Assembly: GCF_018603885.1 (NCBI RefSeq)
Contig: NZ_JAHGAW010000008.1
Location: forward strand, 62,001 to 126,000
Origin: Sphingobium nicotianae
GTDB lineage: Bacteria > Pseudomonadota > Alphaproteobacteria > Sphingomonadales > Sphingomonadaceae
DNA: 64,000 nt
Reading direction: 5' to 3'
Numbering within the stretch: the stretch's first letter is position 1; every line of letters begins with the position of its first letter. A program made the translations under genes and the position numbers. Under the pieces are notes generated by a model, which saw nothing but the letters and a program-made list of their open reading frames with translations, was not told the origin of the DNA and did not search any database. Shown one piece after another: positions 1 through 64,000 of the stretch.

Positions 1-248
1 TTGCGCACGTAGAAATTGGGCGCGTATTTCATCAGATCCTCGACGTTGATCGCATTGATCGCGCCGAATTCGGCCTTGCCGAGCGAGACGGAGAGGCCGC
101 GCGGCACGACCGTGATCGGGGCGTCCTGCTGGCCGACGACCAGGATGGTGTCATGGCTTTCATCGTCGGTCGGTGTGGTGTCGGCCTGCTGGGCCATAGC
201 GGGTGCCGCGACCAAAGCGGCAGCGAGCGCGAGACAAGAAATATGCAC
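1..248 (-). CDS. TonB-dependent receptor, N-terminal part only (runs off window)
   Basis: Reading from a GTG at 248, the frame gives a signal peptide (HISCLALAAALVAAPAMAQ), then a short acidic linker, a TILVVGQQD segment in TonB-box position, and the start of a plug domain (INVEDLMKYAPNFYVR). This order is that of outer-membrane TonB-dependent receptors for metal chelates or other large ligands. A TGA lies two codons upstream of the GTG, and GGGGGA sits 6 bases before it, which fixes the start. The rest of the plug and the barrel lie outside the window. The DUF2946 gene lies 59 bases upstream on the same strand, so the two are probably co-transcribed. Substrate unknown; copper is suggested only by the DUF2946 partner. 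Confidence 0.8.
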   Translation of the reverse strand, partial: MHISCLALAAALVAAPAMAQQADTTPTDDESHDTILVVGQQDAPITVVPRGLSVSLGKAEFGAINAINVEDLMKYAPNFYVR

Positions 249-307
249 GGGTCATCCCCCAAGACTGAACGCAAGAAAGCGCGCAGCGAAGGCGGCGCGC
301 ATGGCGG

Positions 308-706
308 TCAGGCGGGGAGGGGCGGTCCGATGGCGGGGGGAGGTGGCGCGGCAAGGCGATGGACGGTGAGGTCCGCGATGGCCGCGCCGTTCACCAGTTG
401 CAGCAGGGCAAGGGCAGGCGCCAGCACGACCGGCGCCACGGCGTCGATCAGCCCACCCGCGAAGCCGCCGGAGAAGGCGCAGGGGCTGTCGGCCATCTTG
501 TGCTTGTCCGGCGCCGGCGCGTCCTTGCCGATGTCGAGCGTCATCGTCGCCGGGCCGGTGCCCGTGCAGAGCTGGACGACGAGCTTGCCGTCGATGCTGG
601 TCGGCATGAAGCCGGCTGGCACCGCGATCCGCATCAGCAGCGCAAGCACCATCGCCACGGCGAGGAAGCCGCGCGCGAGGTCCGATTGCCTGATCAGCCG
701 GTACAT
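308..706 (-). CDS. DUF2946 family membrane-associated protein
   Basis: A 132-residue protein with a hydrophobic N-terminal segment (residues about 10-33) ending in the AVPAGFMP signature seen in DUF2946 proteins, then a short Cys-containing region (QLCTGTG, SPCAFSG) and a second hydrophobic stretch near residues 84-110. DUF2946 genes often precede TonB receptors and copper-related loci, as here. Function is not established. No strong ribosome-binding site precedes the ATG, so the exact start is a little uncertain. It probably heads the operon with the receptor fragment at 248. Confidence 0.65.
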   Translation of the reverse strand: MYRLIRQSDLARGFLAVAMVLALLMRIAVPAGFMPTSIDGKLVVQLCTGTGPATMTLDIGKDAPAPDKHKMADSPCAFSGGFAGGLIDAVAPVVLAPALALLQLVNGAAIADLTVHRLAAPPPPAIGPPLPA

Positions 707-763
707 GGCGCGGGCGTTTAGGAGCTTCGGGTTACGATGTCACGAGCGAATGATCCTGACTTA

Positions 764-880
764 GTCCCTCCCCTTCAGGGGAGGGGTTGGGGTGGGGCCC
801 CACCTTTCCGATTGTTCGCTTTGCGTACGATGCTGCGCATCGCCCCCACCCCTCCCCCTCCCCTGAAGGGGGGAGGGGCT
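764..880. repeat. Paired G/C-tract palindromes (REP-like, family 1)
   Basis: Two palindromes of the form CCTCCCC-TTCA-GGGGAGG with a flanking GGGGTGGGG tract lie head to head at about 764-798 and 843-880, separated by about 45 bases. The unit recurs at 8430-8541 and 11468-11568 and singly at 30262-30290. It fills the gap between two minus-strand genes and may also end transcription of the upstream DUF2946 unit or stabilise mRNA ends. Confidence 0.75.
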
Positions 881-889
881 TTTAGAACC

Positions 890-1441
890 CTATTGCGCCT
901 GCTCGTCCTCGTTGGTTGGCAGATGCTTCAGCGCTTCCTCATCCGGCTCGATCCCGGTCACGCCGATGATCCGCGCGACCGTGCCGTAATGGCCGATGCA
1001 CATGACGAGATTTATGACCACCCGGTCGGACACAAGCGCGCGCAGCGCGGCCAGATTCTCGTCGCTTGGCGCCACGTTGCGCACGACATCGTCGGTGAAG
1101 CGGGCGACGGCGGCCATGGTCGGGTCGAGCCGGTCATAATGCATCGAGCCGATCGCCTCGATCTGCGCGTCGGTGAGGCCGACGGCCTTGGCGATGCTGA
1201 GATGCTGGTGCAGCTCATATTTGCTGTTGGTGAGATAGCCGACGCGCAGGATGGCGGTCTCGCGCAGGTGCGGATCGAGATTCTCTGGCGTGGAGAGGGC
1301 ATAGCCGAGCTCCCCGGCCGCCTTGAACGCGGCGGGCGAGGCCAGCGCCGCCATGCGCACGATATTGAGCGGCGTGCCGGCCAGCATCTTCTGCACCTGC
1401 GGCTCGAGCTTGGACACATCCGGGTAGGGAATTCGCGGCAT
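890..1441 (-). CDS. Carboxymuconolactone decarboxylase (CMD/AhpD-like) family protein
   Basis: The 183-residue protein starting MPRIPYPDVSKLE matches the single-domain CMD family of small helical proteins. The family includes 4-carboxymuconolactone decarboxylase and AhpD-like peroxidase helpers. The typical core is present: LRETAILRVGYLTNSKYELHQH near residues 70-95 and a CIGHYG motif near the C-terminus, with one Cys where AhpD has a CxxC pair, so a redox role is unlikely. Start chosen at 1441 because GGAGAGG lies just upstream; an in-frame extension exists but lacks support. It is divergent from the IclR gene at 1688, suggesting it is a target. True substrate unknown. Confidence 0.8.
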   Translation of the reverse strand: MPRIPYPDVSKLEPQVQKMLAGTPLNIVRMAALASPAAFKAAGELGYALSTPENLDPHLRETAILRVGYLTNSKYELHQHLSIAKAVGLTDAQIEAIGSMHYDRLDPTMAAVARFTDDVVRNVAPSDENLAALRALVSDRVVINLVMCIGHYGTVARIIGVTGIEPDEEALKHLPTNEDEQAQ

Positions 1442-1457
1442 CAGCCTCTCCGTTATC

Positions 1458-1474
1458 GTTTCGTGGAAGGAAAC
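1458..1474. promoter_or_regulatory. Candidate IclR operator (palindrome)
   Basis: GTTTCGTGGAAGGAAAC is an inverted repeat with arms GTTTC and GAAAC in the divergent gap between the CMD gene (start 1441) and the IclR gene (start 1688). It matches 13 of 17 bases of the palindrome at 5001-5017 upstream of the MFS gene. Assignment to the IclR protein is inferred from position. Confidence 0.4.
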
Positions 1475-1687
1475 AGGATTTCGCTCTCGGCCGAGCTGTC
1501 CTCGGCACGCTTTGGCCCGCCGCATATAGGATCGGGCCGCAGGATGCCAGACATCGCCGCTCTGATCTGCATCGGTCCCGCGGGGAAGGCTCGGAAACGA
1601 GGGATGGCCGGTCGCGCAGGGACGCTTTTATGACATGCGGCCCAATCGGCTGTTTCATGGCCGGCGCGATCATGGCAGAGGGTGTGG

Positions 1688-2482
1688 ATGGCAAGCAGGG
1701 TGATAGGCGGCGCAGAGCTGGAAACGGGCACCACGGGCGGCGTGATGGCGATCCGCCTCGTGCTGGAGATTCTCGAAGCTTTGGCGACGCGCGATACGGT
1801 CGGCGTGACCGAGCTCTCCAAGGCGCTCGACACCACCAAGGCGCGTGTGTTCCGCCACCTGCGCACATTGGTCGATCAGGGCTATGCCGTGCAGAACGAG
1901 GGCAGCGAGCGCTATGCGGCCGGACCGCGCCTGCTCGCTCTGTCGCGCGCGGCCTCACTGACGCCGCATGACAGCATCGTGCGCATTGCCCGGCCGACGC
2001 TCAGCCGCCTGCGTGACACATTCGGGCACACCGTCAATCTCAGCCTGGCCTATGGCGACAGCGTCTCGATCGTGGAATCGATCCAGGGCAATGCGTTGAT
2101 CGGCGTGGTGATGAGTTCCAACGAGGCCATGCCGCGCCATGCGACCGCGGCCGGCAAGCTGCTGCTCGCCGAGGATTTCATCCGCCATGGCCGGCTGCCG
2201 ACGCCCCCGCTCAACCGCTATACCGAGAATACGATCGTCGATCTTGATGCGCTGCGCGCCGAGTTGCTGCGCGTCCATCAGCAGGGCTGGGCCGATGCGC
2301 CCGAGGAAATCGTGCTCGGCATCAATGCGCTGAGCGCCCCGATCCGCGATCACCGCAACGAGCTGGTCGCGATGGTCTCGATCATGAGCTCGATCCAGTT
2401 CATTCCCCACCAGCCGGCCCGCAAGCAGATCGAGGCGGTCAAGCAGGCAGCGGCGGACATTTCGCGGGCGCTGCGGCTGTGA
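1688..2482 (+). CDS. IclR family transcriptional regulator
   Basis: A 264-residue regulator with an N-terminal winged helix-turn-helix (residues about 20-75: LEILEALATRD, GVTELSKALDTTKARVFRHL) and a C-terminal IclR effector-binding domain (about 95-260, with HATAAGKLLLA and the INALSAPIRD segment). IclR proteins control catabolic operons in response to a small ligand. ATG at 1688 is chosen over GTG at 1682 because AGAGG lies 6 bases before it. The divergent CMD gene and the MFS gene at 5061 carry a shared palindrome, so both are likely targets. Ligand unknown. Confidence 0.9.
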   Translation: MASRVIGGAELETGTTGGVMAIRLVLEILEALATRDTVGVTELSKALDTTKARVFRHLRTLVDQGYAVQNEGSERYAAGPRLLALSRAASLTPHDSIVRIARPTLSRLRDTFGHTVNLSLAYGDSVSIVESIQGNALIGVVMSSNEAMPRHATAAGKLLLAEDFIRHGRLPTPPLNRYTENTIVDLDALRAELLRVHQQGWADAPEEIVLGINALSAPIRDHRNELVAMVSIMSSIQFIPHQPARKQIEAVKQAAADISRALRL

Positions 2483-2595
2483 GACGAGGCGGACTGTCCG
2501 GCTTTTCCGCGCGGCGATATCCTTGAAATCTTTGCGGCTTGTGACCAGACGGGCTCAAGTATAACCTGTGCGAAATTGCGCGGGAGACGATCGCC

Positions 2596-3186
2596 ATGAA
2601 ACGTCTGGTCTTGCTGACAGCCCTGCTCGTTCTTCCTGAACTCGCGCTGGCGCAGGGGCCGCAGCCGGCTCCCGGTCGCGATGGGCCTGCGCGGCCCGGT
2701 CCCGGGCATCAGGGCGGCCAGCGACCTCAGTCGCCACGCCCGCCAGTGACGAATCCGCCGCCGCGCCCGGGCACGGGCGGTTCCCAGATCCAGCCGCCAC
2801 GTCCCGGCCCCGGTGGGCCGCAGATCCAGCCGGCCAGGCCCTCGCGGCCGCAACCGCCCCGGCCCCAGCCGCCTAGGCCGCAACCGCCCAGGCCCGTGAA
2901 GCCCCTGCCGCCGCATCGGCCCGGCGCGGGGCGGCCGCCGCAGTTCCGCCCGATCCATGGTCCGGTGTTCCGGTATCCGCACGGCTATCGCTATCGGCGC
3001 TGGGTAATCGGCCTCATTCTGCCGCGCCTGTTCCTGTCGCAGAGCTATTTCTATGATGGCTATTACGATCTGGGTGTGGGGCCGCCGCCGGTCGGCTATC
3101 GCTGGGTGCGCTACGGGCCCGACCTGCTGCTGGTCAACGTCCGCACCGGCCGCATTGCCGACATCATCTACGGCGCCTTTTACTGA
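2596..3186 (+). CDS. RcnB family periplasmic protein, proline-rich
   Basis: A 196-residue exported protein: signal peptide MKRLVLLTALLVLPELALAQ, then about 90 residues of proline- and arginine-rich repeats (PRPQPPRPQPPRP), then a C-terminal domain with YRWVRYGPDLLLVNVRTGRI, the hallmark of RcnB-like proteins. E. coli RcnB is a periplasmic factor in Ni/Co homeostasis, but most alphaproteobacterial members have unknown roles. The long proline linker suggests a cell-wall-spanning spacer. It stands alone, with its own likely promoter, and is followed by a stem-loop at 3195. Confidence 0.75.
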   Translation: MKRLVLLTALLVLPELALAQGPQPAPGRDGPARPGPGHQGGQRPQSPRPPVTNPPPRPGTGGSQIQPPRPGPGGPQIQPARPSRPQPPRPQPPRPQPPRPVKPLPPHRPGAGRPPQFRPIHGPVFRYPHGYRYRRWVIGLILPRLFLSQSYFYDGYYDLGVGPPPVGYRWVRYGPDLLLVNVRTGRIADIIYGAFY

Positions 3187-3194
3187 TATGTGAG

Positions 3195-3217
3195 GTCGGG
3201 GGCTTTCCGCCCCCGAC
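3195..3217 (+). terminator. Stem-loop after the RcnB-like gene
   Basis: A perfect 9-bp stem (GTCGGGGGC / GCCCCCGAC) with a TTTCC loop begins 9 bases after the stop codon. There is no T-run on the plus strand, so it may protect the mRNA end or act as a weak terminator. Confidence 0.45.
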
Positions 3218-3316
3218 ATGAGCTAGTTCCCCCGGGAGCAAGCGCGCCATCGGCGGGCGTGCGACGGAAACGGCGCGCGCCACATCCGGGCAGCGCCAGA
3301 ACAGGAAACAGGCGCC

Positions 3317-4054
3317 ATGGCATCACCCATCATGCTCGTGACCGGCGGCAGCCGGGGCATCGGCGCCGCTATCGCCCGGCTCGCGGCGGAGCGCGGCTAT
3401 GACGTCGCATTGACCTATACCAGCAAGCCGGACGAGGCCGAGCAGGTCGCCACCGAGATCCGCGGCAAGGGGCGGCGGGCGCTGGTGGTGAAGGCCGATC
3501 TCGGCGTCGAGGCCGACATCGTGCGCATGTTCGAGGAAGTGGATACGGGCCTGGGCAGGCTGACCTGCCTCGTCAATAATGCCGGCATCCTGCCTCGGCC
3601 GTCCCGCCTCGCCGATGCCGACTGGGCCGATCTGCGCCGCGTGATGGAGATCAACCTGCTCGGTGCCGAGATCGCCTGTCTGGAAGCGATCAAGCGCATG
3701 TCCACCAAGCGCGGCGGCACGGGCGGCAGCATCGTGCTCATGGGCTCGCGCGCGGGTTTCTATGGCGCGCCGGGGCGGGCGATCGCCTATGCGACCAGCA
3801 AGGGTGCGCTGGATGCCTTCACTTACGGGCTCGGTAAGGAAGTCGCGGCCGAAGGCATTCGCGTCAATATCGTCTCGCCCGGCCCCATCTCGACCGACAT
3901 GAACAATGAGGTGAGCCAGCCGGACCGCATCCAGGAGATCCCGATGGGCCGCTATGGCCGCGCCGATGAAGTCGCCAAGGCGGTGCTGTTCCTCGCCTCC
4001 GACGAAGCCTCCTTCACCTCGTCCGCCAGCCTCATGGTCAGCGGCGCGCGCTGA
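3317..4054 (+). CDS. SDR family NAD(P)-dependent oxidoreductase
   Basis: A 245-residue classical short-chain dehydrogenase/reductase. Cofactor motif TGGSRGIG at residues 9-16, NNAG at 87-90, and catalytic Ser144, Tyr158 and Lys162 are all present. Members interconvert alcohols and ketones or reduce 3-oxoacyl groups; the substrate cannot be read from sequence. The gene is followed after 19 bases by a second SDR of the same length with about the same layout, so the pair arose by duplication and is probably co-transcribed. A purine-rich ribosome site (AGGAAACAGG) precedes the ATG. Confidence 0.9.
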   Translation: MASPIMLVTGGSRGIGAAIARLAAERGYDVALTYTSKPDEAEQVATEIRGKGRRALVVKADLGVEADIVRMFEEVDTGLGRLTCLVNNAGILPRPSRLADADWADLRRVMEINLLGAEIACLEAIKRMSTKRGGTGGSIVLMGSRAGFYGAPGRAIAYATSKGALDAFTYGLGKEVAAEGIRVNIVSPGPISTDMNNEVSQPDRIQEIPMGRYGRADEVAKAVLFLASDEASFTSSASLMVSGAR

Positions 4055-4073
4055 GAAACCGGGAGAAAACCCA

Positions 4074-4814
4074 ATGTCCGCACCCGTCCTCCTCATCGCC
4101 GGCGGCAGCCGCAGCATCGGCGGCGCCATTGCCCGCATGGCCGGCGAGCGCGGCTATGACGTCGCCGTCAATTATGTGACCAATCGCGACGCCGCCGAGA
4201 GCGTCGCCGAGCATGTCCGCGCGCAGGGCCGCAAGGCCGCCGTCATCCAGGCCGACATGTCGAAGGAGGAGGATGTGCCCCGCATGTTCGCGCAGTGCGA
4301 TGCCGCGTTCGGTCGGCTCGACGCGTTCGTCTATAATGCCGGCGGGTTCGGTGGTCCGCCCTCCAACTTCATCGACGTCTCGACGCAGACCCTGCGCCAT
4401 TCGATGAACCTCAACCTGCTCTGCGCCCATTTCGCCGCTGCCGAAGCAATCCGCCGCATGTCGACCAGGAGCGGCGGGCAGGGCGGCAACATCGTCTTCA
4501 TCGGCTCGCGCGCTGCCGAGAATGGCAGCCCCGGCTTCGGCGTCTGGTATGCCGCCTACAAGAACGGGCTGCACATTCTCTCGACCGCGCTCAGCAAGGA
4601 GGTGGCTGAGGACGGCATCCGCGTGAACACCGTCTCGCCCGGCCCGATCCACACCGACAGCAACGATCCCACCCGCTGGCCCGAGCGGGTCAATACGATC
4701 CCCTTGCGCCGCTTCGGCAAGCCGGAGGAAGTGGCCGAGGCCGCGCTGTTCCTCGCCTCGCCAGCCGCCTCATTCATCACGGGCACGGTGATCAACGTGT
4801 CGGGCGGGCGCTGA
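4074..4814 (+). CDS. SDR family oxidoreductase, paralogue of the preceding gene
   Basis: A 246-residue SDR with the same order of elements as its upstream neighbour. The motifs are degenerate: the glycine motif reads AGGSRSIGG (residues 9-17), and the NNAG motif is YNAG (87-90). The catalytic set Ser145, Tyr159 and Lys163 is kept, so it is probably active. ATG at 4074 follows GGGAGAAAACCCA. As second gene of a duplicated pair it may work on a later or stereo-isomeric intermediate, or form a hetero-oligomer with the first; this is inference. A paired palindromic repeat follows. Confidence 0.88.
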   Translation: MSAPVLLIAGGSRSIGGAIARMAGERGYDVAVNYVTNRDAAESVAEHVRAQGRKAAVIQADMSKEEDVPRMFAQCDAAFGRLDAFVYNAGGFGGPPSNFIDVSTQTLRHSMNLNLLCAHFAAAEAIRRMSTRSGGQGGNIVFIGSRAAENGSPGFGVWYAAYKNGLHILSTALSKEVAEDGIRVNTVSPGPIHTDSNDPTRWPERVNTIPLRRFGKPEEVAEAALFLASPAASFITGTVINVSGGR

Positions 4815-4825
4815 CCTTTCATCTT

Positions 4826-4914
4826 CGTCATTCCCGCGAACGCGGCAATCCAGCCGCTCCGTCGCCTATCAGGCGCAAGGCCAAATTGGATTCCCGCGTT
4901 CGCGGGAATGACGA
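4826..4914. repeat. Paired palindromic repeat (REP-like, family 2)
   Basis: CGTCATTCCCGCGAACGCGG at 4826 and its inverted partner ending near 4914 (TTCCCGCGTTCGCGGGAATG) face each other across about 45 bases. The unit differs in sequence from the family-1 repeats but has the same paired layout, in the gap after an operon. Confidence 0.75.
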
Positions 4915-5000
4915 GGGATGAAGCGCAAGTATATTCTTCCATCCAAGCATCACCAAAGCTGATCCTCGATCCCCAACTACGTGTTGACAAGCGGAATGCC

Positions 5001-5017
5001 GTTTTGTGACACGAAAC
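5001..5017. promoter_or_regulatory. Candidate operator upstream of the MFS gene
   Basis: GTTTTGTGACACGAAAC is a near-perfect palindrome (7 of 8 arm positions pair) 43 bases before the MFS start. A TTGACA hexamer at 4984-4989 lies just upstream, so the palindrome would cover the -10 region and could repress. It matches the palindrome at 1458-1474 next to the IclR gene at 13 of 17 positions. Confidence 0.5.
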
Positions 5018-5060
5018 ATATGGGCACGCAAAAACAGGGCCCGCGAGAGGATAGAGGGCA

Positions 5061-6410
5061 ATGGCTGAGGGCCGCGCGGCAGACATAGGCACGGGCCCGA
5101 GTTGGGTCGGCCAGGCGCTCGACGGCACGGGCGACTGGAAAGTCCGCACCCGCGCGCCGTTCCTGCTCGGCCTGCTCATGCTGTTCGACAGTTGGGATAG
5201 CATCGTCATCGCCTATGCGCTCCCTGTGATCATAGCGGACTGGACGCTCTCGCCGCTTGCCGCCGGCTCGCTGATCTCGGCGGGCTATGGCGGCCAGCTG
5301 GTCGGCGCGATCTTCTTCGGGTCGGTTGCGGAGCGCTACGGCCGCCTGCCGATCCTGCGCTGGCTGGTCGCGATCATGAGCGTGCTGGCCGGCTTCTGCG
5401 CGATCGCAGACAGCTATAATCACCTGCTCGTCATTCGCCTCGTCCAGGGCTTCGCGATCGGCGGCGCGCTGCCGATCGCCATCACCTATGTGAACGAGGT
5501 CGCGCCCAACGCGACGCGGGGCCGCTTCTTTGGTAATTTCCAGTTTCTGATGATCGCGGGCTTCGGCCTCGCCTCGGTGGTCAGCGCGCTCGTCGTGCCG
5601 GACTATGGCTGGCGGCCGGTCTTCGCGGTCGGCCTCATCCCGTTGCTCATCTTGCCCTTCACCTTCATGCTGCCCGAATCGCCGCGCTGGCTCGCCGCGC
5701 GCGGGCGCATCGCCGATGCGGTGAAGGCGCTGGCCCGGCTCGGCTGCGGCGAGGGTCAGGCACGACCCGGCGTTGATGCCGCCAACCAGCCGGCCGAGGC
5801 GCGCGTCCCCTTCGCGCTGCTCCTCGCGCCGGGCGTGCGCGGCGAGTTTGTCACGATGCTGCTGCTCTGGTTCCTGACCTATCTCGTTTCGTTCGGCCTC
5901 ACCACCTGGATGCCGTCCCTCTATGTCGGCGTGTTCAAGGTGCCGCTGAAGGAAGCCTTGTCGTTCGGCTTCATCACCTCGACCATCATGATCCTGGTGC
6001 CGCTGCTGCTGCGCCAGACGATCGACCGGGTCGGCCGCCGGCCTCCCGCGCTGATCGGCACGGCGCTGGGCGGCATCGCCCTGTTCGGCATTCCCTTCCT
6101 GCCGATCTCGGCCGTGCCGATGGTCGCCACCCTGGCCATCACCGGCGCCGTCGGCATCGCCTTCGGCGCGATGGTGCTCTGGCCCTATTCCGCCGAGATT
6201 TTCGAAACGCGCATCCGCAGCCTCGCGCTGGGCACGATGAGCAGCACCGCGCGCGCCGCCTCGATGCTGACGCCTTTGCTCGTCGGCGGCATCCTGCAGG
6301 CGACCGGATCGGTGACCTACATCTTCCTGACCTTCGGCGCGGCATCGGTCCTGGCTGCCCTGATATGGATCTTTCTCACCAGGGAGACGGCGGGCAGGGA
6401 GATCGCCTGA
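5061..6410 (+). CDS. MFS transporter, sugar/aromatic-acid carrier type
   Basis: A 449-residue major facilitator protein with about 12 membrane segments. The first helix carries LFDSWDSIVIAYALP, which resembles the DGYD...P motif of aromatic-acid:H+ symporters. The loop between helices 2 and 3 has GSVAERYGRLPIL, and the motif LPESPRWL after helix 6 is typical of MHS/AAHS-like carriers. It sits in the inner membrane and probably imports an organic acid used by the surrounding catabolic enzymes. A candidate operator overlaps its promoter. Substrate is not known. Confidence 0.88.
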   Translation: MAEGRAADIGTGPSWVGQALDGTGDWKVRTRAPFLLGLLMLFDSWDSIVIAYALPVIIADWTLSPLAAGSLISAGYGGQLVGAIFFGSVAERYGRLPILRWLVAIMSVLAGFCAIADSYNHLLVIRLVQGFAIGGALPIAITYVNEVAPNATRGRFFGNFQFLMIAGFGLASVVSALVVPDYGWRPVFAVGLIPLLILPFTFMLPESPRWLAARGRIADAVKALARLGCGEGQARPGVDAANQPAEARVPFALLLAPGVRGEFVTMLLLWFLTYLVSFGLTTWMPSLYVGVFKVPLKEALSFGFITSTIMILVPLLLRQTIDRVGRRPPALIGTALGGIALFGIPFLPISAVPMVATLAITGAVGIAFGAMVLWPYSAEIFETRIRSLALGTMSSTARAASMLTPLLVGGILQATGSVTYIFLTFGAASVLAALIWIFLTRETAGREIA

Positions 6411-6453
6411 AACTCTGTCCTACAGTCGCGCTACGTGATCAGAACAACCGATA

Positions 6454-6492
6454 TAAGTTATTGAAAGACAGACTTTTTAATTTTTCAATATG
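6454..6492. promoter_or_regulatory. AT-rich dyad element shared with 31184-31222
   Basis: In the 233-base gap before the monooxygenase gene lies an AT-rich element with an 8-bp inverted repeat TATTGAAA / TTTCAATA (6459-6466 and 6483-6490). Without gaps, 27 of 39 bases match the element at 31184-31222 between the citryl-CoA lyase and CoA-transferase genes, including TAAGT.ATTGAAA and TTTTA..TTTTCA. It may be a promoter plus operator; the cognate regulator is unknown. Confidence 0.45.
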
Positions 6493-6643
6493 CTCATATG
6501 CAAGAAGTTAGCGAAGATTGCGCCGGAAGCCATTGTAAACCGTGGCGGAAGGGACGGCACCAATGCTTGTGCCCGTGCAGCAGCAGCGCCACGATGACGC
6601 AAAACATGCTTGAAACACCCGTGACCGGGCAAAGGAGTCGAAG

Positions 6644-8419
6644 ATGACGCGCAGTGTTGGCGACTGGCTGGCGGATTTCGAGCAGGCATTGGCGGCGCCA
6701 GCGGCGGCCGACTGGTCGGCTTTGTTCGTGGAAGACAGCTACTGGCGCGATCTGGTCACGATGAGCTGGTCGATCGAGACCCTCGAAGGCCTGGACGCGA
6801 TCATAGCGATGATCCGCGCGCAACAGCCGGCCATCAAGGCCGGCGGCTTCACGCTCGACGATCCGTCCCTGCAACTCACCGACGAGAATCAGGGCTGGTT
6901 CACCTTCGAGACCGCCACCGCGCGAGCCCGCGGCCATGTCCAGCTCGAGGGCGGCAAGGCCAGGCTCCTGCTCACCGCGATCGTCGAGCTGATCGGCTTC
7001 GAGGAGCCGGGCGGCCCGCGCCGTCCGCTGGGACTGGAGCACAAGGCCGCCAAGGGGCGCACCTTCTGGCCCGATCATCGCGCCGAGGAGGAGCAGACGC
7101 TCGGCCACACCGTCCAGCCATACTGTCTGATCATCGGCGGAGGCCAGAACGGCCTGCAACTCGCCGCGCGCCTCAAGCGGCTCGGCGTGCCGACCCTGGT
7201 CGTCGACGCACTGCCCCGCCCCGGTGACTGCTGGCGGGTACGCTACAAGTCGTTGCACCTCCATGATAGCATCTTCATGGATCATTTCCCCTATCTGCCC
7301 TTCCCGGATCATTGGCCGCTCTACACGCCCGCCGCCAAGATGGGCGACTGGCTGGAGCTTTATGCCAAGGCGATGGAGCTCAACATCTGGAGCAGCACCG
7401 TGTGCACCGGCGCGCGCTATGACGAGGCGGCGGGCGAATGGACCGTGACCGTGATGCGCGACGGCCATGAAATCACGCTCAAGCCGAAGCAATTCGTCCT
7501 CGCCACCGGCCTGTCCGGCGCCAAGAACATGCCGAAGATCAAGGGCATGGAGCGCTTCCAGGGCACGCTTTGCCACAGCGCCGATCACAAGGCGCGGGGC
7601 AACATGGCGGGCAAGAAGGTCGTCGTGATCGGCGCCAACAACAGCGCGCACGACATCTGCACGGATATGTGGGAGGCCGATGCCGACGTGACGATGGTCC
7701 AGCGCTCGCCGACCATCATCGTGCGCGCCGAGACGATGCGGGGCATGGCCGATCGACTGCCGTATGCCGATCCCAGGATCCCGACCGACTTCGCCGATCT
7801 GATCATGGCCGTCACGCCGTTCCGGCTGCAGGATGTCGGCGATGTCGGGCTCACCGATCTGCTCAAGCAGCTCGATGCCGATTTCTATGCGGCGCTGGAA
7901 AAGAGCGGCTTCATGCTCAGCCACGGCGAGGACGGCACCGGCTTCCTCGCCGCCTATCGCCGCCGCGCCTCGGGCTATTATATCGACGTCGGCGGATCGG
8001 AGCTGATCATCAACGGCGAGGTCAAGCTGGCGCAGGGCGAGATCACCGAGATCACCGAGGGCGGCCTCATCATGGAGAGCGGCGACTATCTCCCGGCCGA
8101 CATCATCGTCTGCGCGACCGGCTATCGCCCGATGAACGAGTTCGTCGGCAAGCTCATCTCGCCCGAGGTGGAGCACAAGGTCGGCCGTTGCTGGGGCCTG
8201 GGCTCCGGCGCCGAAGGCGATCCCGGCCCATGGGTCGGAGAGTTGCGCAACATGTGGAAGCCCACGGCGCAGGAGGGCCTCTGGTTCCAGGGCGGCAATC
8301 TCATGCAGTCACGCTTCCATTCGCTGCACCTCGCGCTCCAGATCAAGGCGCGGATGGAGGGCCTGGCGACGCCGGTCTATCAGCCGGCCGCAGAGAAGGT
8401 CGCCGAGCCGGCGGAGTAG
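6644..8419 (+). CDS. Flavin-containing monooxygenase with N-terminal NTF2-like domain
   Basis: A 591-residue two-part protein. Residues about 1-125 look like an NTF2/SnoaL-type cone domain (DWSALFVEDSYWRDL...). Residues about 155-580 form an FAD/NADPH monooxygenase: FAD motif GGGQNG at 165-170, a second dinucleotide motif IGANNSAHD near 330, and ATGYRP near 490. FMO-type enzymes insert oxygen next to ketones (Baeyer-Villiger) or at N/S atoms. The start is supported by AAAGGAG 6 bases upstream. With two SDRs and a carrier nearby, ketone oxidation is a plausible role, but it is inference. Confidence 0.9.
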   Translation: MTRSVGDWLADFEQALAAPAAADWSALFVEDSYWRDLVTMSWSIETLEGLDAIIAMIRAQQPAIKAGGFTLDDPSLQLTDENQGWFTFETATARARGHVQLEGGKARLLLTAIVELIGFEEPGGPRRPLGLEHKAAKGRTFWPDHRAEEEQTLGHTVQPYCLIIGGGQNGLQLAARLKRLGVPTLVVDALPRPGDCWRVRYKSLHLHDSIFMDHFPYLPFPDHWPLYTPAAKMGDWLELYAKAMELNIWSSTVCTGARYDEAAGEWTVTVMRDGHEITLKPKQFVLATGLSGAKNMPKIKGMERFQGTLCHSADHKARGNMAGKKVVVIGANNSAHDICTDMWEADADVTMVQRSPTIIVRAETMRGMADRLPYADPRIPTDFADLIMAVTPFRLQDVGDVGLTDLLKQLDADFYAALEKSGFMLSHGEDGTGFLAAYRRRASGYYIDVGGSELIINGEVKLAQGEITEITEGGLIMESGDYLPADIIVCATGYRPMNEFVGKLISPEVEHKVGRCWGLGSGAEGDPGPWVGELRNMWKPTAQEGLWFQGGNLMQSRFHSLHLALQIKARMEGLATPVYQPAAEKVAEPAE

Positions 8420-8429
8420 AACAACCTGT

Positions 8430-8541
8430 CCCCCTCCCGCAGGCGGGAGGGGTTAGGGGTGGGCAAGCGACGTTCCGCAAGATGGATCGGCCTCGCGAGG
8501 GTGCACGCCCACCCCCGGCCCCTCCCGCCTGCGGGAGGGGA
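8430..8541. repeat. Paired G/C-tract palindromes (REP-like, family 1)
   Basis: CCCCTCCCGCAGGCGGGAGG with a GGGGTGGGC tail, and an inverted partner (CCCTCCCGCCTGCGGGAGGG), bracket about 40 bases between the monooxygenase and hsp20 genes. The stem core differs from the copies at 764 and 11468 (GCAGGC against TTCA/TTTCAA), while the outer tracts are the same. Confidence 0.75.
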
Positions 8542-8553
8542 GAAGAATGCCTC

Positions 8554-8585
8554 CTTGAAAAACCGTCGCGCAATTTCCTTATAGG
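8554..8585 (+). promoter_or_regulatory. Possible RpoH (heat-shock) promoter
   Basis: CTTGAAAAA at 8554 and CCTTATAGG at 8577 resemble the -35 and -10 elements of alphaproteobacterial RpoH promoters. The spacing is a little long. Position, about 55 bases before the hsp20 start, fits. Confidence 0.4.
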
Positions 8586-8637
8586 ATGCACGCCGCGCAT
8601 CTTCGCGAGGGCGACCCGCTCGGAAGGGGGAGCAGTG

Positions 8638-9057
8638 ATGAATTCTGGTCGATCACGGCACTGGATGTGGGCGGACGCCGTCGATCTCATCGACAAGATG
8701 GAACGGCTCCACCAGCAAAGCTTCGCGCCCTCGCGACCGGCCGGCGGTATGCCCAACTGGGAGCCGCCGTGCGACATGATCGAGACGGCGAGCGAGCTGC
8801 TTGTGCTGGTTGCGTTGCCCGGCGTCGATCTCGACCAGACCGATGCCTACATCGAAGAAGGCGTGCTCGTCGTGCAGGGTCAGCGCATCCTGCCGCCGGA
8901 GTTGCGCCACGCGCGCATCCATCGCCTCGAACTGCCGCAGGGCCGTTTCGAGCGTCGCCTGCCGTTGCCGCGCGGCCATTATGACAATGTGCGTCGATCG
9001 AGCGCCCACGGGTGCCTGCTCGTCACGCTCCACAAAGTGAATGGAGGGCAGCGCTGA
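8638..9057 (+). CDS. Hsp20/alpha-crystallin family small heat-shock protein
   Basis: A 139-residue protein with the alpha-crystallin beta-sandwich region (about 38-130: PPCDMIETASELLVLVALPG, GVLVVQGQR, LPQGRFERRLPLP). The terminal GxLxV-like strand is replaced by CLLVTL. Such proteins hold unfolded proteins for refolding or degradation. The N-terminal arm is short and has the motif MWADAVDLIDKMERLHQQSF. Its stop overlaps the lon start (ATGA), so chaperone and protease are translated together, which suggests hand-over of damaged proteins. A heat-shock-like promoter lies upstream. Confidence 0.88.
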   Translation: MNSGRSRHWMWADAVDLIDKMERLHQQSFAPSRPAGGMPNWEPPCDMIETASELLVLVALPGVDLDQTDAYIEEGVLVVQGQRILPPELRHARIHRLELPQGRFERRLPLPRGHYDNVRRSSAHGCLLVTLHKVNGGQR

Positions 9058-11459
9058 TGGCCACGCTCGCAGACAAACCCGTCACGGACGCCCCGGAATA
9101 CCCGGAGCTGCCCGAGGATGCGATCATCCTGGTCCCGGTGCGCAACTTCGTGATGTTCCCGGACGTCGTCCTGCCGCTCAGCGTCAATCGGCCGATGTCG
9201 ATCGCCGCCGCGCAGGCGGCCGTGCAGGGCAGCCGCCCGATTGGCGTGCTCGCCCAGCGCGATCCCGCGCTCGACAAGCCGACCGGCAACGACATGCACC
9301 GCATGGGCACGCTCGCCAATGTGCTGCGCTATCTGACCGCGCAGGACGACACGCATCATCTGATCGTGCAGGGCGAGAGCCGCTTCCGTGTCATCGAGTT
9401 CCTCGAAGGCTGGCCTTTCCTGGTCGCGCGCGTCGAGCAGATCGCCACGGTCGACGATAAGAGCCCGGAGATCGAGGCACGGACGATCAACCTGCGCAAG
9501 CAGGCGCTGGAGACGGTCGCGCTGCTGCCGCAGGCGCCGCAGGGCCTCGCCGACGCGATCCAGAATATCCCTTCCGCGTCGACGCTGGCCGACACCGTCG
9601 CCGCTTATATCGACATCGAACCCGCGCAGAAGCAGGAGATTCTCGAGACGGTCGCGCTCGGCGCGCGGCTCGACAAGGTCTCCCGCCTGCTGGAGCAGCG
9701 CCTGCAGGTGCTGCGCCTCTCCGCCGAGATCGGCAAGGATGTGCAGGAGACGCTGACCGGCCGTCAGCGCGAGCATATTCTGCGCGAGCAGATGGCGGCG
9801 ATCCAGCGGCAGCTCGGAGAGGACGATGGCAAGTCGGAAGAGATTGCCGAGCTGGCCGAGAAGATCGCCAACGCCAAGATGCCGCCCGAGGTCGAGAAGG
9901 AAGCCACCAAGGAGCTGCGCCGGCTGGAACGCATGCCCGAGGGCGCGGCCGAGCATGGCATCATCCGTACTTATCTCGACTGGCTGACCGAGCTGCCTTG
10001 GGCGCTGCCCGAGAAGGAGCCGGAGATCGACATCGCCGCCGCCCGCCAGGTGCTGGACGACGATCATTACGGCCTCGACAAGATCAAGCGGCGGATCGTG
10101 GAATATCTGGCCGTGCGCAAGCTCGCGCCCGAGGGCAAGGCGCCGATCCTGTGCTTCGCTGGACCTCCCGGCGTCGGCAAGACCTCGCTCGGCCAGTCGA
10201 TCGCCCGCGCCATGGGCCGCCCGTTCGTGCGGGTGAGCCTGGGCGGCGTGCATGACGAGGCGGAGATACGCGGCCACCGTCGCACCTATATCGGTGCGCT
10301 GCCGGGCAACATCATTTCGGCGATCCGCAAGGCGGGTACGCGCGATTGCGTGATGATGCTCGACGAGATCGACAAGATGGGCCGCGGCGTGCAGGGCGAT
10401 CCTTCCGCAGCGATGCTCGAAGTGCTCGATCCCGAGCAGAACGGCACCTTCCGCGACAATTATCTCGGCGTGCCGTTCGATCTCTCGCGCATCGTGTTCA
10501 TCGCCACGGCGAACATGCTGGACACCATCCCGGGGCCGCTGCGCGACCGCATGGAGATCATCACCCTCGCCGGCTACACCGCCGAGGAGAAGCTGAACAT
10601 CGCGCGCAAATATCTGGTGAAGCGCCAGCTCGAAGCGAATGGCGTGACGCCTGAGCAGGTCGAGATCGACGATGCCTCGCTGACGGCGATCATCGAATAT
10701 TATACCCGCGAGGCGGGTGTGCGGAATCTGGAGCGCGAGATCGGCAAGACCATCCGCCATGCCGCTGTCTCGATCGCGGACGGCACGCAGACCCACGTTT
10801 CGATCACCGAGACGGATCTGGCGGACGTGCTCGGCGGGCGCATCTTCGAGAATGAGGTGGCGCAGCGCACCAGCGTGCCCGGCGTCGCGACCGGCATGGC
10901 CTGGACTTCGGTCGGCGGCGACATCCTCTTCATTGAGGCGACGCGCATGCCCGGCAATGGCCGCCTGACCCTCACCGGCCAGCTTGGCGACGTGATGAAG
11001 GAAAGCGCGCAAGCCGCGCTCAGCCTGCTGCGCAGCCGCGCCGAGCGGATGGGCATCGATCCGAAGGATTTCGAGAATCACGACATCCACATTCATGTTC
11101 CGGCCGGCGCCACACCTAAGGACGGCCCGAGCGCGGGCGTGGCGATGTTCATGGCCCTGTCCTCACTGTTCCTGGGGCGCACGATCCGCAGCGACACCTC
11201 GATGACCGGCGAGATCTCCCTGCGCGGGCTGGTGTTGCCGGTCGGCGGCATCAAGGAGAAGGTGGTGGCGGCCGCCAGCGCCGGCATCACGCAGGTGATG
11301 CTGCCCGCCCGCAACAAGCGCGACTATGACGACATTCCGGCGAGCACCCGCGACAAGCTCAAGTTTGTCTGGCTCGAAAAGGTCGAGGACGCACTGGAGC
11401 ATGGCCTCGACCCGGCGCCGGTTGCGGCGGAGCCCGAGGGCGAGCATCACCAGAGTTGA
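9057..11459 (+). CDS. lon: Endopeptidase La (ATP-dependent Lon protease)
   Basis: An 800-residue Lon, the usual length. Order: N-terminal substrate-binding domain (about 25-230), AAA+ module with Walker A GPPGVGKT at 369-376 and Walker B CVMMLDEID, sensor regions, and a C-terminal peptidase domain with the catalytic serine in PKDGPSAG (about 692) and lysine in GGIKEK (about 733). The start overlaps the hsp20 stop by ATGA; earlier in-frame starts fall inside hsp20. Lon degrades misfolded and some regulatory proteins in the cytoplasm. A family-1 repeat follows the gene. Whether another lon exists elsewhere in the genome cannot be seen. Confidence 0.95.
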   Translation: MATLADKPVTDAPEYPELPEDAIILVPVRNFVMFPDVVLPLSVNRPMSIAAAQAAVQGSRPIGVLAQRDPALDKPTGNDMHRMGTLANVLRYLTAQDDTHHLIVQGESRFRVIEFLEGWPFLVARVEQIATVDDKSPEIEARTINLRKQALETVALLPQAPQGLADAIQNIPSASTLADTVAAYIDIEPAQKQEILETVALGARLDKVSRLLEQRLQVLRLSAEIGKDVQETLTGRQREHILREQMAAIQRQLGEDDGKSEEIAELAEKIANAKMPPEVEKEATKELRRLERMPEGAAEHGIIRTYLDWLTELPWALPEKEPEIDIAAARQVLDDDHYGLDKIKRRIVEYLAVRKLAPEGKAPILCFAGPPGVGKTSLGQSIARAMGRPFVRVSLGGVHDEAEIRGHRRTYIGALPGNIISAIRKAGTRDCVMMLDEIDKMGRGVQGDPSAAMLEVLDPEQNGTFRDNYLGVPFDLSRIVFIATANMLDTIPGPLRDRMEIITLAGYTAEEKLNIARKYLVKRQLEANGVTPEQVEIDDASLTAIIEYYTREAGVRNLEREIGKTIRHAAVSIADGTQTHVSITETDLADVLGGRIFENEVAQRTSVPGVATGMAWTSVGGDILFIEATRMPGNGRLTLTGQLGDVMKESAQAALSLLRSRAERMGIDPKDFENHDIHIHVPAGATPKDGPSAGVAMFMALSSLFLGRTIRSDTSMTGEISLRGLVLPVGGIKEKVVAAASAGITQVMLPARNKRDYDDIPASTRDKLKFVWLEKVEDALEHGLDPAPVAAEPEGEHHQS

Positions 11460-11467
11460 ATATTACT

Positions 11468-11568
11468 TAGCCCCTCCCTTTCAAGGGAGGGGTAGGGGGT
11501 GGGTGTCGCACAGCGATCTGCGATGCTCAGCCCCACCCCAACCCCTCCCCTAAAGGGGAGGGGCTAGG
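11468..11568. repeat. Paired G/C-tract palindromes (REP-like, family 1)
   Basis: CCCCTCCCTTTCAAGGGAGG plus GGGTGGG, and an inverted partner (CCCCTCCCCTAAAGGGGAGG), lie between the convergent lon and SnoaL genes. It is the third paired copy of this family in the window. Confidence 0.75.
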
Positions 11569-11573
11569 AAGAA

Positions 11574-11963
11574 TTAAAACATCCCGTTCACATTCGGCCC
11601 ACCGACGGGGACGTCCTGCGACACGTCCCAATGCTCCGCGATCAGCCCATTCTCGATCCGGAAGATGTCGATCACCGCGAAACCCTGATCCCCCGACCAG
11701 CGGCGAACGTGATAATGCACGATGACATGGTCCGCATCCGCGAACATGCGTTTGACGTCGTGAACCGCCTCCGGGCTCTCCTTGCGGATGAAATCGAGGA
11801 ACGCCTTCAGCGGCTCCCGCCCTGTCTCCACATTGGGATTATGCTGGATGTAGTCCGGGGCGATGAAGCGATCGACCGCTGACGAGTCCATCGGGTTCAG
11901 CACCTTGTCGAACAGCCCGCGCACCAGCGCGAGATTGACTTCCTCCGCAGACGTGTACCGCAT
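11574..11963 (-). CDS. SnoaL/NTF2-like protein
   Basis: A 129-residue protein with the SnoaL-like pattern: an N-terminal helix (LALVRGLFDKVLN), a VDRFIAPDYIQHNPNV strand with the histidine and asparagine typical of polyketide-cyclase-like SnoaL proteins, and DADHVIVHYHVRRW. The family has isomerases, cyclases and hydrolases as well as non-enzymes. Start at 11963 is chosen because GAGGAGAGG lies directly upstream. It is divergent from the GMC oxidoreductase at 12047 across 83 bases and may share control with it. Confidence 0.82.
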   Translation of the reverse strand: MRYTSAEEVNLALVRGLFDKVLNPMDSSAVDRFIAPDYIQHNPNVETGREPLKAFLDFIRKESPEAVHDVKRMFADADHVIVHYHVRRWSGDQGFAVIDIFRIENGLIAEHWDVSQDVPVGGPNVNGMF

Positions 11964-12046
11964 GCCTCTCCTCTTGCGCTTGTCGGTGCGCTCCTTCAGA
12001 CCAGTTTCGGACGGGCCGCGCAAGGCTCGCAGGAGAGGGCGAGGCA

Positions 12047-13696
12047 GTGGACGTGTCGGTGGACGAGGCGGATTTCATCATCGTGGGCGCGGGCAGCGCC
12101 GGCTGCGTGCTGGCCAATCGCCTGAGCGCCGAGCTGGGCGCGCAGGTCGTGCTGCTGGAAGCGGGCGGAGAATGCCGCCACCCGATGATCGACATGCCGC
12201 TTACCTGGATGCAGGCATCCGCCATGGATCGCTTCATCTGGGGAAACCAGAGCGAGCCCGATCCGCACATGGGCGGCCGCGTCCAGCCCATCCCGCGCGG
12301 CCGGGTGCTGGGCGGCTGCTCCTCGATCAACGGCACCATGTATATTCGGGGCCACCGCGCCGATTATGACGGCTGGCGCGACAGCGGCCTGCCGGGCTGG
12401 GGCTATAACGAGGTGCTGCCTTACTTCAAGCGCTCGGAAACCCATTGGCGCGGGGCCGATGCCGTCCATGGCGGCTCCGGCGAGATGCACGTCTCGCCGA
12501 TGAAGCCCGACCCGGTGCTGTTCCCGGCCTTCATCGAGACGGCCCAGCAGCTCGGCTATCCGCAGGCGCCCGACTTCAACGTTCCCGAGCCGGACGGCTT
12601 CGGCATTCCCGACTGCACGATCAGGAATGGCCGTCGCCACAGCACCGTGCGCGCCTTTCTCGACCCGGTGAAGAAGCGCGCCAATCTGCGTATCGAGACC
12701 GATGCGCTGGCGACACGTATCCTGATCGAGCATGGCCGTGCCGTCGGCGTCGAATTTCGGCGCGGCGGCCAGCTTCGCCAGATCCGGGCGCGCCGCGAGG
12801 TCATCCTTTCCGGCGGCGCGATCAACTCGCCGCAATTGCTGATGCTCTCGGGTGTTGGCCCGGCCGCGCATCTGCGCGAGATGGGCATCGAGCTTGTCCT
12901 GGAGTCTCCCGGCGTTGGCCAGAATCTGCAGGATCACCCGATCGCGCTCAGCTTCTGGGCGGCCGCCGGCCCGATCGCCTTCGACGACAAATTGCGCGTC
13001 GATCGCCTGGCCTGGAATGCGATCCGCTGGCAACTGTTCGGCACCGGCACGATGGCGCAGAGTCCCATGTCGGTGCAGGGTTTCCTGCGCTCCGACTCGG
13101 GGCAGGACCGGCCGGACGTCCAGTTCCAGATCGTCCATTCCAGCTATCAGGCGCGGCCCTGGTTCCCGGGCTGGCGCAAGGGCGCGGGGCATGAATTCTC
13201 GGCTGGTTCCCTGCTGCTGAATCCCGAGAGCCGGGGCACGATCACGCTCGGTTCGACCGATGCGGCGGCACTGCCGAAGATCCTGCTCAATTTCATGGCA
13301 GCTGAGGGGGACCGAGCGCGCCTGCGCAGTTCGGTCCGCTTCATGCGCCGCTTCATGGGGACATTGCCGGCGAAGATGCTCGTCGCGGCCGAACTGGCCC
13401 CCGGCGCGGGAGTGGAGAGCGACGAGGCGATCGACGGCTGGCTGAATGCGACGGTGATGAGCGGCGGGCATCCGGTCGGCACCTGTGCGATGGGGGCAGG
13501 GGCGAATGCCGTGCTGGATGCCGAACTGCGCCTGCGCGGCATCGAGCGGCTGCGCGTCGTCGATGCCTCGTCCATGCCCAGCATCATTCGCGGCAACACG
13601 AACGCGCCGGTGATCATGATCGCGGAGAAAGCCGCCGACTTGATCCTGGGCAAGCCGGCCCTGGCGGCGGAGCGGATGGTGGCGACCGTCGATTGA
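12047..13696 (+). CDS. GMC family oxidoreductase (choline/alcohol dehydrogenase type)
   Basis: A 549-residue FAD enzyme. The ADP-binding motif GAGSAGCVLANRL is at about 14-26, the GMC signature GGCSSINGTMYIRG near 90-103, GGAINSPQLLMLSGVGP near 258-274, and the active-site HPVGTCAMG near 475. The C-terminal VVDASSMPSI...NTNAPVIMIAEKAADLI is typical. These enzymes oxidise primary alcohols or polyethylene-glycol-like ends and pass electrons to a carrier or oxygen. Translation starts at GTG 12047 behind AGGAGAGGGCGAG. It precedes an MFS carrier, which suggests uptake plus oxidation of one compound. Confidence 0.92.
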   Translation: MDVSVDEADFIIVGAGSAGCVLANRLSAELGAQVVLLEAGGECRHPMIDMPLTWMQASAMDRFIWGNQSEPDPHMGGRVQPIPRGRVLGGCSSINGTMYIRGHRADYDGWRDSGLPGWGYNEVLPYFKRSETHWRGADAVHGGSGEMHVSPMKPDPVLFPAFIETAQQLGYPQAPDFNVPEPDGFGIPDCTIRNGRRHSTVRAFLDPVKKRANLRIETDALATRILIEHGRAVGVEFRRGGQLRQIRARREVILSGGAINSPQLLMLSGVGPAAHLREMGIELVLESPGVGQNLQDHPIALSFWAAAGPIAFDDKLRVDRLAWNAIRWQLFGTGTMAQSPMSVQGFLRSDSGQDRPDVQFQIVHSSYQARPWFPGWRKGAGHEFSAGSLLLNPESRGTITLGSTDAAALPKILLNFMAAEGDRARLRSSVRFMRRFMGTLPAKMLVAAELAPGAGVESDEAIDGWLNATVMSGGHPVGTCAMGAGANAVLDAELRLRGIERLRVVDASSMPSIIRGNTNAPVIMIAEKAADLILGKPALAAERMVATVD

Positions 13697-13711
13697 AGGT
13701 CCGATGAAGAT

Positions 13712-13788
13712 CGTCACCCCAGCGCGAGCTGGGGTCTGCCGCGTCATGGCGCGTCATCGCACGAGACCCCAGCTTGCGCTGGGTGACG
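13712..13788. repeat. Paired palindromic repeat (REP-like, family 3)
   Basis: CGTCACCCCAGCGCGAGCTG at 13712 and its inverted partner ending at about 13788 (CCCCAGCTTGCGCTGGGTGA) flank a short spacer between the GMC and MFS genes, which run the same way. The unit is unrelated in sequence to families 1, 2 and 4. Confidence 0.75.
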
Positions 13789-13810
13789 GAAGAAGGGGGA
13801 AGGGGAGATC

Positions 13811-15097
13811 ATGACCAGCACAGAGGCAACCGCACCACCACGCCCCGCCACCGCCGCGCAGGCGGTCATCGTCGGCCTGCTCAGCATGCTGATCATGGTC
13901 ATCGACGGGTATGACATGGGGGCGATGCCGATCGTCGTGCCGCATCTCGCGCCGCTCTGGGGCGTCCAGCCCGCGACGTTTGGCCTGGCGCTGTCCGCCG
14001 TCGTCATCGGGCTAGGCCTCGGCGCCTTCCTGCTCGCGCCGCTCGGTGACCGGTTCGGGCGGCGGGTCACGACCGTCGCCTCGCTCGCCGTCATCAGTCT
14101 GGCGACGATCGGCACGGGACTGGCGACGACGCCCGGCGCGCTCTTCTGGTGGCGCCTGCTGACCGGCATCGGCCTTGGCGCCTGCCTGCCCAATGTGCTG
14201 GCGATCCTTGCGCAGATCATTCCCGCCGAGCGCCGGGCGAGCGCGATGACGATCGTTTCGTGCGGCATCCCCATCGGCGCGGCCGGCGCGGGCGCAGTCG
14301 TGCCCTGGCTGACCCGGGCGCATGGCTGGCAAGCGGCCTTCTTCGCGCCGGGCGTGCTGATGCTGGTCATGACGCTCGTCGTCGCGCTCTATCTGTCGCG
14401 TATCCCGCTCCCCGCCACAGCGCCCCAGCCAGTGCGCGCGTGGACGGACATCCCCATCTTCGCCCCGCTGCGCCGGGGTCTCGTCTTGCGCACCGCGATC
14501 TTCTGCGGGCTGTTCTGCTTCAACGCGCTCAGCATGTATGCCATCACGAGCTGGCTCCCGACCGTGCTCAAACGCGCCGGCTTCACCTTCGAGAACGCCT
14601 CGCTGCTAGCCGCGATCGTGCAGCTCGGCGGTCTGCTCGGCGGGCTGCTGCTGGCGACGCAGATCGATCGGCATCGCACGATCGCGGCCTTGCTCGCGGG
14701 CTATGGGCTGGTTGCGCTCGCCCTCGTCTCGCTCACGTTCGTCGCGCCGGGCTTCGCCGGCTGGGGGCTCATCCTGCTGCTGATCGGCATGGGTGTCGGC
14801 GGCGCCCATATCGCGCTGCCCGCCGTGGCGGCGAACATCTATCCGGCGACGATGCTGTCGGCCGGCATCGGCCTCGCCGTCACGGTCGCGCGGCTCGGCG
14901 CGGTGGCGGGATCAATGGCGGGCGCGGCGCTGATCGGCGCCAATGTCTCGTCGGGCGGTTTCTTCCTGGCTTTGCTGGTGCCGGTCGGGCTCTGCGCATT
15001 CTGCGTTCTCGCCTTCGCCGCAGCGCGCCTCGCAAACGGGCCTTCTGAACAGGCACTGGCTGAAGGGGCACCCGCGGAACAGGCGCTGGCCGGTTGA
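13811..15097 (+). CDS. MFS transporter, aromatic-acid:H+ symporter (AAHS) type
   Basis: A 428-residue carrier with 12 predicted helices. Helix 1 has VIDGYDMGAMPIVVPHL, matching the DGYD motif of PcaK/BenK-like AAHS carriers, and the helix 2-3 loop has GDRFGRRVT. Such proteins bring benzoate-type acids across the inner membrane with protons. The C-terminal tail holds a short repeat (SEQALAEGAPAEQALAG). GGGGAG precedes the ATG. The gene probably forms a unit with the GMC oxidoreductase, though a palindromic repeat lies between them. Substrate is not known. Confidence 0.88.
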   Translation: MTSTEATAPPRPATAAQAVIVGLLSMLIMVIDGYDMGAMPIVVPHLAPLWGVQPATFGLALSAVVIGLGLGAFLLAPLGDRFGRRVTTVASLAVISLATIGTGLATTPGALFWWRLLTGIGLGACLPNVLAILAQIIPAERRASAMTIVSCGIPIGAAGAGAVVPWLTRAHGWQAAFFAPGVLMLVMTLVVALYLSRIPLPATAPQPVRAWTDIPIFAPLRRGLVLRTAIFCGLFCFNALSMYAITSWLPTVLKRAGFTFENASLLAAIVQLGGLLGGLLLATQIDRHRTIAALLAGYGLVALALVSLTFVAPGFAGWGLILLLIGMGVGGAHIALPAVAANIYPATMLSAGIGLAVTVARLGAVAGSMAGAALIGANVSSGGFFLALLVPVGLCAFCVLAFAAARLANGPSEQALAEGAPAEQALAG

Positions 15098-15108
15098 GTT
15101 GTGTCCCT

Positions 15109-15543
15109 ATGAGCGACGATCCCTTCGACCTACAGCGCTTCGTCAAGGCGCAGGACCAGATCTACCCGCGCGCCCTTGCCGAGATCCGCGCGGGCGCCAA
15201 GCGCAGCCACTGGATGTGGTTCATCTTCCCCCAGCATGTCGCGCTCGGCCGCAGCCCGATGGCGGTGCGCTACGGCATCTCCTCGATCGAGGAAGCGCGC
15301 GCCTATCTGGCGCATCCGCTGCTCGCGCCGCGCCTGCGCGAATGCGTCGCTGCCCTGGCGAAGCCGGCCGATCCTGATCCGGTGCGCGTCTTCGGCGATG
15401 TGGACGCGGCGAAGTTGCGTTCCTGCCTGACGCTGTTCGAGGCGGCTGATGGTGGCGCGGCGTTCGGCGAGGCGCTGGTGCGCTGGTATGGCGGTGTACG
15501 CGACGAGGCGACGCTGCGACTGCTCGCCACGCCGCTCCCATAA
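15109..15543 (+). CDS. DUF1810 family protein
   Basis: A 144-residue protein starting MSDDPFDLQRFVKAQD. It has the conserved DUF1810 elements AL.EIRAGAKRSHWMWFIFPQ (residues about 18-40) and YGISSIEEARAYLAHPLLAPRLREC. The family is small, all-helical and of unknown function. The ATG lies 11 bases after the MFS stop, so it may be co-transcribed, but no functional link is evident. Its stop is 18 bases from the otsA stop on the other strand, with no clear terminator between. Confidence 0.85.
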   Translation: MSDDPFDLQRFVKAQDQIYPRALAEIRAGAKRSHWMWFIFPQHVALGRSPMAVRYGISSIEEARAYLAHPLLAPRLRECVAALAKPADPDPVRVFGDVDAAKLRSCLTLFEAADGGAAFGEALVRWYGGVRDEATLRLLATPLP

Positions 15544-15561
15544 CGGAGTGGATTTCGGCGG

Positions 15562-17052
15562 TTACCCGAAGCTCCGCGCTTCCACTGGATGAGCGCCGCC
15601 CTCGTGATGACCACCGCCGCCATGGCGCGCTTCCTCCAGTGAGATCACGTCCGCCCCGTCCTGTTCCGGTTCCGTTCGATCCTGCTCGAGCGCGTCCAGG
15701 AAAGTCCGCAGCCACCAATGGACATCCTCGCGCTCGACCGATTTCAGCAAGGCGCGATGCCGCTGCCGGCGCTCTTCGAGCGGCATGCGCAGCGCTTGTG
15801 CCAATGCGTCTGAAAGCTCCTCGGGACTATAGGGATTGACCAGCAGCGCCTCTGTCATCTGCTCCGCCGCGCCAGCGAATTTCGAGAGGATCAACACGCC
15901 CGGATCCTCCGGGTCTTGCGCGGCCACATATTCCTTGGCGACAAGGTTCATGCCGTCGCGCAGGGGTGTCACCAGCCCCACGCGCGAGGCGCGGAACATG
16001 CCGGCGAGCGAGGTGCGGTCATAGCCGCGATTGACGTAGCGCAGCGGCACCCAGTGCACTGTCGCGAACTCGCCGTTGATGTGGCCGGAGAGCGCATCGA
16101 GCTGTTTGCGAATGTCCTGATAGCTCACGACCTCGGCGCGCGAGGGCGGGGCGATCTGCAGCAGCGAGACCTCCTCCTGGAATTCCGGTTGGTCGAGCAG
16201 CAGGCGCTCATAGCCATGGAAGCGCTGTTCCAGCCCCTTGCTGTAATCGAGCCGGTCGACGCCGATGATCAGGCAGCGGTCGTGCAGGCTGGCGAGCATC
16301 TCCAGCCGCGCGCTTTCCGCTTCCTCGCTGGCGGCGCTTGCCATGAAATCCTGTGTGTCGATGCCGATCGGGCAGGCGATAACGCGCGTCACCCGGTCGC
16401 CGATGCGGATCGTGCCCAGTTCGTCGACATCGACGCCTTGGAACTCGCTGACGACATATTCCATGAAGCTGTCGAGCCAGGCCTGGCACTGGAAGCCGAT
16501 CAGGTCATAATCAAACAAGGCCTCCACCAGCTGACGATGGCTCGGCAGCGAGAGCAGCAGCCGCATCACCGGCCAGGGCGTATGCAGGAAGAAGCCGGTG
16601 CGGTTGCGGACACCACGCTGGCGCAGCTCGCTGCCAAGCGGGATGAGGTGATAATCATGCACCCAGACGAGATCGTCTGGCGCGATCAGCGGCATCAGCG
16701 TGTCGGCGAAGCGAGCGTTGACCCGTTCATAGCCGCCGGCAAAACCGCGCTCGAACTCGGCGAGGTCGATGCGGTCGTGGAAGAGCGGCCAGAGCGTGCG
16801 GTTGGCGAAGCCGTTATAATATTCCTCGACGTCCTGCGCTTCCAGATCGATCGTCGCGGTGGTCACGCCGTGAGTCTTGGAAATGTTGATCTGGCCGGTA
16901 AACTCGTCCGTCTCGTTGCCCGACCAGCCGAACCAGATCCCGCCCGTCGCGCGCAGAGCCGATGCCAAGGCGACCGCGAGGCCGCCCTGATTGGCTTTTC
17001 CGTCACCCGTCGGCGGGCTGACACGGTTGGAAACGATGATGAGGCGCGTCAT
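15562..17052 (-). CDS. otsA: Alpha,alpha-trehalose-phosphate synthase (UDP-forming)
   Basis: A 496-residue GT20 enzyme that joins UDP-glucose and glucose-6-phosphate into trehalose-6-phosphate in the cytoplasm. It has the N-terminal LIIVSNRVSPP, HDYHLIPLGSELR with LHTPWP near 130-155, the GVDRLDYSKGLEQR donor/phosphate site near 265, and the C-terminal DGMNLVAKEY region. The start at 17052 overlaps the GH15 stop as ATGA. A 40-residue C-terminal extension rich in acidic and histidine residues follows the core. It is the last gene of otsB-GH15-otsA; trehalose protects against osmotic and drying stress. Confidence 0.95.
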   Translation of the reverse strand: MTRLIIVSNRVSPPTGDGKANQGGLAVALASALRATGGIWFGWSGNETDEFTGQINISKTHGVTTATIDLEAQDVEEYYNGFANRTLWPLFHDRIDLAEFERGFAGGYERVNARFADTLMPLIAPDDLVWVHDYHLIPLGSELRQRGVRNRTGFFLHTPWPVMRLLLSLPSHRQLVEALFDYDLIGFQCQAWLDSFMEYVVSEFQGVDVDELGTIRIGDRVTRVIACPIGIDTQDFMASAASEEAESARLEMLASLHDRCLIIGVDRLDYSKGLEQRFHGYERLLLDQPEFQEEVSLLQIAPPSRAEVVSYQDIRKQLDALSGHINGEFATVHWVPLRYVNRGYDRTSLAGMFRASRVGLVTPLRDGMNLVAKEYVAAQDPEDPGVLILSKFAGAAEQMTEALLVNPYSPEELSDALAQALRMPLEERRQRHRALLKSVEREDVHWWLRTFLDALEQDRTEPEQDGADVISLEEARHGGGGHHEGGAHPVEARSFG

Positions 17053-18845
17053 CTCAGGGCGCTCCAGGGTTTGCTCAATAGCACGGCACAGTTGATCATG
17101 CCTACTAACGAGTAGGTCTGGGGATAGTTGCCCCAAAGTTCACCCGTTATGGGATCAATGTCCTCGGAAAGGAGACCAGCCGAAGTTCGGCGGCTCAACA
17201 TTTCCTCAAATAAATCACGCGCTTCCCTGTTCCGACCGGTGGCATGCAGGGCTTCGATCAGCCAGAAGGTGCAGACATTGAACGCCGTGCTGGGGAGGCC
17301 GAAATCATCCTCCGTCGCATAGCGCAGCATGTTGCTGCCGCGCCGCAGGCCTTCCTCGACCGCCGTGAGCGTGCTGCCGAAGCGCGGGTCTCCCGGCGAG
17401 AGGAAGCGCAGGTCGAGCAACTGGATGATACTGGCGTCGAGATCGTCCCCGCCGAAGGTGGCGGACATGCGCCCCGTCTCGTCGCGCCAGGCGGCTTTCT
17501 CGATCGCGGCGCGGATTGTGTCGGCGCGATCCTGCCAGAAGGTGGCGCGTTCCGGCAGGCCCAGCGCGCTTGCTGCGTTGGCGAGCCGGTCGCAGGCCGC
17601 CCAGCACATCGCGGCCGAATATGTGTGGACATGGCTCCTGGTGCGCAGCTCCCACAGGCCCGCGTCAGGCTTGTCATGCACTTGCCAGGCGAGTTCGCCG
17701 ACCGTCTCCAGCGCATGGAAATCGTCGATGCCGCTCATCCGGAACAGACGTTGATCGAAGAAGCTCTGAGTATTGGAGAGTACGATCTGGCCATAGGCGT
17801 CGTGCTGGATCTGCTCCGCCGCCTGGTTGCCGACACGCACCGGCCCCATGCCGCGATAGCCTGCGAGCCCTTCCGCGATCCACTCGGTCAGCGTCGCCTC
17901 GCCGCCGACGCCATAGAGCGGCTGGATGTGCCCACCACGCGCATTGTCGACGATGTTGCGCAGATATTCGAGATAGCTCTCCAACACGTCGAGCGCGCCG
18001 AGCCGGTTGAGCGCCTGCACCGTATAATAAGCGTCGCGGATCCAGCAGTAGCGATAGTCCCAGTTGCGGCCGCTGTCGGCATGCTCGGGAATCGAGGTGG
18101 TGAGCGCCGCGACGATCGCGCCGGTCTCCTCATGCTGGCAAAGTTTGAGGGTGATCGCCGATCGGATCACCGCCTCCTGCCACTCGACCGGGATGGCGAG
18201 GCCGCGCACCCAGGCCTGCCATTCGCGCACGGTGCGGTCGAGCATCGTGTCCAGCGCCGGGCGCAGATCCTCCGAGAAGCTCTCGTCCGGCCCCAGGAAG
18301 AAATGCAACGGCCGCTCGACGCGGAACAGCCGCTCGTCGAGGATCCAGCCGACCGGGGCGGTCGTGGTGAGCCGCATGGTCATGGCGTCGAGCAGATAGC
18401 GGATGTGGTTTGTGCCGCGCGTCTGCGCCGGATCGCGCGCGCCCCAGTCTCGCGAGGGGCGCAGGCGGATGCGGATCCGCGGGCTTCCCACCACTGGGCG
18501 CACGATCCGGGCGAAGGCGACCGGCCGGAACATCCGCCCTCGGCGGAAGAAGCGCGGGCAGAAATCCGTGATCTCGACACTGTTTCCGGCGCTGTCGGTG
18601 TGGCGCGTCACCAGCACCGGCGTGTTGCGGACATAATGCTGGGTCGTGGTGACGCAGTCCTCCAGGTCGATCTCCCAGAAGCCGCGCGCGCCGGGCGCCG
18701 CACGCTCGGCGGGATCAAGCAGGGAGGAGAAGGCCGGATCACCGTCGACGCGCGGCACGCAGCCCCACACGAAGCGCCCATTGCGGTCGACGAGCGCCGA
18801 GACCTGGCAATTGCCGATCGGCCAGAGATCGAGCGTCGCGGTCAT
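17049..18845 (-). CDS. Glycoside hydrolase family 15 protein (trehalase/glucoamylase-like)
   Basis: A 598-residue GH15 protein. It has an N-terminal beta-rich domain (about 1-210) and an (alpha/alpha)6 barrel with RNWDYRYCWIRDAYYT near 260-275 and the C-terminal LLSEDIDPITGELWGNYPQTYSLVGMI segment that carries a catalytic glutamate in the family. No signal peptide is seen, so it is cytoplasmic. Several actinobacterial and proteobacterial GH15 proteins of this form cleave trehalose. It is coupled by ATGA overlaps to otsB before it and otsA after it, so breakdown and synthesis would be made together. Trehalase activity is inferred. Confidence 0.88.
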   Translation of the reverse strand: MTATLDLWPIGNCQVSALVDRNGRFVWGCVPRVDGDPAFSSLLDPAERAAPGARGFWEIDLEDCVTTTQHYVRNTPVLVTRHTDSAGNSVEITDFCPRFFRRGRMFRPVAFARIVRPVVGSPRIRIRLRPSRDWGARDPAQTRGTNHIRYLLDAMTMRLTTTAPVGWILDERLFRVERPLHFFLGPDESFSEDLRPALDTMLDRTVREWQAWVRGLAIPVEWQEAVIRSAITLKLCQHEETGAIVAALTTSIPEHADSGRNWDYRYCWIRDAYYTVQALNRLGALDVLESYLEYLRNIVDNARGGHIQPLYGVGGEATLTEWIAEGLAGYRGMGPVRVGNQAAEQIQHDAYGQIVLSNTQSFFDQRLFRMSGIDDFHALETVGELAWQVHDKPDAGLWELRTRSHVHTYSAAMCWAACDRLANAASALGLPERATFWQDRADTIRAAIEKAAWRDETGRMSATFGGDDLDASIIQLLDLRFLSPGDPRFGSTLTAVEEGLRRGSNMLRYATEDDFGLPSTAFNVCTFWLIEALHATGRNREARDLFEEMLSRRTSAGLLSEDIDPITGELWGNYPQTYSLVGMINCAVLLSKPWSALR

Positions 18846-19654
18846 GCAGTGATCCGGGCGAGCCAATCGTGCACGCTGGCCGGGTCGGGCAGGGCATAGA
18901 GCGCCGCGGTGACCGTCCGCGAGCCGACAAGGATACCCGCGCCACCCAGATCCCGCGCGGCGACAAAGCCCGGCTCGTCCGTGTCGTCATCCCCCAGGAA
19001 GAAGGGCCGCGTTCCCGCCATCGGCGCGCGGCCCATCAGCATGCGCACGGCCTTGCCCTTGTCGCCGCCGGGCAACCGCAGCTCGGCCATCATCTTGCCC
19101 GGCTGGAACTGGAGGTTGAGCGCCTCGGCGAGTTCCGCAGCGAGCGTCCGCACCTCCGGTTCGATCGTCGGCGCCGTGCGATAATGCAACGCGACGCCGT
19201 AGCTCTTGTCCTCGACCCGCACGCCGGCATGGGCATCGGCGAAGTCCCGCAACCGGGCATGGGCTTCGTCGAGCGCCGGCGGCCGCACCGGATGCGCGGC
19301 GATTCCCTGCCAGCGATGCTCGCTGCCATGACTGCCCGAAATTGCCAGTTCGTGCGCCAGCGGGCCCAGTATCGCATCCATTTGCGCGATCGACCGGCCG
19401 CTGACGATCGCGACCCGGCCGTCGAGCCGCTCCGTCACGCGGGTCAGGAGTCCGCGCAGCGACGCATCGGCGACCACCGATCCAGGATCGTCGACCAGAT
19501 CAAGCAACGTCCCGTCGAGGTCGAGGAACAGGCTCATTTCCCGTGGCGGAACGAGCGGCGGCACGGCAAGGCGCGGCTTGTCGAGAATGAGCGGTCTCCC
19601 ATTTCGTTGAGTCGGCAAGTGAACGCATCGGGCGGCGAGGGCGTTCCCGCACAT
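18842..19654 (-). CDS. otsB: Trehalose-phosphatase
   Basis: A HAD-superfamily phosphatase that converts trehalose-6-phosphate to trehalose. The nucleophile motif is FLDLDGTLLDL, followed by VAIVSGRSI, the GSHGSEHR segment, GDKGKAV and the acidic FLGDDDTDEPGF. The start is unsettled. ATG 19654 is the longest but has no ribosome site and lies 33 bases from the divergent phosphatase gene. ATG 19537 would cut off the family-typical PPL stretch. TTG 19618 and an ATT at 19588, which has GGGAGA 6 bases upstream, are the other choices. The stop overlaps the GH15 start as ATGA. Confidence 0.9.
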   Translation of the reverse strand: MCGNALAARCVHLPTQRNGRPLILDKPRLAVPPLVPPREMSLFLDLDGTLLDLVDDPGSVVADASLRGLLTRVTERLDGRVAIVSGRSIAQMDAILGPLAHELAISGSHGSEHRWQGIAAHPVRPPALDEAHARLRDFADAHAGVRVEDKSYGVALHYRTAPTIEPEVRTLAAELAEALNLQFQPGKMMAELRLPGGDKGKAVRMLMGRAPMAGTRPFFLGDDDTDEPGFVAARDLGGAGILVGSRTVTAALYALPDPASVHDWLARITA

Positions 19655-19687
19655 GACAGTGCCGGATCGTCCTGCTACCGCCGATCG

Positions 19688-20152
19688 ATGCCGATCCCGT
19701 CCGTCCTGTTCGTCTGCCTCGGCAATATCTGCCGCTCGCCCCTAGCCGAGGCCGCGTTCCGGCAGGCCGCCGCGCAAGCCGGGCTGGCGGCGATCGCGGA
19801 TTCGGCCGGCACCGGCGACTGGCACGTCGGCAATCCGCCCGACCGGCGCGCGCAGGCGATCGCCCTGCGCCACGGCATCGACATTTCCGCCTATCGCGCC
19901 CGCCAGGTCGAGCGCACGGATTTCGACCGGTTCGACCAGATCTTCGCGCTGGATGGCGACAATCTCACGGCGCTGCGCCTCTTCGCTCCGGCAGGCGGCA
20001 GGGCGCGCGTCTCGCTGCTGCTCGATCTCGTCCCGGGACGCGAGGGTGAGGCTGTCGCCGATCCTTATTTCGGTCTGGATGACGGCTTCGACATCACCTG
20101 GCGCGATGTCTCGGCGGCTGCTCGGATGCTCGTCGCACGGCTGCAGGACTGA
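19688..20152 (+). CDS. Low-molecular-weight protein-tyrosine phosphatase
   Basis: A 154-residue LMW-PTP with the phosphate loop CLGNICRSP (Cys10, Arg16) at the N-terminus and the general-acid aspartate in DPYFG at about residue 125. It removes phosphate from protein tyrosines; in many bacteria it pairs with a tyrosine kinase for polysaccharide export, but no such kinase is in the window. It stands alone, divergent from otsB, with a weak ribosome site before ATG 19688. Confidence 0.9.
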   Translation: MPIPSVLFVCLGNICRSPLAEAAFRQAAAQAGLAAIADSAGTGDWHVGNPPDRRAQAIALRHGIDISAYRARQVERTDFDRFDQIFALDGDNLTALRLFAPAGGRARVSLLLDLVPGREGEAVADPYFGLDDGFDITWRDVSAAARMLVARLQD

Positions 20153-20261
20153 TCGCCCGCTCTTTGCATCCGGCAGTGGTGGACCTTGTCATCTAAGCTG
20201 TGCGCTTGGGCAAGTTCGCGGTTCACGCTGAGCGCGATCGATCGCATTGCGTTATCCCCGA

Positions 20262-20289
20262 CAAATTGCTTAATGTGTGTACTAAAGCT
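20262..20289 (+). promoter_or_regulatory. Upstream element shared by both binding-protein genes (copy 1)
   Basis: A 28-base element beginning CAAATTG.TTAAT and ending AAAGCT lies 79 bases before the first binding-protein gene. It matches 22 of 28 bases of the copy at 22359-22386, which lies 77 bases before the second gene. Equal length and distance suggest that the control region was duplicated with the gene. Confidence 0.5.
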
Positions 20290-20368
20290 GCATTCGACCG
20301 AGTCGCAGAAAAGGCCGGCGGATTCAGACTGTTCGGGGCCGAGGAGCCCGTTTGGAGAGGAAGACGAT

Positions 20369-22324
20369 ATGCTGCTTCGCGGCGCGTCACGCGTGCTGCG
20401 CACCGGGCGAAATGCGCTGGTGCTGCTGGGACTGCCGCTGCTCCTTTCTGCCAACGTCGCCAACCGGGCTATGCCCGCCAGTTCCGCGACCGCGCCGACC
20501 CGCGACGACCCGGCGAGCATCACCACCAGCCATGGCTATGCCGTGTTCGGCAAGCTCAAATATCCCGCCGGCTTCACCCATCTCGACTATGTCAATCCAA
20601 ACGCGCCGAAGGGCGGCACCTACCGCTTCGCCAATGGCGGTACGTTCGACAGCCTCAATTATTTCTCGGTGATGGGCACGGCGCCCTTCGCGCTCACCTT
20701 CATCTATGATTCCCTGATGCAGCGCAGCCTGGACGAGCCTGCCTCTTATTACGGCCTGATCGCCGAGACGATCAGCTACCCCAGGGATTTCGCCTGGGCC
20801 GAGTTCAGGATGCGCCCGCAGGCGCGCTGGCATGACGGCCAGCCGATCACGCCCGAGGATGTGATCTTCACGGTCAAGGCGTTCGGCGGCCTCGTCGCGC
20901 CCGCCTATCGCCGCATCAGCCAGTCGATCGACAAGGTCGTCAAGACCGGGCCGCGCAGCGTGCGCGTCTATTTCAAGCTCAAGAACAACCCGACGATGCC
21001 GAGCATCGTCGCGCAGATGCCGATCCTGCCGGCGCACTATTATCGCAGCCGCGATTTCACCCGACCGACGCTCGACCCGCCGCTGGTCAGCGGGCCCTAC
21101 AAGATCGGCCGGTTCAGTGCCGGGCGCTGGATCGAGCTGGTGCGGGTCAAGGATTATTGGGCAGCGAACCTGCCGATCAACAAGGGCCGCTTCAATTTCG
21201 ACATCGTGCGGCACGATTATTATCGCGACGTCAACATGATGCAGCAGGCCTTCCTCACCGGGCAGGCCGATTGGCGCACCGAGCTGGCGCCCTCGCGCTG
21301 GGCCGCGCAGGACAGGATGCCCGTCTATCGCAACCGGAATATCGTGCGTGCCACGGTCCCTTACGCGAACGGCGCCTATTATCAGTCGATCTTCCTCAAT
21401 TCGCGCGTGCCGCAGCTGGCCGATCGGCGCGTGCGTAAGGCGGTGCTGCTTGCCTATGACTATGAATGGGTGAAGCGCGTGGTGCTGGGCGGCTATTATG
21501 GCCGGCTGCGCAGTTACTTCGCCAACACGCCCTTCACGGCGGAAGGCAGCCTGCCGAATGCGGAGGAACTGGCGCTGCTCGCGCCCTATCGCAAGCAATT
21601 GCCCCCTGAGGTGTTCACGCGCCCGCCGAGCTTGCCGGTCGGCGGGACGTGGGACTTGCGCAGGCGCAATCTGATCGAGGCAGCCGCGCTGCTGCGCCAA
21701 GCCGGCTATCGCTACCAGGATGGCAAGCTGATCGATCCGCGCACCGGTCGCCAGATGGTGCTGACCCTGAGCGCCGCGTCGGCGCTGTACGACCGGCAGG
21801 TGTCGCTGTTCCTCGCCAATCTGCGCAGCCTCGGCATCGCCGCAGAGTATCGCGCCTTCGACACGTCACAGTTTCGCAACCGGGTGCGCAATTATGATTA
21901 TGATATGATGATCACCGCCCCCCTGTTCGCGCCTTTGGCCGCGCCGGGGCTGGAGATGATGCAGGCCTGGTCATCCAAGGCCGCCGGGACCCCCGCCTCG
22001 ACCAATTATGCCGGCATCCGCAGCCCGGCAGTCGATGCTCTGGTCAGGACGATCGCGACGGCGCGGGAGCGGCACACCATCATCGCGGCGATGCGCGCGC
22101 TCGATCGGGTGGCGATGTGGGGCTATTATTCCGTGCCCCTGCAGCACATCTTCCCCGCCCCGTTGGGTGAGATGCCGATCGCCTACTGGAACAAGTTCGG
22201 CCGTCCGCCGGTCGAGCCGACCTATTATTTCCCCATGATGCTCATGGAGCATTGGTGGATCGACAAGGCCAAGGAGGCGAAGCTCAGCTACGGCGATTAT
22301 GCGCGCCGCCGCGCCGGATTGTGA
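20369..22324 (+). CDS. Extracellular solute-binding protein, family 5 (YejA-like), copy 1
   Basis: A 651-residue periplasmic binding protein with an N-terminal export signal (RNALVLLGLPLLLSANVANRA). It has the family-5 markers [36 protein letters not shown] and GPYKIG. This long form is typical of YejA, the receptor of the YejBEF ABC importer, which takes up oligopeptides such as microcin C and affects antimicrobial-peptide resistance. The start has GGAGAGGAAG upstream. It is followed by a paralogue and the permease and ATPase genes. Confidence 0.92.
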   Translation: MLLRGASRVLRTGRNALVLLGLPLLLSANVANRAMPASSATAPTRDDPASITTSHGYAVFGKLKYPAGFTHLDYVNPNAPKGGTYRFANGGTFDSLNYFSVMGTAPFALTFIYDSLMQRSLDEPASYYGLIAETISYPRDFAWAEFRMRPQARWHDGQPITPEDVIFTVKAFGGLVAPAYRRISQSIDKVVKTGPRSVRVYFKLKNNPTMPSIVAQMPILPAHYYRSRDFTRPTLDPPLVSGPYKIGRFSAGRWIELVRVKDYWAANLPINKGRFNFDIVRHDYYRDVNMMQQAFLTGQADWRTELAPSRWAAQDRMPVYRNRNIVRATVPYANGAYYQSIFLNSRVPQLADRRVRKAVLLAYDYEWVKRVVLGGYYGRLRSYFANTPFTAEGSLPNAEELALLAPYRKQLPPEVFTRPPSLPVGGTWDLRRRNLIEAAALLRQAGYRYQDGKLIDPRTGRQMVLTLSAASALYDRQVSLFLANLRSLGIAAEYRAFDTSQFRNRVRNYDYDMMITAPLFAPLAAPGLEMMQAWSSKAAGTPASTNYAGIRSPAVDALVRTIATARERHTIIAAMRALDRVAMWGYYSVPLQHIFPAPLGEMPIAYWNKFGRPPVEPTYYFPMMLMEHWWIDKAKEAKLSYGDYARRRAGL

Positions 22325-22358
22325 GGCCGGACGTGGGCGCGCCGACATGCCTTCGAAC

Positions 22359-22386
22359 CAAATTGTTTAATCTCTCAACCAAAGCT
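22359..22386 (+). promoter_or_regulatory. Upstream element shared by both binding-protein genes (copy 2)
   Basis: This is the second copy of the 28-base CAAATTG...AAAGCT element, 77 bases before the second binding-protein gene. Conservation in a 139-base gap between two co-directional genes suggests a second promoter or regulator site rather than simple read-through. Confidence 0.5.
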
Positions 22387-22463
22387 AGTCTGACGGATGT
22401 CGGCGCGCCTGCCGGCATTCACGGGACGCCGAACAGCGGCGCCCTTCATGGGAGAGAGCCACG

Positions 22464-24398
22464 ATGCTGAGCCCCGCTGCGGCGGCCCTGCGGCCTGCCT
22501 GTATGCGCCCCGCGCGCCGCCTGGTGTCGCTTCGCTTCCCGGTTCGCCTGCTCTGCACCCTTCTGCTGCTCCTGTCCGTCGATGTCGCGCCGGTGGCCGC
22601 GCAGGACGACGGCCCGTTGATCAGCAGCACCAGCTACGCCGCCTTCGGCAGGCCCAAATATGCCCCCGGCTTCACCCACTTCGACTATGTGAATCCCGAT
22701 GCGCCCAAGGGCGGCACCTATCGCTATGCCAATACCGGCAGTTTCGACAGCCTGAACCTCATGAACCTGCTCGGCACCGCGCCGCTCGGCTTGGTGGTGA
22801 TCTATGACAGTCTCATGCGCCGCGCGGGCGACGAGCCGGCCGCGCGCTATCCGCTGGTCGCCCGGTCGATCACTTATCCCAGGGATCTGGCCTGGATGGA
22901 GTTCCATCTCGATCCGCGGGCGCGCTGGCACGACGGGCGGCCGATCACGCCGGAGGACGTGATCTTCACGATCGATCAGGCTAAGGGGCTGGTGACGCCC
23001 GCCCTAAAACGCGTCCAGACCGCCGTGGCGCGGACGCAGAAGACCGGGCCGCGCAGCGTGCGCATCTATTTCACCGCGAAGAACAGTCCGAGCTTGCCGA
23101 CCACGGTCATGGACATGTGGTTGCTGCCCGCCCATTATTACCGCACGCACAATATCATGGCCGCCAGTCTCGACCGTCCGTTGGCGAGCGGACCTTACAA
23201 GATTGGCAAGTTCAGCGCCGGGCGCTGGATCGAGTTCGAGCGGGTCAGGGACTATTGGGCGCGCGATCTGCCGGTCAACAAGGGACGGCACAATTTCGAC
23301 ATTCTCCGGCAGGATTATTATCGGGACGGCACCGTCGCCAACGAAGCCTTCCTGGCGGGCAACAGCGATCTCAAGTTCGAGAGCAGCGCCCAGCGCTGGG
23401 ACACGGAGGCGCGGATGCCCGTCTTCCGCTCGGGCCAGATCAAGCGCGAGCTGATCCCCTACAGCAACGCCTCGCTCTATGTCGGTATCGTCATGAACAC
23501 GCGGCGCGCCTTCCTCGCCGATCGGCAGGTGCGCCGGGCGCTGATGCTGGCCTATGATTTCGAATGGTCGCGGCGTGTGCTGCTGAAGGGCCATCATGGC
23601 CGCATCACCAATTTCTTCACCAACAGCGAGTTCGCCTCGCGCGGCCTGCCGAGCGGGGAGGAGTTGAAACTGCTGGAAACGGTCCGCGACAAGGTGCCGC
23701 CCGAGCTGTTCACCAGGGCGGCCAGTTTCCCGATCGGCGGCAGCTGGACAAATCGCCGGGCCAACATCGTCGCGGCCGCGGAGATCCTGCGCAGCGCCGG
23801 CTATCGTATCGCGAATGGCCGACTGCTCGACCGGCGCGATCAGCCCGTCACGCTCAATCTCGTCAGCTACTCGCCACTGATGGACCGGCAGGTATCCCTG
23901 TTCATCGAGAACGCCCGGCAGCTCGGCATCGCCGTTAATTATCGCTCCTTCGACACCGCGCAGTTCCGCCAGCGGCTGCGTAATTATGATTACGACCTGC
24001 TGCTCAACGCGCCGATGTTCGCGGGCTACGAGACGCCGAGCTACGGCATGACCCTGATGTGGGGGTCGAAAGCGGCCGACACGCCGCAGCAATTCAACTA
24101 TCCTGGCGTCAGGAATCCGGCGGCGGACGCGATGCTCTCCGCGATGCTGACCGCCCGGAATCGCGAGACCACCGTGGCGGCGATGCGCGCGCTCGATCGC
24201 ATCCTGTTGTGGAATTACTACGCCATTCCCATGCATCACATTTACCCGGCGCCGATCGGGCAGATGCCGGTCACATACTGGGATCGCTTCGGCCACCCCG
24301 CCAGGCAGCCGACCTACAATTTCTCCTTCACATCGCTGGACACCTGGTGGCTCGACCCCGTCAAGGATGCCCGGATCACGCAGGGACGATATCAATGA
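22464..24398 (+). CDS. Extracellular solute-binding protein, family 5 (YejA-like), copy 2
   Basis: A 644-residue paralogue of the preceding protein, with a long signal segment ([21 protein letters not shown]). It shares [51 protein letters not shown] and the C-terminal [15 protein letters not shown] region. Differences concentrate in the middle of the protein, which suggests a different ligand range. Its stop overlaps the start of the permease gene as ATGA, so it is translationally tied to the transporter, while copy 1 is not. Two receptors feeding one transporter is the simplest reading. Confidence 0.92.
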
Positions 24399-25492
24399 CA
24401 GCGCTCTGGTCTTATATCGCGCGGCGCCTGCTGCTCATGGTGCCGACCCTGATCGGCATCGTGACGGTGAGCTTCATCATCATCCAGTTCGTGCCCGGCG
24501 GGCCCATCGACCAGATCCAGGCGCGCTTCGCCGGGCAGGCGATGGACGCGACCGCGACGATCGGCGGCAGCACCGATACCAGCGCGACGGCTGGCGGCGG
24601 CAGCGGCGGCGGCCTCACCATGACTGGCGAGCTGGACCCCGAGATGGTGAAGGATCTCGAGAAGCTCTACGGTTTCGACAAGCCGGTGCTCACGCGGTAC
24701 CTCAAGATGCTCGGCGACTTCGCCCGCTTCAAGTTCGGCAACAGCTATTTCAAGGACCAGCCAGTCGTCGATCTGATCGTCTCCAAGCTGCCGGTCTCGA
24801 TCTCGCTCGGCCTGTGGACCACCGCCATCACCTATCTCGTCGCGCTGCCGCTCGGCATCCGCAAGGCGGTGCGCGCCGGCACGCAGTTCGATGCGTGGAC
24901 CAGCTTCTTCGTGACGATCGGCTATGCCATCCCCGGCTTCCTGTTCGCGGTGCTGCTGGTCGTGCTGTTCGCCGGCGGCAATTTCTGGAGCATCTTCCCG
25001 GCGCGGGGGTTGGTATCGGAGAATTGGGCCGAGCTCGGGACGATGCAGAAGATCGGCGACTATTTCTGGCACATCACCTTGCCGGTGCTTGCCATGGTGA
25101 TCGGCGCCTTCGCCAATCTCACCATGCTCACCAAGAACTCGATCCTCGACGAGGTCTCCAAGCAATATGTGACCACCGCAAGAGCCAAGGGCCTCAGCGA
25201 GAACGGCGTCCTCTACGGACATGTGTTCCGCAACGCGATGCTCATCGTCATCGCCGGCTTCCCCGCGGCGTTCGTCGGCGTGCTGTTCACCTCCTCGCTG
25301 CTGATCGAGGTGATCTTCTCGCTGGACGGGCTCGGGCTTCTGGGATTCGAGGCGACGATCAACCGCGACTTCCCGGTCATGCTGGGCTCCTTGTTCATCT
25401 TCTCGCTGCTCGGTCTCGTCACCAATCTGCTCGGCGACATCACCTATGTGCTGGTCGATCCGCGCATCGACTTTGAAAGGCGGGACGTCTGA
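24395..25492 (+). CDS. yejB: Microcin C/oligopeptide ABC transporter permease, YejB type
   Basis: A 365-residue inner-membrane permease. Helix 1 ([20 protein letters not shown]) is followed by a large periplasmic segment with a glycine-rich stretch (GGGSGGGLT) before the BPD_transp_1 domain. The EAA-type loop is seen as [22 protein letters not shown], where the ATPase docks. Length and the FxPGGP motif fit YejB. It overlaps the binding-protein gene by 4 bases and the next permease by 1 base, so the operon is tightly coupled. Confidence 0.92.
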
Positions 25493-26564
25493 TGAACGCC
25501 GAGACACAGGTCGCGCCCGCGACGGCCGCGCGCCGTTCCAGACATTGGATGAGCCCGCTCAGCCGCCGCCGCTGGGCCAATTTCGGGAACCACAAGCGCG
25601 GCTATTACAGCCTGTGGATCTTCCTGACGCTCTTCGTCGTCAGCCTGTTCGCCGAGCTGATCGCCAACGACAAGCCGATTCTGATGACCTACAAGGGATC
25701 GCTCTACGCCCCGGTCTTCAAGGATTATCCGGAGACAGTCTTCGGCGGAGTGCTTGAGACCGAAGCCAATTTCCAGGATCCCGCCGTCCGCGCGATGATC
25801 GCCAAGGGCGGCGGCTGGGCGATCTGGCCGATCATTCCCTACAGCTATCGCACGATCGACTATGGCATCCCGACCGCCGCGCCGGCGGCGCCCTCCGCGC
25901 GCCACTGGTTCGGCACGGACGATCAGGCGCGCGACGTGCTCGCCCGCCTCATCTACGGCTTCCGCCTGTCGGTGACATTCGGCCTGCTGCTGACGCTCTG
26001 CAGCTCGATCATCGGCATCACCGCCGGCGCCATCCAGGGTTATTTCGGAGGCTGGATCGACCTCATCATGCAGCGCGGCATCGAGATACTCCAGAGCCTG
26101 CCGATGCTCTACCTGCTCATCATCATGTCGAGCTTCCTGCAGCCCGGCTTCTTCGCTTTGCTGGGCGTACTGATGCTGGTCTCGTGGATGACACTGGTCC
26201 ACGTCGTGCGTGCCGAGTTCCTGCGCGCGCGCAACCTCGACTATGTCCGCGCCGCCCGCGCGCTCGGCCTCGGCAACCGCACCATCATGTTCCGGCACAT
26301 CCTCCCCAATGCGATGGTCGCCACGATCACCTTCCTGCCCTTCATCTTGAGTTCGTCGATTACGATCCTGACCGCGCTCGATTTCCTCGGCTTCGGCATG
26401 CCACGCGGCTCCCCGTCGATCGGTGAGCTGCTCAACCAGGCCAAGAACAATCTCTACGCGCCGTGGCTCGGCATTGCCGGCTTCGCGGTGATGGCGACCA
26501 TGCTCTCGCTGCTGATCTTCATCGGCGAAGCGGCGCGCGATGCCTTCGATCCGAGGAAATCGAC

Positions 26565-26568
<4 letters not shown>
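25492..26568 (+). CDS. yejE: ABC transporter permease, YejE type
   Basis: A 358-residue second permease. The N-terminus has RRRWANFGNHKRGYYSLWIF before the first helix, as in YejE; then a periplasmic part (GTDDQARDVLARLIYGFRLS) and five further helices. The EAA loop reads YVRAARALGLGNRTIMFRHILPNA. Start and stop both overlap neighbours (TGATG before, ATGA after). It would pair with YejB to form the membrane channel. Confidence 0.92.
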
Positions 26569-28190
<1,622 letters not shown>

Positions 28191-28224
28191 GGAGCTTGGG
28201 GAAACGTCTCCCCGCGTCGACGCC

Positions 28225-29460
28225 TCAGCCCAGCGCCCGGTAGCGCGCCTCAGCTTCACTCATATAGTCGCGGGTGATCGGCAGGGTCTGGCGATTGCGG
28301 ACATATTGGAGCTGGTAGATGGTCTGGCTGCCATAGAGGAAGCCGGATGCCGCCGCCGCCAGATAATAGGTCCACATGCGATAGAAACGCTCGTCGTACA
28401 AAGCGACGATCTGCGCCTTCGCGTCCACGCAGCGCTGATACCAGTGGCGCAGCGTGTGGTAATAATGGAGCCGCAGCACCTCGATGTCGGTGGGCAGCAG
28501 CTTGTTGGGCTCGCTGCCCTGGAGAATTTCCGAGAGCGCGGGGGCATAGCCGCCCGGGAAGATATATTTGCGCGTGAAGGCGTCGGTCGATGAGGGGCCG
28601 TCGAGCCGCCCGATCGTGTGCAGCAGCAGCACGCCATCGGGCTTGAGCAGATTCTGGCAGACGCGGAAGAATTCGCGATAGTGGCGCGCGCCGACATGCT
28701 CGAACATGCCGACCGAGACGATCCGGTCGAACGGGCCCTTGACGTCGCGATAGTCGATCAGCTCGAACTTGACGCGGTCGGCCACGCCCGCCTCCTGCGC
28801 GCGGCGCCGGGCGACCTTGAGCTGCTCCTCGGAGAGTGTGACGCCGAGCACGTCGACATCCGCCACCCGATTGAGATACAGCGCCATACCGCCCCAGCCG
28901 CAGCCGATGTCGAGCACGCTCTGGCCGGGCTTCAGCGCCAGCTTGGCGGCGATATGCGCCTTCTTGTCGAGCTGGGCCTGCTCCAGGCTCACCGTCTCCG
29001 GATCGGTGAAATAGGCGCAGCTATATTGCCGGTCCTTGTCCAGGAAGAGGTCGTAGAGCGTGTCCGACAGGTCGTAATGATGCGCGACATTGGCCTTCGA
29101 GCGGTCGCGCTTGTTGTAATTGTCGTACCAGTGCTTGAGCCGTTCGCCGGCGCGGCCGATCAGGCTCGGCTCGCTGAGCGCGGTCCCTCTCTCGAGCGCG
29201 GTCTGCGACGTGACCAGCATGATCAGATGCCAGATCGTCCCCTCGTCGAAGACGAGCCGGCCATCCATGAAGCACTCGCCGGCGCCCAGCTCAGGATTGG
29301 AGACGATGGCGCGCGGCACGGCCTTGTCGGTCAGCCGGATGGCGACATCGGGCCAGCCGGGCGAGGGTGCGCCGAGGCGCTCCTGCACTCCGTCGGCATA
29401 TGTGATCGCAAGCGTGCCCTGCTTGATGACCTTGCCCAGCAGGCGAGACAATATCCTCAT
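28225..29460 (-). CDS. cfa: Cyclopropane-fatty-acyl-phospholipid synthase
   Basis: A 411-residue SAM-dependent enzyme that adds a methylene bridge across double bonds of membrane phospholipid acyl chains. It has the substrate region (YDLSDTLYDLFLDKDRQYSCAYF), the SAM motif VLDIGCGWGGMALYL near residues 186-200, SVGMFEHVG and IFPGGYAPALSE. The length fits Cfa. Cyclopropanation is a stationary-phase and acid-stress response. No clear ribosome site precedes the ATG; instead a stable hairpin ends one base before it, which may control translation. Confidence 0.93.
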   Translation of the reverse strand: MRILSRLLGKVIKQGTLAITYADGVQERLGAPSPGWPDVAIRLTDKAVPRAIVSNPELGAGECFMDGRLVFDEGTIWHLIMLVTSQTALERGTALSEPSLIGRAGERLKHWYDNYNKRDRSKANVAHHYDLSDTLYDLFLDKDRQYSCAYFTDPETVSLEQAQLDKKAHIAAKLALKPGQSVLDIGCGWGGMALYLNRVADVDVLGVTLSEEQLKVARRRAQEAGVADRVKFELIDYRDVKGPFDRIVSVGMFEHVGARHYREFFRVCQNLLKPDGVLLLHTIGRLDGPSSTDAFTRKYIFPGGYAPALSEILQGSEPNKLLPTDIEVLRLHYYHTLRHWYQRCVDAKAQIVALYDERFYRMWTYYLAAAASGFLYGSQTIYQLQYVRNRQTLPITRDYMSEAEARYRALG

Positions 29461-29461
29461 A

Positions 29462-29482
29462 GGGGCGTTTCTATAACGCCCC
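29462..29482 (-). promoter_or_regulatory. Hairpin directly before the cfa start codon
   Basis: On the minus strand GGGGCGTT-ATAGA-AACGCCCC forms a perfect 8-bp, GC-rich stem ending one base before the cfa ATG. It would sit where the ribosome-binding site should be. Confidence 0.55.
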
Positions 29483-29571
29483 GCGCGGCGCCGTCACCAG
29501 CTTTCGTGCATCAATGATGCGGAGCGTGACATGGTCGTTGCCGCGTCCATGCCGGCGTGCGAGATGTCGCC

Positions 29572-30249
29572 ATGCGAACCCGGATCAAGATATGCTGCCT
29601 GCGATCGGCGGAGGAAGCGCGCCAGGCGATCGCGGCTGGTGCGGATGCGATCGGCTTTGTCGCCCTGACGCCGCCGACAGCGCGCACCATCCCTGATCAG
29701 GAGATAGCCGGCATCATCGCGGCGGTGCCGCCGTCGATCGAGACTTTCGTGCTGAGCGCCGCGCCGACCGCCGAGGTCCTTGCCGCGCGGGCCCGTCGCA
29801 CCGGCGCGACCACGATCCAGATCCTCTCATATCTCGACCCCGCCGAATCCGCACGGCTCGCCGCGCTCGCGCCCGGCCTACGCCGCGTGCAGGTCATTCA
29901 TGTCGAAGGACCCGAGGCGTTGGACCTCATCCCGGTCTATGCGCCGCATGTGCATGCCTTCCTGCTCGATTCCGGCAAGCCCAATGCGCCGAGGCCCTCC
30001 TATGGCGGAACCGGCCTCCCGCATGACTGGGCCGTCAGCGCGCGGTTCGTTCAGGTGAGTCCCTTGCCCGTCCATCTCGCCGGCGGCCTTGCTCCCGACA
30101 ATGTCGGGCAGGCGATCCGGCGCGTCCGGCCGTTTGGAGTCGATCTGTGCAGCGGCGTGCGCACCGGCGATCACCTCGACCCGGCCAGGCTCGCCGCCTT
30201 CGTGGATGCGGTGCGGCGGACGGATGTGGCGCTGGGCGGCGTGCGGTGA
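29572..30249 (+). CDS. Phosphoribosylanthranilate isomerase-like protein (divergent TrpF)
   Basis: A 225-residue TIM-barrel protein that resembles TrpF. The N-terminus reads IKICCLRS where TrpF has KICG; the catalytic cysteine is kept. The aspartate loop is LLDSGKP, followed by SYGGTGLPHDW, and the phosphate sites are LAGGLAPDNV and DLCSGVRTG, where TrpF has SSGVE. No other tryptophan gene is near. It could be a second, specialised isomerase or a paralogue with another sugar-phosphate substrate. Start at 29572 follows a purine-poor region; an upstream ATG at 29557 is an alternative. Confidence 0.72.
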   Translation: MRTRIKICCLRSAEEARQAIAAGADAIGFVALTPPTARTIPDQEIAGIIAAVPPSIETFVLSAAPTAEVLAARARRTGATTIQILSYLDPAESARLAALAPGLRRVQVIHVEGPEALDLIPVYAPHVHAFLLDSGKPNAPRPSYGGTGLPHDWAVSARFVQVSPLPVHLAGGLAPDNVGQAIRRVRPFGVDLCSGVRTGDHLDPARLAAFVDAVRRTDVALGGVR

Positions 30250-30261
30250 TGTAAGGACAAT

Positions 30262-30290
30262 GTCCCCCTCCCGCTTGCGGGAGGGGGAGC
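30262..30290. repeat. Single G/C-tract palindrome (REP-like, family 1)
   Basis: TCCCCCTCCCGC-TT-GCGGGAGGGGGA is one half of a family-1 unit, lying between the convergent TrpF-like and citryl-CoA lyase genes. It could also serve as a two-way terminator. Confidence 0.65.
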
Positions 30291-30326
30291 GTCATTCCCC
30301 GCCCCGAGGCCCAGCGAACGCGCGTC

Positions 30327-31106
30327 CTAGCCCTCGAAGTCGATCCGGTCGGCCGCCGCGCCGCCCATGATGAAGCCGATCGGCCGCTCCTGTTCCTCGT
30401 TGAGATGGCCGATCAGGCTGGCCGTGCGTGCGAGCAGCGCGATGCCCTTGAGCGCCGCGAGCGGGAAGCCGGCATCGAGCAGCACCGCCGGGATCGCGCC
30501 GTTGACGTTGATCGGCAGCGGGCGGCCGATCGCCTCGGGCATGGCATCGCGCACCGCATGGAGCATCTCGATGTGGCGCCCGACGACGCCTTTCTCCGCC
30601 GCCAGCGCGAGCAGCTTGAGCGCGCGTGGATCGCCTTCCGAATGTTGCGGATGGCCGAAACCGGGCACCGCCTTCTTCTCGGCCCGCAGTGCCTTGATCC
30701 CGGCGACGGCAGCGTCCTGATCGGACAGGCCCTCATCCGCGGCGCGCGCGATGGTCTGGGCAAGGAATTGCCCGGCGAGATCGGCGCTGCCGAGGATCAC
30801 CGATCCGCAGCCGAGCAGCCCCGCCGCCACGGCGCCCTGCCAGGCTTCCGGCCCTGCCGCGAGCGTCATGCGCGCGGTGACCACGCTCGGCACCAGCCCG
30901 TGCTCGGCAATGGCGCAGAGCGTCGCGTCGGCGAGCGAGCGCTGCGTCTCGCTCGGCCTCTGCCCCGTCACCAGCAGCCAGAAATAGCTGGTGAAGTCCC
31001 ACTGGCCGATCACCTCGTCGCACAGGTCGAGCCCGCGCACGGTGATGCTGTGCGCGTCCGAGGTGCTGATGCCCGTGACCGCATTGTCCTGCTTGCCGAT
31101 GCGCAT
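30327..31106 (-). CDS. Citryl-CoA lyase (citrate-synthase-like)
   Basis: A 259-residue protein of the citrate synthase superfamily, much shorter than citrate synthase (about 430). The conserved PGFGHPQHSEGDPRA is present near 160-175. The first active-site histidine region is altered (GLLGCGSVILGSADLAG), as in proteins annotated as citryl-CoA lyase, which split a CoA ester instead of making citrate. It starts at 31106 and is divergent from a family III CoA-transferase. Together they could activate an acid as a CoA thioester and cleave a carbon-carbon bond. The natural substrate is unknown. Confidence 0.82.
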   Translation of the reverse strand: MRIGKQDNAVTGISTSDAHSITVRGLDLCDEVIGQWDFTSYFWLLVTGQRPSETQRSLADATLCAIAEHGLVPSVVTARMTLAAGPEAWQGAVAAGLLGCGSVILGSADLAGQFLAQTIARAADEGLSDQDAAVAGIKALRAEKKAVPGFGHPQHSEGDPRALKLLALAAEKGVVGRHIEMLHAVRDAMPEAIGRPLPINVNGAIPAVLLDAGFPLAALKGIALLARTASLIGHLNEEQERPIGFIMGGAAADRIDFEG

Positions 31107-31183
31107 GTCTCTCTCCCGTGATGATCGTCCGCCGATTTTGGCGACTGTCCTACACATGTTCGGCGTGATAAGAAAACCACTCT

Positions 31184-31222
31184 TAAGTGATTGAAATAGA
31201 AAAGTTTTATATTTTCATATCG
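31184..31222. promoter_or_regulatory. AT-rich element shared with 6454-6492
   Basis: Between the divergent lyase and CoA-transferase genes, an AT-rich block with TAAGTGATTGAAA and TTTTATATTTTCA matches the block upstream of the monooxygenase gene at 27 of 39 bases without gaps. A 6-bp hairpin AGCCTT-TTCA-AAGGCT follows at 31263-31278. Confidence 0.45.
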
Positions 31223-31397
31223 GGGATACGTGCGATGTTCGCGATGTTTCGGAAAAGCATCGAGCCTTTTCAAAGGCTTGGCGCCACGCCGGTGGGAATG
31301 AAACGATGGAAGACGGCCGCAAAACCGCATTGATCCGGCTCATCGAAGGCCCTAGCCCGGAGTCAAGGCGATGGTCGAGACCGGAAAGGGAGAGAAG

Positions 31398-32537
31398 ATG
31401 GCGCAACCGCTCAAGGATGTGACGGTGCTGGAGATGGGGACGTTCATCACCGGCCCTGCCGCGGGGATGCTGCTGGCCGATCTGGGCGCGCGTGTCATCA
31501 AGATCGAGCAGACCGGGCAGGGCGATCCCTTTCGCGCCTTCAAGGGCGGGCTGTACTCGCCGCATTTCCAGACCTACAACCGGGGCAAGCAGAGCATCGA
31601 GCTGGACACGCGCAAGCCGGAGGATCTGGCGGTGCTGGACAAGCTCGTCGCCGATGCGGACGTCTTCATCCAGAATTTCCGCCCCGGCGTCGCCGCGCGT
31701 CTCGGCGTTGATGCCCCCCGGCTGCAGGGACTCAATCCGCGGCTGATCTATGCGTCGATCTCCGGCTTCGGCCCGGAAGGGCCGGATCGCGACCGGCCGG
31801 CTTTCGACACGGTCGCACAGGCGGCGAGCGGCTTTTTGCGCCTGCTGGTCAACCCGGCCCATCCCCGTGTCGTCGGTCCGGCTATCGCCGACGCCCTGAC
31901 CGGCTTCTATGCTGCTTATGGCATCCTCGCTGCCCTCAACGAGCGCCACGTGACCGGCAAGGGCCGCCTCGTCGAGACCTCGATGTTCGAGTCCATGGCC
32001 CATTTCAACCTCGACGACTTCACGCACTATTTCTCGGAAGGCCTGATCATGGGCCCGTCGAGCCGGCCGCATGTCAGCCAGAGCTATGTGTTCCAGTGTG
32101 CGGACGGCAAGTGGCTGGCGCTGCACATGTCCTCGCCGCCGAAATTCTGGGAAAATCTCGCCGAAGCGGTAGGCCGACCAGACATGCTGGGCCTGCCGCA
32201 ATTCGCCACGCGCGATGCACGGATCGACCATTATGAGGATGTCGTCGCCTTCCTCGCGCCCATCTTTGCCACACGGGATCGGGATGACTGGTGCGGGCAT
32301 CTGCAGGCGCTGGAAGTGCCGCACTCGCCGGTGCGCAGTTCGGCGGAGGTTGCGGCCAGTCCCCAGGCGGCTGCGCTCGGCCTCGTCATCGAGGATCCGG
32401 ATGGACCGCATGGCCGTTTTCGTACCATTCGTTCTCCCGTCTCGTTCGATGGTGAGCGGATGACGCAGGTGACGGCACCCCCGGTGCTCGGCGCCGACAA
32501 TGACACGATTGTCGCCCCGCTGCGGGGCGGGAACTGA
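31398..32537 (+). CDS. CaiB/BaiF family (type III) CoA-transferase
   Basis: A 379-residue CoA-transferase. It has the N-terminal [28 protein letters not shown], the catalytic aspartate in ADALTG at about residue 165, and [16 protein letters not shown]. Family III enzymes move CoA from a donor thioester to an organic acid through a covalent aspartyl intermediate. It starts the plus-strand cluster that continues with WrbA, a VOC protein and two MetE-like proteins, and lies opposite citryl-CoA lyase. ATG 31398 has AGGGAGAAG upstream. Substrate unknown. Confidence 0.92.
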
Positions 32538-32547
32538 GGAGAGAGAA

Positions 32548-33150
32548 ATGGCGAAGATCCTGGTTCTCTATTATTCGAGCTACGGCCATGTCGAGCAAAT
32601 GGCGCGGGCCGTCGCGGAAGGCGCGGCGAGCATCGAGGGCTGCACGGTGGACGTGAAGCGCGTTCCCGAACTGGTGCCCGAGGAGATTGCGAGGGCCTCG
32701 GGCCACAAGCTCGATCAAGAGGCGCCGATCGCCACCGTCGATGAGCTGCCCGGCTATGACGCGATCATCTTCGGCACCCCCACGCGCTTCGGCATGATGG
32801 CGGCGCAGATGCGCAATTTCCTGGATCAGACCGGCGGCCTCTGGGCGCGGGGCGCGCTCGTCGGCAAGATCGGCAGTGTGTTCGTCTCGACCGCTACCCA
32901 GCATGGCGGGCAGGAAAGCACGATCCTCTCCTTCCACACGACGCTCCTGCATCAGGGCATGATCATCGTCGGCCTGCCCTACAGCTTTTCGGGCAATAGC
33001 GAGATGGAGGAGATCAGCGGCGGCACGCCCTACGGGGCCTCGACGCTCGCCAAATCGGACGGCAGCCGCCAGCCCAGCAACAATGAACTGGCCGGCGCAC
33101 GATTCCAGGGTCGCCATGTCGCCGAAATTGCGCTTAAGTTAGCGAGCTAA
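32548..33150 (+). CDS. wrbA: NAD(P)H:quinone oxidoreductase WrbA
   Basis: A 200-residue flavodoxin-like protein. It has [14 protein letters not shown] for FMN phosphate binding, [22 protein letters not shown] and [13 protein letters not shown], all WrbA-specific. The enzyme reduces quinones by two electrons, which avoids radical formation. It lies 10 bases after the CoA-transferase with its own GAGGAGAG ribosome site, so it is in the same operon. In this setting it may protect against, or process, a quinone or quinone-methide intermediate. Confidence 0.92.
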
Positions 33151-33194
33151 GGGGAGGCGCGCGCCCGGTTCCCCGAGTCGAGGAGAGAGAGATT

Positions 33195-33749
33195 ATGGCC
33201 GAGAAGATTGTGGCAAACCGCCTGCACCACACTGCTTATGTCACGAAGGATCTGGAGAAGACCCGTGCTTTCTACGAGGATGTGATCGGCCTGCCGCTGG
33301 CCGCAACCTATTGCGAGAAGGACGAGCTGTTCGGCAAGGAGCGCACTTATTGCCACTGCTTTTTCGAGCTGGCCGATGGCGGCGCGCTTGCCTTCTTCCA
33401 GTTCGCCGATGACGAGGACCAGACCCTCTTCGGCCCGGCCATGCCGGACACGCCCTTCCATCACATCGCGCTGCATGTCGACAAGGATGGCCAGGCCGCG
33501 CTGGAACGACGCATCGCGGCCGCCGGCATCCAGCCGCCGGACACCTATATTCTGGAGCATGGCTATTGCCGTTCGGTCTATGTGAAGGATCCCAACGGCA
33601 TGACCGTCGAGTTCACCTGCGATGATCCCAAGGCGCTCGATCCCGCGCTGGACGCGGAGCGCCGTGCTGCCGCCCATGGCGAGCTCAAGCGCTGGCTTGC
33701 GGGCGCGCATCACAACAACAATCCCTTCCGCGCCGAAGCCAATCATTGA
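33195..33749 (+). CDS. VOC family (glyoxalase/dioxygenase-like) protein
   Basis: A 184-residue protein with one clear VOC unit pair: LHHTAYVTKDLEKTRAFYEDVIGL near residues 10-33 and a second half with PFHHIALHVDKDG and SVYVKDPNGMTVEF near 85-140. The two His and two acidic positions expected for metal binding are present. VOC proteins include glyoxalases, extradiol dioxygenases and epimerases, so the reaction is open. It follows wrbA by 44 bases and carries GAGGAGAGAGA before the start. The C-terminal 40 residues are a charged extension. Confidence 0.85.
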   Translation: MAEKIVANRLHHTAYVTKDLEKTRAFYEDVIGLPLAATYCEKDELFGKERTYCHCFFELADGGALAFFQFADDEDQTLFGPAMPDTPFHHIALHVDKDGQAALERRIAAAGIQPPDTYILEHGYCRSVYVKDPNGMTVEFTCDDPKALDPALDAERRAAAHGELKRWLAGAHHNNNPFRAEANH

Positions 33750-33887
33750 CGGCGCCGGCTCCTTCGTTGGGCCTTGTCGGATACCGTTCGTAATGACACA
33801 ACGCTGAGCAGCGCCCGCGATGGGCGCGACGGCCGTGCCACCCCCCGGCATGCGCCGGATGCCAAAGCTGCGAGAGAGGAGATTGCC

Positions 33888-34910
33888 GTGCTGCTGCCAA
33901 CCACGCTCGTGGGGTCTTATGCCCAGCCCGATTGGCTCATCGACAAGGTGAAGCTGGCCGGCCGTTTCCCGCCCCGCGTCCGTGCGACCGAGCTGTGGCG
34001 CGTCGATCCCGAATTTCGCGAGCAGGCCTTCGACGACGCCACAGTCCTCGCGATCCGCGATCAGGAACGGGCCGGCATCGACATCATTACTGACGGCGAG
34101 ATGCGCCGCGAGAGCTATTCGAACCGGTTCGCGACCGCGCTCGAGGGCGTCGATCTCGACAATCCCGGTATCGCGCTCGATCGCTCGGGCGAACCCAATC
34201 CGGTTCCGCGGATCAGCGGTAAGATCCGTCGCAAGCATGCCGTTGAGACGCGCGATGTCGAGTTTCTGCGGGCCAATACCGACCGGATGATCAAGATCAC
34301 CGTGCCCGGCCCGTTCACGATGAGCCAGCAGGCGCAGAATGACTTCTACACCGACGAAGCCGAGATGGCGCATGACTATGCGGTCGCCGTGAACGCCGAA
34401 ATTAAGGACTTGTTCGCCGCCGGCGCCGACATCGTCCAAATCGACGAGCCTTACATGCAGGCACGCCCCGCCAAGGCGCGCGACTATGGGCTGGCGGCGC
34501 TCAAGACAGCACTGGAAGGCGTCGGGGGCCGCACCGCGCTGCACATCTGCTTCGGCTATGCGGCTTTGATCCACGAGCGTCCCGAGGGCTATAATTTCCT
34601 GCCCGAGCTGGCAGACACCGCGCTCGACGAGATTTCGGTCGAGACGGCGCAGTCCGAACTCGATTGTTCGGTGCTCGCCAAGCTGCCCGGCAAGACCGTG
34701 ATTCTGGGCGTGCTCGACCTCTCGACGCAGGAGATAGAGATGCCCGAGGTGGTGGCGACGCGCATCCGCCGAGCCCTGCCCTATGTGCCCGCCGAGAAGC
34801 TGGTCATCGCACCGGATTGCGGCTTCAAATATCTGCCGCGCGAGGTCGCTTATGCGAAGATGGAAGCGATGGTCGCGGGCGCCAGGATCGTGCGCGCCGA
34901 GCTGGCATGA
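33888..34910 (+). CDS. Core-MetE-like methyltransferase (cobalamin-independent methionine synthase II family), copy 1
   Basis: A 340-residue protein that matches only the C-terminal catalytic barrel of MetE (about 750 residues). Likely zinc ligands are His219 and Cys221 (HIC) and Cys311 (DCGF). It lacks the N-terminal barrel, so a folate donor is less likely. The start is GTG 33888, with AGAGGAG 7 bases upstream; the earlier in-frame ATG at 33774 has no support. It overlaps the next gene by ATGA. The partner and the CoA-thioester context suggest methyl transfer from a substrate, which is inference. Confidence 0.85.
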   Translation: MLLPTTLVGSYAQPDWLIDKVKLAGRFPPRVRATELWRVDPEFREQAFDDATVLAIRDQERAGIDIITDGEMRRESYSNRFATALEGVDLDNPGIALDRSGEPNPVPRISGKIRRKHAVETRDVEFLRANTDRMIKITVPGPFTMSQQAQNDFYTDEAEMAHDYAVAVNAEIKDLFAAGADIVQIDEPYMQARPAKARDYGLAALKTALEGVGGRTALHICFGYAALIHERPEGYNFLPELADTALDEISVETAQSELDCSVLAKLPGKTVILGVLDLSTQEIEMPEVVATRIRRALPYVPAEKLVIAPDCGFKYLPREVAYAKMEAMVAGARIVRAELA

Positions 34911-36046
34911 CGCGCGGGCGCTTCCTCACCACCCACGTCGGCAGCCTGCCGCGCGACGAGGCGCTCAAGGCGCTGATGTATGCGCGCGAAGATGGCGAGG
35001 TGATCGACGAAGCGGTGCTGGATGCGCGCATCGTCGCCGCGGTAACTGAGGTCGTCGCGCGACAGGCAGCGGCGGGGATCGACATCGTCAATGACGGCGA
35101 ACAGTCCAAGCCGAGCTACGCCACCTATATCAAGGACCGGCTCACCGGCTTCGGCGGCGAGAGCCAGAGCTATGTCTTCCAGGATCTGGAGGATTTCCCC
35201 GGCGCCAAGGCGCGCATGGCCGGCGACGAGGGGCGCAAGCATCGCCGTACGCCCGCCTGCACCGGGCCGATCGGCGTCAAGGACATGGATGCGGTTCATC
35301 GAGACGCGGCCACGCTCAAGTCGGCGCTGGCGGCGCATCCCGAGCGCCAGGCCTTCATGAGCGCGGCATCGCCCGGCGTCACCGCGCTCTTCTTCCGCAA
35401 CGAGCATTATGCCAGCGACGAGGATTATGTCTTCGCGCTCGCCGAAGGCCTGCGCCACGAATATGAGGCAATTGCGGCGGCGGGCATCGTCCTCCAGATC
35501 GATTGTCCTGATCTCGCGATGGGCCGCCACACCCAGTTCCGCGAGCTCAGCCTCTCGCAGTTTCGCGACAAGATGATGCTCAATATCGAGGCGCTGAACC
35601 GCGCGACCGCGAATATCCCGGCCGAGCAGCTGCGCATGCACCTATGCTGGGGAAACTACCCGGGGCCGCACACGCATGACGTGCCGATGGCGGACATCGT
35701 CGATCTCGTCTGGCGCGCCCGACCCCATGCCATCCAGTTCGAGGCGGCCAATCCCCGCCATGCACATGAATATGCCCTGTTCGAGACGGTGCGCCTGCCC
35801 GAGGGGAAGGTGCTGATCCCCGGCGTTGTCGAGCCCCAGTCGCCCTATGTCGAGCATCCCGAGCTGATCGCGCAGCGCATCGGCCATTATGCCAACCGCG
35901 TCGGCCGCGAGAATGTCATGGCTGGTGTCGACTGCGGCTTCTCGGTCCATGTCGGCACGGATGGCATCGCGCAGGAGGTGGTGTGGGCGAAGCTGGCGGC
36001 ATTGAGCGAAGGCGCCGCGATCGCGAGCAGGATCTACTGGCCCTGA
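34907..36046 (+). CDS. Core-MetE-like methyltransferase, copy 2
   Basis: A 379-residue relative of the preceding protein. It begins FLTTHVGSLPRDEAL, typical of MetE-like barrels, and has HLC (His245, Cys247) and DCGF (Cys343) as likely zinc ligands. The insert CTGPIGVKDMDAVHRD is not in copy 1. The start overlaps the copy 1 stop (ATGA), so both are made together and may form a heterodimer. It is the last gene of the CoA-transferase cluster, convergent with gmk after 6 bases. Methionine synthesis by a full-length MetE elsewhere cannot be ruled out. Confidence 0.85.
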   Translation: MTRGRFLTTHVGSLPRDEALKALMYAREDGEVIDEAVLDARIVAAVTEVVARQAAAGIDIVNDGEQSKPSYATYIKDRLTGFGGESQSYVFQDLEDFPGAKARMAGDEGRKHRRTPACTGPIGVKDMDAVHRDAATLKSALAAHPERQAFMSAASPGVTALFFRNEHYASDEDYVFALAEGLRHEYEAIAAAGIVLQIDCPDLAMGRHTQFRELSLSQFRDKMMLNIEALNRATANIPAEQLRMHLCWGNYPGPHTHDVPMADIVDLVWRARPHAIQFEAANPRHAHEYALFETVRLPEGKVLIPGVVEPQSPYVEHPELIAQRIGHYANRVGRENVMAGVDCGFSVHVGTDGIAQEVVWAKLAALSEGAAIASRIYWP

Positions 36047-36052
36047 CGCCGC

Positions 36053-36733
36053 TCAGATATCCTGCGTATCGAGCTTGCGGATGAAGCCGATCAGTCCTGT
36101 TTGGCGGCTGCGCTTCAGTCGCTCGGCATGGAGGATCGTCCGGACCTTCGCGAAACAGGCTTCGGCGTCGTCATTGACCAGGACATAGTCGTAACCGTCC
36201 CAGTGCGCGATCTCGCTATGGGCGCGGGCCATGCGACGATCGATCACCTCGTCGCTGTCCGTGCGGCGGCCGCGCAGGCGGTTTTCGAGCTCGATCATCG
36301 ATGGGGGCAGGATGAACACGCGCACGACGTCACCCCCGGCGAGTTGGTGAAGCTGCTGGGCGCCTTGCCAGTCGATATCGAAGAGAATGTCGTGACCAGC
36401 CTCCAGCATGCCCTCGACCGGTCCGCGCGGGGTGCCGTAGCGATGATCGAAGACATGCGCCCATTCGAGGAACTCATTGTTGCCGACCATGTCCTTGAAG
36501 GTCTGGAGGTCGACGAAATGATAGTCCTTCCCGTCGATCTCGCCGGGGCGCATCGGCCGCGTCGTCGCCGAGACAGACATGGTGAGGCCGTCATCGTCCG
36601 CCAGCAGCTTGCGTGAAATGGTCGATTTGCCCGCGCCTGAGGGCGAGGATAGCACGAACAGCAGTCCCCGGCGTTTGAACGCGGCGGGCTGGGCAAGCAC
36701 GTCGCCCGGAGCAATCAATATCCTGTCGGTCAT
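36053..36733 (-). CDS. gmk: Guanylate kinase
   Basis: A 226-residue kinase that phosphorylates GMP to GDP. The P-loop is SSPSGAGKST near residues 29-38, followed by SATTRPMRPGEIDGKDYHFV (the GMP-binding arm) and DIDWQGA. A 20-residue N-terminal extension (MTDRILIAPGDVLAQPAAFK) precedes the usual start. It is a housekeeping gene, transcribed away from the small stress genes that follow. Confidence 0.95.
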   Translation of the reverse strand: MTDRILIAPGDVLAQPAAFKRRGLLFVLSSPSGAGKSTISRKLLADDDGLTMSVSATTRPMRPGEIDGKDYHFVDLQTFKDMVGNNEFLEWAHVFDHRYGTPRGPVEGMLEAGHDILFDIDWQGAQQLHQLAGGDVVRVFILPPSMIELENRLRGRRTDSDEVIDRRMARAHSEIAHWDGYDYVLVNDDAEACFAKVRTILHAERLKRSRQTGLIGFIRKLDTQDI

Positions 36734-36837
36734 GCCTGCTCCTGCCGCGAGTTGCGGCGCGCGTCAATCCGAGCGAGCAACCGAACGGGAACCCGGGCGT
36801 TCTGCATAGCGAAACCGGACCAGATGGAGTATGAACC

Positions 36838-36969
36838 ATGAAACGCAATGCCATTCTCGCCCTGTTGCTCGGCGCGGCGTTTGCCCTCAATGCCTGCGCG
36901 ACCGTGAAGGGCGCGGGCAAGGACATCCAGTCGGTCGGCCAGGCCGGCGAAGACGCGATCAACCACTAA
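36838..36969 (+). CDS. Entericidin A/B family lipoprotein, copy 1
   Basis: A 43-residue lipoprotein, MKRNAILALLLG..., with lipobox LNAC and the conserved body CATVKGAGKDIQSVGQAG. Entericidins are tiny membrane lipoproteins induced in stationary phase or by stress; in many alphaproteobacteria they belong to the general stress response. A GGAAC lies upstream at 36788 but no good -10 follows at the right distance. The acidic protein at 36980 follows after 10 bases. Confidence 0.88.
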   Translation: MKRNAILALLLGAAFALNACATVKGAGKDIQSVGQAGEDAINH

Positions 36970-36979
36970 GGATTGCACC

Positions 36980-37288
36980 ATGATCGATGAAGCCAGCAAG
37001 GGACCACCCGAGGTCGACGATCCCGATCCCGACGAGGAGAATTCGGAGCAGGACGAGAGCGGCACGCAGGCGCAGGACGTCGCGACCGATGCGCTGCGCA
37101 ATCCCTATCGCGGTGGCAACGGCGAGACCGAGCATGGCGGCCGGCCGGACCCTTATGCGCTCACGCCGGACGATGAACAGGACGTGGTCGACCACATGAA
37201 CGACATGGAGCGCAGCGGCCGGATCGACATGGGGGCTTTCGAGGGGGAGGACAATATGGACGACGAGGACGGCTCGATCCCGGATTGA
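36980..37288 (+). CDS. Acidic hypothetical protein
   Basis: A 102-residue, strongly acidic and probably disordered protein (many Asp and Glu, no hydrophobic core). The middle has NPYRGGNGETEHGG and the C-terminal half has LTPDDEQDVVDHMNDM, which may be a short helix. I do not recognise a family. It follows the entericidin closely (10 bases), so it is probably co-expressed and stress-linked. Confidence 0.65.
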   Translation: MIDEASKGPPEVDDPDPDEENSEQDESGTQAQDVATDALRNPYRGGNGETEHGGRPDPYALTPDDEQDVVDHMNDMERSGRIDMGAFEGEDNMDDEDGSIPD

Positions 37289-37292
37289 GCCG

Positions 37293-37985
37293 TCACCGTG
37301 TCGTCCCACCCCCTCCGCTGGCGAGGGGAGAGGCTGCGGCCGACCTGGTCGCGGCGGTGGGCAGCATCGGGAGCGGCGGAGCCAGCGCGGCGCGGGCGAG
37401 CTTGCCGTCGGGATCGGGCAGGCCTGCCGCCTTGTTCAGCTCCCAGAGCATGAAGGTCGCCTTGTCATTGAAGGCATTGGCGTCGCCGGCCTCCGCATCG
37501 GCCAGGATCGTTTTGGACTTGGCGCAGAAGGCGTCACGGGTCAGCGTGCCGGCATAGCTGTTATAGACCTTGGTCATATGGTCGTCGTAGGCGTCCTGCC
37601 ACTTCTTGCCGCCACGCGCCTGGAAGTGGTTCACCTCGAGTTGCGCTGCCTGCGAGAGCAAGGGCTTGTGCATGGTCAGCACATGATTGTAGCTCGCCAC
37701 CAGCGCTCTGTTATCAGGCCCCTGGCACATCAGCACCGCCACATTGAGGCCAGAGCGCAGGTGCCACAGATCCTCGCCCTTGCTCTGATTGATGAGCTCG
37801 GGCGGCGGCGGGGGCGGCGGCTCCAGCGGCTTGTTTTCCGGGATCGGCGCTGGAATGTTCACGATCGGCGCCGCGACCTGCTTGTTGGGGCCGCAGCCGG
37901 CCAGCGCGGCGAGCAGCGGCAGGGCCAGAAGCGGAACGGCTGGCGCCACCAGGCTCGACGCCTTGGGTATGCGCAAGGCCATCAT
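37293..37985 (-). CDS. Hypothetical lipoprotein
   Basis: A 230-residue exported protein with lipobox LAALAGC after ALPLLAL..., then a proline run and a helical domain (about 60-200: DLWHLRSGLNVAVLMCQGPDNRALVASYN, WQDAYDDHMTKVYNSYAG). It probably sits in the periplasm attached to a membrane. Start at 37985 fits GGGAGAACG upstream; ATG 37982 is equally good. The last residues (SPLASGGGGTTR) are encoded by a palindromic repeat at 37305-37333. Function unknown. Its stop is 4 bases from that of the acidic gene on the other strand. Confidence 0.72.
   Translation of the reverse strand: MMALRIPKASSLVAPAVPLLALPLLAALAGCGPNKQVAAPIVNIPAPIPENKPLEPPPPPPPELINQSKGEDLWHLRSGLNVAVLMCQGPDNRALVASYNHVLTMHKPLLSQAAQLEVNHFQARGGKKWQDAYDDHMTKVYNSYAGTLTRDAFCAKSKTILADAEAGDANAFNDKATFMLWELNKAAGLPDPDGKLARAALAPPLPMLPTAATRSAAASPLASGGGGTTR
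37305..37333. repeat. Family-1-like palindrome inside the 3' end of a gene
   Basis: CCACCCCCTCCGCTGGCGAG followed by GGGAGAGGC resembles half of the family-1 unit and encodes the end of the lipoprotein. Confidence 0.5.
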
Positions 37986-38324
37986 CGTTCTCCCAATCAT
38001 ATTCGGCGCCCACCGGCGCCCGTCAACTCTGCCCCTGTGCGCGGCGTTATCATCCCACGGGAGTCGCTTGGCAAGAGTCCGCCGGACTCGCTTCATCGCG
38101 TTGGCGATCTGGCGTGGCGCAAATGTTACGCAGGTACGTAATTTTCTTCCGAAGTTCACAAAGGTCACGGGAGGAACAATTTTATTTTCGGGTTTTCCAC
38201 ACGGGGCGTCCGGTGAAGGGATGAAAAGGGCTCGAAGATACATGAGCAGAGCATAGCATCGTCCGCCCCCTGTAGGACAGGGTCTTCGATCGAACAGCCG
38301 TCTCGGCTGTCCTGCCCAGCCGGC
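37986..38324. other. Gene-free stretch upstream of the lipoprotein gene
   Basis: About 340 bases that must hold the lipoprotein promoter. In-frame upstream codons continue for 80 residues but look non-coding (MYLRALFIPS...), and I see no other coding signal. A run of lower GC near 38130-38200 (AATTTTCTTCCG, AATTTTATTTTC) is the likely promoter area. Confidence 0.4.
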
Positions 38325-38477
38325 TCACGCCTGGCGGGCTTTAGCCTTTGTCGCCCGAAGCCGATCATATTCCCGTTGAAGCAGGATGTTCAGTATCTGC
38401 TTTTCATAAGGGTCTGTTTCCGTCGCAAGCCGTTTTTCGAACTTCGCGATATTCTGCTCGTGAGCCCAGTCATCCAC
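38325..38477 (-). CDS. Small conserved-type hypothetical protein (50 residues)
   Basis: Starting at GTG 38477, with GGAGG 6 bases before it, the frame gives VDDWAHEQNIAKFEKRLA... and ends ...RLRATKAKARQA. It is a charged helical hairpin protein resembling short alphaproteobacterial proteins of the NIA.FEK.LA type. The ribosome site is strong. A stem-loop lies 20 bases upstream. No known function. Confidence 0.6.
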   Translation of the reverse strand: MDDWAHEQNIAKFEKRLATETDPYEKQILNILLQREYDRLRATKAKARQA

Positions 38478-38497
38478 GTTACCCTCCTACCCGAGAG

Positions 38498-38520
38498 CGA
38501 CTCGGTTCGGCACCGAGTCG
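38498..38520. other. Perfect stem-loop upstream of the small gene
   Basis: CGACTCGGT-TCGGC-ACCGAGTCG is a perfect 9-bp stem with a 5-base loop, directly before the ribosome site of the 50-residue gene at 38477. It could be a regulator site, an mRNA 5' stabiliser or a leader hairpin. Confidence 0.5.
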
Positions 38521-38673
38521 ATGGCGGAGCCAACTTATTTTAAATTGTGGATAATTGCATCGCTCAGTCAGTAATATCATGATTTCACGTGCAAAAACGT
38601 GGCGCAACCATAGCCGTGGCTCAGGCCGTGACCTGATCCCTGTCTGGGGACAGTCGTCTTGCCGCACGCTGCC

Positions 38674-38826
38674 TCAGGCGTGGGCCTGTTCGTGCGCGGC
38701 GATCATCTGTTGCAGGACGACGATGCGCGCGCGCTCATTGACCCAGTCCTGCGACGGTCGGGCCTGAATCTGATCGAGCAGCGCGCGCAGCTCCTTCCTG
38801 CGGTCTTCGATGGTGACGGGCTCCAT
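38674..38826 (-). CDS. Small conserved-type hypothetical protein (50 residues)
   Basis: A 50-residue protein, MEPVTIEDRRKELRALLDQI..., ending ...VLQQMIAAHEQAHA. It is a two-helix charged protein like other short alphaproteobacterial ORFs. ATG 38826 follows AGGAGGACCGCC, a very good ribosome site. A GGAAC-N17-CGTC promoter-like pair lies about 40 bases upstream, so it may be in the general stress response. Confidence 0.62.
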   Translation of the reverse strand: MEPVTIEDRRKELRALLDQIQARPSQDWVNERARIVVLQQMIAAHEQAHA

Positions 38827-38865
38827 GGCGGTCCTCCTGATGTGAAGTGATCCCGGCGCGATCAA

Positions 38866-38891
38866 GACGCATGACCGGGCGAACCGGTTCC
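38866..38891 (-). promoter_or_regulatory. Possible EcfG-type promoter (imperfect)
   Basis: On the minus strand GGAAC (38891-38887) is followed after 17 bases by CGTC (38869-38866), one mismatch from the CGTT -10 of EcfG promoters. It would serve the small gene at 38826. Confidence 0.35.
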
Positions 38892-38973
38892 GATTGAAAG
38901 CCGCGGGCCTTTGTGGAAAATATCGCACACATCACCAAAGGGCCGCGAAACCGGCCACGAAAAAGGAATGCCA

Positions 38974-39108
38974 ATGAAGGGTTCGCTCCTGCTCGCCACG
39001 CTGATCAGCGCGGCGCTCGCGCTCTCCGCCTGCGCCACGGTCAAGGGCGTCGGCAAGGACATCCAGTCGGTCGGCCAAGCCGGATCGGACGCGATCCACA
39101 AGAAATAG
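38974..39108 (+). CDS. Entericidin A/B family lipoprotein, copy 2
   Basis: A 44-residue lipoprotein, MKGSLLLATLIS..., with lipobox LSAC and the same body CATVKGVGKDIQSVGQAG as copy 1, 2.1 kb away. ATG 38974 is chosen because AAGGA lies 6 bases before it; ATG 38968 is too close to that site. It ends in ...DAIHKK. A two-way terminator follows. Two near-identical small lipoproteins suggest a dosage or timing split. Confidence 0.88.
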   Translation: MKGSLLLATLISAALALSACATVKGVGKDIQSVGQAGSDAIHKK

Positions 39109-39130
39109 GCCCGCGCCGCGATTCAGGAAA

Positions 39131-39158
39131 AAGGCGCGGAGCCGAAGCGCCGCGCCTT
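39131..39158. terminator. Two-way terminator between entericidin 2 and the glycine-zipper gene
   Basis: AAGGCGCGG and CCGCGCCTT form a 9-bp stem around a 10-base loop, with A/T-rich flanks on both sides, between two convergent genes. Confidence 0.65.
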
Positions 39159-39183
39159 CTATATTCTTCCGGTCGTCAGGGCC

Positions 39184-39753
39184 TCAGCGGCACTGAACGC
39201 TGCCCCGGTCGATCGACTGGCCGAGCGCCGCGCCAGCACCGGCGCCAAGGACGGTGCCCAGGACCGACGAGCGGCCGCGATCGATCGAGTTGCCGATCAC
39301 GCCGCCGAGCACAGCGCCGACGATGAGGCCGGTCGTGCCGTCGCTGCGGCGGCAATAGTAACGATCGTCATCGCCGCGATAGATGCGCGTCTCCCGCGTT
39401 ACGATGATCGGGCGATAGCCGTACCTGTTGTAAGGGCGATAATAGCGGTTGGCATAATAGCCGCCGCGATAGCGCGGATCCGGGCGATTATAATCATAGT
39501 TATAGACGATGACCGGGCCACGGCGGTGATCATCACGCCAGTCGCGACGGTCGTCCCGGCGATCATCGCGCCAGTCGCGCCGATCATCCCGGCGGTCGCG
39601 CCGGTCATCGCGCCAGTCGCGGCGATCGTCGTCATGCTTCCTCCAGCCACGCCCCTCGGGCGGATCGGCGAAAGCGGGCGTCGCGGCAATGCCGCCGAGC
39701 GCGGTCGCGCCCAGCGCGAAAGCGGTGATTGCCTTGTTCAGACCCTTGAACAT
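39184..39753 (-). CDS. Glycine-zipper 2TM outer-membrane-type protein with Arg/Asp repeats
   Basis: A 189-residue exported protein: signal peptide to ATPAFA, then repeats of the type RRDWRDDRRD (residues about 42-78), a Tyr/Arg-rich middle (YYANRYYRPYNRYGYRP) and a C-terminal glycine zipper (GLIVGAVLGGVIGNSI, VLGTVLGAGAGAALG). Glycine-zipper proteins sit in the envelope; the mixed-charge repeats may bind nucleic acid or other polymers. Start at 39753 fits GGAG 8 bases upstream. Function unknown. Confidence 0.75.
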   Translation of the reverse strand: MFKGLNKAITAFALGATALGGIAATPAFADPPEGRGWRKHDDDRRDWRDDRRDRRDDRRDWRDDRRDDRRDWRDDHRRGPVIVYNYDYNRPDPRYRGGYYANRYYRPYNRYGYRPIIVTRETRIYRGDDDRYYCRRSDGTTGLIVGAVLGGVIGNSIDRGRSSVLGTVLGAGAGAALGQSIDRGSVQCR

Positions 39754-39793
39754 CTGTCTCACTCCATATGGTTCTGCACGTTCACTGCAGGAG

Positions 39794-39819
39794 GGAACGG
39801 GTGTATCATAGAGCGGGTT
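39794..39819 (+). promoter_or_regulatory. Possible EcfG-type promoter
   Basis: GGAAC (39794) and GGTT (39816) are 17 bases apart, close to GGAAC-N17-CGTT. It points to the acidic gene at 39968 and would leave a leader of about 140 bases. Confidence 0.4.
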
Positions 39820-39967
39820 GCATGAACCGGGAACTACGCGGCGTTCATGTCCGGGACAGGGGATTGACCCGTGTCAATGCGGCCGAGCAGGACGTGTTTA
39901 CAGGGCGGGCGGGCGGCAACTCCAATGACGCCCCAGTGTTATGATGATGAAAATGGAGGAGCGCAGC

Positions 39968-40249
39968 ATGACGCAGCAGGACAGGGACGAGCAGGAGGCG
40001 CTTGCACGGCGCTATCGGGAGGCTGCGGCAGGCGACGCGTGGCACGAGCGCGCGAGCGACGATTCGGCGGAGAGCGAGGATGACCCGACTCTCGCGGTGA
40101 CGCCTGAAGTGCCGGACGTGCCGCTGACCGACGTGGCCCATCCGGACCCGGCCGACGGCGAGGATCATGACGCGCCGCCGAGCGAGAAGGGGCCTTATTA
40201 TGACAAGCTGATGCGGGGGCTGGAACCGGGGGAGACGACGGGGGAGTGA
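39968..40249 (+). CDS. Acidic hypothetical protein
   Basis: A 93-residue, charge-rich protein, MTQQDRDEQEALARRYREAA..., with a disordered acidic middle (DDSAESEDDP) and a C-terminal PPSEKGPYYDKLMRGLEPG. GGAGGA lies 6 bases before ATG 39968, which outranks the upstream in-frame ATGs. I do not recognise a family; it resembles the acidic protein at 36980 in composition only. An EcfG-like promoter lies upstream. Confidence 0.6.
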   Translation: MTQQDRDEQEALARRYREAAAGDAWHERASDDSAESEDDPTLAVTPEVPDVPLTDVAHPDPADGEDHDAPPSEKGPYYDKLMRGLEPGETTGE

Positions 40250-40254
40250 CGGGA

Positions 40255-40729
40255 TCGTCCAGTACTGTCCGCGCGCAACGGAAATATCCCCACATATGTG
40301 AATGGGGTGATTTTTAACTTCGGTCGGGCAGACAGTTTCCTGCCTGTCCTTCCGAAAATGTCAGACTGAATTGAGGTGTGCGAGTAGTAGATGGAAGGAT
40401 GCTTTCAGATCTTTCAGAGCAGCAAATTCCGAAGAAAATGCTCGTTCTGATCGAAAGAACACACCATCTTTATCCTCGATTTCCCAAATCCAATCGCCAT
40501 TCCGGTTTTGAACAAAACGATGCTCTAGCATGGTTCAATACCTCAAATGGCGTTTATATCTACCCGATTAGATCCTTGATCATGATTAGTTATGTGACAT
40601 GAATGGGTCTGAACCAACGTTCGCCACCATCCAGAGGTCAAGGAGCCTCTCAAGTCGTGTCGCTTCGGGCTTTCTGGGATGCGCTAGTCCCGATTTATAG
40701 CATCAATTCTCCCCAATCGTGCCTCAGAA
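40255..40729. other. Low-GC stretch without a convincing gene
   Basis: About 475 bases of clearly lower GC than the rest of the window. It holds a stem (CCCCA...TGGGG around the palindrome CACATATGTG) followed by TGATTTTT near 40290-40315, which looks like a terminator for the acidic gene. A 74-codon GTG-started frame at 40378-40602 has no ribosome site and no recognisable motif. It may be a remnant of transferred DNA or the nrdB downstream region. Confidence 0.4.
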
Positions 40730-41791
40730 TTACTCCGCCGCGATCCCCGCCTGCTTGAACATATCATCCCCGCCGCCGCTCGGATCATCGTCGCCGGGGG
40801 TGTCGTTCGCCTTGCTGCGCTTGCGGCGGTCGAAGCTTTCCCAGACGTCGTTCCACTGGCCGCGGGTCGCGCCCTTGGAATATTCGGTGGCGCGGGTCTC
40901 GAAGAAGTTGGCATGCTCGACGCCGTTGAGCAGCGGGGCGAGCCAGGGGAGCGGGTGATCCTCGATCATATAGACGGGCTTGAGGCCGAGCTGGCCGAGG
41001 CGCCAGTCCGCGATGTAGCGGATGTAGCGCTTGATCTCGCTGGCGGTCATGCCGGCGACGGGACCGGCCTCGAAGGCGAGGTCGATGAAGGCATCCTCGA
41101 GCCGCACGGTCTTCTGGCAGCAGTCGATAATGTCTTCTTTCACCGCCTTGGTGAGACAACCGCGCTCCTTCACGAACTCGTGGAAGAGGCGCACGATGCC
41201 CTCGCAATGCAGCGTCTCGTCGCGCACCGACCAGGTAACGATCTGGCCCATGCCCTTCATCTTGTTGAAACGCGGGAAGTTCATCAGCATGGCGAAGCTG
41301 GCGAAGAGCTGCATGCCCTCGGTAAAGCCGCCGAACATGGCGAGGGTGCGGGCGATGTCCTCGTCGCTGTCCACGCCGAACTGCTGCATATAGTCATGCT
41401 TGGCGCGCATCTCCTCATATTCGAGGAACATCGAATATTCGCTCTCGGGCATGCCGATCGTGTCGAGCAGGTGCGAATAGGCCGCGATGTGGATCGTCTC
41501 CATGTTGCTGAACGCGGTCAGCATCATCTTGATCTCGGTCGGCTTGAACACGCGGCCATATTTGTCGTGGTAGCAATCCTGCACCTCGACGTCCGCCTGG
41601 GTGAAGAAGCGGAAGATCTGGGTCAGGAGGTTGCGCTCATGCTCGCTCAGCTTTTGCGCCCAGTCGCGGCAATCCTCGCCCAGGGGGACTTCCTCGGGCA
41701 TCCAGTGCACCTGCTGCTGGCGCTTCCAGAAGTCATAGGCCCAGGGATATTCGAAGGGCTTGTAGACCTTGGAGGCTTGAAGAAGAGACAT
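40730..41791 (-). CDS. nrdB: Ribonucleotide-diphosphate reductase subunit beta (class Ia)
   Basis: A 353-residue beta subunit, the radical-bearing partner of NrdA in making deoxyribonucleotides. The di-iron and radical motif METIHIAAYSHLL keeps the E-x2-H-x3-Y spacing of class Ia enzymes, so the radical tyrosine is present; RDETLHCEG gives further iron ligands. The C-terminus, used to dock NrdA, is acidic (DDDPSGGGDDMFKQAG). Start at 41791 has GGAG 8 bases upstream. No nrdA lies next to it in either direction within the window. Confidence 0.95.
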   Translation of the reverse strand: MSLLQASKVYKPFEYPWAYDFWKRQQQVHWMPEEVPLGEDCRDWAQKLSEHERNLLTQIFRFFTQADVEVQDCYHDKYGRVFKPTEIKMMLTAFSNMETIHIAAYSHLLDTIGMPESEYSMFLEYEEMRAKHDYMQQFGVDSDEDIARTLAMFGGFTEGMQLFASFAMLMNFPRFNKMKGMGQIVTWSVRDETLHCEGIVRLFHEFVKERGCLTKAVKEDIIDCCQKTVRLEDAFIDLAFEAGPVAGMTASEIKRYIRYIADWRLGQLGLKPVYMIEDHPLPWLAPLLNGVEHANFFETRATEYSKGATRGQWNDVWESFDRRKRSKANDTPGDDDPSGGGDDMFKQAGIAAE

Positions 41792-41942
41792 TTTAGGCGG
41801 CTCCGGAACTAAGCATGAACATAGCAATATGAAGCGTCATGCTACGCGCATTCACCACAAAGTCTAGCGCGTTAAGGCGTCGTCCACAGGTAAATTTGGG
41901 GCTTTCGGGCTTGACTTTCAAGCATGCGCGCCGGGCCGCGGA

Positions 41943-42128
41943 TCAGCCCCCGACGCGGTGCAGGCCCCAGGCGTAGAGCGCAAGAATGACCGACAGGGCG
42001 AGGGCCATCGTGCCGGCGATGCGCTGGATATAGATGCCCTGCTCGCTGAGCGCCGGGCGGGCGAGGATGATGCCGCCGCAAATGGCTGCGGCGGCCGCGA
42101 CGAGGGCCATGACGAGGGCGGGGGTCAT
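41943..42128 (-). CDS. Small two-helix membrane protein
   Basis: A 61-residue protein with two hydrophobic helices: PALVMALVAAAAAICGGIILA (split at residues about 2-23) and AGTMALALSVILALYAWGL (about 38-56), joined by a short charged loop. No family recognised. It is 151 bases upstream of nrdB on the same strand and may be co-transcribed, though a 5-bp palindrome CTTGA-CTT-TCAAG lies between. Confidence 0.6.
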   Translation of the reverse strand: MTPALVMALVAAAAAICGGIILARPALSEQGIYIQRIAGTMALALSVILALYAWGLHRVGG

Positions 42129-42276
42129 GCGGCGAACGATAGGCGCGCGAGAGGATGGGCGCAATGCGGGTGAAGGCGAATGACCACGCGGGAACGAAGG
42201 AAACAGGTGCGTGTCCTCCGCGGCGAGCGGTGCATGTGCGCCGCGCCACGGCTCGTCGTGTTTGGCGCGGCGGGGC

Positions 42277-42302
42277 GGAACGGATGGCGGGAGCGGTCCG
42301 TT
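42277..42302 (+). promoter_or_regulatory. EcfG (general stress response) promoter
   Basis: GGAAC at 42277-42281 and CGTT at 42299-42302 are exactly 17 bases apart, matching the sigma-EcfG consensus of alphaproteobacteria. The predicted start gives a leader of about 40 bases before the DUF2171 gene. Confidence 0.72.
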
Positions 42303-42348
42303 GTCCGGGCATCACACCCAGTCCTCAGCTACCCAAAGGAGAGACACG

Positions 42349-42726
42349 ATGTTCGAGAAATGGCGGATCAAGGAACATATGGAAGTCACCGATGCAGCCG
42401 GGCGCCATGTCGGCACCATCGACAGCGTCGACGGCGACACGATCAAGCTCACGCGCAGCGATTCCACGGACGGGCAGCATCATCTGCTGGACTTCGATGC
42501 GGTCGATAAGATCGAGGATAATCGCGTCTATCTGAAGAGCGGAACGCCGCTGCCTCAGGGCTTCGAGGCGACCGATACGCGCCCCGAGCAGTTCGAGCAG
42601 GCGACCGGCCGCGTGACCGATACGGAGATCGCCGGCGCGGAGAGCAATATCGATCCCGGTGGGGATGCGCCGCTGTTCGGCACGAGTGGCCATGGCACGG
42701 GCATGGGCGGTTCGGGCACAAGCTGA
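42349..42726 (+). CDS. DUF2171 domain-containing protein
   Basis: A 125-residue protein. The first 65 residues (WRIKEHMEVTDAAGRHVGTIDSVDGDTIKLTR, then HHLLDFDAVDKIEDNRVYL) match DUF2171, a small beta-barrel PRC-like domain. The C-terminal part is polar and glycine-rich (GTSGHGTGMGGSGTS). AAAGGAGAGA precedes the ATG. Relatives are often stress-induced; the perfect EcfG promoter just upstream supports that here. Confidence 0.85.
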   Translation: MFEKWRIKEHMEVTDAAGRHVGTIDSVDGDTIKLTRSDSTDGQHHLLDFDAVDKIEDNRVYLKSGTPLPQGFEATDTRPEQFEQATGRVTDTEIAGAESNIDPGGDAPLFGTSGHGTGMGGSGTS

Positions 42727-42795
42727 CGTGGCTTTTCCGGCGCCCTGATCGGCGCCGGACCGACACGCCCCGGCGCGGTAATCCGGCCCCGGCTC

Positions 42796-42823
42796 TTGTC
42801 GGCGTCGCGCGCGCTCTTATCTA
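42796..42823 (+). promoter_or_regulatory. Sigma-70-type promoter for the small RNA candidate
   Basis: TTGTCG (42796-42801) and TATCTA (42818-42823) are 16 bases apart in a gap with no coding sense. The expected start point is near 42830. Confidence 0.45.
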
Positions 42824-42828
42824 TAGGC

Positions 42829-42951
42829 CACAAGGTCAGAGAAAATGCTGCACGCATAAAGGGGGACAGGTCGCCGGCGGCGACCTCCCACACGCCGACC
42901 GGTCGCCTGAAGGGTCCGGTCTCCCATCCCCCCGGGAGGCCGGGCTTTCTC
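42829..42951 (+). ncRNA. Candidate trans-acting small RNA
   Basis: About 123 bases between a promoter-like pair and a terminator. The terminator is a 10-bp stem (CCGGTCTCCC / GGGAGGCCGG, 42916-42943) followed by GCTTTCTC. Upstream, GGTCGCC (42869) can pair with GGCGACC (42879), and GGCGACC can instead pair with GGTCGCC at 42901, so two hairpins exclude each other. The second form puts UCCCACAC in a loop, next to a CCUCCC run that is complementary to ribosome-binding sites. This is like the anti-Shine-Dalgarno small RNAs of alphaproteobacteria, such as SuhB. No protein gene fits the region. Confidence 0.5.
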
Positions 42952-43138
42952 ATATCCGGCCCAATGGGCGCGCGACTCGACCGTCTCATTTGTCCGCCCG
43001 CCGACCTGGTGATGTCCTCCGACGCCTGCCTGCGGAGCAACCACACCTGGCTCGGCATGATCGGTATGGATTCTGCGCGCAACTGTATGGCTGCGGAGCA
43101 TTTTTGAAGGGAAATAGCGGGTTGCGGCCGCTTCCCGT

Positions 43139-43168
43139 TTGACAAGCCAATTCCTTCACGTGTTTACT
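43139..43168 (+). promoter_or_regulatory. Sigma-70-type promoter of the cupin-amidohydrolase unit
   Basis: TTGACA (43139-43144) and TTTACT (43163-43168) are 18 bases apart, 46 bases before the cupin start. Confidence 0.5.
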
Positions 43169-43213
43169 TTCTCCGATCGCGCCGGCGAGCGCGACGAGGA
43201 GGACAGGACCGTC

Positions 43214-43786
43214 ATGGCGCAGAGCAGCGAGCAATATCCCAATCTGCGCCGCGTCATCACCGGCCATGACGAGCAGGGCCGCTCGGTCGCGATGATCGAC
43301 GGGCCGTGCAACTTCCTTGGCGCCGGCACGGACGGCTGGCGCTTCCAGGACATCTGGTCGCACCGCATCCTGCCAGCGCCGATCGACCCGACCGAGGCCG
43401 ATCCAACCGCGAACCCGCTCGACACGGGCGTCGTCGAGCATGGCCTGTTCGTGCGCATCTCGGACGTGCCGCCGACCAGGCCGGGCGAGAAGCCCTATAT
43501 GCACCGCACCAACAGCGTCGATTATCTGCACGTGCTGGAGGGTGAGATCACCATGCTGCTGAGCGACGGGGTCGAGCCGGTGATCCTGCGCAAGGGCGAT
43601 ACCATTCTGCAGCGTGCCACGGACCATGCCTGGGTCAACCATACCGACAAGCATTGCCGGCTCTTCATCGTCATGATTGCGGGCCGCGCGACGCAGGCGC
43701 TGGAGAATCTGATCGGCCCCGTGCCGCTCTGGGACCCGGCCGGGCGCGCCCGCGCCCAGGACGACCAGGCCAAATCAGACGACTAG
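43214..43786 (+). CDS. Cupin domain-containing protein
   Basis: A 190-residue protein with one cupin fold near residues 90-155: PYMHRTNSVDYLHVLEGEITMLL, then LRKGDTILQRATDHAWVNHTDK. Only part of the usual metal set is kept (one His in the first motif, Glu in EGE, His in the second). The N-terminal RRVITGHDEQGRSV is nearly the same in the cupin at 55971. Start at 43214 is preceded by GAGGAGGACAGGACC. It is followed 10 bases later by an amidohydrolase. It may be a lyase, isomerase or dioxygenase in a catabolic path. Confidence 0.85.
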   Translation: MAQSSEQYPNLRRVITGHDEQGRSVAMIDGPCNFLGAGTDGWRFQDIWSHRILPAPIDPTEADPTANPLDTGVVEHGLFVRISDVPPTRPGEKPYMHRTNSVDYLHVLEGEITMLLSDGVEPVILRKGDTILQRATDHAWVNHTDKHCRLFIVMIAGRATQALENLIGPVPLWDPAGRARAQDDQAKSDD

Positions 43787-43796
43787 GAGAGACGCC

Positions 43797-44981
43797 ATGA
43801 AGCTCAATCATCCGCTCATTTCCTGTGACGATCATCTCGATCTCAACATGCTGCCCGCGGACCTATGGACCAAGGGGCTGCCGGAGCATCTGCGCGACCG
43901 CGCGCCGCATATCGAGGTGATCGACGGCCGGCCGCAATGGGTCTGCGAGGGCAAGAGCTGGGGCGGCTGGAACGGCCAGGCGGGGCCGGACACCGGCCCC
44001 AAGGCGATCTTCACCGCCTTCGATCGTGGCGGCATCACCGATCTCACCGAGCGGCGCCCCGCCGTGCCCGAGTTGCGCATCGCCGACATGGATCGCGACG
44101 GCGTCTATGGCCATGTCATCTATGGCCCGGTCACCTCGATCAACCTTGCCGACACCGAGTTTCGCGACGCCTGTTACCGAGTTTATAACGACTGGCTGGC
44201 CGACTATTGCGCCTACAATCCCAACCGCCTGATCGGCGTGCCGATGCTGCCGGAATATCCGGAATCGGCGGTGCAGGAACTGTATCGCATCGCCAAGATG
44301 GGCGTGTTCAAGCAGGCCAACCTGCAGATCGCGGCGGCCGAGACCGGCCTGCACGATGAGCGCTGGGAGCCGCTGTGGAACGCGCTGGAGGAGACGGGCA
44401 TCATCCTCTCCTTCCATGTCGTCGTGTTCATCATGCCGGGCAGCAAGCCCAATCCGGCCGCGGGCAAGGTGGCGGGGCACATGACCCACGCCAAGTCCTT
44501 CGTGTCGCAATTCATCGATCCGTTCGTTGACCTGTTCGCCTGGGCGATCCTGGAGCGGCATCCCAAGCTGAAGGTGGTCATCGCCGAGAGCGGCGTGGGC
44601 TGGCTGCCCTGGCTGGTCGAGGAGCTCGACTATCGCCACTGGCGCATCTGGGAAGGCAGGGAGTTCTGGGAGACGCGCGGCGGCATCCCGATGATCACCA
44701 AGCCGAGCGAGCTGTTCAAGCGGCAGGTCTACGCGACCTTCCAGGAAAGCCCGACGGCGATGTCGCTGCTCAAATTCTATGGCCCCGACAATCTTCTCTG
44801 GGCCTCGGACTATCCGCACCCGGACAGCATCTGGCCCAACTCGCGCGCCACGATCGCGCGCCAGATGGCCGATCTGCCGGACGAGACGATCCGCAAGCTG
44901 ACCTTCGAGAATGCCGCCAAGCTCTACGGGCTGAATGTCGCGGCGATGGAAGCCGAGAACGAGCAGATCGCGGCGGAATGA
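43797..44981 (+). CDS. Amidohydrolase family protein (ACMSD-like, amidohydrolase 2)
   Basis: A 394-residue TIM-barrel hydrolase or decarboxylase. The N-terminal motif is SCDDHLDLN, in place of the usual DxHxH; other likely metal or catalytic positions are ILSFHVVVF, VIAESGVGWLPWLVEE and LLWASDYPHPDS. This layout fits the amidohydrolase-2 group, which includes gamma-resorcylate and 5-carboxyvanillate decarboxylases and related lyases that use a zinc or manganese ion. It shares an operon with the cupin. Decarboxylation of an aromatic acid is possible but unproven. Confidence 0.88.
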   Translation: MKLNHPLISCDDHLDLNMLPADLWTKGLPEHLRDRAPHIEVIDGRPQWVCEGKSWGGWNGQAGPDTGPKAIFTAFDRGGITDLTERRPAVPELRIADMDRDGVYGHVIYGPVTSINLADTEFRDACYRVYNDWLADYCAYNPNRLIGVPMLPEYPESAVQELYRIAKMGVFKQANLQIAAAETGLHDERWEPLWNALEETGIILSFHVVVFIMPGSKPNPAAGKVAGHMTHAKSFVSQFIDPFVDLFAWAILERHPKLKVVIAESGVGWLPWLVEELDYRHWRIWEGREFWETRGGIPMITKPSELFKRQVYATFQESPTAMSLLKFYGPDNLLWASDYPHPDSIWPNSRATIARQMADLPDETIRKLTFENAAKLYGLNVAAMEAENEQIAAE

Positions 44982-45042
44982 GGGATTGGCGGCGGGTACT
45001 TGTCCGCCGTGTCTCCGGCGTTACCCTGCCTGAGCTGACTTA

Positions 45043-45118
45043 GTGCTCCTGCGGAAGCAGGAGCCCAGGGCAGTAGAGTTCGTCGGTTGCGCCCTGGGTT
45101 CCTACCTTCGCAGGAACA
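45043..45118. repeat. Paired palindromic repeat (REP-like, family 4)
   Basis: TGCTCCTGCGGAAGCAGGAG with CCCAGGGC, and an inverted partner (GCCCTGGGTTCC...GCAGGAAC), lie after the amidohydrolase gene. A half unit of this family is at 52751-52772. Apart from this repeat I see nothing in 44982-45308 except the leader of the sigma gene. Confidence 0.7.
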
Positions 45119-45308
45119 CATGTTGGTTATCCGGGACATGTCTGTCGAGTCAGTGCCAGTCAGCCCGTCGCCGATGCTCGTGGCATCGCGCGCCGGATTG
45201 TTGCACATAGCCTGTCGTGCGGGGAATCATGCTCACGATCGGGTCGATGCGGGCGGGTGGCCGCCATCCGTTCTTATGGACCTTTCCGTTCCATCGTGAT
45301 GGCTCTTG

Positions 45309-45854
45309 ATGGCGGACTGGACCGCGCTTGCCGACGCCGAGTTGGTCGCGGCCGCCGTTTCCGGCGACCGTGCGGCGTTTCGGGCTCTGCTCGAGCGGCA
45401 TTATGATCGCGTCCACCGCCTCGCCTGGCAATTGACCGGATCGCGCGCCGACGCGGACGACGTCACCCAGGACGTCTGTTGCACGTTGGTCGAGAAGATC
45501 GGGAGCTTCCGGGGTGAGGCCAAGTTCACGACCTGGCTGTGTGGGATCGTGTACAATGCCTGCCGAGACCTGCGCCGCCGCAAGCGCTCCTTCGGCGCGT
45601 TCACGGAGCGGCTGGCCGTCCTCGCCGGGCTCTCGCGCGGTCCCGATGGCCGTGACCTGTACGACGCGATGTGGCTCAAGAGCGCCATCGCGCGCCTGCC
45701 GCCGGCCTATCGCGAGGCGCTGGCGCTGGTGGTGGGGCAGGAACTCAGCCATGCCGAGGCGGCGGCAATCCTGGGCGTCGCCGAATCCACCATTTCCTGG
45801 CGGCTGCACGAAGTGCGCCGCACGCTCGGAGCCCAAGCCGGCGCGACCGACTGA
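45309..45854 (+). CDS. ECF-type RNA polymerase sigma factor
   Basis: A 181-residue sigma factor. Region 2 (about 20-90: [31 protein letters not shown]) and region 4 (about 118-172: [44 protein letters not shown]) are both complete. ECF sigmas activate small regulons after an envelope signal. ATG 45309 is adopted; a TTG at 45306 is possible, and no strong ribosome site is seen. It heads a run with the VWA lipoprotein (101 bases later) and the membrane-anchored TPR protein, which I take as its regulators. Confidence 0.9.
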
Positions 45855-45955
45855 GGTCTCGAAAAAAAATCGCAGGGCCACCCAAGGATCTCCCCGGGAC
45901 GCGCGTCGCAGGAACATGCGGACGATGTGCGCCGCTGTTTTCTGGGAGAATGCCC

Positions 45956-47746
45956 ATGTCGCGTTTGATGCCCCGTTTGAATAGTCTGATCGCGACGGCG
46001 AGCGTCGTCGCACTCCTCACAGCCTGCGCCCAGTCCGGCACCGAGCAGGCGGCCAATACGCTGTCGAACGAGAAAAAAGTCGCCGGGAGCGGCGACGCGA
46101 GCGACAGCGAGATCGTCGTGACCGGCGCGCGGATGGAGCGAGGCGATTATGCGGCGGCCGCGCCTGTGACTGTGGTCGGTCGTGGTCGCGTCGGCGAGGT
46201 GCCGCCGCCGCCCCCACCGCCCCCACCGCCACTCTATGCGCCGCAGGCCGCAATGACGACGCGGTTCGCGCCGAGCCCTGAGCCCCGGCCGCGCCTGCCC
46301 TATCATGATGTCGGCCGCGACCGCTTCACCAGCGTGGCGCAGAACCCGTTCAAGGTCGTCAAGGAAGAGCCTGTCTCGACCTTCTCGATCGATGTCGACA
46401 CCGCCTCCTATTCCTTCACCCGTGCATCCCTCGCGCAGAATGTGCTGCCGCAGCCGGCGGCGGTGCGGGCCGAGGAGATGATCAACTATTTCCCCTATGA
46501 CTATGCCGCGCCGCGCAGCGCCGAACAGCCTTTCACCACCAATGTCGCGGTGTTCCCCAGCCCGTGGACGGCAGGGCGCAAGCTCGTGCGGATCGGCATC
46601 AGGGGCTATGCGGTGCAGCACGCGACGCGGCCGCGCGCCAATCTCGTCTTTCTGATCGACACGTCCGGATCGATGAACGAGCCGAACAAGCTGCCGCTGG
46701 TCAAGCAATCGCTCGCCATGCTGCTCGATCAGCTCGGCGGCGACGACAGCGTCGCGATCGTCACCTATGCCGGCTATGCCGGGACCGCGCTGGCGCCGAC
46801 GCCGGCCAGCCAGAAGGCGAAGATCCGGGCGGTGATCGACCGGCTCGGCGCGGGCGGCGGCACGGCCGGCGCCGAGGGCATCCGCCAGGCCTATGCGCTG
46901 GCCGAGCAGAATCTCGATCCAAAGGGCGTCAATCGCGTGATCCTGGCGACCGATGGCGATTTCAACATCGGCATCACCAATCAGGAGGAGCTCAAGGGCT
47001 ATGTCGAGCGCGAGCGCGGCAAGGGCGTGTTCCTCTCGGTGCTCGGCTTCGGCATGGGCAATTACAATGACGCGCTGATGCAGACGCTGGCCCAGAACGG
47101 CAATGGCGCGGCCGCCTATATCGACACGCTCACCGAGGCGCGAAAGACGCTGGTGGACGAGGCGAGCTCGACCCTCTTCCCGATCGCCAAGGACGTGAAG
47201 ATCCAGGTCGAGTTCAATCCGGCGACCGTCGCGGAATATCGGCTGATCGGCTACGAGACCCGCATGCTCGCCCGCGAGGATTTCGACAATGACAAGGTCG
47301 ATGCCGGCGATGTCGGATCGGGCCAGACGGTGACGGCGCTGTACGAGGTCGTGCCGGTCGGCGGGCCGCGCGCGGTCGGCGATCTGCGCTATGCCAAGCC
47401 GGTGGTGATGGCGGGCGCCACGGTCGGCAAAGAGCTGGGCTTCGTCAAGATCCGCTACAAGCTGCCCAAGTCCGACAAGAGCGCGCTCATCTCGACGCCG
47501 ATCGATCGGACGGTGGACTATGCCCGGTTCGAGGATGCACCGCGCGACGCCCGTTTCGCCGCCAGCGTCGCCGCCTTTGCCGAGCTGCTGCGCGGCGGCA
47601 AATATAGCGGCTCGGTCGGTTATGACGATGTGCTGAGGATGGCCAATGCCGCGCGCGGCGACGACAGCTTCGGCTATCGCGCGGAGTTCGTCCAGCTGGT
47701 CCGCGCCGCCAAGTCCGCGAGCGGGCTGGCGCAGCTGGAGCGCTAG
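45956..47746 (+). CDS. VWA domain-containing lipoprotein (YfbK-type) with TonB-box-like segment
   Basis: A 596-residue protein. A lipobox LLTAC puts Cys24 as the lipid anchor. Residues 52-59 read EIVVTGAR, a segment otherwise typical of sphingomonad TonB receptors. A proline run (about 82-91) follows, then the VWA-linked N-terminal domain (FSIDVDTASYSFTRA), a von Willebrand A domain with the metal site DTSGSM near residue 235, and a C-terminal domain (about 480-596). GGGAGA lies 6 bases before ATG 45956. It probably faces the periplasm. Partners: sigma factor before, TPR protein after. Confidence 0.88.
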   Translation: MSRLMPRLNSLIATASVVALLTACAQSGTEQAANTLSNEKKVAGSGDASDSEIVVTGARMERGDYAAAAPVTVVGRGRVGEVPPPPPPPPPPLYAPQAAMTTRFAPSPEPRPRLPYHDVGRDRFTSVAQNPFKVVKEEPVSTFSIDVDTASYSFTRASLAQNVLPQPAAVRAEEMINYFPYDYAAPRSAEQPFTTNVAVFPSPWTAGRKLVRIGIRGYAVQHATRPRANLVFLIDTSGSMNEPNKLPLVKQSLAMLLDQLGGDDSVAIVTYAGYAGTALAPTPASQKAKIRAVIDRLGAGGGTAGAEGIRQAYALAEQNLDPKGVNRVILATDGDFNIGITNQEELKGYVERERGKGVFLSVLGFGMGNYNDALMQTLAQNGNGAAAYIDTLTEARKTLVDEASSTLFPIAKDVKIQVEFNPATVAEYRLIGYETRMLAREDFDNDKVDAGDVGSGQTVTALYEVVPVGGPRAVGDLRYAKPVVMAGATVGKELGFVKIRYKLPKSDKSALISTPIDRTVDYARFEDAPRDARFAASVAAFAELLRGGKYSGSVGYDDVLRMANAARGDDSFGYRAEFVQLVRAAKSASGLAQLER

Positions 47747-47911
47747 GGACGGTGGGCCGCCGCTGTCGGCGAAGCAGCGGCGGCCGGTCGCGAGGTTGGC
47801 TTAGACCCGCGCGCAATATTGGCTATAAGGCTGGCCGATGCCGCTGTTCCCGCCTTGTCGCGCGACGATCCGTGCCTCTCGCCTCGACGGGGCGGGGGCC
47901 GTTGGACGCTG

Positions 47912-49078
47912 ATGCCGATGGGGCCTGACGACGATCTCGCGAAATTGCTGCCGGAGGCGCCGCCGCGACCGGACCGGCGCGAGGCGGCCATCGCCGAGGC
48001 GATGCGCCGATTCGACGGCGAGGCGCCGACGTCCATCGCGCGGCGACCGCGCTTTGCCTGGCCGAAGCTCGGTCGCACACAGCTCGGCGCGGCCATGTCG
48101 GTGGCGCTGCTGGCGGCGATCGGCGTACCGCTGGCGCTGCGCACGATGCAGACGGAGGAGCTGGGCCTGCGTTCGCCACCGAAGCCCCATCATGCCAGCG
48201 AGCGAGCCTCCCCGTCGCCTGTCGCGACCCGCGCCGCGCCGGCGGGTCGCGATCAGCCTCCTCCGGCACAGGCCGCGCCGGCGCCGGCGACAGCGGTACC
48301 CGCGAAGGAGGCGCCACGCGCGCTTCGCGGGATGACGGCAAGCGAGGAGCCATCATCGCAGGATGCCCAGCCGGAGACGGCTTTCGCGCCGGCCGCACCT
48401 CCTCCTCCTCCTCCTCCTCCGGCGCCACCACCTCCGCCCCCGCCCGCCGCTGTTGCTTCTTCCGCCAAGGCGAGCGCGCCGCGTGCCCGGGCGCCTGCGG
48501 CGGAACAGGACGTGGTCGTCACCGGCACCCGGCTGGCCGGGCGCGTGAGCGACACGCCGGTGGCCATCACGGCCGCCGGGGAGAGCGAGGCCGGTGCCAC
48601 CGAGATCGTCGTGACCAGCGGGCGCATCTCGCGCGCCGAGAGCAAGGCGGCACAGCGTGGCGACTGGAATGCCTGCACCGTGGACGATCCGGCGCGCAGT
48701 CTCGATCGGTGTCGGCGAGTGACGAAGCCGGGCGCCAAGGACAATGTGGGTCAGGCGGCGGCGCATATGGCCGATGGCCTCACCCATGCCTGGACACGCG
48801 ACATGGACGGCGCGGTCGCGGCCTTCGACGCAGCGATCGCGATCGATCCCAAATCCGCTTCAGCCTATCTCAATCGCGGGATGGCTTATCATCATCTCGG
48901 CGAGGACGAACGGGCGGTGCGGGATTTCGACCAGGCCGTGCGGTATGCGCCCCGCGACCCGCGCGGTTTCTATCACCGCAGCATTGCCCTGCGTGCTCTC
49001 GGCGACGAGCGGCGCGCCGGCGCGGATCAGGCGCGCGCCGTCAGCCTGGATGGGCGATACGAGGAATTGGTCGACTAG
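47912..49078 (+). CDS. Membrane-anchored TPR protein with TonB-receptor-like segments (putative anti-sigma)
   Basis: A 388-residue protein. Residues 1-55 are a soluble, probably cytoplasmic part (DDDLAKLLPEAP..., REAAIAEAMRRFDG). One helix follows at about 57-77, then a long proline-rich spacer with a (CCT)7-encoded proline run. Residues 200-207 read DVVVTGTR and 214-221 DTPVAITA; a second copy EIVVTSGR is at 231-238. The C-terminal third holds tetratricopeptide repeats (AVAAFDAAIAIDPKSASAYLNRGMAY). The layout is like an anti-sigma factor. The start could also be 47918; no strong ribosome site is seen. Confidence 0.72.
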   Translation: MPMGPDDDLAKLLPEAPPRPDRREAAIAEAMRRFDGEAPTSIARRPRFAWPKLGRTQLGAAMSVALLAAIGVPLALRTMQTEELGLRSPPKPHHASERASPSPVATRAAPAGRDQPPPAQAAPAPATAVPAKEAPRALRGMTASEEPSSQDAQPETAFAPAAPPPPPPPPAPPPPPPPAAVASSAKASAPRARAPAAEQDVVVTGTRLAGRVSDTPVAITAAGESEAGATEIVVTSGRISRAESKAAQRGDWNACTVDDPARSLDRCRRVTKPGAKDNVGQAAAHMADGLTHAWTRDMDGAVAAFDAAIAIDPKSASAYLNRGMAYHHLGEDERAVRDFDQAVRYAPRDPRGFYHRSIALRALGDERRAGADQARAVSLDGRYEELVD

Positions 49079-49185
49079 TCGGCCGCGCGGGCGCTTCGTC
49101 CCGACAAGCCGCTTGACGCGCGCCTGCGCGAGCAGCCAGAGCGGCCCCAGCCGACGAGATCGGCCGGCCTTGACAAGGTGACGGG

Positions 49186-49932
49186 ATGAAGATCGGGATC
49201 GTGGGCGCGGGCATGCTGGGCGCCACTCTTGCGCGCCGGTGCACCGCGGCCGGTCATGCGGTCAAGCTCGCCAACGCGCGCGGGCCGGACAGCATCCGCG
49301 ACCTTGTCGAAGGTATGGGCACGCGCGCCGTCACGGTGGCTGAGGCCGTCGCGGACGTCGACATCATCGTCGTGTCGATCCCGCAGGGCGCTGTCGAGAC
49401 GCTGTCGGCGGGGCTGTTCCACGAGGTGCCGGATGACGTGGTCATCATCGACACCGGCAATTATTATCCCGGCCTGCGCGACCAGCCGATCGCGGAGATC
49501 GAGGCCGGTCTGGCAGAGGGCCTTTGGGTCTCGCGGCAGCTCGGTCGGCCGGTCGTCAAGGCCTTGAACAGCATCAGCTTCACCAGCCTTGCCGATGGCG
49601 GCCGCGCATCGGGCGCGCCCGGTCGCATCGCACTGCCCGTGTCGGGCGATGATCCGGCGGCCAAGGCGGTCGTGGTCCGGTTGCTCGACGAGATCGGCTT
49701 CGACGGGGTCGATGCGGGGGCGCTGGCGGAGTCCTGGCGTCAGCAGCCCGGCACGCCGGTCTATTGCACCGATCTCGATCGTGAGGGCGTGACGCGCGGT
49801 CTCGATCTTGCCGACAAGGCGCAGTCGCCCGCGCGCCGCGACCAGTTCATCGCGCAGATGCTGCCGGCCTTGCGGACGGGCGAGAAGATCGACCTGGTTG
49901 CCTTGGGCCGCACGATCTACGGTGCGCCCTGA
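49186..49932 (+). CDS. NAD(P)-binding protein of the F420-reductase-like (NPD) family
   Basis: A 248-residue Rossmann protein: GIVGAGMLGATLARRCTAAGH at the N-terminus, then LANARGPDSIRDL for NADP phosphate recognition, DIIVVSIPQGAV and IDTGNYYP. Such proteins reduce F420 in archaea and actinobacteria; proteobacterial members without F420 have unknown substrates. AAGGTGACGGG precedes the ATG. It is convergent with the MarR gene. Confidence 0.8.
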   Translation: MKIGIVGAGMLGATLARRCTAAGHAVKLANARGPDSIRDLVEGMGTRAVTVAEAVADVDIIVVSIPQGAVETLSAGLFHEVPDDVVIIDTGNYYPGLRDQPIAEIEAGLAEGLWVSRQLGRPVVKALNSISFTSLADGGRASGAPGRIALPVSGDDPAAKAVVVRLLDEIGFDGVDAGALAESWRQQPGTPVYCTDLDREGVTRGLDLADKAQSPARRDQFIAQMLPALRTGEKIDLVALGRTIYGAP

Positions 49933-49947
49933 GCCGAGGCCGGCAGC

Positions 49948-50481
49948 TCAGTTCGCGACGCTGTTCCAGGCCTTGAGCAGGCAGTCGAGCTGCCGGTCCA
50001 GCGCGGCGATGTCGCAGCCATGATCGGCGGCGATGGCGAGCCGCTCGACCGTCACCTTGTTGAACTTGAGCACGATGTCATTGACGACGCGCAGCCCCTC
50101 ATCGGTGAGCTTGAGCAGCCAGGCGCGCCGGTCATTCTCGTCGAGCAGGCGCTGGACCAGGCCGAGCTCGTGCAGCCGGTCGACCCGATAGGTGATCGCG
50201 CTGGGCCGCATGTGCAGCGAGCGCCAGAGATCGGAGGGGCGCACCGGCCGGTCGGGCCGCTCGCGCCGGATGATCATGAGGACGCTGACGTCGATGTCGC
50301 TCAGCGAGAATTCGTCGGCGATGCGGTTGTAGATGCGGCTCGTGATGACGTTGATCTGGTAGAGCTTGATCTGCACCGCGAAGGCGTCGACCTGCAGCGC
50401 GGGGATCTTCTCGCCCCAGTCCCTGACGACATCCTCGAGCGTTCCCCCGTCTGCCACGTCCAGTTCAACCATCAAGTCCAT
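49948..50481 (-). CDS. MarR family transcriptional regulator
   Basis: A 177-residue regulator. The winged helix lies near residues 65-130: DVSVLMIIRRERPDRPVRPSDL, SLHMRPSAITYRVDRLHELG and LVQRLLDENDRRAWLLKLTDEG. It has a 40-residue N-terminal extension. MarR proteins usually repress nearby catabolic or efflux genes until an aromatic ligand binds. The divergent gap (50482-50816) holds a good palindrome, so it likely controls the SnoaL-SMP30 genes and itself. The start may be the ATG at 50472. Confidence 0.88.
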   Translation of the reverse strand: MDLMVELDVADGGTLEDVVRDWGEKIPALQVDAFAVQIKLYQINVITSRIYNRIADEFSLSDIDVSVLMIIRRERPDRPVRPSDLWRSLHMRPSAITYRVDRLHELGLVQRLLDENDRRAWLLKLTDEGLRVVNDIVLKFNKVTVERLAIAADHGCDIAALDRQLDCLLKAWNSVAN

Positions 50482-50607
50482 CCGTGCCTATTGTTAGATC
50501 GATCCGGCTCAGGCGTTCCAGCCCGCCGGTCCGCGCAGCGGCGTGCAACGTCTCTGTGCGATGAATGAGCGCTGACAAAAAACGCCGCTCCACAGGGGTC
50601 ATAGCGC

Positions 50608-50623
50608 GATAATTTGAATTATC
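50608..50623. promoter_or_regulatory. Candidate MarR operator (palindrome)
   Basis: GATAATT-TG-AATTATC is a perfect palindrome with 7-base arms, overlapped by AATTTGA-ATTA-TCAAATT. It lies in the 335-base AT-rich gap between the MarR gene and the exported SnoaL gene; that gap holds no other gene. Confidence 0.5.
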
Positions 50624-50816
50624 AAATTTCTGAATAATTCCTCTGCGTCGCGCCTAGATCAAAGCGAAGCGAGGATCTCGTCCCTGCGGGTCAGTCGATC
50701 ATATCTGTCTCGCTTCATTATTTTTGATTTGTAATTATACATGATCGCAAATATCCTTCCGAAAGGAAAGAGGTTGCCGCTCCCATAGACGGATAACGGC
50801 CCTCAACAGGGAGTGG

Positions 50817-51428
50817 ATGATGACGCGATCGGTCTGGCACGGGCGCAACTTTATCCTTGCCGGCCTGATGGTTGCGGCATCGGCCCAGGCGGCGGAGAAG
50901 CCCGCGCGCCTTAGCGCGGACGACATCGCGGCGATCAAGCAGCTCACGGCCAAATATGCGCATCTCGTCGATCGCTGCGTCAACAGTGGCTATGATTATG
51001 CCGATCTGTTCACCGATGACGGCACCTTCGGCGTCACCGATCAGTGGGACGTGGACGGCACGATCTGGGCGCGAGGGCGCGAGGCGCTGGCGCGGGCGGG
51101 TGGCGGCGGCCCCGGCGGCTGCCGCGAGAGCAAACCCGGCTCACCGGGCTACGGCCTCCACCACATCGTGACCAGCGAGGTGGTCGAGGCGGCGCCCGGC
51201 GGCGCGGTCGGGCGCTCGGTGCTCGTCACCATGGGTGTCGACGGCACGCCAGGCAGCATCGAATGGCAGGGCGGCTATCAGGACCGCTACGTCAAGACGG
51301 CGAAGGGCTGGCGCATCCAGTCTCGCTGGCATGTCTGGGTGAACTACAAGACATCGGTTCAGCTTGCCACGCATCCGCTGCCGGCCGCGCTACTGCCGCC
51401 CCAGCGGGACAAGCCTGCGGGGCAGTGA
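50817..51428 (+). CDS. Exported SnoaL/NTF2-like protein
   Basis: A 203-residue protein with a signal peptide (GRNFILAGLMVAASAQAAE) and a SnoaL-type domain: DDIAAIKQLTAKYAHLVDR, YDYADLFTDDGTF, then GLHHIVTSEVVE and GYQDRYVKTAKGWRIQSR. It is likely periplasmic. GGGAG precedes the start. The next gene, an exported SMP-30 protein, is 73 bases on; they probably act on the same compound outside the cytoplasm. It has a hydroxyl-cyclase or lyase-type fold, but the reaction is unknown. Confidence 0.85.
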   Translation: MMTRSVWHGRNFILAGLMVAASAQAAEKPARLSADDIAAIKQLTAKYAHLVDRCVNSGYDYADLFTDDGTFGVTDQWDVDGTIWARGREALARAGGGGPGGCRESKPGSPGYGLHHIVTSEVVEAAPGGAVGRSVLVTMGVDGTPGSIEWQGGYQDRYVKTAKGWRIQSRWHVWVNYKTSVQLATHPLPAALLPPQRDKPAGQ

Positions 51429-51501
51429 TCGGCGATTCTGCGTCGACCCGCTCGCCGTTGAACCCAGACAATCAATCATCCGCCGAGAAAGGGGAGAGGG
51501 A

Positions 51502-52635
51502 ATGAGACGCTCGATTTCGCACCTTGTTTCGACCGCGCTGACCACGGGGGCCGCGCTGTTTCTGTCCAGTGCCGCGCACGCTCAGTTCGGACCGCAGAAT
51601 AGGCCGATGATGCGCGGCGACGGGCCGCCGGCCAAGGCCGCGCCGTTCCGCATCGAGAAGAAGGATGCCGGCCTCGATGCTCTGATCGCGCCGGACGCCA
51701 GGCTGGTCGAGGTCGCGCACGGCTTCGGCATCAACGAGGGCGTGACCTGGGTGCCGGACGGCAAGGACGGCTATGTGCTGGTCAGCGGCCTGATCGACAA
51801 TGTCGTCTACAAGATGACGCTTGACGGCAAGGTGACAGCGCTGATCGAGAAGGCCGGCTATTCGGGCGACGACGCCAGCAACACCGGCTTCCAGACCCGC
51901 TCGGGCCGCGCCCATGTGCTGCTCATCGGCCCGTCCTGCACCGGCCTCGACAGCCAGGGTCGCATCCTCTGGTGCGCGCCTAACGATAACAACCTGATGC
52001 GGCTGGAGAAGGACGGCACGCGCACGGTCATCGCGGGGCCGAACGCCGATGGCGACAAGCATATGCAGGGCCCCAACGACATTACCGTCCTCAAGGACGA
52101 CACCATCTATATCACGACCAACCAGTTCGGCTTCCGCAACGGCAAGGTGCCGGACGGCTTCACGGAGCCCGGCGTCTGGCGCCTCAAGGACGGCAAGCTC
52201 AGCATGGCGCTCTCCGCCAAGGATCTGGGTGCGGCGCCCAACGGCATCATCGTCTCGCCGGACGAGAAGCACATGTATCTGAGCGCCATGTTCAAGCTGG
52301 TGCAATATGACATCCAGCCCGACGGCACGCTGGCCAACCGCAAGCAGCTCGCCGAGGGCGACGGCATCATCGACGGCATGAAGGTCGACGTGCAGGGCAA
52401 TATCTATTCCACCGGCGGCGCCGGCCCGGGCGTGGTGCGCATCTCCGCGCCGGACGGCAAGCTGCTCGGCCTACTGCGCATGCCAATCGACGGCTCGGAG
52501 CCCAAGCGCCAGCTTTGCGCGACCAATCTTGCCTTCGGCGGCAAGGACAACAAGACGCTGTTCATCGCCGGCTGCGACGCGGTGTTCAGCGTGCCGGTGA
52601 AGGTGCCGGGCATCGCACAAGGGCCGCGCCGCTAA
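51502..52635 (+). CDS. Exported SMP-30/gluconolactonase-like beta-propeller protein
   Basis: A 377-residue protein with a signal peptide ending AAHAQ, then a six-bladed propeller: GFGINEGVTWVPDGKDGYVLVSG, MQGPNDITVLKDDTIYITT, APNGIIVSPDEKHMYLSAM and DGMKVDVQGNIYSTGGAG. These match the metal-site strands of SMP-30 lactonases (the Glu, Asn and Asp positions are present). It could open a lactone in the periplasm. GGGGAGAGGG precedes the ATG. A T-tailed terminator follows. Confidence 0.88.
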   Translation: MRRSISHLVSTALTTGAALFLSSAAHAQFGPQNRPMMRGDGPPAKAAPFRIEKKDAGLDALIAPDARLVEVAHGFGINEGVTWVPDGKDGYVLVSGLIDNVVYKMTLDGKVTALIEKAGYSGDDASNTGFQTRSGRAHVLLIGPSCTGLDSQGRILWCAPNDNNLMRLEKDGTRTVIAGPNADGDKHMQGPNDITVLKDDTIYITTNQFGFRNGKVPDGFTEPGVWRLKDGKLSMALSAKDLGAAPNGIIVSPDEKHMYLSAMFKLVQYDIQPDGTLANRKQLAEGDGIIDGMKVDVQGNIYSTGGAGPGVVRISAPDGKLLGLLRMPIDGSEPKRQLCATNLAFGGKDNKTLFIAGCDAVFSVPVKVPGIAQGPRR

Positions 52636-52657
52636 CCGCCACCATACCTGAATCAAG

Positions 52658-52691
52658 AAGCCGGCTGTGCCTGGGGGACGGCCGGCTTTTT
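52658..52691 (+). terminator. Terminator of the SnoaL-SMP30 unit
   Basis: AAGCCGGC and GCCGGCTT form an 8-bp stem with a 15-base loop, ending in TTTTT. Confidence 0.8.
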
Positions 52692-52750
52692 CGTATCTGC
52701 GCACCTGCGCTGCGCTCCAAAATCTGTCCTGTTTAGACTGAACCAGCATG

Positions 52751-52772
52751 TGCTCCTCCTCCGCAGGAGCAT
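52751..52772. repeat. Half unit of the family-4 palindrome
   Basis: TGCTCCTCCTCCGCAGGAGCA matches one arm set of the paired element at 45043-45118, here degenerate and single. Confidence 0.45.
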
Positions 52773-52800
52773 TGATTTGCCTAGGCGAGACAAGTCCTGA

Positions 52801-52837
52801 AAAAGAAAGCCGGCAGTCCTGAGGGGGACTGCCGGCC
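52801..52837 (-). terminator. Terminator of the TonB receptor gene
   Basis: A perfect 11-bp stem (GCCGGCAGTCC / GGACTGCCGGC) is followed on the minus strand by TTTCTTTTT, 37 bases past the receptor stop codon. Confidence 0.85.
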
Positions 52838-52873
52838 AGTTGTTCCGTCTTCGGAGTAGGAGAGAGACGGGAT

Positions 52874-55234
52874 TTAGAAGTTCCGCTTCACGGTGAGCGC
52901 CCATTCGCGGGGGCGGCCCGGCGCATTCCACGAGAAGCCGATGACCGGGATGAAGCTCAGATCCGCGTTCGACACATAATAGACCTTGTCGGTGAGGTTG
53001 GTGACCTCGAGCGCGAACTCCCAGGCGCGGTCCGTGTCGCGCCAGGTCAGGCGCGCATTGGCCAGCGTGTAGGGCGCGATGCGGGCAGTGGGCCGCGGCG
53101 TGCCGCTCGAGAAGACCTCCGAGGTATAGCTCGCGTCCAGGCGCGGGGTCAGGCTGCCCATCGCGCCCAGGTCGAACTCATATTGCGCGCCGACACTCCA
53201 TTTCCAGTCCGGCGAATAAGCGCGGACGACCTGTGTGCCCGCGCTCGGATTGACGCGGGTATAGCGGAATTTGAGGTAGCTGACCGAGCCGTCGATCAGC
53301 AGGCCATCCACGGGCTCGGCAGTCATCTCGGCCTCGACGCCCTTCACTTCCGCGTCGCCCGCATTGGCGGTGACGCCGCAGGTCGGGAAGGTCGAGATCT
53401 GCGGGCAGGTCAGCAGCGTGAACTGGACGTCCTTCAGCGTGCTGTAGAAGGCCGCCAGGTTCAGGCGCAGCTTGCGGTCGAACAGGGTGTTCTTGAGGCC
53501 CAGCTCATAGTTGACCGTGCTTTCCGGGCCGAACGGCAGGGCCTGATCCGGCGCGAAGGGACGCGGCGTGTTGCCGCCTGAGCGGTAGCCCGTGGCGACG
53601 GAGGCATAGCCCATGATGTCCGGCGTCAGCTTGTAGTCGGCGCTGATCGACCAGTCCCAAGTGCCCTTCTTGTAGCGGCTGGTGATCGTGTCGAGCACTT
53701 CATAGCCTGGCGCGACCGCACCTGTCTGCGTGTAACGGCGCAGGGCGAAGCTCTTCGTCTCATGTGTGTAGCGCAGGCCGCCGACCAGGTTGAACTTGTC
53801 GGTGACGTGCCACGCGACGTTGGCGAAGCCCGCCACGGAGTCGTTCTTGATCCGGTCATTGTTGGTGAAGTCGTAGCTAGGCGACTGATAGATGAAATAC
53901 TGGCGTGGGCGATAGGCTGCCCAGCGGTGCAGATAATAGCCACCCAGCGTATATTCGATCGCGCCATCGGCGAGCTTGCCGCTCAGGCGCGTTTCCTGGC
54001 TGAACTGACGGTTGTCGATGTCCTGGAAGTCGAGACCCAGGCCCAGCGGCGATCCGTCGACGTCGCCGACCCACTGGGCGCGGGACTTGCGATAGGCCGT
54101 GATCGACTTGATCTTGATGCCGGCGATCGGCTCCCAGTCGATGGTGCCGGCGGTGCCCCAGCTCTTATATTGCTGGCGTGGGGTCGCCGTGATCGTGCGG
54201 TTCGGCACGCCCTCGATCACGCCGCCCGGCATGTAGTAAGAGGAATAGTTGGTGTAGGGATCCGGCGCCGAGAAGCGGGCGTCGTAGGGTACGCCGTTCA
54301 GCTTGACGCGGTCGAGAATGTTGTTGGTGTTGTTCCACACCACGCCGCCCATCTCCGAATCGTCCTGGATGACGTCGGCCGAAACGTTGACTTCGAGGTT
54401 CGAGGTTGGGAGGATGCGGACGGCGCCGCGCACGGCCTTATAGTCCACGCCGCCCATCGTGCCGAGCAGGCAGTCATTGCCGGTGACGAAGGTGGGCAGG
54501 CCGCTGCCGGGGTGCGAGCAGGCATAATCGATGCGCTTCACATAGCCGCGCTGGCTCTTGGAGACGCCGCTGATGCGCACGAAGACCGCGTCCGGAACCA
54601 GCGTCAAGTCGCCCGAAGCGCGCAGGTCGATGCGGTTGCGGCTGCCATAGGTCGCCTCGGCAAAGCCGCCCTCGCCATTGGGCTTGCGGGTATAGAGCTT
54701 GACCGCGCCGCCGATCGAGTTGGCGCCGGCGTTGGTGCCCTGCGGGCCGCGCAGGATCTCGACGCGATCCAGGTCGAGCAGGTCGAACACCGCGCCGACA
54801 GTGCTCGTGTAGAACACGTCGTCGATATACATGCCGACGCCCGGCGAGAAGGCGGGATGGGGATCGATCTGGCCGCCGATGCCGCGAATGCTGGTGGCGA
54901 TCGAGGGACCCCACACGCCAGCCTGCGGCTTCAACGTGACGTTCGGTGCCTGCGCCGCGATCTGCGAGATGTTGGTCTGGCTGCGGCGCGCCAGCATGTC
55001 GGCGCTGACGGCCGTGATCGCGACCGGCGTGTCCTGCACGTTGGTGGAGCGGAACTGGGCGGTGACGACGATGTCGCCGAGGCCGGAGCCGTCATCGGCG
55101 TTCTGCGCCGTATCCTGTGCGGGTGCGTCCTGCGCCTGGGCGGACGCGGCCGATGCGCACAGCATGGCGAGCGAGAGGAGCGACGTTCCGATGGCGAAAC
55201 GACGAACAGAAGCATTCGATCTTTGGATTGACAT
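52874..55234 (-). CDS. TonB-dependent receptor
   Basis: A 786-residue outer-membrane receptor. Signal peptide to ASAQAQ, TonB-box-type DIVVTAQFR at 54-62, plug domain (about 65-170: DTPVAITA at 68-75, SIRGIGGQ, VEILRGPQGTNAGANSIGG), then a beta-barrel ending in the classic aromatic terminus (VKRNF). Start at 55234 fits GGGGAG 7 bases upstream. It imports a scarce or large compound using TonB energy. Lying among SMP-30, SnoaL, cupin and MarR genes, it is probably the uptake step for their substrate. It has its own promoter and terminator. Confidence 0.95.
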   Translation of the reverse strand: MSIQRSNASVRRFAIGTSLLSLAMLCASAASAQAQDAPAQDTAQNADDGSGLGDIVVTAQFRSTNVQDTPVAITAVSADMLARRSQTNISQIAAQAPNVTLKPQAGVWGPSIATSIRGIGGQIDPHPAFSPGVGMYIDDVFYTSTVGAVFDLLDLDRVEILRGPQGTNAGANSIGGAVKLYTRKPNGEGGFAEATYGSRNRIDLRASGDLTLVPDAVFVRISGVSKSQRGYVKRIDYACSHPGSGLPTFVTGNDCLLGTMGGVDYKAVRGAVRILPTSNLEVNVSADVIQDDSEMGGVVWNNTNNILDRVKLNGVPYDARFSAPDPYTNYSSYYMPGGVIEGVPNRTITATPRQQYKSWGTAGTIDWEPIAGIKIKSITAYRKSRAQWVGDVDGSPLGLGLDFQDIDNRQFSQETRLSGKLADGAIEYTLGGYYLHRWAAYRPRQYFIYQSPSYDFTNNDRIKNDSVAGFANVAWHVTDKFNLVGGLRYTHETKSFALRRYTQTGAVAPGYEVLDTITSRYKKGTWDWSISADYKLTPDIMGYASVATGYRSGGNTPRPFAPDQALPFGPESTVNYELGLKNTLFDRKLRLNLAAFYSTLKDVQFTLLTCPQISTFPTCGVTANAGDAEVKGVEAEMTAEPVDGLLIDGSVSYLKFRYTRVNPSAGTQVVRAYSPDWKWSVGAQYEFDLGAMGSLTPRLDASYTSEVFSSGTPRPTARIAPYTLANARLTWRDTDRAWEFALEVTNLTDKVYYVSNADLSFIPVIGFSWNAPGRPREWALTVKRNF

Positions 55235-55317
55235 GATGGACTCCCCTAATGACACGTCCCGAACTTCGGGATCGCGGGCCGCGGGCGGACATCGCCCAGC
55301 GGCCTGATTGGCTGGAA

Positions 55318-55347
55318 ATTAATTTCGTATTTTGAAATTTTTGTCAA
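55318..55347 (-). promoter_or_regulatory. Promoter of the TonB receptor gene
   Basis: On the minus strand TTGACA (55347-55342) and ATTAAT (55323-55318) are 18 bases apart. A 12-base palindrome GAAATTAATTTC overlaps the -10 and may be an operator. Confidence 0.6.
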
Positions 55348-55440
55348 AGGCATTTTTTGACATTGGATTAATGAACGTATGAAGTAAGTGGCTTTTCGGC
55401 CACAGGTCATAACGCCCACCGGCGCCTGTGGGAGGCGGGT

Positions 55441-55971
55441 TCAGCGCTCCGTGGGGGTAATCGTGGCGTGTAGCTCGTCCGGGGAAAAAAGCTCGAAATC
55501 GGCCAGTTCTGGCGCGAATTCAGCCCCCATCATGACGAACAGCATCCGGCATCGTTTGCCGCTGCGATTGACCCAGGCGTGGTTGGTGCCGCGTTGAACA
55601 ACGGTGTCACCTTCCTTGAGAACCACCTCGACGCCGTCATCGAGGATCAGGCACATCTCGCCTTCGATGACATAGGCGTAATCGATTGTTTTCGTGCGAT
55701 GCATCCACGGTTCCGGATCATTCTCGCCCGGCGTGCTCTCCAGAATCCGTAACCGCGTGCCGCGCTCCTTGATCGTGAAATCGAGCGCTTCGCGTATCGG
55801 ATCGGGCTCGTCGGGGGTGACGAGCGGCGGATAGTCGCTGGTCGCCCAGACGTCGCCCAGCGACATGCCCGGGCGGCCGAGCGGGTGGACGCGGGCGTCG
55901 GTATCGCTGAGCACGACCGAGCGGCCCTGCGCGTCATGGCCGGTGACGACCCGCCTGATTGTCTGTGTCAT
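55441..55971 (-). CDS. Cupin domain-containing protein, paralogue of 43214
   Basis: A 176-residue cupin with the same opening as the other copy (RRVVTGHDAQGRSV) and the same motif order: PWMHRTKTIDYAYVIEGEM and LKEGDTVVQRGTNHAWVN. It has one histidine in motif 1 and one in motif 2, so the metal site is incomplete or unusual. It begins 4 bases after the SnoaL stop, so they form one unit. It and the copy 12 kb away may act on related compounds. Confidence 0.87.
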   Translation of the reverse strand: MTQTIRRVVTGHDAQGRSVVLSDTDARVHPLGRPGMSLGDVWATSDYPPLVTPDEPDPIREALDFTIKERGTRLRILESTPGENDPEPWMHRTKTIDYAYVIEGEMCLILDDGVEVVLKEGDTVVQRGTNHAWVNRSGKRCRMLFVMMGAEFAPELADFELFSPDELHATITPTER

Positions 55972-55975
55972 GCCG

Positions 55976-56443
55976 TCAGATGCCCTTCCCCTGGTCGAAC
56001 TCGGTCACGGCGCGGCGCTTCCGGATCTTCCAGGCGCCATTCTCGCGGACCAGCTGGTCCTCGTAGAAGCCGGAGCGCAACGCATGCGGGCTGCCGTCCG
56101 GGCCGGCCATCACCCACATCCAACGGGAATGGGCGGTGGCGGTGTCGCCGGTCACGTCGACGACCATATTGCCCATGAGATGGTGCGGCCGGGGCCGGGG
56201 CTTCTCTTCAGCGGGCGTGCTATTGTTGCGCGCGCCGCCGGCGAAGAGATCGTCAAGCATCTTCTTGATGCCGGCAGGCGTCCTGGCCTGGCCGATGCCG
56301 CCGCTCCACTCGCCGTCGGCGGCGAACAGGTCCGAATAGGCCTGGGTATCGCGGCTATCGAGCGCGCGGCCATATTCGAGCAGGATACCGCGAATGGCCT
56401 CCTTGTCTTCCAGGATCTGGAGCCTCTCCTCGACGCTTGTCAT
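55976..56443 (-). CDS. SnoaL/NTF2-like protein
   Basis: A 155-residue SnoaL-family protein: EDKEAIRGILLEYGRALDSRDTQAYSDLFAADGEW, then RPRPHHLMGNMVVDVTGDTATAHSRWMWVM and GFYEDQLVRENGAWKIRKR. The His-His pair in the middle is common in aromatic-ring hydroxylase-like and dehydratase SnoaL members. Start 56443 is preceded by GAGAGA-rich sequence. It heads the unit SnoaL-cupin. The gap upstream (56444-56791) has no gene, only promoters. Confidence 0.85.
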   Translation of the reverse strand: MTSVEERLQILEDKEAIRGILLEYGRALDSRDTQAYSDLFAADGEWSGGIGQARTPAGIKKMLDDLFAGGARNNSTPAEEKPRPRPHHLMGNMVVDVTGDTATAHSRWMWVMAGPDGSPHALRSGFYEDQLVRENGAWKIRKRRAVTEFDQGKGI

Positions 56444-56683
56444 TCTCTCACCATTTCTTGGGAGCATGGTTCGGGCGACCCGCTCCGGTTTCATCCGCCG
56501 GGATCGGTACGGCCAATCCCGCGCCGTTTAGTTCTGATTTAGAAATTAACGTCAAGCGAAATTTTGCATTCTGCACGTGTCGATCGTCGCTGATGGTGCG
56601 CCCTTCCGCCTCAGGCGCAAGGACACCGGCCGCGGATGGGGCGATCGCGACGCCGAAGATGGACCGCTCGTGCAGCTCAGGTG

Positions 56684-56701
56684 TGTCAGGCTTTGGTCAG
56701 C
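56684..56701. promoter_or_regulatory. Direct-repeat site upstream of the response regulator
   Basis: TGTCAGG-CTTT-GGTCAGC is an 11-base-spaced direct repeat, 90 bases before the regulator start. It matches the site at 58490-58507 in form (TGTCAGG-N4-TGTCAGG), suggesting autoregulation. Confidence 0.45.
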
Positions 56702-56791
56702 CGCCGCTGGCACAATGACCTGCGTTCCACTGGAAGCTGGACCCACTGGTCCGGATCGACTTTAATATCGTCCAGCGAAGAACGGGATCAA

Positions 56792-57475
56792 ATGGCGCGA
56801 CTGCTGGTGATTGAGGACAATGAGCGGCTTGCGGCCTTGATAGCCGAGGGCCTCGCGGGGCTCGGCTATCGCAGCGACATCGCCCATAGCCTTGCCGATG
56901 CCGACGCTGCTCTTGCCGTTGCCGCCTTCGATGTCATCGTGCTGGATCTTGGATTGCCGGATGGCGATGGGCTTGACTGGCTCCGTGCTCGCCAACCCGC
57001 CGGAGAGCCCCCCGCGCTCATTCTGACCGCGCGCGGGGGCCTCGAGGATCGGGTCAACGGACTGGACGCGGGGGCTGACGATTATCTGGTGAAGCCCTTT
57101 TCGGTGGAAGAGCTGGCGGCGCGTTTGCGCGCCTTGCTTCGCCGGCCGGGCCGACGCGCCGAGCCTGTCCTGAAGGTCGGATCGATAAAATATGATTCGA
57201 CCAGCCGAAGCGCGTCGGTCGACGATCGTCCGCTCGATCTCGCGCGCCGCGAGGCGGATTTGCTCGAGTTGCTCCTCCGGCGGGCCGGACAGGTGGTTCG
57301 CCGCAGGAGTATCGAGGACGCCCTTTATCGCCTCGATGAGGCGGTGACGCCCAATGCGCTTGAAGCGATCGTTTCGCGCCTTCGCCGCAAGCTCGACGAT
57401 GCCGGCGCCGTCGGCCAGCTCCATACGGTCCGCGGCGTCGGTTATCTCCTGCGCGAACCCGATCAAGCCCGATGA
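56792..57475 (+). CDS. OmpR/CopR-type response regulator
   Basis: A 227-residue regulator. The receiver domain has Asp8/Asp9 (IEDN), phospho-acceptor Asp52 in VLDLGLPDGDG, ILTARGG and YLVKPFS. The C-terminal winged helix (about 135-225) has LARREADLLELLLRR and VSRLRRKLD. This group controls metal efflux. The start is ATG 56792, with GGGA upstream. It overlaps the sensor gene by ATGA and precedes the efflux operon it probably controls. Confidence 0.92.
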   Translation: MARLLVIEDNERLAALIAEGLAGLGYRSDIAHSLADADAALAVAAFDVIVLDLGLPDGDGLDWLRARQPAGEPPALILTARGGLEDRVNGLDAGADDYLVKPFSVEELAARLRALLRRPGRRAEPVLKVGSIKYDSTSRSASVDDRPLDLARREADLLELLLRRAGQVVRRRSIEDALYRLDEAVTPNALEAIVSRLRRKLDDAGAVGQLHTVRGVGYLLREPDQAR

Positions 57476-58485
57476 AGGGATCGGACTCGATTGTCGGCCG
57501 GCTGACGCTGAGCCTGACCCTGGTCGCGCTCATCGGCGCGCTGCTGCTCCTTCTGTTCATCGGCATTGAATATCGCATGTCGTTTGCCGAGCTTTCGGAT
57601 GCTTCGGCGTTGCCGGCCATCATTCACGAGCTGACAGAGCATGTCGTCATTCCCATGCTATTGCTGGCAACCCCGATGACCTTGACCGGGCTGTGGGCCA
57701 TCCGCCGCGCTTTAAAGCCGCTTGAGGAAGCGGCGCGCAAGATCGACGCCGCGCAGGGGCAATCGCGCGGCGTGCGCGTCGAGGTGGAAAGCCTTCCGCT
57801 CGAGGCGAAGCCGTTCGCTCGCTCGGTCAACGCCCTGCTCGACCGGGTCGATGTCGCGGCCGCCATGCACGAAGCGTTCGCGGCCGACATCGCCCATGAG
57901 CTGCGCACGCCCCTCACCCTGCTGTCACTGGAGCTCGACCAGCTCGACGGCGCGAAGTCCGAGCAGCTCAGGCTCGACGTGGGGGCGATGCGCCGCCTGA
58001 TCGACCAGTTGATGCTGCTTGCCCAGGTCGACGCGGAGCGCGCGGCGCACACGTCGCCGACGCCTGTCGACCTCGTCGAGCTGGCCGGCGATGTCGTTGC
58101 GCAAATGGCGCCGGCTGCGCTGGCGGACGGCAGGCAGATCGAATTGAACGGCGAAAACAGCGGTGTCGTCCCGGGGCGGCGGGAGGCAATTGCGGCGGCA
58201 CTCCGCAACCTCGTCGAAAATGCGCTGCGCGTCACCCCGGCCGGCGATACCGTCGTCGTGCTGGCCGACCGGCCAGGGGAACTCGCCGTCAGGGACGGGG
58301 GCGAGGGGCTTTCTCCCGAGCGGCTGGACATCCTCGTTCAGCGCCTGCGCCGGGCCGATCATGCCAGCAGCAACGGCGCCGGCCTCGGCCTCGCCATCGT
58401 CGCGCGGATCATGGCGGCGCATGGCGGCAGGCTCGTCACCAATCCCGACCGGCGCGAACTGCGCCTTATTTTCCCCCTCTGCTGA
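57472..58485 (+). CDS. Sensor histidine kinase
   Basis: A 337-residue kinase with two membrane helices (about 10-32 and 58-78) around a very short periplasmic loop of about 25 residues, too small for a classical sensing domain. HAMP-like linker, then the phospho-acceptor His142 in AADIAHELRTPLT, the N-box LRNLVENALRV and G-boxes VRDGGEGLS and GAGLGLAIV. The short loop suggests it senses ions within or near the membrane. It is translationally coupled to the regulator. Confidence 0.92.
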   Translation: MKGSDSIVGRLTLSLTLVALIGALLLLLFIGIEYRMSFAELSDASALPAIIHELTEHVVIPMLLLATPMTLTGLWAIRRALKPLEEAARKIDAAQGQSRGVRVEVESLPLEAKPFARSVNALLDRVDVAAAMHEAFAADIAHELRTPLTLLSLELDQLDGAKSEQLRLDVGAMRRLIDQLMLLAQVDAERAAHTSPTPVDLVELAGDVVAQMAPAALADGRQIELNGENSGVVPGRREAIAAALRNLVENALRVTPAGDTVVVLADRPGELAVRDGGEGLSPERLDILVQRLRRADHASSNGAGLGLAIVARIMAAHGGRLVTNPDRRELRLIFPLC

Positions 58486-58489
58486 TTCT

Positions 58490-58507
58490 TGTCAGGGACC
58501 TGTCAGG
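58490..58507. promoter_or_regulatory. Direct-repeat site upstream of the efflux operon
   Basis: TGTCAGG-GACC-TGTCAGG is a perfect direct repeat with an 11-base period, typical for dimers of OmpR-type regulators. It lies 22 bases before the adaptor start and just after the kinase gene. Confidence 0.55.
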
Positions 58508-58528
58508 CAACGCCGGATAGTCGGCGTC

Positions 58529-59665
58529 ATGAACAGGAACAAATGGCTCATTGGCGGTGCGCTGGGATTGGTGGCGCTTGCGCTGGTGTGGTGGCTCGTG
58601 CCGCACGGGGGAACCGGCGACCCCGGCGATCCGGCGCCGGAAGAGAAGGCATCCGTTGCCGGCGCACCCAGGGAAATGTCCCTTTCCGCCGAGCAGGCCA
58701 AGGCGCTGTCGCTGCATTTCGCACGGGCTGAACAGGCCAGCCTCGTCCCGATCGCGACGGTGCCCGCCATGGTCTCGCCCCCGCCCAACGCCCGCGTGGC
58801 GGTCGCCGCGCAGCTGCCGGGTGTCGTCATGCGCGTCTTCGTGGTCGAGGGGCAGGATGTTCACGCCGGGCAGATGCTGGCGACCGTTTCCAGCCGCGAC
58901 GTCGTCAGCCTCGCCGCCGAGTTGGCGCGGGCCCGGGCCCGGCTCGACGTGGCGCGGGCGAACGCCGCGCGCCTCGCGCAGCTCAGCAAAGAGGGCATCG
59001 TCGCGCCAGCACGGGCGGACGAGGCCGGCGCCCTGTTTCGCCAGGCGCAGATCGACGTGTCGGAGCAGGCGCGCCTGATCGGCATGGCCAACGGCTCCAG
59101 CGGCACGGGCTATAGCCTGACCGCGCCGATCGGCGGGCGCATCAGCACGATGTCGATCGAAACCGGCAAGGCGCTCGATCCGGGTGCCGCGCCGTTCGTC
59201 ATCGATGCCGGCGGGGCGATGCAGGCCCAGGGGCAACTGCCCGAGCGCCTGATCGGCAAGGTCCAACCGGGCATGACCGTGCGCGCGGCGGGTGCCTCGG
59301 GCAAGGTGCTCGCCGTCGGTTCGGCGATCGATCCCGCAACGCGATCGGCCAGCCTCACTGCCAGCCTCGATGGTGGTGGCGATCGCGATGGCGCGGTCCG
59401 GGCCGGGCAGGCGCTCTCGCTTGCGATCATGGGACCCGCGCCGCAGGGCGCGGTTCGCGTGCCGGCCGCTGCCGTGGCGCAGCTCCCGGGCGGCGCTATC
59501 GTGTTCGTCCGCAGCGCCCGGGGTGTGATCCCGCGCCCGGTGACCCTCGCGGCAGGCGGCGAGCGGTCGGACGGCGAGCGCATCATCCTGTCCGGTCTCA
59601 AGCCCGGCGAAGACGTCGTCATAACCTCCGTGAGCGAGCTCAAGGCGCTCGCCACCGCGGAATAG
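58529..59665 (+). CDS. Efflux RND transporter periplasmic adaptor subunit (CusB/CzcB-like)
   Basis: A 378-residue membrane-fusion protein. One N-terminal helix (WLIGGALGLVALALVWWLV), then barrel-sandwich domain (AQLPGVVMRVFVVEGQDVHAGQMLATV), a helical hairpin (LAAELARARARLDVARANAARLAQLS) and a beta-barrel with a C-terminal membrane-proximal part. It links the inner-membrane pump to the outer-membrane channel. Few methionines or histidines are seen at the N-terminus, unlike CusB. The pump gene follows 9 bases later. Confidence 0.9.
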   Translation: MNRNKWLIGGALGLVALALVWWLVPHGGTGDPGDPAPEEKASVAGAPREMSLSAEQAKALSLHFARAEQASLVPIATVPAMVSPPPNARVAVAAQLPGVVMRVFVVEGQDVHAGQMLATVSSRDVVSLAAELARARARLDVARANAARLAQLSKEGIVAPARADEAGALFRQAQIDVSEQARLIGMANGSSGTGYSLTAPIGGRISTMSIETGKALDPGAAPFVIDAGGAMQAQGQLPERLIGKVQPGMTVRAAGASGKVLAVGSAIDPATRSASLTASLDGGGDRDGAVRAGQALSLAIMGPAPQGAVRVPAAAVAQLPGGAIVFVRSARGVIPRPVTLAAGGERSDGERIILSGLKPGEDVVITSVSELKALATAE

Positions 59666-59674
59666 GGCGGACCC

Positions 59675-62600
59675 ATGCTCCGTACCCTCGTTGCACAGGC
59701 GCTCTCCTATCGGCTGCTCGTCCTCGCGCTCGCGGCGGTGATCGCCGGTCTCGGCGCCTGGGCATTTGTCGGCCTGCCGGTCGATGCCTATCCCAATATC
59801 GCGCCCGCGCAGGTGAAGGTCATCCTCAAGGCCCCTGGCATGACGCCGGAAGAGGTCGAGACGCGGGTCATCACGCCGATCGAAATGGAGATGCTCGGCA
59901 TTCCGGGCCAGGCGATCCTGCGCTCGACGGCCAAATATGCCATCGCGGACATCACCATCGATTTCCAGGACGGCACCGACATCTACTGGGCGCGCCAGCA
60001 GGTCGCCGAGCGCCTGTCCGGCGTGATGGGGGATCTGCCGCCGTCGGTCAGCGGCGGCATGGCGCCGATCTCCACACCGCTGTCCGAAATGTTCATGTTC
60101 ACGATCGAGGGGCCGCTGTCGCTGCAGGAAAAGCGCACGCTGCTCGACTGGACAATCCGCCCGGCGCTGCGAACCGTACCCGGTGTCGCGGATGTGAACT
60201 CGCTGGGAGGGCATGCGAAGGCTTTCGAGGTTCGGCCCGATCCGGTGGCGCTGAGCGCCGCGGGACTGACGATCGCCGATCTGCGCCAGGCGATAGAGAG
60301 CGGCAACCGCAACGACGGCGCGGGCCGGCTCGCCGATGGCGAGGACGCCCTGATCGTGCGCGCGGTCGGGGCGATCCGGTCCGAAGAGGATTTGCGCGCG
60401 CTGGTCGTGCGCACGCAGGGCAGCCATGTCGTGCGCCTGGGCGACGTCGCCCAGGTCGGGATCGGCAGTCTCACCCGATACGGCGCGGTCAGCCGCGACG
60501 GCAAGGGCGAGGCGGTGGAAGGCCTCGTCATCGCACTGCGTGGCGCGGATGCGCGGCAAGTGGTCAGTGGTGTGAAGCAGCGCCTCGCGGAGGTCGAGAA
60601 GACCCTGCCCAGGGGCACCTCGATCGACGTGTTCTATGATCGTTCGGATCTCATCGCGCGGGCTGTCGGAACGGTCGAGGAAGCCCTGCTTGAGGCGACG
60701 GTGCTGGTCGTCATCCTGCTGATCCTGTTCCTGGGCGACTGGCGAGCAGCAGGCATTGTCGCACTCATCCTGCCGATGGCGGCGCTTGTGACCTTTCTCA
60801 TCATGAGGGCGGTGGGCCTGACCGCCAATCTGATGAGCCTCGGCGGCCTTGCCATTGCAATCGGCATGCTGGTCGATGCCGCCGTCGTCGTCGTCGAGAA
60901 TATCGTCGAGCGTCTGAATATGGTCGATACCGAGGATCATCATCCCCGCCTCAATCATGTCTTTCGTGCGACCAGCGACGTCATCGTCCCTGTTTCGGCG
61001 GGGATCGTGATCATCGCGCTCGTCTTCTTCCCGCTGCTTTCGCTGCAAGGTCTTGAGGGCAAGCTGTTCGGTCCGGTCGCGCTGACCATCGTCTTCGCGC
61101 TCGCCGCCTCGCTTTTGCTGGCTCTGACGCTCGTGCCGGTGCTGTCTTCGCTTGGTCTGCGGACCGGCCATCACGGCGAGCCCTGGATCATGCGCGTCCT
61201 GGCGCCGCGCTACCGCGCGCTCCTCGCCGGCGCCTTCGCGCGCAAGCAGCTTGTCTATGGACTGGCCGGTGCCGGGCTTGCGGTGGCGGTCGCCGCTTAT
61301 GGCGGCGTCGGCAAGACCTTCATGCCATCGATGGACGAGGGCTCCGTCATCATCCAGCTCACCAAGCTGCCCAGCATCGGCCTCGCCCATTCGGTGGAAG
61401 GAGACCTCGCGGCGCAGCGCGAGATCCTGAAACATGTGCCCGAAGTGAAGAGCGTCATCTCGCGCGTGGGGTCCGACGAGCTTGGACTCGATCCGATGAG
61501 TCTCAACGAGACCGATACGTTCCTGATGCTCAAGCCGCAGTCCGAGTGGCGCGGCACCAAGGATGAGCTCATCGACAGCTTGCGTCTGTCGGTCGAGAAG
61601 CTGCCCGGCATCCAGCATGCTTTCACCCAGCCGATCGAAATGCGCGTCTCCGAGATGCTGACGGGCGCGCGCGGTGACCTGGCGGTCAAGATCTTCGGTC
61701 CCGATCTCGACACGCTCGCCGAGCTGGCCGGGCGAGTCCAGGGCGTCCTGCGGAAAGTGCCGGGCGCCACAGAAGTCATGACGGTCGCCAACGACAAGGT
61801 CGACTATCTGCAGATCGACATCGACCGACTCGCCGCCGGCCGCGCGGGCATGCCGGTCGACACGCTGCAGGACGCCATGCGGGCCCAGCTCGAAGGGCTT
61901 CATGCCGGCATCGTCGCCGAGGGACAGAAGCGCACGCCCATCCTCATCAAGGGCGATGACACGCTGCGCAGCAGCCCCGAGCGGTTCGCCGACCTCATGC
62001 TGCGCACGCCCTCCGGCGAGCTGGCGCGCGTGAGCGACCTCGCCAGCGTCAAGCGAGTGGAAGGCCCGGTGAAGCTCGATCATGAAAATGGCTCGCGCTA
62101 CGCCCTCGTGCAGGCCTTCGTCTCCGGACGCGATCTGGTCGGCTATGTCGAGGAGGCCAAGGCCCAGGTGGCGAAGCAGATCAACCTGCCCGCAGGCTAT
62201 CGCCTCGTCTGGGGTGGGCAGTTCGAGAACCAGCAGCGCGCGTCGGCCCGCCTCATGCTGGTCATTCCCATCGCGCTCCTGCTCATCTTCTTCGTGCTGC
62301 TGGCGACGTTGCGATCGCTGCGCGCCGCCACGCTCATCCTGGTCAACATTCCCTTCGCCATGGTCGGCGGGATCGTCTCGCTCTGGGTCTCGGGCGAGTA
62401 TCTGTCCGTGCCTGCGTCGGTCGGCTTCATCGCGCTGCTGGGCATTGCGGTGCTCAACGGCCTCGTGCTGGTGGCCTATTTCCGTCAGCTGCGCGCCGAG
62501 GGTATGGCAATGGCGCAGGCCGTCCGGCTGGGCGCCGAGCGGCGGCTGCGGCCGGTGATGATGACCGCGAGCATCACCGCCTTCGGTCTCGTGCCCCTGC

Positions 62601-62752
62601 TCTTCGCCACCGGCCCCGGCTCGGAGATCCAGCGCCCGCTGGCGATCGTGGTCATCGGCGGCCTCATCACCTCGACGCTGCTGACCCTGGTCCTGCTCCC
62701 CATTCTCTTCGAGCGCTTTGGCGAGAGCGGCACGGAGATCGCCGATGCCTGA
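59675..62752 (+). CDS. Heavy-metal efflux RND transporter permease (CusA/CzcA family)
   Basis: A 1025-residue inner-membrane proton-driven pump with 12 helices and two large periplasmic loops. The helix-4 motif is AIGMLVDAAVVVVEN near residues 394-408, like copper/silver CusA. But the periplasmic sequence LDPMSLNETDTFLMLKP near 605-625 is like CzcA (Zn/Co/Cd), and the CusA methionine triad is not obvious. The cation is therefore uncertain. The stop overlaps the DUF3240 start by 8 bases. Confidence 0.93.
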   Translation: MLRTLVAQALSYRLLVLALAAVIAGLGAWAFVGLPVDAYPNIAPAQVKVILKAPGMTPEEVETRVITPIEMEMLGIPGQAILRSTAKYAIADITIDFQDGTDIYWARQQVAERLSGVMGDLPPSVSGGMAPISTPLSEMFMFTIEGPLSLQEKRTLLDWTIRPALRTVPGVADVNSLGGHAKAFEVRPDPVALSAAGLTIADLRQAIESGNRNDGAGRLADGEDALIVRAVGAIRSEEDLRALVVRTQGSHVVRLGDVAQVGIGSLTRYGAVSRDGKGEAVEGLVIALRGADARQVVSGVKQRLAEVEKTLPRGTSIDVFYDRSDLIARAVGTVEEALLEATVLVVILLILFLGDWRAAGIVALILPMAALVTFLIMRAVGLTANLMSLGGLAIAIGMLVDAAVVVVENIVERLNMVDTEDHHPRLNHVFRATSDVIVPVSAGIVIIALVFFPLLSLQGLEGKLFGPVALTIVFALAASLLLALTLVPVLSSLGLRTGHHGEPWIMRVLAPRYRALLAGAFARKQLVYGLAGAGLAVAVAAYGGVGKTFMPSMDEGSVIIQLTKLPSIGLAHSVEGDLAAQREILKHVPEVKSVISRVGSDELGLDPMSLNETDTFLMLKPQSEWRGTKDELIDSLRLSVEKLPGIQHAFTQPIEMRVSEMLTGARGDLAVKIFGPDLDTLAELAGRVQGVLRKVPGATEVMTVANDKVDYLQIDIDRLAAGRAGMPVDTLQDAMRAQLEGLHAGIVAEGQKRTPILIKGDDTLRSSPERFADLMLRTPSGELARVSDLASVKRVEGPVKLDHENGSRYALVQAFVSGRDLVGYVEEAKAQVAKQINLPAGYRLVWGGQFENQQRASARLMLVIPIALLLIFFVLLATLRSLRAATLILVNIPFAMVGGIVSLWVSGEYLSVPASVGFIALLGIAVLNGLVLVAYFRQLRAEGMAMAQAVRLGAERRLRPVMMTASITAFGLVPLLFATGPGSEIQRPLAIVVIGGLITSTLLTLVLLPILFERFGESGTEIADA

Positions 62753-63044
62753 ACTGCTGCTCACGGTCCATTGCAGCCGGGCCGACGCTGCATCCATTGC
62801 CGCCACCCTGCGCGACGTTACCCGTCACCCGGTTCACCAGCGCGACGAGACCGTCCATGGCCTCGACTTCTCGGATGCCACGGCGGCGGAAAGCGTCACG
62901 GGCCGCCTCGACCGGGTGTCACTGGATGTGCGCGTCGAGGAATCCGGCGCGTCGGCAATCGTCACGCAGATCGGCGCGCTCAAGCGCTCGGGGCCGGTGC
63001 GTTGGCGCCTCGCTCCCATCATCGCCTCCGGGAGGTTTTCTTGA
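62745..63044 (+). CDS. DUF3240 family protein
   Basis: A 99-residue protein (MPELLLTVHCSRADAASIAATL..., ...GPVRWRLAPIIASGRF) that matches DUF3240, a small ferredoxin-fold-like protein found next to RND metal pumps. It overlaps the pump gene by 8 bases and the TolC-like gene by 4, so it is made with the complex. It may bind metal or help assembly; its role is unknown. Confidence 0.8.
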   Translation: MPELLLTVHCSRADAASIAATLRDVTRHPVHQRDETVHGLDFSDATAAESVTGRLDRVSLDVRVEESGASAIVTQIGALKRSGPVRWRLAPIIASGRFS

Positions 63045-64000
63045 AACGCCTGATATCAGCCGCATTGCTCGGGGCGGCGTCGCTCACGGCATGGCCGGCC
63101 GCAGCGCAGGACCGGCAGCATGCCGACCTGCCGCCTGTCGAGCTGGTTGCGAGCGCGCTCGACAATCATCCTGCCGTCAAGGCCGCCGAAGCCCGCCTGG
63201 CGGCGGCGCGGGCACAGGCCGGGATGCTGGCCGCGGGCACGCACGAAGTGACGGTGCAGGGCAGCTACATCCGCCGTACCGTAAACAATGAAGGCGGCTT
63301 CAACGAGTTCGACGCCACGATCATGCGGCCCTTCCGCCTGCCCGGAAAGGCCGGCCTTGACCGCCAGGCGGGAGATCTGGGTGTGAAGGCAGCGCAGAAC
63401 AGGATGGAGGATGTCAGGCATCAGACGGCCTTGCTGCTCGCCGGCCTATGGTATGACTGGATGACGGCATCCGCCTTGGCCCGGAATGACGCGGCGATGG
63501 TCGCCAACCTTGAGCGAGCGCTTGCAGCGGTCAAGCGGCGCGCGGAAATGCGTGATGCGTCGGATCTCGACATCGATCAGGCAGCCGCCGCCCTCGCACT
63601 TGCGCAGGGGCAACTCGCCCAGTCGAGGGCACTGGCGGCCGAGGCGCGCGTCAAGCTCGCCGCACAGTTTCCGGACCTGCCGCTTCCCGTCGACGCGCCG
63701 GAAATGGTCAGCCCCCACGACCTGCCGCAGAATTTCGAGGAACTGCGCGCGCTGGTCATCGAGCGTAGCCACGAAATCGGCGCGGCCCGGGCCGAGGCCG
63801 AGCGCCAGTCCGTCACCGCGAGGCGCGTCAAGGCGGACAGGATCGCCGATCCCAGCTTCGGCTTCCGCCTGTTCAGCGAGCGCGGCGGCATTGAAAAAGG
63901 TGTCGGCCTCGTGGCGGCCATGCCGTTGGGCGGCCGCCATCGGTCACGCGCGGCGGACGAGGCGGAAGCCATGGCCAGCTCGGCGCAGCTGGAGCTCGGC
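63041..64000 (+). CDS. TolC family outer-membrane channel (runs off window)
   Basis: The first 320 residues of a TolC-like protein (CusC/CzcC group). It starts at TTG 63041, with GGAGG 5 bases before it and the DUF3240 stop overlapping as TTGA. Signal peptide MKRLISAALLGAASLTAWPAAAQ, then helices typical of the family (VELVASALDNHPAVKAAEARLAAARAQA, ...LARNDAAMVANLERALAAVKRRAE). It would complete the tripartite efflux pump. The C-terminal part is outside the window. Confidence 0.88.
   Translation, partial: MKRLISAALLGAASLTAWPAAAQDRQHADLPPVELVASALDNHPAVKAAEARLAAARAQAGMLAAGTHEVTVQGSYIRRTVNNEGGFNEFDATIMRPFRLPGKAGLDRQAGDLGVKAAQNRMEDVRHQTALLLAGLWYDWMTASALARNDAAMVANLERALAAVKRRAEMRDASDLDIDQAAAALALAQGQLAQSRALAAEARVKLAAQFPDLPLPVDAPEMVSPHDLPQNFEELRALVIERSHEIGAARAEAERQSVTARRVKADRIADPSFGFRLFSERGGIEKGVGLVAAMPLGGRHRSRAADEAEAMASSAQLELG

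Follow-up and report, generated by a model that had tools for sequence, protein, structure and literature searches.

Organisation of the ECF sigma factor locus

The window analysed here, a stretch of 64,000 nucleotides from Sphingobium nicotianae (contig NZ_JAHGAW010000008.1), contains an ECF/VWA/TPR operon on the forward strand. Its ECF gene (45309..45854) encodes a sigma factor of 181 aa, in which both Sigma70 regions 2 and 4 were found with Pfam (PF04542, 1.2e-17; PF08281, 1.3e-11). An element conserved in an alignment of 42 upstream regions, the window's own included, lies 5' of this gene (45181..45205, forward strand); its consensus, drawn by eye, is TGGYRYC-N7-SGRNTGNKGCA, and it is possibly an autoregulated promoter of the ECF gene. 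The genome holds one exact copy of this element, and 15 sites with at most one mismatch were found versus 6 in the control. A genome-wide pattern search showed that it does not mark receptor genes, and a sigma regulon taking in the receptors gained no support from this search, given the single exact copy and the lack of a clear excess.

The VWA gene (45956..47746, forward strand) encodes a YfbK-type lipoprotein, as shown by PF12450, the VWA domain (PF00092) and PF12034 in that order. Its lipobox cysteine is invariant in 40 aligned homologues picked from those listed. The N-terminal tether is unstructured in the predicted model, whose overall confidence is modest (mean pLDDT 61), and it carries the TonB-box-like EIVVTGAR (46109..46132, forward strand; residue 52 counting from ATG 45956). 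In 40 aligned homologues the V and T of the core are at least 90% conserved, in a linker that is otherwise unconserved. The plug-start-like APVTVVG follows (46160..46180, forward strand) at +16, the spacing seen in SPV-class receptors, as counted by hand; its APVTVV part (46160-46177) was overlooked in the preliminary description of this locus and is weak evidence taken alone.

The TPR gene (47918..49078, forward strand; alternative start 47912) encodes a membrane-anchored protein, a candidate anti-sigma factor, to which Pfam matched TPR families alone and no anti-sigma domain. The order in the model is cytoplasmic helix, transmembrane helix, disordered tether and TPR domain. The cytoplasmic helix, RREAAIAEAMRRFD (47969..48013, forward strand; residues 21-35 in the model), is proposed to be the sigma-binding module, and its R, A, I, A, R, F and D positions show conservation of 90% or more across 58 homologues. 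The transmembrane helix (48074..48160, forward strand; residues 56-84 in the model) is followed by three in-frame segments, also on the forward strand: (i) the TonB-box-like DVVVTGTR (48509..48532; pLDDT below 50), (ii) the plug-start copy DTPVAITA (48551..48574), whose heptapeptide occurs at three sites in the genome, and (iii) a second TonB-box-like segment, EIVVTSGR (48602..48625), directly 5' of the TPR domain. These begin at residues 200, 214 and 231 counting from ATG 47912, or 198, 212 and 229 from ATG 47918. The GDWNACT motif and the TPR domain, delimited by conservation and the model, occupy 48659..49075 (forward strand) and are predicted to be periplasmic; the G, D, W, N, C and T are invariant in the 58 homologues, and the TPR domain has a pLDDT of ~97. 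Anatomy would place the segments of both proteins in the periplasm, within the disordered tethers of the models, which agrees with the side of the membrane first proposed for them. Docking of a segment onto its own protein was not seen in the models, in both of which the segments are unstructured.

A TonB-dependent receptor with Plug and barrel domains, used for comparison, lies on the minus strand (52877..55234), 3.8 kb beyond the TPR gene and separated from it by other reading frames; no receptor was found in the operon itself. It carries DIVVTAQFR (55049-55075) and DTPVAITA (55010-55033), both on the minus strand. The VWA, TPR and receptor peptides quoted in the preliminary description were thus all found in frame and in place. 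Neither Plug (PF07715) nor barrel (PF00593) was detected at E 1e-3 in the VWA or the TPR protein, and the claim that receptor-type segments occur in two non-receptors was borne out, with a receptor likeness well beyond chance.

Resemblance of the segments to receptor N-termini

The genome encodes many receptors (79 Plug matches) and contains five matches to the TonB C-terminal domain. A DNA pattern for [DE][IVM]VVT[GA] gave 40 matches in the whole genome, compared to 5 for a reversed-pattern control, and 33 of the 40 directly precede a Plug domain. The remaining seven are in the VWA gene, the TPR gene, a MlaA homologue, a protein that is receptor-like but lacks a Plug match (L195), a receptor-barrel site and two cytosolic-looking proteins, judged by eye to be a kinase and a CoA ligase. 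It should be noted that two box patterns combined recover 55 of the 79 receptors, so this census of boxes is not exhaustive. The pattern [DE]TPVA[IM]T was found three times in 4.43 Mb, in two receptors and the TPR protein, and its control gave no match.

Box and DTPVAITA are 14 residues apart in the TPR protein as well as in the comparison receptor, as originally described. The receptor register is kept beyond this pair: DTPVA-type words were found at +13 in all 20 of the genome's own receptors that have one (78 read), in 7/7 VWA and in 13/13 TPR proteins, and SPV-type words at +16 in 10 of 13 receptors, 4/4 VWA and 15 of 16 TPR proteins, the patterns applied to receptors differing slightly from those applied to the other two. 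The non-anchor flanks also agree in receptors, VWA and TPR proteins (D/E at -1, R at +6). With the box masked, a plug-start profile scored at least 8 bits in a minority of the best-listed homologues, namely 14 of 117 VWA proteins (0 of 2340 shuffles) and 38 of 118 TPR proteins (2 of 2360). The window's own segments reached 5.4 bits (TPR) and 4.4 bits (VWA) in this masked comparison, and their full scores were equalled by 11 (TPR) and 35 (VWA) of 5000 shuffles. Their resemblance to the plug beyond the box is therefore modest, which corrects the preliminary description on this point. Chance and a DNA-repeat origin of the segments were rejected on the basis of the reversed-pattern controls, the shuffles and the phylogenetic spread.

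In the DdvT receptor of Sphingobium SYK-6, IIVT is reported to be a TonB box supported by mutations of V42/T43 (PMC6874591). Its hydrophobic-hydrophobic-V-T core is common to DdvT and the VWA and TPR segments, which share with the receptors of this genome the preceding acid, the following R and the plug-start register. Neither the VWA nor the TPR protein gave a Plug or barrel match, which sets them apart from TonB-dependent receptors; their motif is assigned from sequence.

Conservation, domain relocation and recurrence

Conservation was assessed in the best 120 of 8000 VWA matches and the best 120 of 200 TPR matches, after removal of the window's own record from each set and of two VWA rows without an N-terminus. 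The strict core was present in the linkers of 103 of 117 VWA and 113 of 119 TPR homologues among these best listed (shuffle means 0.43 and 0.95). The 20 linkers missing it have near variants, except P0199, in which the linker was wrongly cut and the core is present; weaker variants in some orthologues are IVVSG, IAVTA and IVTTG. The segments are thus retained in orthologues, as the original proposal demanded of the sequences. The survey of sphingomonad genomes suggested in the preliminary description gave a similar picture: the core was found in 37 of 40 usable VWA genes at genome loci, and a TPR partner 3' of the VWA gene in 36 of 38 by script, those of L057 and L065 being visible by inspection.

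Outside the sphingomonads, the core was found in none of 32 usable VWA proteins in the 100 residues preceding the fold, and in one of 32 anywhere in the tether, versus 1.01 expected, which is chance level. One ECF-linked VWA protein, L110, from a Caulobacterales contig, has DEIVVTAGK in a long tether; given that expectation, this core may be a true box or a chance match.

The ECF-VWA modules of other Proteobacteria resemble the sphingomonad locus in having a related ECF gene 5' (33 of 36 loci), a VWA protein of the same family and, in most, an RxAAIxxAMxxFD-type helix with a membrane helix. They differ in that a single polypeptide combines this helix and the membrane anchor with the VWA domains, so that the anti-sigma-like N-terminus is mostly on the VWA protein itself. 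Of 35 VWA N-termini from outside the sphingomonads, 11 (three of them lipoproteins) reached 8 bits or more with a profile of the TPR protein's cytoplasmic helix, versus 1 of 1750 shuffles. BLAST found no TPR partner at the 30 of these 36 loci with enough downstream sequence, by a procedure that also failed on three sphingomonad partners. In sphingomonads the anti-sigma-like module has been relocated to the TPR protein, and the boxes are on both the VWA and the TPR halves.

Similar segments were also found in some other VWA lipoproteins and in one clade of MlaA proteins, which are not lipoproteins, so the phenomenon is wider than the ECF pair. Four box-bearing VWA proteins from other alphaproteobacteria occupied four separate places in the tree, at least three of them forced by well-supported branches. 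In the alphaproteobacterium G213, a stretch of 55 residues in a VWA protein shares 43 (78%) with a receptor that has a Plug domain and is encoded in that genome too. This segment had no Pfam match, and its origin was settled by the same-genome identity; copying from receptor to VWA protein therefore does happen. Receptor number was rejected as a predictor of the VWA box: there was no clean relation across other alphaproteobacteria, with genomes of 55 and 39 Plug matches lacking the box and one of 4 having it, in a comparison to which L275, L277, L278, L279 and L281 contributed no readable N-terminus.

Possible docking on TonB and alternative explanations

The locus resembles the FecA/FecR/FecI and FoxA/FoxR/FoxI systems in that an ECF sigma factor adjoins a single-pass membrane regulator, here a presumed one, and in that TonB and the proton motive force would stand between envelope and sigma factor. 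In the FecA/FoxA systems, according to PMC9249621 and PMC11637429, the TonB box is on the outer membrane receptor, which contacts the regulator via a signalling domain. By contrast, the boxes here are on the regulator and the VWA lipoprotein, in an operon without a receptor, and Pfam found no FecR or STN domain in the TPR regulator. Some colicins and pyocins, mentioned in PMC7593965, are non-receptors whose TonB box lies in a disordered stretch; these are secreted toxins imported by TonB, whereas the VWA and TPR proteins would be resident in the envelope, beside a sigma factor. For receptors, the cases cited in PMC7593965 have affinities of about 10-60 micromolar. No anti-sigma, VWA or MlaA protein with such a box was described in the literature searched (PMC7142613 and PMC6180224 included), which for the most part was covered by titles and the beginnings of abstracts.

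We consider it an evenly balanced proposition that, taken as a whole, the locus has TonB-box and plug-start modules on both ECF partners which dock on TonB and control the sigma factor. These modules would have been acquired from, or have converged on, TonB-dependent receptors, and selection would keep them in both partners. TonB binding is the best explanation of the segments and a likely one; most likely a segment would dock on the C-terminal domain of a TonB protein in the form of a beta strand. With good probability the TPR protein is an anti-sigma factor, composed of a cytoplasmic helix, one membrane helix, a long and disordered tether that bears one or two boxes, and a periplasmic TPR domain, and the VWA lipoprotein is probably its outer membrane partner. 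That TonB controls the sigma factor is a more tentative step, for which we see somewhat less than an even chance: engagement of TonB, either free or pulling under the proton motive force, would alter the VWA/anti-sigma complex, and the altered complex would free or hold the sigma factor, giving a readout of how busy or energised TonB is. Mimicry of a receptor as a sensor of TonB load, as first suggested, is plausible in this scheme. Since the TPR protein is anchored in the inner membrane, a pull by TonB would have no obvious lever unless the protein is bound to the outer membrane or the VWA protein.

If the boxes bind TonB, the sigma factor would be coupled to the Ton motor with no receptor between, as a sensor of TonB occupancy or of the proton motive force. 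Surface signalling would then have a second logic, by which bacteria with many receptors (79 Plug matches here) could gauge competition for few TonB proteins (five C-terminal domain matches here). The MlaA segment would open lipid transport driven by TonB to direct testing. Rather doubtful is the broader idea that TonB is a general puller of sphingomonad envelope proteins through boxes grafted onto the anti-sigma protein, its VWA partner and the non-lipoprotein MlaA clade, so that the Ton motor and the proton motive force would be directly coupled to transcription and outer membrane lipid transport.

The segments could also serve a purpose without TonB. They might join strand to strand across the periplasm, linking VWA and TPR proteins, with the receptor likeness a convergence on a good edge strand. 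Both partners do carry boxes in sphingomonads, where the helix and anchor fused to VWA elsewhere are on a separate protein, and VWA and TPR segments of the same genome are more alike than those of different genomes (mean 32.8 versus 22.4; 0 of 10000 permutations as high), in a comparison of 28 usable pairs out of 35 that still includes kinship among genomes. We nevertheless regard such pairing as improbable: it leaves unexplained the receptor-specific register and plug-start words, the receptor copy of 55 residues in G213, and the similar boxes seen in MlaA and, in other alphaproteobacteria, in VWA lipoproteins. Equally small is the chance that the segments are a decoy or handle for another periplasmic factor that handles receptor N-termini, for example a protease, chaperone or assembly factor which, when idle, would direct the anti-sigma protein to regulated proteolysis. 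The disordered tether between membrane and TPR domain would be a natural cleavage zone. We know of no proteolytic signalling role for MlaA or lone VWA lipoproteins, which counts against this idea, and the sole sphingomonad experiment found on the motif, that on V42/T43 of DdvT, favours TonB box function in a receptor (PMC6874591).

It is least probable, and in our view very unlikely, that the segments are neutral relics, stretches of receptor genes captured as handy disordered linkers and now without function. The G213 protein is one clear capture, and the linkers are otherwise under low sequence constraint. Against this, conservation within the drifting linker falls on the five-residue core (its V and T in the 40 VWA homologues), which is kept at 37 of 40 sphingomonad loci and has been gained repeatedly on the VWA tree.

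Receptor-like segments at an ECF sigma factor locus

On the plus strand, three genes in succession encode an ECF sigma factor (45309-45854), a VWA lipoprotein of the YfbK type (45956-47746) and a TPR protein that has a single membrane helix (47918-49078). According to the preliminary description, the latter two proteins repeat the TonB box and the plug start known from receptors. All of the peptides it named were found in frame and in place (EIVVTGAR in the VWA protein, DVVVTGTR and EIVVTSGR in the TPR protein), and DTPVAITA follows the box at a distance of 14 residues in the TPR protein, as it does in the TonB-dependent receptor encoded at 52877-55234 (-), whose box reads DIVVTAQFR. An element upstream of the ECF gene (45181-45205) is conserved in sphingomonads; since the genome contains a single exact copy, it may serve autoregulation.

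In the structural model of the TPR protein, a helix (residues 21-35) and the membrane helix (56-84) are followed by no regular structure up to residue 241, with most of the box region (197-239) under pLDDT 50 and the TPR domain at about 97. The VWA model, of modest overall quality, is unstructured over residues 27-83, box included. Because the box regions are unstructured in both models, the boxes of both proteins are predicted to lie on free tethers; in the TPR protein they stand near the folded domain, as receptor boxes do.

The genome (GCF_018603885.1, coded G000) is sphingomonad-like, with 4.43 Mb, 79 matches to the receptor Plug domain (PF07715) and 5 to the TonB C-terminal domain. A DNA pattern for [DE][IVM]VVT[GA] gave 40 matches in it (5 with a reversed-pattern control), 33 of them directly ahead of a Plug domain, and a more permissive pattern that asks for arginine at +6 gave 49 (control, 14), of which 40 were so placed; combined, the patterns caught 55 of the 79 receptors. 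The matches not ahead of a Plug domain fell in the VWA and TPR genes, in two MlaA homologues, in one receptor-like protein lacking a Plug match, at one site within a receptor barrel, and in cytosolic- or antisense-looking frames, the last no more numerous than the control predicts. The pattern [DE]TPVA[IM]T had only three matches (control, 0): the TPR protein, the receptor at 52877-55234 and one further receptor. The protein encoded at L195 (G000:C1:297000-300600) resembles a receptor, is about 900 residues long and contains DIVVTG; Pfam gives no Plug match for it.

Conservation of the box and of its receptor-like flanks

The strict core, the five-residue IVVTG-type heart of the box, was sought in homologous linkers: 117 VWA linkers (the best 120 of 8000 scored, minus the window's own record and two lacking the N-terminus) and 119 TPR linkers (the best 120 of 200, minus the own record). 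It occurred in 103/117 (shuffled mean, 0.43) and 113/119 (shuffled mean, 0.95), respectively, although these counts are not independent events, because the homologues are related. The linkers without it carried near variants such as IVVSG, IAVTA or IVTTG, except for one homologue record (P0199) with a misplaced linker boundary. In 40 aligned VWA proteins the core V and T were at least 90% conserved, while the linker around them was not. Outside this anchor, the flanks match receptors: position -1 is acidic and position +6 is R.

A search of sphingomonad genomes, as proposed in the preliminary description, showed that orthologues retain the segments. Among 80 named genome loci, 44 were classed as sphingomonad (from the record title or, in the case of L065, L073 and L078, by likeness) and 36 as other. 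The core was present, with T or S allowed, in the VWA tether of 37/40 usable sphingomonad loci, L058 being counted as unusable though its core is visible, and in the downstream partner in 36/38 by script, 6 of the 44 loci ending too early; both misses (L057, L065) have the core by eye. Within 100 residues before the VWA fold it was found in 0/32 usable non-sphingomonad loci (of 36), and over the whole tether in one of the 32 (L110; 1.01 expected), a case that keeps the contrast from being clean. The L110 segment, DEIVVTAGK at residue 326 of the open frame, lies in the long tether of an ECF-linked VWA protein on a Caulobacterales contig.

Some individual loci depart from the common form. The L105 partner has a C-terminal domain different from TPR and retains the anti-sigma-like helix, membrane helix and IVVTG segment. 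In L035 the TPR-protein gene seems to carry a frameshift ahead of its TPR part, and a TonB-dependent-receptor-like gene comes directly after it. The L073 contig is labelled Arthrobacter; this record is probably mislabelled or contaminated, since its ECF-VWA-TPR locus is of sphingomonad type.

Receptor likeness extends beyond the box. The plug starts of the genome's own receptors fall into two classes: DTPxAIT-type (20/78 receptors read, all 20 at +13, counting from the first residue of the core) and SPV-type (13 receptors, 10/13 at +16). With slightly different search expressions, the linkers had DTPxAIT-type words at +13 in 7/7 VWA and 13/13 TPR cases and SPV-type words at +16 in 4/4 and 15/16. 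A plug-start profile built from 68 of the 78 receptors, box excluded, scored at least 8 bits in 14/117 box-masked VWA linkers (shuffles, 0/2340) and 38/118 TPR linkers (2/2360). The window's own linkers reached only 4.4 (VWA) and 5.4 bits (TPR); among 5000 shuffles of each linker, the full score was attained by 35 (VWA) and 11 (TPR), the best-domain score by 31 and 0. Owing to these low scores, a strong claim of receptor likeness rests on the family and the DTPVAIT word rather than on the window's VWA protein alone.

Domain relocation and copying outside sphingomonads

An ECF gene precedes the VWA gene in 33/36 non-sphingomonad loci, where most VWA proteins are fused, starting with an RxAAIxxAMxxFD-type cytoplasmic helix and a membrane helix. 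BLAST detected no TPR partner in the 30 such loci with enough sequence, though it also missed three sphingomonad partners found by eye. The sphingomonad VWA protein is a lipoprotein instead, and it is the TPR protein that opens with the helix, highly conserved there, and the membrane segment. A profile of this TPR helix scored at least 8 bits in 11/35 non-sphingomonad VWA N-termini, versus 1/1750 shuffles and 0/35 sphingomonad VWA N-termini. This relocation points to the TPR protein as the likely anti-sigma factor; both halves of the split bear boxes.

In G213, a genome of the same class and another family, a 55-residue segment of VWA protein L276 is identical at 43/55 positions (78%) to the box and plug start of that genome's own Plug-bearing receptor (L276, L295), and at 127/169 (75%) at the DNA level. 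This is real copying from a receptor. Together with three further non-sphingomonad VWA lipoproteins whose boxes were read by eye (L269, L274, L280), it makes 4/11 readable VWA proteins without the fused helix in that sample, whose other genomes gave no tblastn match for an ECF gene in their short loci. Receptor number did not predict a VWA box among other alphaproteobacteria.

A VWA-domain tree of 60 rows, labelled by eye, comprised 17 sphingomonad (the window and 16/44 loci), 29 fused, 10 lipoprotein or secreted and 4 boxed proteins, L108, with TVVTAGAR, being labelled as lacking a box. The four non-sphingomonad box rows call for four changes, of which well-supported branches force no fewer than three; L276 sits on a long branch. 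The sphingomonad proteins nest within ECF-linked fused proteins, and their 19-row set includes two fused proteins of Methylobacteriaceae.

Possible role of TonB and box-like segments in MlaA homologues

TonB boxes act by strand addition to TonB (PMC9249621, PMC7593965). In the DdvT receptor of Sphingobium SYK-6, with IIVT at 40-43, V42A and T43A each lowered growth on the substrate and its conversion, T43A lowered uptake, and the double mutant was down at deletion level (PMC6874591). The simplest reading of the motifs is that TonB would bind the VWA and TPR boxes. It may then hold or pull the VWA/anti-sigma complex, through which receptor demand or proton motive force could set sigma activity. 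Alternatively, the two segments might pair with each other; those of one genome do resemble each other (28/35 pairs used), which shared ancestry may explain. They might also be recognised by another factor, for example a protease, or be a neutral relic.

In known cell-surface signalling the receptor bears the box and contacts the regulator through a signalling domain (PMC9249621, PMC11637429); a domain search of the TPR protein, the putative regulator, yielded none of that kind. Colicins are non-receptors with TonB boxes (PMC7593965). None of the titles and abstract openings in the literature searched described an anti-sigma, VWA or MlaA protein bearing such a box. Boxes on a regulator and a VWA lipoprotein would be a variant of known surface signalling. 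A bolder and less likely reading is that TonB in sphingomonads may pull envelope proteins in general, through boxes on the anti-sigma candidate, the VWA lipoprotein and non-lipoprotein MlaA.

The two MlaA homologues of the genome, L196 (G000:C9:84143-85099) and L193 (G000:C20:38693-39583), have no lipobox by eye and carry a long linker with a box-like segment (EIVVTG, VMVVTA) immediately before the MlaA domain. Lipoprotein MlaA rows had no such segment except within the signal peptide, and in the group closest to the two homologues the strict core was present in 11/24 rows (hand count).
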